Below are positions 1 through 11,779 of a stretch of DNA of 11,779 nucleotides, in pieces (within the stretch, counting starts at the first letter, position 1; each line of letters begins with the position of its first letter). The stretch is from Clostridiales bacterium (GTDB lineage Bacteria > Bacillota > Sulfobacillia > UBA995 > UBA9673), in NCBI GenBank assembly GCA_003541445.1, contig DPMO01000275.1, positions 1-11,779 of the forward strand, written 5' to 3'. Under the pieces are notes generated by a model, which did not search any database, was not told the DNA's origin, and saw only the letters and a program-made list of their open reading frames with translations. Position numbers and translations under genes: made by a program.

Positions 1-620
1 GGGTAAATGTTGCGGCTTAGGTCCAGCTGGCTTTCCCGAAGGGTCACCAGCCCGTCGCCAGGCTGGCGGTTTCCCTTTAAGACCCTCCCTGCCCTGTCGC
101 CAACAGCAGTGCTGGATTGCCACTAAGACCGCACTGTAATCCCCAGCATGCCTCCACGTGAGTGGAACAGCCTAGGAGTTTTCCTCGACAGCGCCGTGCG
201 CTTCTTAGCCTTTTTTGCGGACCTTGGTTTCGGCCGCACTGTAGGTCGGCCTCGTCCAGGGCCCTTGGACCAGACCGATGAAGCGACCGTCCGCCAAAGC
301 CGCTCAAGGCAGGCTACGCTGCACCCAGTTTGAGCCCGAATGCAGGTTCAACCCCAAGCCATAGCCAGCCTTCTCAGCCTCGCCACGCGCTTGGGCCTCC
401 GCGGAGCGAGGGTCCCACCCGCATGCCTTTACGGGCTGCCCCCGCTCCTTAACTCCCAGCACCAACCCCCGACTGGGCGTCGAAGGCCAGCACCAGGAAC
501 TTCATCGATATGCCCTTGGCGGATTTTTAGCCCCGCCCTTAGAAGCGGCGGCGCCGACTAGGATACTGCGCCACCCTCCTCCTAACTTTGTCGGGTGAAC
601 CTGGAAGCGACTGAAAAGCG
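1..620 (-). ncRNA. ole: Probable OLE RNA (large structured noncoding RNA), 3' end at or just beyond window edge
   Basis: No believable protein gene lies here: frames are short, lack a good ribosome site and resemble no known family. A strong promoter (626-654) directs leftward transcription starting near 618-621. The RNA would be highly structured. The 5' and 3' ends can pair (597-608 with 15-24, ten pairs, one G-U, a two-base CC bulge). Further helices are 554-558 with 590-594 stacked on 559-563 with 580-584, 533-537 with 547-551, 403-408 with 443-448 enclosing 418-421 with 432-435, 254-258 with 266-270, 107-112 with 131-136, and 47-52 with 61-66. Known of the family: OLE RNA is about 600 nt, occurs in extremophilic or anaerobic Firmicutes, is often encoded just after ispA in the nusB-folD-xseAB-ispA-dxs cluster, and is brought to the membrane by OapA. 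Size, place, strand and structure all agree. The identification is inferred from context; I could not align it to the consensus. RNase P RNA, tmRNA or a decayed mobile element are less likely. Confidence 0.8.
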
Positions 621-625
621 TCTTC

Positions 626-654
626 ATTATAGCATGGGCCGGAGCGACCATCAA
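626..654 (-). promoter_or_regulatory. Strong sigma-A-type promoter with extended -10, driving the downstream noncoding RNA
   Basis: On the minus strand a -35 box TTGATG (649-654) is followed by exactly 17 bases and a perfect TATAAT -10 box (626-631). A TG one base before the -10 box (633-634) makes it an extended -10. Expected transcription start is about 618-621. The -35 box starts 14 bases past the ispA stop codon, so the promoter sits in the gap between ispA and the structured RNA region and gives the RNA its own transcription, independent of the long upstream operon. Confidence 0.85.
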
Positions 655-668
655 TTTACCCGCCGCAG

Positions 669-1547
669 CTAAAGGCCCATGTCGCGGACGGCTTGGCGGA
701 CCAGGGCCGAGGTCTCGCTCGCACTCCCCAGGCGGCGGTCGACGACCGCAAGGCATCTTGCGACGGCCGCCTCCGCCGTCCGCCGGGCGGCCAGCTCCCC
801 CACGTCCCTGGCGTAGTTGAGGGAAGAGGCGTCCTCGCCGGCGTCGCGCACGTCGTCGGCTATCTGGAAGGCAAGCCCGAAGTCCTCGCCCGCCTCCCTG
901 AACTCCGCCGCCCAGGCCTGCCGGTCGGGAACCAGGAGACACGGCGCCGAGAAGGCGAACCCGAACAGCTTCGCTGTCTTCAGACGATGAACCCGCAGGG
1001 CCGCGTGGTCGTCGCCCGGCAGGCCCAGGGCCGCACCGCCGTCCGGATCGAGGTCGGCGTGCTGGCCGCCGGCCATGCCCGTGCTCCCCGCCGCCCGGGC
1101 CAGTTCGGCGATCAGCGCCCCCCAGATACCATCCCCGGTCTCGGCCGCCCGACCCAGGACCTCGAAAGCAAGGGTCAGAAGGGCGTCCCCGGCCAGCACC
1201 GCGTTCCCGCATCCGTAGGCCCTGTGGACCGACGGCACCCCCCGGCGTTCGGGGGCATCGTCCATGCAGGGGAGGTCGTCGTGAACAAGGGAGTAGTTGT
1301 GGATGAGCTCCAGGGCCGTCGCGGCCGGGAGGACCGCATCCTCGTCGACACCGAGGTCGGCGGCGACCGTGAGGAGGACCACCGGACGGAGGCGCTTGCC
1401 GCCACCGCCGCCGAACACGGCATGCCTCATGGCCTCATGCAGGACGGCCGGCGGCATGTCCCCCGACGGGACGGCGGCCTCCAGCGACGCATTGACCGCG
1501 GCCAGGCGCCTCTCGTAGGCCTGCCGGCCCCCTCGCTCGCTCATCAC
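669..1547 (-). CDS. ispA: Polyprenyl (farnesyl/geranyl) diphosphate synthase
   Basis: Trans-isoprenyl diphosphate synthase, 292 residues, normal length. It condenses isopentenyl diphosphate with allylic diphosphates to make C15 (possibly C20) chains for quinones, carotenoids or undecaprenyl precursors, in the cytoplasm. Visible motifs: GKRLRP (50-55), first aspartate-rich motif DDLPCMD (90-96) of the bacterial type with two extra residues between the aspartates, the KT pair (190-191), and the second aspartate-rich motif DDVRD (231-235). After the first motif the usual run of acidic residues (DDDDLRRG) is replaced by DDAPERRG, a mild deviation that keeps the catalytic aspartates. The start is GTG at 1547 or the adjacent ATG at 1544; both overlap the xseB stop, so translation is probably coupled. 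It is the last protein gene before the structured RNA region. Confidence 0.95.
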   Translation of the reverse strand: MMSERGGRQAYERRLAAVNASLEAAVPSGDMPPAVLHEAMRHAVFGGGGGKRLRPVVLLTVAADLGVDEDAVLPAATALELIHNYSLVHDDLPCMDDAPERRGVPSVHRAYGCGNAVLAGDALLTLAFEVLGRAAETGDGIWGALIAELARAAGSTGMAGGQHADLDPDGGAALGLPGDDHAALRVHRLKTAKLFGFAFSAPCLLVPDRQAWAAEFREAGEDFGLAFQIADDVRDAGEDASSLNYARDVGELAARRTAEAAVARCLAVVDRRLGSASETSALVRQAVRDMGL

Positions 1548-1831
1548 GCGTCGTCTTCCCCCGCATCTCCGGGCTCGAAGGGCCTGAGGACCGTCCCACC
1601 GGCGCCGTCGGCCACGACCTCGTCGATTCTCGCCTGGGCCTCCTCGAGCTTGGCGGTGAGGAGCCGGGAGAGGCGTATCCCTTCCTCGAAGAGCTCGAGG
1701 GCCGTCTCGAGCGGCTCGTCACCCTTCTCCAGCCTCGCCACGACCGCCTCGAGTCTGGCCAGGGCTTCTTCAAAGCTCAGGTCCTCGGCCGGGGCTCCGA
1801 CCGGAACACCGGCACCCTTCGCCTCTGTCAC
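1544..1831 (-). CDS. xseB: Exodeoxyribonuclease VII small subunit
   Basis: 95 residues, slightly longer than the usual 75-85. The core LSFEEALARLEAVVARLEKG (about 18-37) followed by a second helix with LEEGIRLSRL-like spacing (LFEEGIRLSRLL, about 47-58) is the helical hairpin typical of XseB. It binds the large subunit to form exonuclease VII, which degrades single-stranded DNA from both ends into oligonucleotides. The tail after about residue 75 is acidic and nonconserved. Start is GTG at 1831, three bases after the xseA stop; a purine-rich Shine-Dalgarno (GGAGAAGGG) lies inside the last xseA codons. The stop overlaps the ispA start, so xseA, xseB and ispA are a tight translational unit. Confidence 0.95.
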   Translation of the reverse strand: MTEAKGAGVPVGAPAEDLSFEEALARLEAVVARLEKGDEPLETALELFEEGIRLSRLLTAKLEEAQARIDEVVADGAGGTVLRPFEPGDAGEDDA

Positions 1832-1834
1832 GGC

Positions 1835-3052
1835 CTACCCTTCTCCTTCCATGAGGTCTGCCTTGCGCCTCGCGCCGCCGACGGTGCAGTCGATGACGCC
1901 ATCCCTCACCTCGACCTCGACGGCGTCGCCCGGTCGGACGAGAGCCACCGAACCGACCACCTTCCCGTCCGCGGCCCGGCGGCACACCGCGTAGCCTCTG
2001 GCCAGGACGGCGAGAGGACTGAGGGCCTCCAGGCGTCCGGCCAGCGCGTCCCGCCTCATGCGGCAGGCCTCGACCTGCCGCGTGAACGAGAGGAGGGCGT
2101 TGCGGGAGAGGTCGTCGACACGTTGACGGCGCGAGTCGAGGATGCGCGACGGGCGGGCCAGGGCCGAGGAAAGCGAGAGCCGTTCGACGGCCTTCATCCT
2201 CTCGGCGACCAGGGCGCGGAGGGCCCTCTCGAGGCGCCCCGTCAGCACACCCACCTTCCAGGAGAGGTCGGCCTTCCGCGGGACGGCCATCTCGGCGGCA
2301 TTGGAAGGGGTCGCCGCCCGCCTGTCGGCCGCAAGGTCGGCTATGGTCACATCGGTCTCGTGGCCCACGCCGCACACCACAGGGTGGCGGCAGGCCCGGA
2401 TGGCCCGCGCCAGGGCCTCGTCGTTGAAGGCCCAGAGTTCCTCGATGGACCCTCCGCCGCGCGCCAGGATGACGACGTCGATGTCGTCCCTGGCGCTCAG
2501 AAGCTCGAGCGCCCGGATGATGTCCGCCGGGGCGCCGTCACCCTGCACCAGCGCCGGGGAAAGGACCAGGTGGATGTTCGGGTAGCGGCGCCGGGCGACG
2601 GTGACGATGTCCCGCAGGGCGGCTCCCGTGGGGGAGGTCACGATTCCCACCCGCCGGGGGAGCGAAGGGAGCTCACGCTTCAAGGCCTCATCGAAGAGCC
2701 CTTCGTCGGCCAGCTTCCTCTTGAGCTGCTCGAAGGCCAGGTAGAGAGAGCCCATCCCTGCGGGCTCCATCTCCCGGACGTAGAGCTGGTACTGACCGTC
2801 CCGTTCGTAGACACTGACGCGTCCCCCGGCGATGACCTCGAGCCCATTCTCGGGTCTGAAGGCGAGCCTCTGGTTGGCCTTCCTGAACATGACCGCGCGG
2901 ACGGAGGCCGTGGCGTCCTTCAGCGTGAAGTACATGTGCCCCGACGTATGGTGGCGGAAGTTGGAAATCTCTCCCTTGACCCATACGTCGGCCAGGAAGG
3001 GGTCACCGTCGAGGAGCCCCTTCACGTAGGAAGTGAGCTCCCCGACGGTCAT
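1835..3052 (-). CDS. xseA: Exodeoxyribonuclease VII large subunit
   Basis: 405 residues from the chosen ATG, shorter than the roughly 450 of E. coli or B. subtilis; the shortfall appears to be in the C-terminal coiled-coil region. Residues 1-100 form the OB-fold nucleic-acid-binding domain (TVGELTSYVKGLL, WVKGEISNF, GHMYFTLKD). The catalytic domain follows, with VTSPTGAALRDI (138-149), RGGGSIEELWAFNDE (198-212) and VGHETDVTIADLAADRRAATPSNAAE split by the active-site aspartates (229-254). The C-terminal part has heptad-like helices and ends in the conserved LARGYAV segment. It is the catalytic subunit of exonuclease VII with XseB. Start choice is uncertain: the ATG at 3052 fits family alignments, but the nearest strong Shine-Dalgarno (AGGAGG) lies about 28 bases upstream. 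A second in-frame ATG at 3124, preceded by GAAGG, would add 24 residues not typical of the family. Confidence 0.95.
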   Translation of the reverse strand: MTVGELTSYVKGLLDGDPFLADVWVKGEISNFRHHTSGHMYFTLKDATASVRAVMFRKANQRLAFRPENGLEVIAGGRVSVYERDGQYQLYVREMEPAGMGSLYLAFEQLKRKLADEGLFDEALKRELPSLPRRVGIVTSPTGAALRDIVTVARRRYPNIHLVLSPALVQGDGAPADIIRALELLSARDDIDVVILARGGGSIEELWAFNDEALARAIRACRHPVVCGVGHETDVTIADLAADRRAATPSNAAEMAVPRKADLSWKVGVLTGRLERALRALVAERMKAVERLSLSSALARPSRILDSRRQRVDDLSRNALLSFTRQVEACRMRRDALAGRLEALSPLAVLARGYAVCRRAADGKVVGSVALVRPGDAVEVEVRDGVIDCTVGGARRKADLMEGEG

Positions 3053-3135
3053 GATTCGCCTGTCGTGCCTTATCGGCGCCCCTCCTCTCGGCCGGAGCCG
3101 GCCCGGGGCGTCGGACCGGAGCATACCGGAGACCT

Positions 3136-3990
3136 TCAGGCCAGCGTCCTCTCGGCCGCCAGGACGGTGTTCTTCATGAGCATCGTGATGGTCATCGGCC
3201 CGACTCCGCCGGGCACGGGGGTGATGGCTGAGGCCACCTCGAGCGCGGCGTCGAAATCGACGTCCCCGACGAGCTTGCCGCCCTCGATGCGGTTCACCCC
3301 CACGTCGATGACCACCGCGCCGGGCTTGATCATGTCGGCCGTGATCATCCTCGGCCTTCCGACAGCAGCGACCAGGACGTCCGCCCGCCGGCACTCACCC
3401 GCCAGGTCGGTCGTCCGCGAATGGCAGATGGTCACCGTCGCGTGCCTGGAAAGAAGAAGCATGGCCACCGGCTTGCCGACGATGTTGGACCGCCCGACGA
3501 CGGTCGCGTTCTTCCCCTTGAGCTCCACCCCCGTCCGGTCGAGCAGCTCCATGATGCCGTTGGGGGTGCAGGGGATGAAGCATTCCTCACCTATGTGGAG
3601 CCGGCCGATATTCACCGGGTGGAAACCGTCGACATCCTTCTTGGGGTCGATGGCGAAGATGACCTTGTTCTCGTCGATGTGGTCCGGCAGCGGCAACTGC
3701 ACCAGGATGCCGTGGATCTTCGGGTTCTTGTTGAAGTCCTCCACCATCTTGAGGACCTCGGCCTCGGTGGTCGAAGCCGGCACGCGCAGGACCTCGGAGT
3801 AGATGCCCACCTGCCCGGCCGCCTTCTCCTTGCCCTTGACGTAGGAGTGCGAGGCGGGGTCGTCGCCCACCAGGATGACGCCCAGGCCGGGGACGAGCCC
3901 GTGCTTCTCCTTCAACTCGGCCACCCGTTCCGCCAGCTCCTGGCGGATCGAGGCCGAGACTTCCTTTCCGCTGATGATCTTCGCCGTCAT
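3136..3990 (-). CDS. folD: Bifunctional methylenetetrahydrofolate dehydrogenase / methenyltetrahydrofolate cyclohydrolase
   Basis: 284 residues, standard FolD length. It interconverts 5,10-methylene-, 5,10-methenyl- and 10-formyl-tetrahydrofolate, using NADP+ (sometimes NAD+), in the cytoplasm. The catalytic residues fall at the same numbers as in E. coli FolD: Tyr50 and Lys54 in SYVKGKEK, Gln98 in VQLPLP, Asp121 in DVDGFHPVN. The cofactor-binding loop [11 protein letters not shown] and the C-terminal signature [10 protein letters not shown] are intact. The start ATG at 3990 is fixed by a strong GGAGGT six bases upstream. The frame stays open upstream and encodes a hydrophobic, signal-peptide-like stretch beginning with TTG at 4089; I regard that as untranslated leader. 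In acetogens FolD serves the methyl branch of the Wood-Ljungdahl pathway; elsewhere it serves purine and formyl-Met-tRNA synthesis. The window does not tell which applies. Confidence 0.97.
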
Positions 3991-3996
3991 TGTTTG

Positions 3997-4002
3997 ACCT
4001 CC
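3997..4002 (-). promoter_or_regulatory. Shine-Dalgarno site of folD
   Basis: GGAGGT on the minus strand, six bases before the ATG at 3990. It decides the folD start against the longer in-frame reading that begins at 4089. Confidence 0.85.
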
Positions 4003-4108
4003 ATCCCTGGGGTCACCGGCCGCAGGCCGGCCCTGCCCGCTTGAAAGCGGCAGTAGGAGGAAAAGGACGAAAAGAGGCATCCGCCGCAAGCGGCCGGGTC
4101 GCCCCTCC

Positions 4109-6387
<2,279 letters not shown>

Positions 6388-6459
6388 GGCTTCGGTTCTC
6401 TCTCCCGTAGCAGCAAGATGTGATGTCTGTGCCAAGCTGGACCCGTGTGCCTGAGGCTC

Positions 6460-6927
6460 CTATCCCTCCTTTCCGCGGCCGGGAGACGTCTCCAGGCTCG
6501 AGGCGATCTTCCCCAGGATGCCGTTGATGAACCGGCCGGAATCGGGAGTGCTGTACCTCTTGGCCAGCTCGACAGCCTCGTTGATGGAAACGCTCAGGGG
6601 GATGTCGTCGAGGTGGAGCATCTCGTAGAGGGCCAGGCGAAGGATGTTCCGGTCCACGTTGGCCATGCGCTCGAGCGTCCATTCCCGGGCGCAGGCCCTG
6701 AGCCTTGCGTCTATCTCGGGCAGATGGTCGACCGTCCCGCGGAGGAGACGGGCGGCGAACTCCTTGACCTCCGGCGTCAGGACCGCACCGTCGGTCTCCG
6801 GGTCCTCGGGGTCCTCGGTCATCAGCCTGACCACCAGGTCGAAGGCTGTCGACGGGTCACCCCCGGCCACATCCAACTGGAAGATGACCTTCAGGGCCAG
6901 TTCCCGGCTAAGACGTCGGCTCTTCAA
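6460..6927 (-). CDS. nusB: Transcription antitermination factor NusB
   Basis: 155 residues, an all-helical RNA-binding protein that with NusE (ribosomal protein S10) binds boxA and keeps RNA polymerase processive on rRNA operons. Recognisable segments: SRRLSRELALKVIFQLD at the N-terminus (3-19), VDRNILRLALYEML (91-104), and the signature SINEAVELAKRYSTPDSGRFINGIL (114-138). The middle (about 38-50) has a short acidic insertion (TEDPEDPETDG). The start is TTG at 6927, which gives the family's usual MxSRR beginning; only a weak GGGGG ribosome site precedes it, suggesting modest translation or coupling. Neighbours on both sides (asp23 trio, folD) are the conserved Firmicutes partners. Confidence 0.96.
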   Translation of the reverse strand: MKSRRLSRELALKVIFQLDVAGGDPSTAFDLVVRLMTEDPEDPETDGAVLTPEVKEFAARLLRGTVDHLPEIDARLRACAREWTLERMANVDRNILRLALYEMLHLDDIPLSVSINEAVELAKRYSTPDSGRFINGILGKIASSLETSPGRGKEG

Positions 6928-6971
6928 GGAGCTAGTCCCCCATACGGCGGATGCTTCGCCGAAGCCATCCC

Positions 6972-7301
6972 CTAGTCGCGGCCCGGAGGGAGAACCCTGT
7001 CAAGGAACTCCAGCAGGCCTTCCTGGTTCTCATCAAGCTTCTTCCCGATGAGGTACCCCGCGACCGCACACGCGGAGATGAAGACCGTCCACAACAGGCC
7101 GAGCCACTTCACGGAGAGGCCGAAAAGGAGTCCTATCGTCACCCCGAGCAACCGACCCCGGTTGCGGCCGGCATAATCGAGGAACGTCTCCAGCCAACCG
7201 TCTCCCCTTCGGCCTCCCGACCGCTCCACCCGCTCCGCGGACACCGCCGGTCCGTGGTCCTCGTGCTCGATGTCGTCATCTGGTCTGTGGAAGACGGCCA
7301 T
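6972..7301 (-). CDS. DUF2273 small membrane protein
   Basis: 109 residues. The N-terminal 45 residues are polar and acidic, followed by two likely membrane helices (about 50-65 and 67-86) and a charged tail. The segment RNRGRLLGVTIGLLFGLSVKWLGLLWTVFI has the pattern of the DUF2273 family, which is regularly encoded beside AmaP and Asp23 in Firmicutes. Role unknown; by association a partner of the membrane-anchored Asp23 complex in cell-envelope stress. The ATG follows the amaP stop directly (stop TAG then ATG), so translation is coupled. Confidence 0.85.
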   Translation of the reverse strand: MAVFHRPDDDIEHEDHGPAVSAERVERSGGRRGDGWLETFLDYAGRNRGRLLGVTIGLLFGLSVKWLGLLWTVFISACAVAGYLIGKKLDENQEGLLEFLDRVLPPGRD

Positions 7302-7841
7302 CTACTCCACCCGCCCGCGCCGGGCCTCGTTGGATATGTTCTCCACGAAAACCTTGACATCCCCGGCCTCGACGCCCACGACGTTCCTGAGGCAGTCGCG
7401 GACGGCCCTCTGGATGTCGCCGGAGACCTCCGGCACGCTCACGTCAGGGCTGATGACCGTCCTGAGACGTACACTCAGCCTTCCGCCGTCCGCCTGGACC
7501 CAGCCCCGCACCCCTCGGACACCCTTGACCTGGCGGGCCACTTTCCGGACCAGGCTCTCCACGGCCGTGACGGAGATCCTGACCTCCCCGAGCTCACTCT
7601 CGTGGACCAGGGTCTGGTCGACCCCTGACCGGTGGAACCCGTAATAGATGAAGCAGACGGAGATGATGAAGGTGATGCCGGCCAGGATGCCTATGAGCCA
7701 GCGTCCCACGTCATCCTTGAGGCTTGTCCAGAAGACCTCCAAAGGGATGAGCCACCCGGCCGCCAGCATGATGGTGACGGCGGAGATGGCGGCCACGATG
7801 AGGGTCATGACGGTGAGAATGATACGGTCGAAAAGGCCCAT
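7302..7841 (-). CDS. amaP: Alkaline shock response membrane anchor protein AmaP
   Basis: 179 residues. Two membrane helices at the N-terminus (about 7-32 and 48-68) joined by a short loop, then a soluble domain of about 110 residues related to Asp23 (VRISVTAVESLVRKVARQVKGV, then RLRTVISPDVSVPEV and VENI). In Staphylococcus aureus AmaP anchors Asp23 to the membrane. The gene overlaps the asp23 stop by one base (TGATG), the arrangement expected of interacting partners made together. The ATG at 7841 is chosen because it starts the hydrophobic helix with MGLFDRI; the open frame extends further upstream only as an overlap with asp23. Confidence 0.9.
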   Translation of the reverse strand: MGLFDRIILTVMTLIVAAISAVTIMLAAGWLIPLEVFWTSLKDDVGRWLIGILAGITFIISVCFIYYGFHRSGVDQTLVHESELGEVRISVTAVESLVRKVARQVKGVRGVRGWVQADGGRLSVRLRTVISPDVSVPEVSGDIQRAVRDCLRNVVGVEAGDVKVFVENISNEARRGRVE

Positions 7842-8260
7842 CACCTGACGCGAGGTCCCTCCTCCCGGCCTTCCTGGCGGAAAGCGACGCCCTGGATATG
7901 GATGTTGACTTCCACCACGTGGAGGCCTGTCATGCTCTCCACGGCCTGTTTGACGCTCTCCTGCACGCGCTGGGCCACTTCGGGGATGCGGACGCCGTAC
8001 TCGACGACGAGAAACAGGTCGAGAGCGGCCTCGCGGGCGCCCACCTCCACCTTGACCCCTTTGGACAGGTTCTTCCGGCCCAGCATGTCGGTGATGCCCC
8101 CGACGATGCCGCCGCTCATGCCGGCCACACCCTCCACCTCGGTGGCCGCTATCCCGGCGATGGTCCCGACGACGTCGTCGGAGATCCGCACGGCTCCGGC
8201 GTCCTTGTCCTCGTCGTCGCACGGGCCCAAGGTCCGCTCGTCCGACTCGCCCACCCCCAA
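7841..8260 (-). CDS. asp23: Asp23/Gls24 family (YqhY-like) protein
   Basis: 139 residues. After an acidic N-terminal tail (1-22, DDEDKD), the Asp23 fold is clear: VRISDDVVGTIAGIAATEVEGV (24-45), GVKVEVGAREAALDLFLVVEYGVRIPEVAQRVQESVKQAVESMTG split across 68-112, and VVEVNIHIQGVAF (115-127). Proteins of this family are linked to cell-envelope and alkaline stress and, as YqhY in B. subtilis, to acetyl-CoA carboxylase control. Here the next gene is its presumed anchor amaP. The TTG at 8260 is the longest start but has no good ribosome site; the GTG at 8254 is an equal alternative. Confidence 0.92.
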   Translation of the reverse strand: MGVGESDERTLGPCDDEDKDAGAVRISDDVVGTIAGIAATEVEGVAGMSGGIVGGITDMLGRKNLSKGVKVEVGAREAALDLFLVVEYGVRIPEVAQRVQESVKQAVESMTGLHVVEVNIHIQGVAFRQEGREEGPRVR

Positions 8261-8339
8261 GAAGGGCCCCTGCCCGCCCGCGTGCGGGGCCTTGTGGTAC
8301 AGGGTTCTGGTATTCGTCCGGCCCCTTTGATTCCCTGCC

Positions 8340-8996
8340 TCAGCCGCCCCTGGCCACGACCGTGATGTCCTCGTAGGAGAGTCCGGCCACGCGGACGGCG
8401 ATGTCGGCTATCCGCAGGACCTCCTCCCCCGTGAGGGCTTCGGCCTTGACCAGGATCGTGGCCTTCCCCCCGGAGAGCACCACCACCGCGTCCTCGAAGC
8501 CCTTGGCGCGGATGAGGTGCTCGATGTCCGTCTCGAGGCCCACCGTGCGGGTTATCTCGAGCCAGAGAGCCGCAGCCTGCGCCGCGGACGCCTCGTCGAC
8601 GCCCGGCTTGTCCAGGACCTCCCGGAGGAGCTCGAGCTGCAGACTGCGTGCCCGATGGCGTTCGAGACGGAACTCCATGAAAGTATCCCCACCGCCGCCC
8701 AGGAGGCCGGCGAGAGCCTCTCCCTCCTGCCCGCCGGGCGGCAGGAGGGAGAGGGCGGGCAGCGTCTCGTCCGACGCGCCGCCCTCCGGTGAGCCGCCCC
8801 CCGGCGCGATGCCGCCCTCCGTCGCGGGCCTCCCCTCGGCCGGGCCCGCGGTCGCCGCCAGCCCGTCCTCCCCGGACCGGCCGAGAGGCAGGTTCTCAAG
8901 GAGCAGGTCCCGGTTGGCTGCCACGTACCAGGCCGCAAGCGCAACCAGCGCCAAGAAGAAGATGAACCTCAGGATCTCCCTGCCTGAAACGATCAT
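8340..8996 (-). CDS. spoIIIAH: Stage III sporulation protein AH
   Basis: 218 residues. One N-terminal membrane helix (about 9-27), a long Gly/Pro/Ala-rich linker (about 40-103), and a C-terminal YscJ/FliF-like ring-building domain. The family signature is FMEFRLERHRARSLQLELLREVL (106-128), then EITRTVGLETDIEHLIRAKGFEDAVV (147-172), and LTGEEVLRIADIAVRV (188-203). SpoIIIAH in the mother-cell membrane reaches into the space between the two membranes and binds SpoIIQ of the forespore, forming the engulfment channel. ATG at 8996, with AGGAGG ten bases upstream. It is the last spoIIIA gene; a 79-base gap precedes asp23. Confidence 0.93.
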   Translation of the reverse strand: MIVSGREILRFIFFLALVALAAWYVAANRDLLLENLPLGRSGEDGLAATAGPAEGRPATEGGIAPGGGSPEGGASDETLPALSLLPPGGQEGEALAGLLGGGGDTFMEFRLERHRARSLQLELLREVLDKPGVDEASAAQAAALWLEITRTVGLETDIEHLIRAKGFEDAVVVLSGGKATILVKAEALTGEEVLRIADIAVRVAGLSYEDITVVARGG

Positions 8997-9069
8997 CGTG
9001 CTCCGGCCTCCTCACGACTTCTCTGCCGCACGGACCCCGACCCCGGCCGCCCCGGTCTCCCGGCCTGTC

Positions 9070-9753
9070 CTAGCCCCCCGGCAGGACGACCACCTTGTGG
9101 GCGGGGACCCCGAGCAGGGTCTGGACGGCCAGGGAGAGGACCGCCTTCACCCGCGGGTCGGCGGCGCCGCTGGCGACGACCACCACCCCGCGGACCCGGG
9201 GCAGGACGACACGCTCCACCACCGGCTGGCTCCCCGCGCCCTGGGAGACGACCACGGCCGTCCGGATCGTGTCGGTCTGGGTGACGACCCTGGTCCCCCC
9301 GCTCGCGTCCCGCTCCTCCGTCCTCTGCGTGCTCTCCGTGGTGTCGTAGCCGTAAACATACGTCGCCCCCGCTTCGAGGAACACCGCGACGGTCACCTTC
9401 CCGGCACCCTCGACCCTGGAGAGTATCCTCTCGAGGTCCTCTTCGAGCATCGCCTTGAGCTCATCCACCGTGGAGAGCCCTCCTGTCGGTCCCTGGGAGG
9501 CGGCCCCGGCCGTGCCCGCCCGGCCCGCCGAGGGCGCCACCTCGACGTGGGCCCCGGGGACGCCCGCCGCAGGACGGAGGAGGTCGGCCAGGCTCATGAG
9601 CCCGATGCCGATGACCACGACGAGGCCGAGAAGCCACAGGGCCTTCAGCGTCTGTCCCTTGATCCGCCCCTCGCGGCCGGAGGCCTGGACCAGCCCTGCC
9701 AGCCATGACCTCTCCTCTCCGGTTCCGGTCCGCCTCGCTTCCCGTTCCGCCAT
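9070..9753 (-). CDS. spoIIIAG: Stage III sporulation protein AG
   Basis: 227 residues. One membrane helix (about 38-56), an Ala/Gly-rich linker (60-92), and a ring-building domain: VDELKAMLEEDLERILSRVEGAGKV (96-120), a polar beta-rich insert (about 129-165, the region that in SpoIIIAG forms the extra beta structure of the ring), then VVERVVLPRVRGVVVVASGAADPRVK (178-203) and AVQTLLGVPAHKVVVLP (209-225). It forms a large oligomeric ring of the mother-cell channel. ATG at 9753 with a weak ribosome site. Confidence 0.94.
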   Translation of the reverse strand: MAEREARRTGTGEERSWLAGLVQASGREGRIKGQTLKALWLLGLVVVIGIGLMSLADLLRPAAGVPGAHVEVAPSAGRAGTAGAASQGPTGGLSTVDELKAMLEEDLERILSRVEGAGKVTVAVFLEAGATYVYGYDTTESTQRTEERDASGGTRVVTQTDTIRTAVVVSQGAGSQPVVERVVLPRVRGVVVVASGAADPRVKAVLSLAVQTLLGVPAHKVVVLPGG

Positions 9754-9793
9754 GTTCCCGTCATCACCCCCAACCTGTCCGGTTCCCCCGCGT

Positions 9794-10588
9794 TCAGGGC
9801 CAGACCTCGACCGTTATCCCTCCGGGAGGAACCCCCACCAGGAGAACGATGACACTCCTGAGGCGCCGGGCGAGCTCCTCCGCTTCCGCCGTCCGACCGG
9901 ACCGGGGGCGGCCGCCGCCGGCCGCCGGTGACGGCACACCCGGCCGTTCCGCGGTCACGCTCCCACCGATGACGACGGGCTCGACCTTCACCGTGACCGG
10001 GCCTACCGGTTCGACAAGCCGGGCCGGGCTTCGGCCGCGGTCCGCATCGGCGGCCGCACCTTCACCGGCGCCGTCCCCTCCGGCCGAGGCCTCGGCTCCG
10101 GCTTCGGCTCCTCCCGCCGGCTCGAGCCAGACGGAGAGCCGCACGGCCTGTATGGCCCCGTAGGAGGCTGACGAGGGGTCGGTGTCGAGGTCCACCACGG
10201 CCTGTGCCGCCGCCACACCTTCCTCCCGCATGGCGACAGCCTCTATCTGGCTCTCCAGAGAGGCGCGGACGGCCGCGAGCGCCCTGTCCCTGGACGCCTC
10301 CCGGATGCGCGCCCCGTGCTCGAGCGCCCCTTCCAGCCCGGCGACAGCCGCGCCGCCGCTGAACTCCCATACGCTCATCGAGGCGAGGGTGTGGTCGACG
10401 GCGAATCCGCCCCCCAGGAGGGCGAGGACGGGCCGGGCCACGGCGAGCATGACGAAGAACCCGACGGCCACCCGGCCGAACCGCTTGAGGTCCCCCTCCG
10501 GCAGGAGCATCTCGAGAAGACCGGCCAGGAAGAGGACGAGGACGATCTCCCTCGTCCACAGGCGAAGCGCCTCGACGAACCCGCTCAA
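9794..10588 (-). CDS. spoIIIAF: Stage III sporulation protein AF
   Basis: 264 residues, longer than the roughly 200 of B. subtilis. Two membrane helices (about 14-30 and 37-58), then a soluble domain with a helix rich in Ala/Arg/Glu (about 85-135) and the conserved end ELARRLRSVIVLLVGVPPGGITVEV (239-263). The extra length is low-complexity Ala/Gly/Glu sequence at about 158-190 and Pro/Gly/Arg sequence at 215-233. Part of the SpoIIIA-SpoIIQ channel. The start is TTG at 10588, supported by AGGAG nine bases upstream (10598-10602) located just before the spoIIIAE stop. Confidence 0.9.
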   Translation of the reverse strand: MSGFVEALRLWTREIVLVLFLAGLLEMLLPEGDLKRFGRVAVGFFVMLAVARPVLALLGGGFAVDHTLASMSVWEFSGGAAVAGLEGALEHGARIREASRDRALAAVRASLESQIEAVAMREEGVAAAQAVVDLDTDPSSASYGAIQAVRLSVWLEPAGGAEAGAEASAGGDGAGEGAAADADRGRSPARLVEPVGPVTVKVEPVVIGGSVTAERPGVPSPAAGGGRPRSGRTAEAEELARRLRSVIVLLVGVPPGGITVEVWP

Positions 10589-10603
10589 ACCGGACCACTC
10601 CTC

Positions 10604-11779
10604 TCAGCGGGCCATGACCGCGGCCGTGGCCGCCCCGACGACGATAGCCAGCGAGATGAGGAACATGACGCCCACCGCAAAGGCCAGGACCATCATCAGG
10701 ACCAGCGAGTTGGCGATGCTGTGGAGGCTCCCCACCAGCCGTCCCGCTCCCAGGGGCTGCACGACGGCCCCGGCCACCCGGAAGACGATGACGAGCGAGG
10801 CGACCTTGAGCAAGGGGAAGACCGTGTAGGCCACGATGGCGAGGGCGCCGACAACGCCCACCACGTTCTTCAGGACCAGCGAACTGCTCGCGACCACCTC
10901 GACCGCGTCCGACAGGAGTCCGCCGACGAACGGGATGAAGGCGCCCACGGCGAACTTGGCCGCCCGGACCGCCGCTCCGTCGAAGACCGCCCCGGCCGCC
11001 CCGTAGATGGCGGCCACCCCGAGGAAGGCCGACAGCAGGAGCCCCGTCACCACGACGGCCGCCTGCCGCAGCGTCTCGGACAGGGCCGTGAGCTGGAACC
11101 CGGTGAAGGCACGGGAGACGAGGTCCACGCAGGCGGCCGCGAGGACGACGGGCAGGACCACGTCACGGATGAACCCGGCGACGAACTCGACCGAGGCCAC
11201 CAGGAGGGGGTGGAACAATCCGGCCGTGGTCACCGCTCCCAGGCTGGCCAGGAGGGTTATCATGACGGGGAGCATGGCCTGCATGAAGTCCACGAGCCGG
11301 TCGATGACCTCCCGACAGACATCTGTCGCCAGAAGGAAGCCCCCGACCCCCATGATGATGAGGACGATGTAGCAGACGGCAAACGCGAGTTGGCTCGTCT
11401 CGCGCCGGGCGAAGGCGCTCTGGATGTTCTCGAGCAGCCCGCAGAGCAGCGCGAGGATGACAAGGCGGCCCAGCAGGCCCGAGCCGGAGACCACCTCCCG
11501 CCCCAGACGCGTCATCACGGCCTTCAGGAAGCCGGTGAGGGTGTAGGCCCCTTCCCTCCTGACGAGCATGTCGATGACGTCCCGGACCCGGATGGGAGGC
11601 AGGTCCCCCTCCATCTCCCGTTCAAGCTGCTCCAGGAGGCGGTCGACGTCCCCCAGCCCGAGACCTTCGGCCTGGCGGACGACCTCGGCTTCGACCAGGT
11701 CTGCCGCTGCCTGCTCCGAACCGGGACCGCCCCCCGGGACCGGGCCGGCCCGGGCCGGTGGCGCCGCCTCGGCCCCGGG
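10604..11779 (-). CDS. spoIIIAE: Stage III sporulation protein AE, partial (5' end beyond window)
   Basis: 391 residues are visible; the frame is open to the window edge, and only the start and probably the signal peptide are missing, since the family is about 400 residues. The first 55 visible residues are Pro/Ala/Gly-rich then polar (EQAAADLVEAEVV, DRLLEQLERE). The rest is a polytopic membrane protein with many hydrophobic segments, among them LLGRLVILALLCGLLENI, QLAFAVCYIVLIIMGVGGFL, and VVVTGLLLSAFLGVAAIYGAA. It also has the SRAFTGFQLTALSETLRQAAVVV region and the conserved AVRAAKFAVGAFIPFVGGLLSDAVE block typical of SpoIIIAE. It is a mother-cell membrane component of the feeding channel. 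It sits 15 bases before spoIIIAF. Confidence 0.95.
   Translation of the reverse strand, partial: PGAEAAPPARAGPVPGGGPGSEQAAADLVEAEVVRQAEGLGLGDVDRLLEQLEREMEGDLPPIRVRDVIDMLVRREGAYTLTGFLKAVMTRLGREVVSGSGLLGRLVILALLCGLLENIQSAFARRETSQLAFAVCYIVLIIMGVGGFLLATDVCREVIDRLVDFMQAMLPVMITLLASLGAVTTAGLFHPLLVASVEFVAGFIRDVVLPVVLAAACVDLVSRAFTGFQLTALSETLRQAAVVVTGLLLSAFLGVAAIYGAAGAVFDGAAVRAAKFAVGAFIPFVGGLLSDAVEVVASSSLVLKNVVGVVGALAIVAYTVFPLLKVASLVIVFRVAGAVVQPLGAGRLVGSLHSIANSLVLMMVLAFAVGVMFLISLAIVVGAATAAVMAR

Follow-up and report, generated by a model that had tools for sequence, protein, structure and literature searches.

An OLE RNA gene from an uncultured, GC-rich member of the Bacillota, with a discordant 3' part

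The OLE RNA and its partners OapA, OapB, OapC and bS21 have been described as a membrane ribonucleoprotein that serves cells in coping with stress from cold, alcohol, Mg2+ or the carbon source (PMC11332333, PMC12265935, PMC9723947, PMC12054373; these papers, and PMC12286853 below, are cited from the parts that were available). Near-invariance of approximately 25% of the bases serves as a criterion of the family, as does an oapA neighbor, which mostly lies just downstream; the 5' region forms a homodimer via the kissing loop L9.3 (PMC12286853), a kink-turn for OapC is reported at the flanks of P5 (PMC9723947), and P6 is the reported bS21 site in H. halodurans (PMC12054373). OapB and OapC have been reported in approximately 60 and 45% of OLE carriers, in which MpfA-type proteins are said to occur rarely. 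OLE has been reported from 2,822 Bacillota genomes (PMC11332333); in the OLE variants 1 and 2, which have many conserved bases in common with the rest of the family, P7 and P8 (and P9) are shortened or missing, according to the available part of the same source.

The window, that is the whole stretch of 11,779 nucleotides analyzed here, ends inside such a gene. An initial annotation had proposed a candidate OLE RNA on the minus strand directly after ispA, and the Rfam model bears this out: RF01071 (OLE) matches positions 590..1 of the minus strand with 462.6 bits (E 2.4e-133), against a curated cut-off of 50 bits. The match spans model positions 1-587 of 616, its 3' side being cut at the left edge of the window; judged from the 29 missing model positions, the gene would extend for approximately 30 bases beyond base 1. 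Its GC content is 62%. A scan of the whole window with 4,227 Rfam families at E values up to 1 found no family other than OLE, and none of the three small internal frames (76, 61, and 73 amino acids) is matched by NCBIfam up to the same E limit, in line with the proposed non-coding character of the stretch; on these results, a different RNA family, a protein-coding gene and a transposase remnant were dropped as alternatives and carry next to no probability. We are highly confident that positions 590..1 represent the OLE gene of an uncultured, GC-rich member of the Bacillota, including the mode of action that is proposed below. The gene is a further full-length member of a known family and no new kind. 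The features on which the following comparison draws are listed here, with helix names assigned by position:

1..164, minus strand: 3' part of the OLE RNA, cut by the window edge (RF01071)
165..590, minus strand: 5' part of the OLE RNA (RF01071)
165..189, minus strand: invariant block GTCGAGGAAAACTCCTAGGCTGTTC, just before the switch between the two parts
244..279, minus strand: P9.3 hairpin with the self-complementary loop AGGGCCC
403..448, minus strand: P6 region, from the helix list
453..499, minus strand: P5 hairpin of 20 pairs, from the helix list, with no non-standard pair
626..654, minus strand: promoter-like site TTGATG-17-TATAAT with TG before the -10 box, from a motif search
669..1547, minus strand: ispA-type polyprenyl synthase gene, adjoining OLE upstream (NCBIfam FPPsyn, E 1.4e-58, below the curated cut-off)
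1544..1831, minus strand: xseB (TIGR01280, above cut-off)
1835..3091, minus strand: xseA (TIGR00237, above cut-off)
3136..3990, minus strand: folD (NF010786, NF010785 and others, at or above cut-off)

The structure that had been anticipated for the RNA is also found. When the model structure is projected onto the window, 141 of the 151 resulting pairs are standard, and three of the ten non-standard ones arise through a gap; sliding the 3' partners by one to three places leaves 48-73 standard pairs. The predicted fold energy of positions 1-620 (minus strand) lies 4.68 standard deviations below that of 20 dinucleotide shuffles. Conservation was read from an alignment of the window with 108 OLEs from named genomes, 12 of the 120 fetched loci having been left out since they were cut by their stretch; of its 153 near-invariant columns, defined as those conserved in at least 97%, the window keeps 151. 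The real departure is a change from U to C before GCAAAA at window position 219; a second mismatch, at position 227, was set aside as an alignment shift and no true change. A motif census on the 109 rows left 38 and 35 rows unparsed and was kept out of the evidence.

The full-length OLE RNAs of H. halodurans and C. acetobutylicum (RF01071) resemble the window RNA in length, in conserved blocks and in helices, including full P7, P8, and P9.3, and also in their place between ispA and oapA-dxs, the latter pair being seen in the sister genome introduced below; in contrast, the window RNA is GC-rich, carries the changed near-invariant base, and has a 3' part of another lineage than its 5' part. The helices at the places of P7, P8, and P9.3 comprise 17, 13, and 15 pairs in the window, and the P7 and P8 helices rule out an assignment to OLE variant 1 or 2. 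The P5-flanking bases are kept in the window. The anti-Shine-Dalgarno mimic CCUCC is absent from the 3' arm of P6 in the window (403-412); it occurs in P6 of only 8 of 101 parsed OLEs (of 109, with eight unparsed), and therefore does not discriminate as a sign of bS21 binding. The P6 mimic reported in H. halodurans is thus not general among OLEs.

The loop of P9.3 is self-complementary in 95 of 106 scored OLEs, the window included, the stem being too short in three of the 109. For the remaining apical loops of these RNAs the count is 63 of 1,152, and shuffling of the L9.3 loops yields self-complementarity in 42% of draws; the excess of self-complementarity is large over the other loops and about twofold over the shuffles. 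The loop AGGGCCC of the window fits a dimer of this RNA, without demonstrating one. Across the family, the L9.3 palindromes are mostly GGCC or TGGCCA, with a few GGGCCC, CGGCCG, GAGCTC, GATC, and others. Most of P9.3 is missing in four OLEs (L041 1964-2535, L040 441-1018, L046 2795-3377, and L002 2804-3389), in which the segment measures 20, 19, 12, and 28 bases, respectively, against a median of 58; these RNAs still score 401-481 bits, and if the loop is needed for dimers they would be natural exceptions.

An own promoter had been claimed for the RNA, and TTGATG-17-TATAAT is the only promoter-like site in positions 1-1000 (mean of 50 shuffles, 0.0); the -10 box TATAAT is also found in the related OLE loci L162, L163, and L164. 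Deduced from this -10 box at 631-626, transcription would start near 619-620. Upstream, ten flanking frames were scanned with NCBIfam, one of which has no match and one a weak AmaP match only. The remaining frames are recognized, in order and on the same strand, as ispA-type prenyl synthase, xseB, xseA, folD, a GltA-type protein, an FAD/NAD-binding subunit, and nusB, with spoIIIAE further off. The ispA-type protein has at least 7,992 homologs with PF00348 among the matches listed. Across OLE loci with at least 1,100 bases upstream, an ispA-like gene ends within 1,500 bases of the OLE motif in 77 of 98. In the Symbiobacterium thermophilum MAG, whose OLE (L041/L139) is the next named relative at 78% overall identity, the ispA-like gene lies approximately 3 kb upstream, in contrast to its adjacent position in the window, and most of P9.3 is absent; in L047 the distance is approximately 4.3 kb.

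The window ends before the downstream genes, which are seen in the sister genome G066 (OLE locus L162); its contig is 97.4% identical in DNA sequence to the window over 8,067 bp, including promoter and neighbors, and continues past the window edge. The order of this locus is ispA, OLE (7479-8096), an OapA-like gene (match at 8130-8723, E 7.5e-37 to a Symbiobacterium protein), and two frames that we take to be dxs and tlyA. OLE followed by an OapA-like protein and dxs also occurs in two more distant relatives, L149 (Symbiobacterium thermophilum MAG) and L150 (Bacillota FK3.bin120). The expectation of an OapA-like membrane protein and dxs beyond OLE thus holds for L162, L149, and L150, while the window itself stops inside the RNA gene. 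The OapA-like proteins of L149 and L150 are 41% identical over 158 residues and match Pfam CNNM weakly (E 0.028 and 0.13, below cut-off), which fits the weak kinship of OapA with CNNM proteins given in the available part of PMC11332333. Of the 120 loci, 102 extend 1,500 bases or more past the motif, with an OapA-like frame following OLE in 101 of them. The single exception is L046; an OapA-like match occurs elsewhere in its genome, on a different contig (G158:C6:223982-224491). The sister genome carries, besides its OapA-like gene, a CNNM-domain frame above the Pfam cut-off (G066:C3:51038-51355).

Candidates for the other two partners were also found in G066. A small frame flanked by apparent map and infA genes matches the OLE-associated protein B of PDB entry 7k9b at E 1.2e-7, the next match being an archaeal L14e at E 0.003; this OapB-like frame was located by its place and by the match to 7k9b, and was absent from the matches of a KOW-domain search of G066 at E up to 1. 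The OapC-like candidate is an L7Ae-family frame between rpoC and rpsL that matches the L7Ae-like/YbxF chains 3v7e and 4lck (E 2.1e-17 and 2.7e-17) and reaches 102.3 bits on NF010125, below the cut-off of 113. OapB and OapC, which the initial annotation had proposed to seek in the genome, are thus represented by candidate genes in the sister genome; since G066 has OapA-, OapB-, and OapC-like genes, the species of the window probably has all three.

On the model of the OLE RNAs studied so far, the following mode of action is proposed. Transcription would begin at the RNA's own promoter (654-626), with the upstream operon as a probable second source; a product of approximately 620-650 nucleotides would fold and dimerize through the 5' domain by means of the self-complementary P9.3 loop. 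OapA, encoded just past the left edge, would hold the RNA at the membrane, where OapB, OapC, and probably bS21 may bind and remodel it. The resulting ribonucleoprotein may assist the cell under stresses that include cold, alcohol, Mg2+, and growth on poor carbon sources.

Two further statements of the initial annotation need qualification. OLE RNA had been attributed to a limited set of extremophilic or anaerobic Firmicutes, to be set against the number of Bacillota genomes reported above and against a search of the Symbiobacterium MAG's class, where 100 of 151 genomes carry it, as opposed to 0 of 14 controls; and the value of the window as a high-GC example is lessened by GC-rich OLEs that are already present, L041 having the same GC content as the window. 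Some other loci met in these searches are recorded here. A full OLE gene of 399.8 bits at L156 2986-3650 (NZ_AP023421.1), followed by a CNNM-domain gene and dxs, lies on a 504-kb record that is typed as a conjugative plasmid of Pusillibacter faecalis. An OLE-pattern match (L120, JAGGRA010000014.1) comes from a record titled Pseudomonas sp. ISL-84, a title that may be wrong. The sole match to the OLE pattern in the viral collection (L157 334-356) has no Rfam OLE match and is probably due to chance. Genome G091, with no OapA or L7Ae match, was dropped as a counter-example with ispA but without OLE, because its contig stops approximately 200 bases after ispA.

The two parts of the window RNA differ in their relationships. 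Positions 165-590 are approximately 97.7% identical to the sister locus L162, comparable to the neighboring genes (95-99%), whereas positions 1-164 are only approximately 75-77% identical, with 38 of 164 aligned bases differing. The switch lies at 164/165, directly after the invariant block and 164 bases from the window edge. Clade-typical bases, defined as those common to L162, L163, and L164 but present in fewer than 25% of other OLEs, are found in the window at 32 of 34 positions before the switch and at 2 of 13 after it. An alignment of 193 OLEs (the window, the 108 from named genomes, and 84 more, with at least two loci represented twice) yielded 18,336 pairs, in which the identity difference between 5' and 3' parts averages 0.010 (standard deviation 0.049); the pair of window and L162 is the most discordant of all, with 0.973 vs. 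0.745. The 5' identity reaches at least 0.90 in 53 pairs, two of them duplicates, and the 3' identity falls below 0.85 in this pair alone. The 3' part of L162 is nearest to its own clade (0.914 to L163, 0.875 to L164), that of the window to L135, outside the clade (0.823 in the 193-sequence alignment). In trees of 57 rows, the window groups with L162 for the 5' part (100/89.7), and L162, L163, and L164 form a clade for the 3' part (100/95) with the window outside. As a caveat, AU tests on the 3' part did not reject a placement of the window with L162 (p 0.097, 35.4 log-likelihood units lower) or with the clade (p 0.179, 23.0 log-likelihood units lower). Given this discordance of the 3' part, it may be that no single cell contains the RNA in its printed form. 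Literature searches for OLE with Symbiobacterium and for "chimeric" OLE found no work, and none of the papers listed for OLE with recombination deals with OLE recombination by title; other work may exist in each case.

The last 164 bases appear to be the OLE 3' domain of another lineage, likeliest by way of an assembly join. The OLE of this species would have been joined to that of another species at the invariant block, and the true 3' part would resemble L162, a course of events that we regard as fairly probable. At this block, the window has exact words of up to 31 bases in common with other species (31 bases with L238, 30 with L041 and L132), and words of at least 21 bases are found in 39 of 192 OLEs; assemblies using long words, on the other hand, would not merge there. 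The discordance is unique to the window and L162, and the assembly join is rated above recombination because the switch follows an invariant block so close to the window edge.

Natural recombination is the next likeliest reading, and we entertain it tentatively: a crossover in the invariant block would have brought in the 3' part of another OLE-bearing lineage, perhaps together with oapA and more, and the resulting chimeric RNA would work. It would account for the sharp border, for the loss of clade-typical bases across it, and for the extreme discordance of the pair. The scorable helices of the 3' part contain standard pairs only, although joining two real OLEs would also give these. Between the window and the sister genome, ispA has 45 differences in 879 bases, 29 of them at third codon positions, compared to 20 in 1,544 bases in the adjoining 1548-3091 and approximately 1.3-2% in neighboring genes; this extra divergence makes an exchange near the OLE locus conceivable. 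Against recombination stand the nearness of the switch to the window edge, the absence of a comparable case among the 53 pairs, the AU tests that leave a common 3' part unrejected, and the lack of a close donor in 154 genomes of the class, of which 89 match at all, the best at 82%. Fast divergence of the 3' part in place, under relaxed or positive selection and without exchange, would agree with the AU tests, but is very unlikely in view of 23% change beside 2.3% with an abrupt border, the missing clade-typical bases, the proximity to another lineage, and the retention of near-invariant bases.

As an OLE gene, the window sequence adds little to the thousands of genomes and close relatives already known. 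The sister genome supplies a whole ispA-OLE-oapA-dxs locus together with OapB and OapC candidates, from a GC-rich lineage that is only distantly related to the bacilli studied so far. If the preferred reading, an assembly join, is correct, the discordant 3' part is a warning that OLEs at the edges of records can be chimeric and spoil covariation work; the 3' part of the window should stay out of covariation alignments until the mosaic is resolved. If the 3' part is real, it would be a natural experiment on the exchangeability of OLE domains. With due reserve, OLE might then be considered modular in evolution, a natural crossover in the invariant block having exchanged the entire 3' part, with a functional chimera as the outcome; the 5' domain, with its dimer, OapA, OapC, and bS21 sites, and the 3' domain, with its OapB site, would need no lineage-specific fit.
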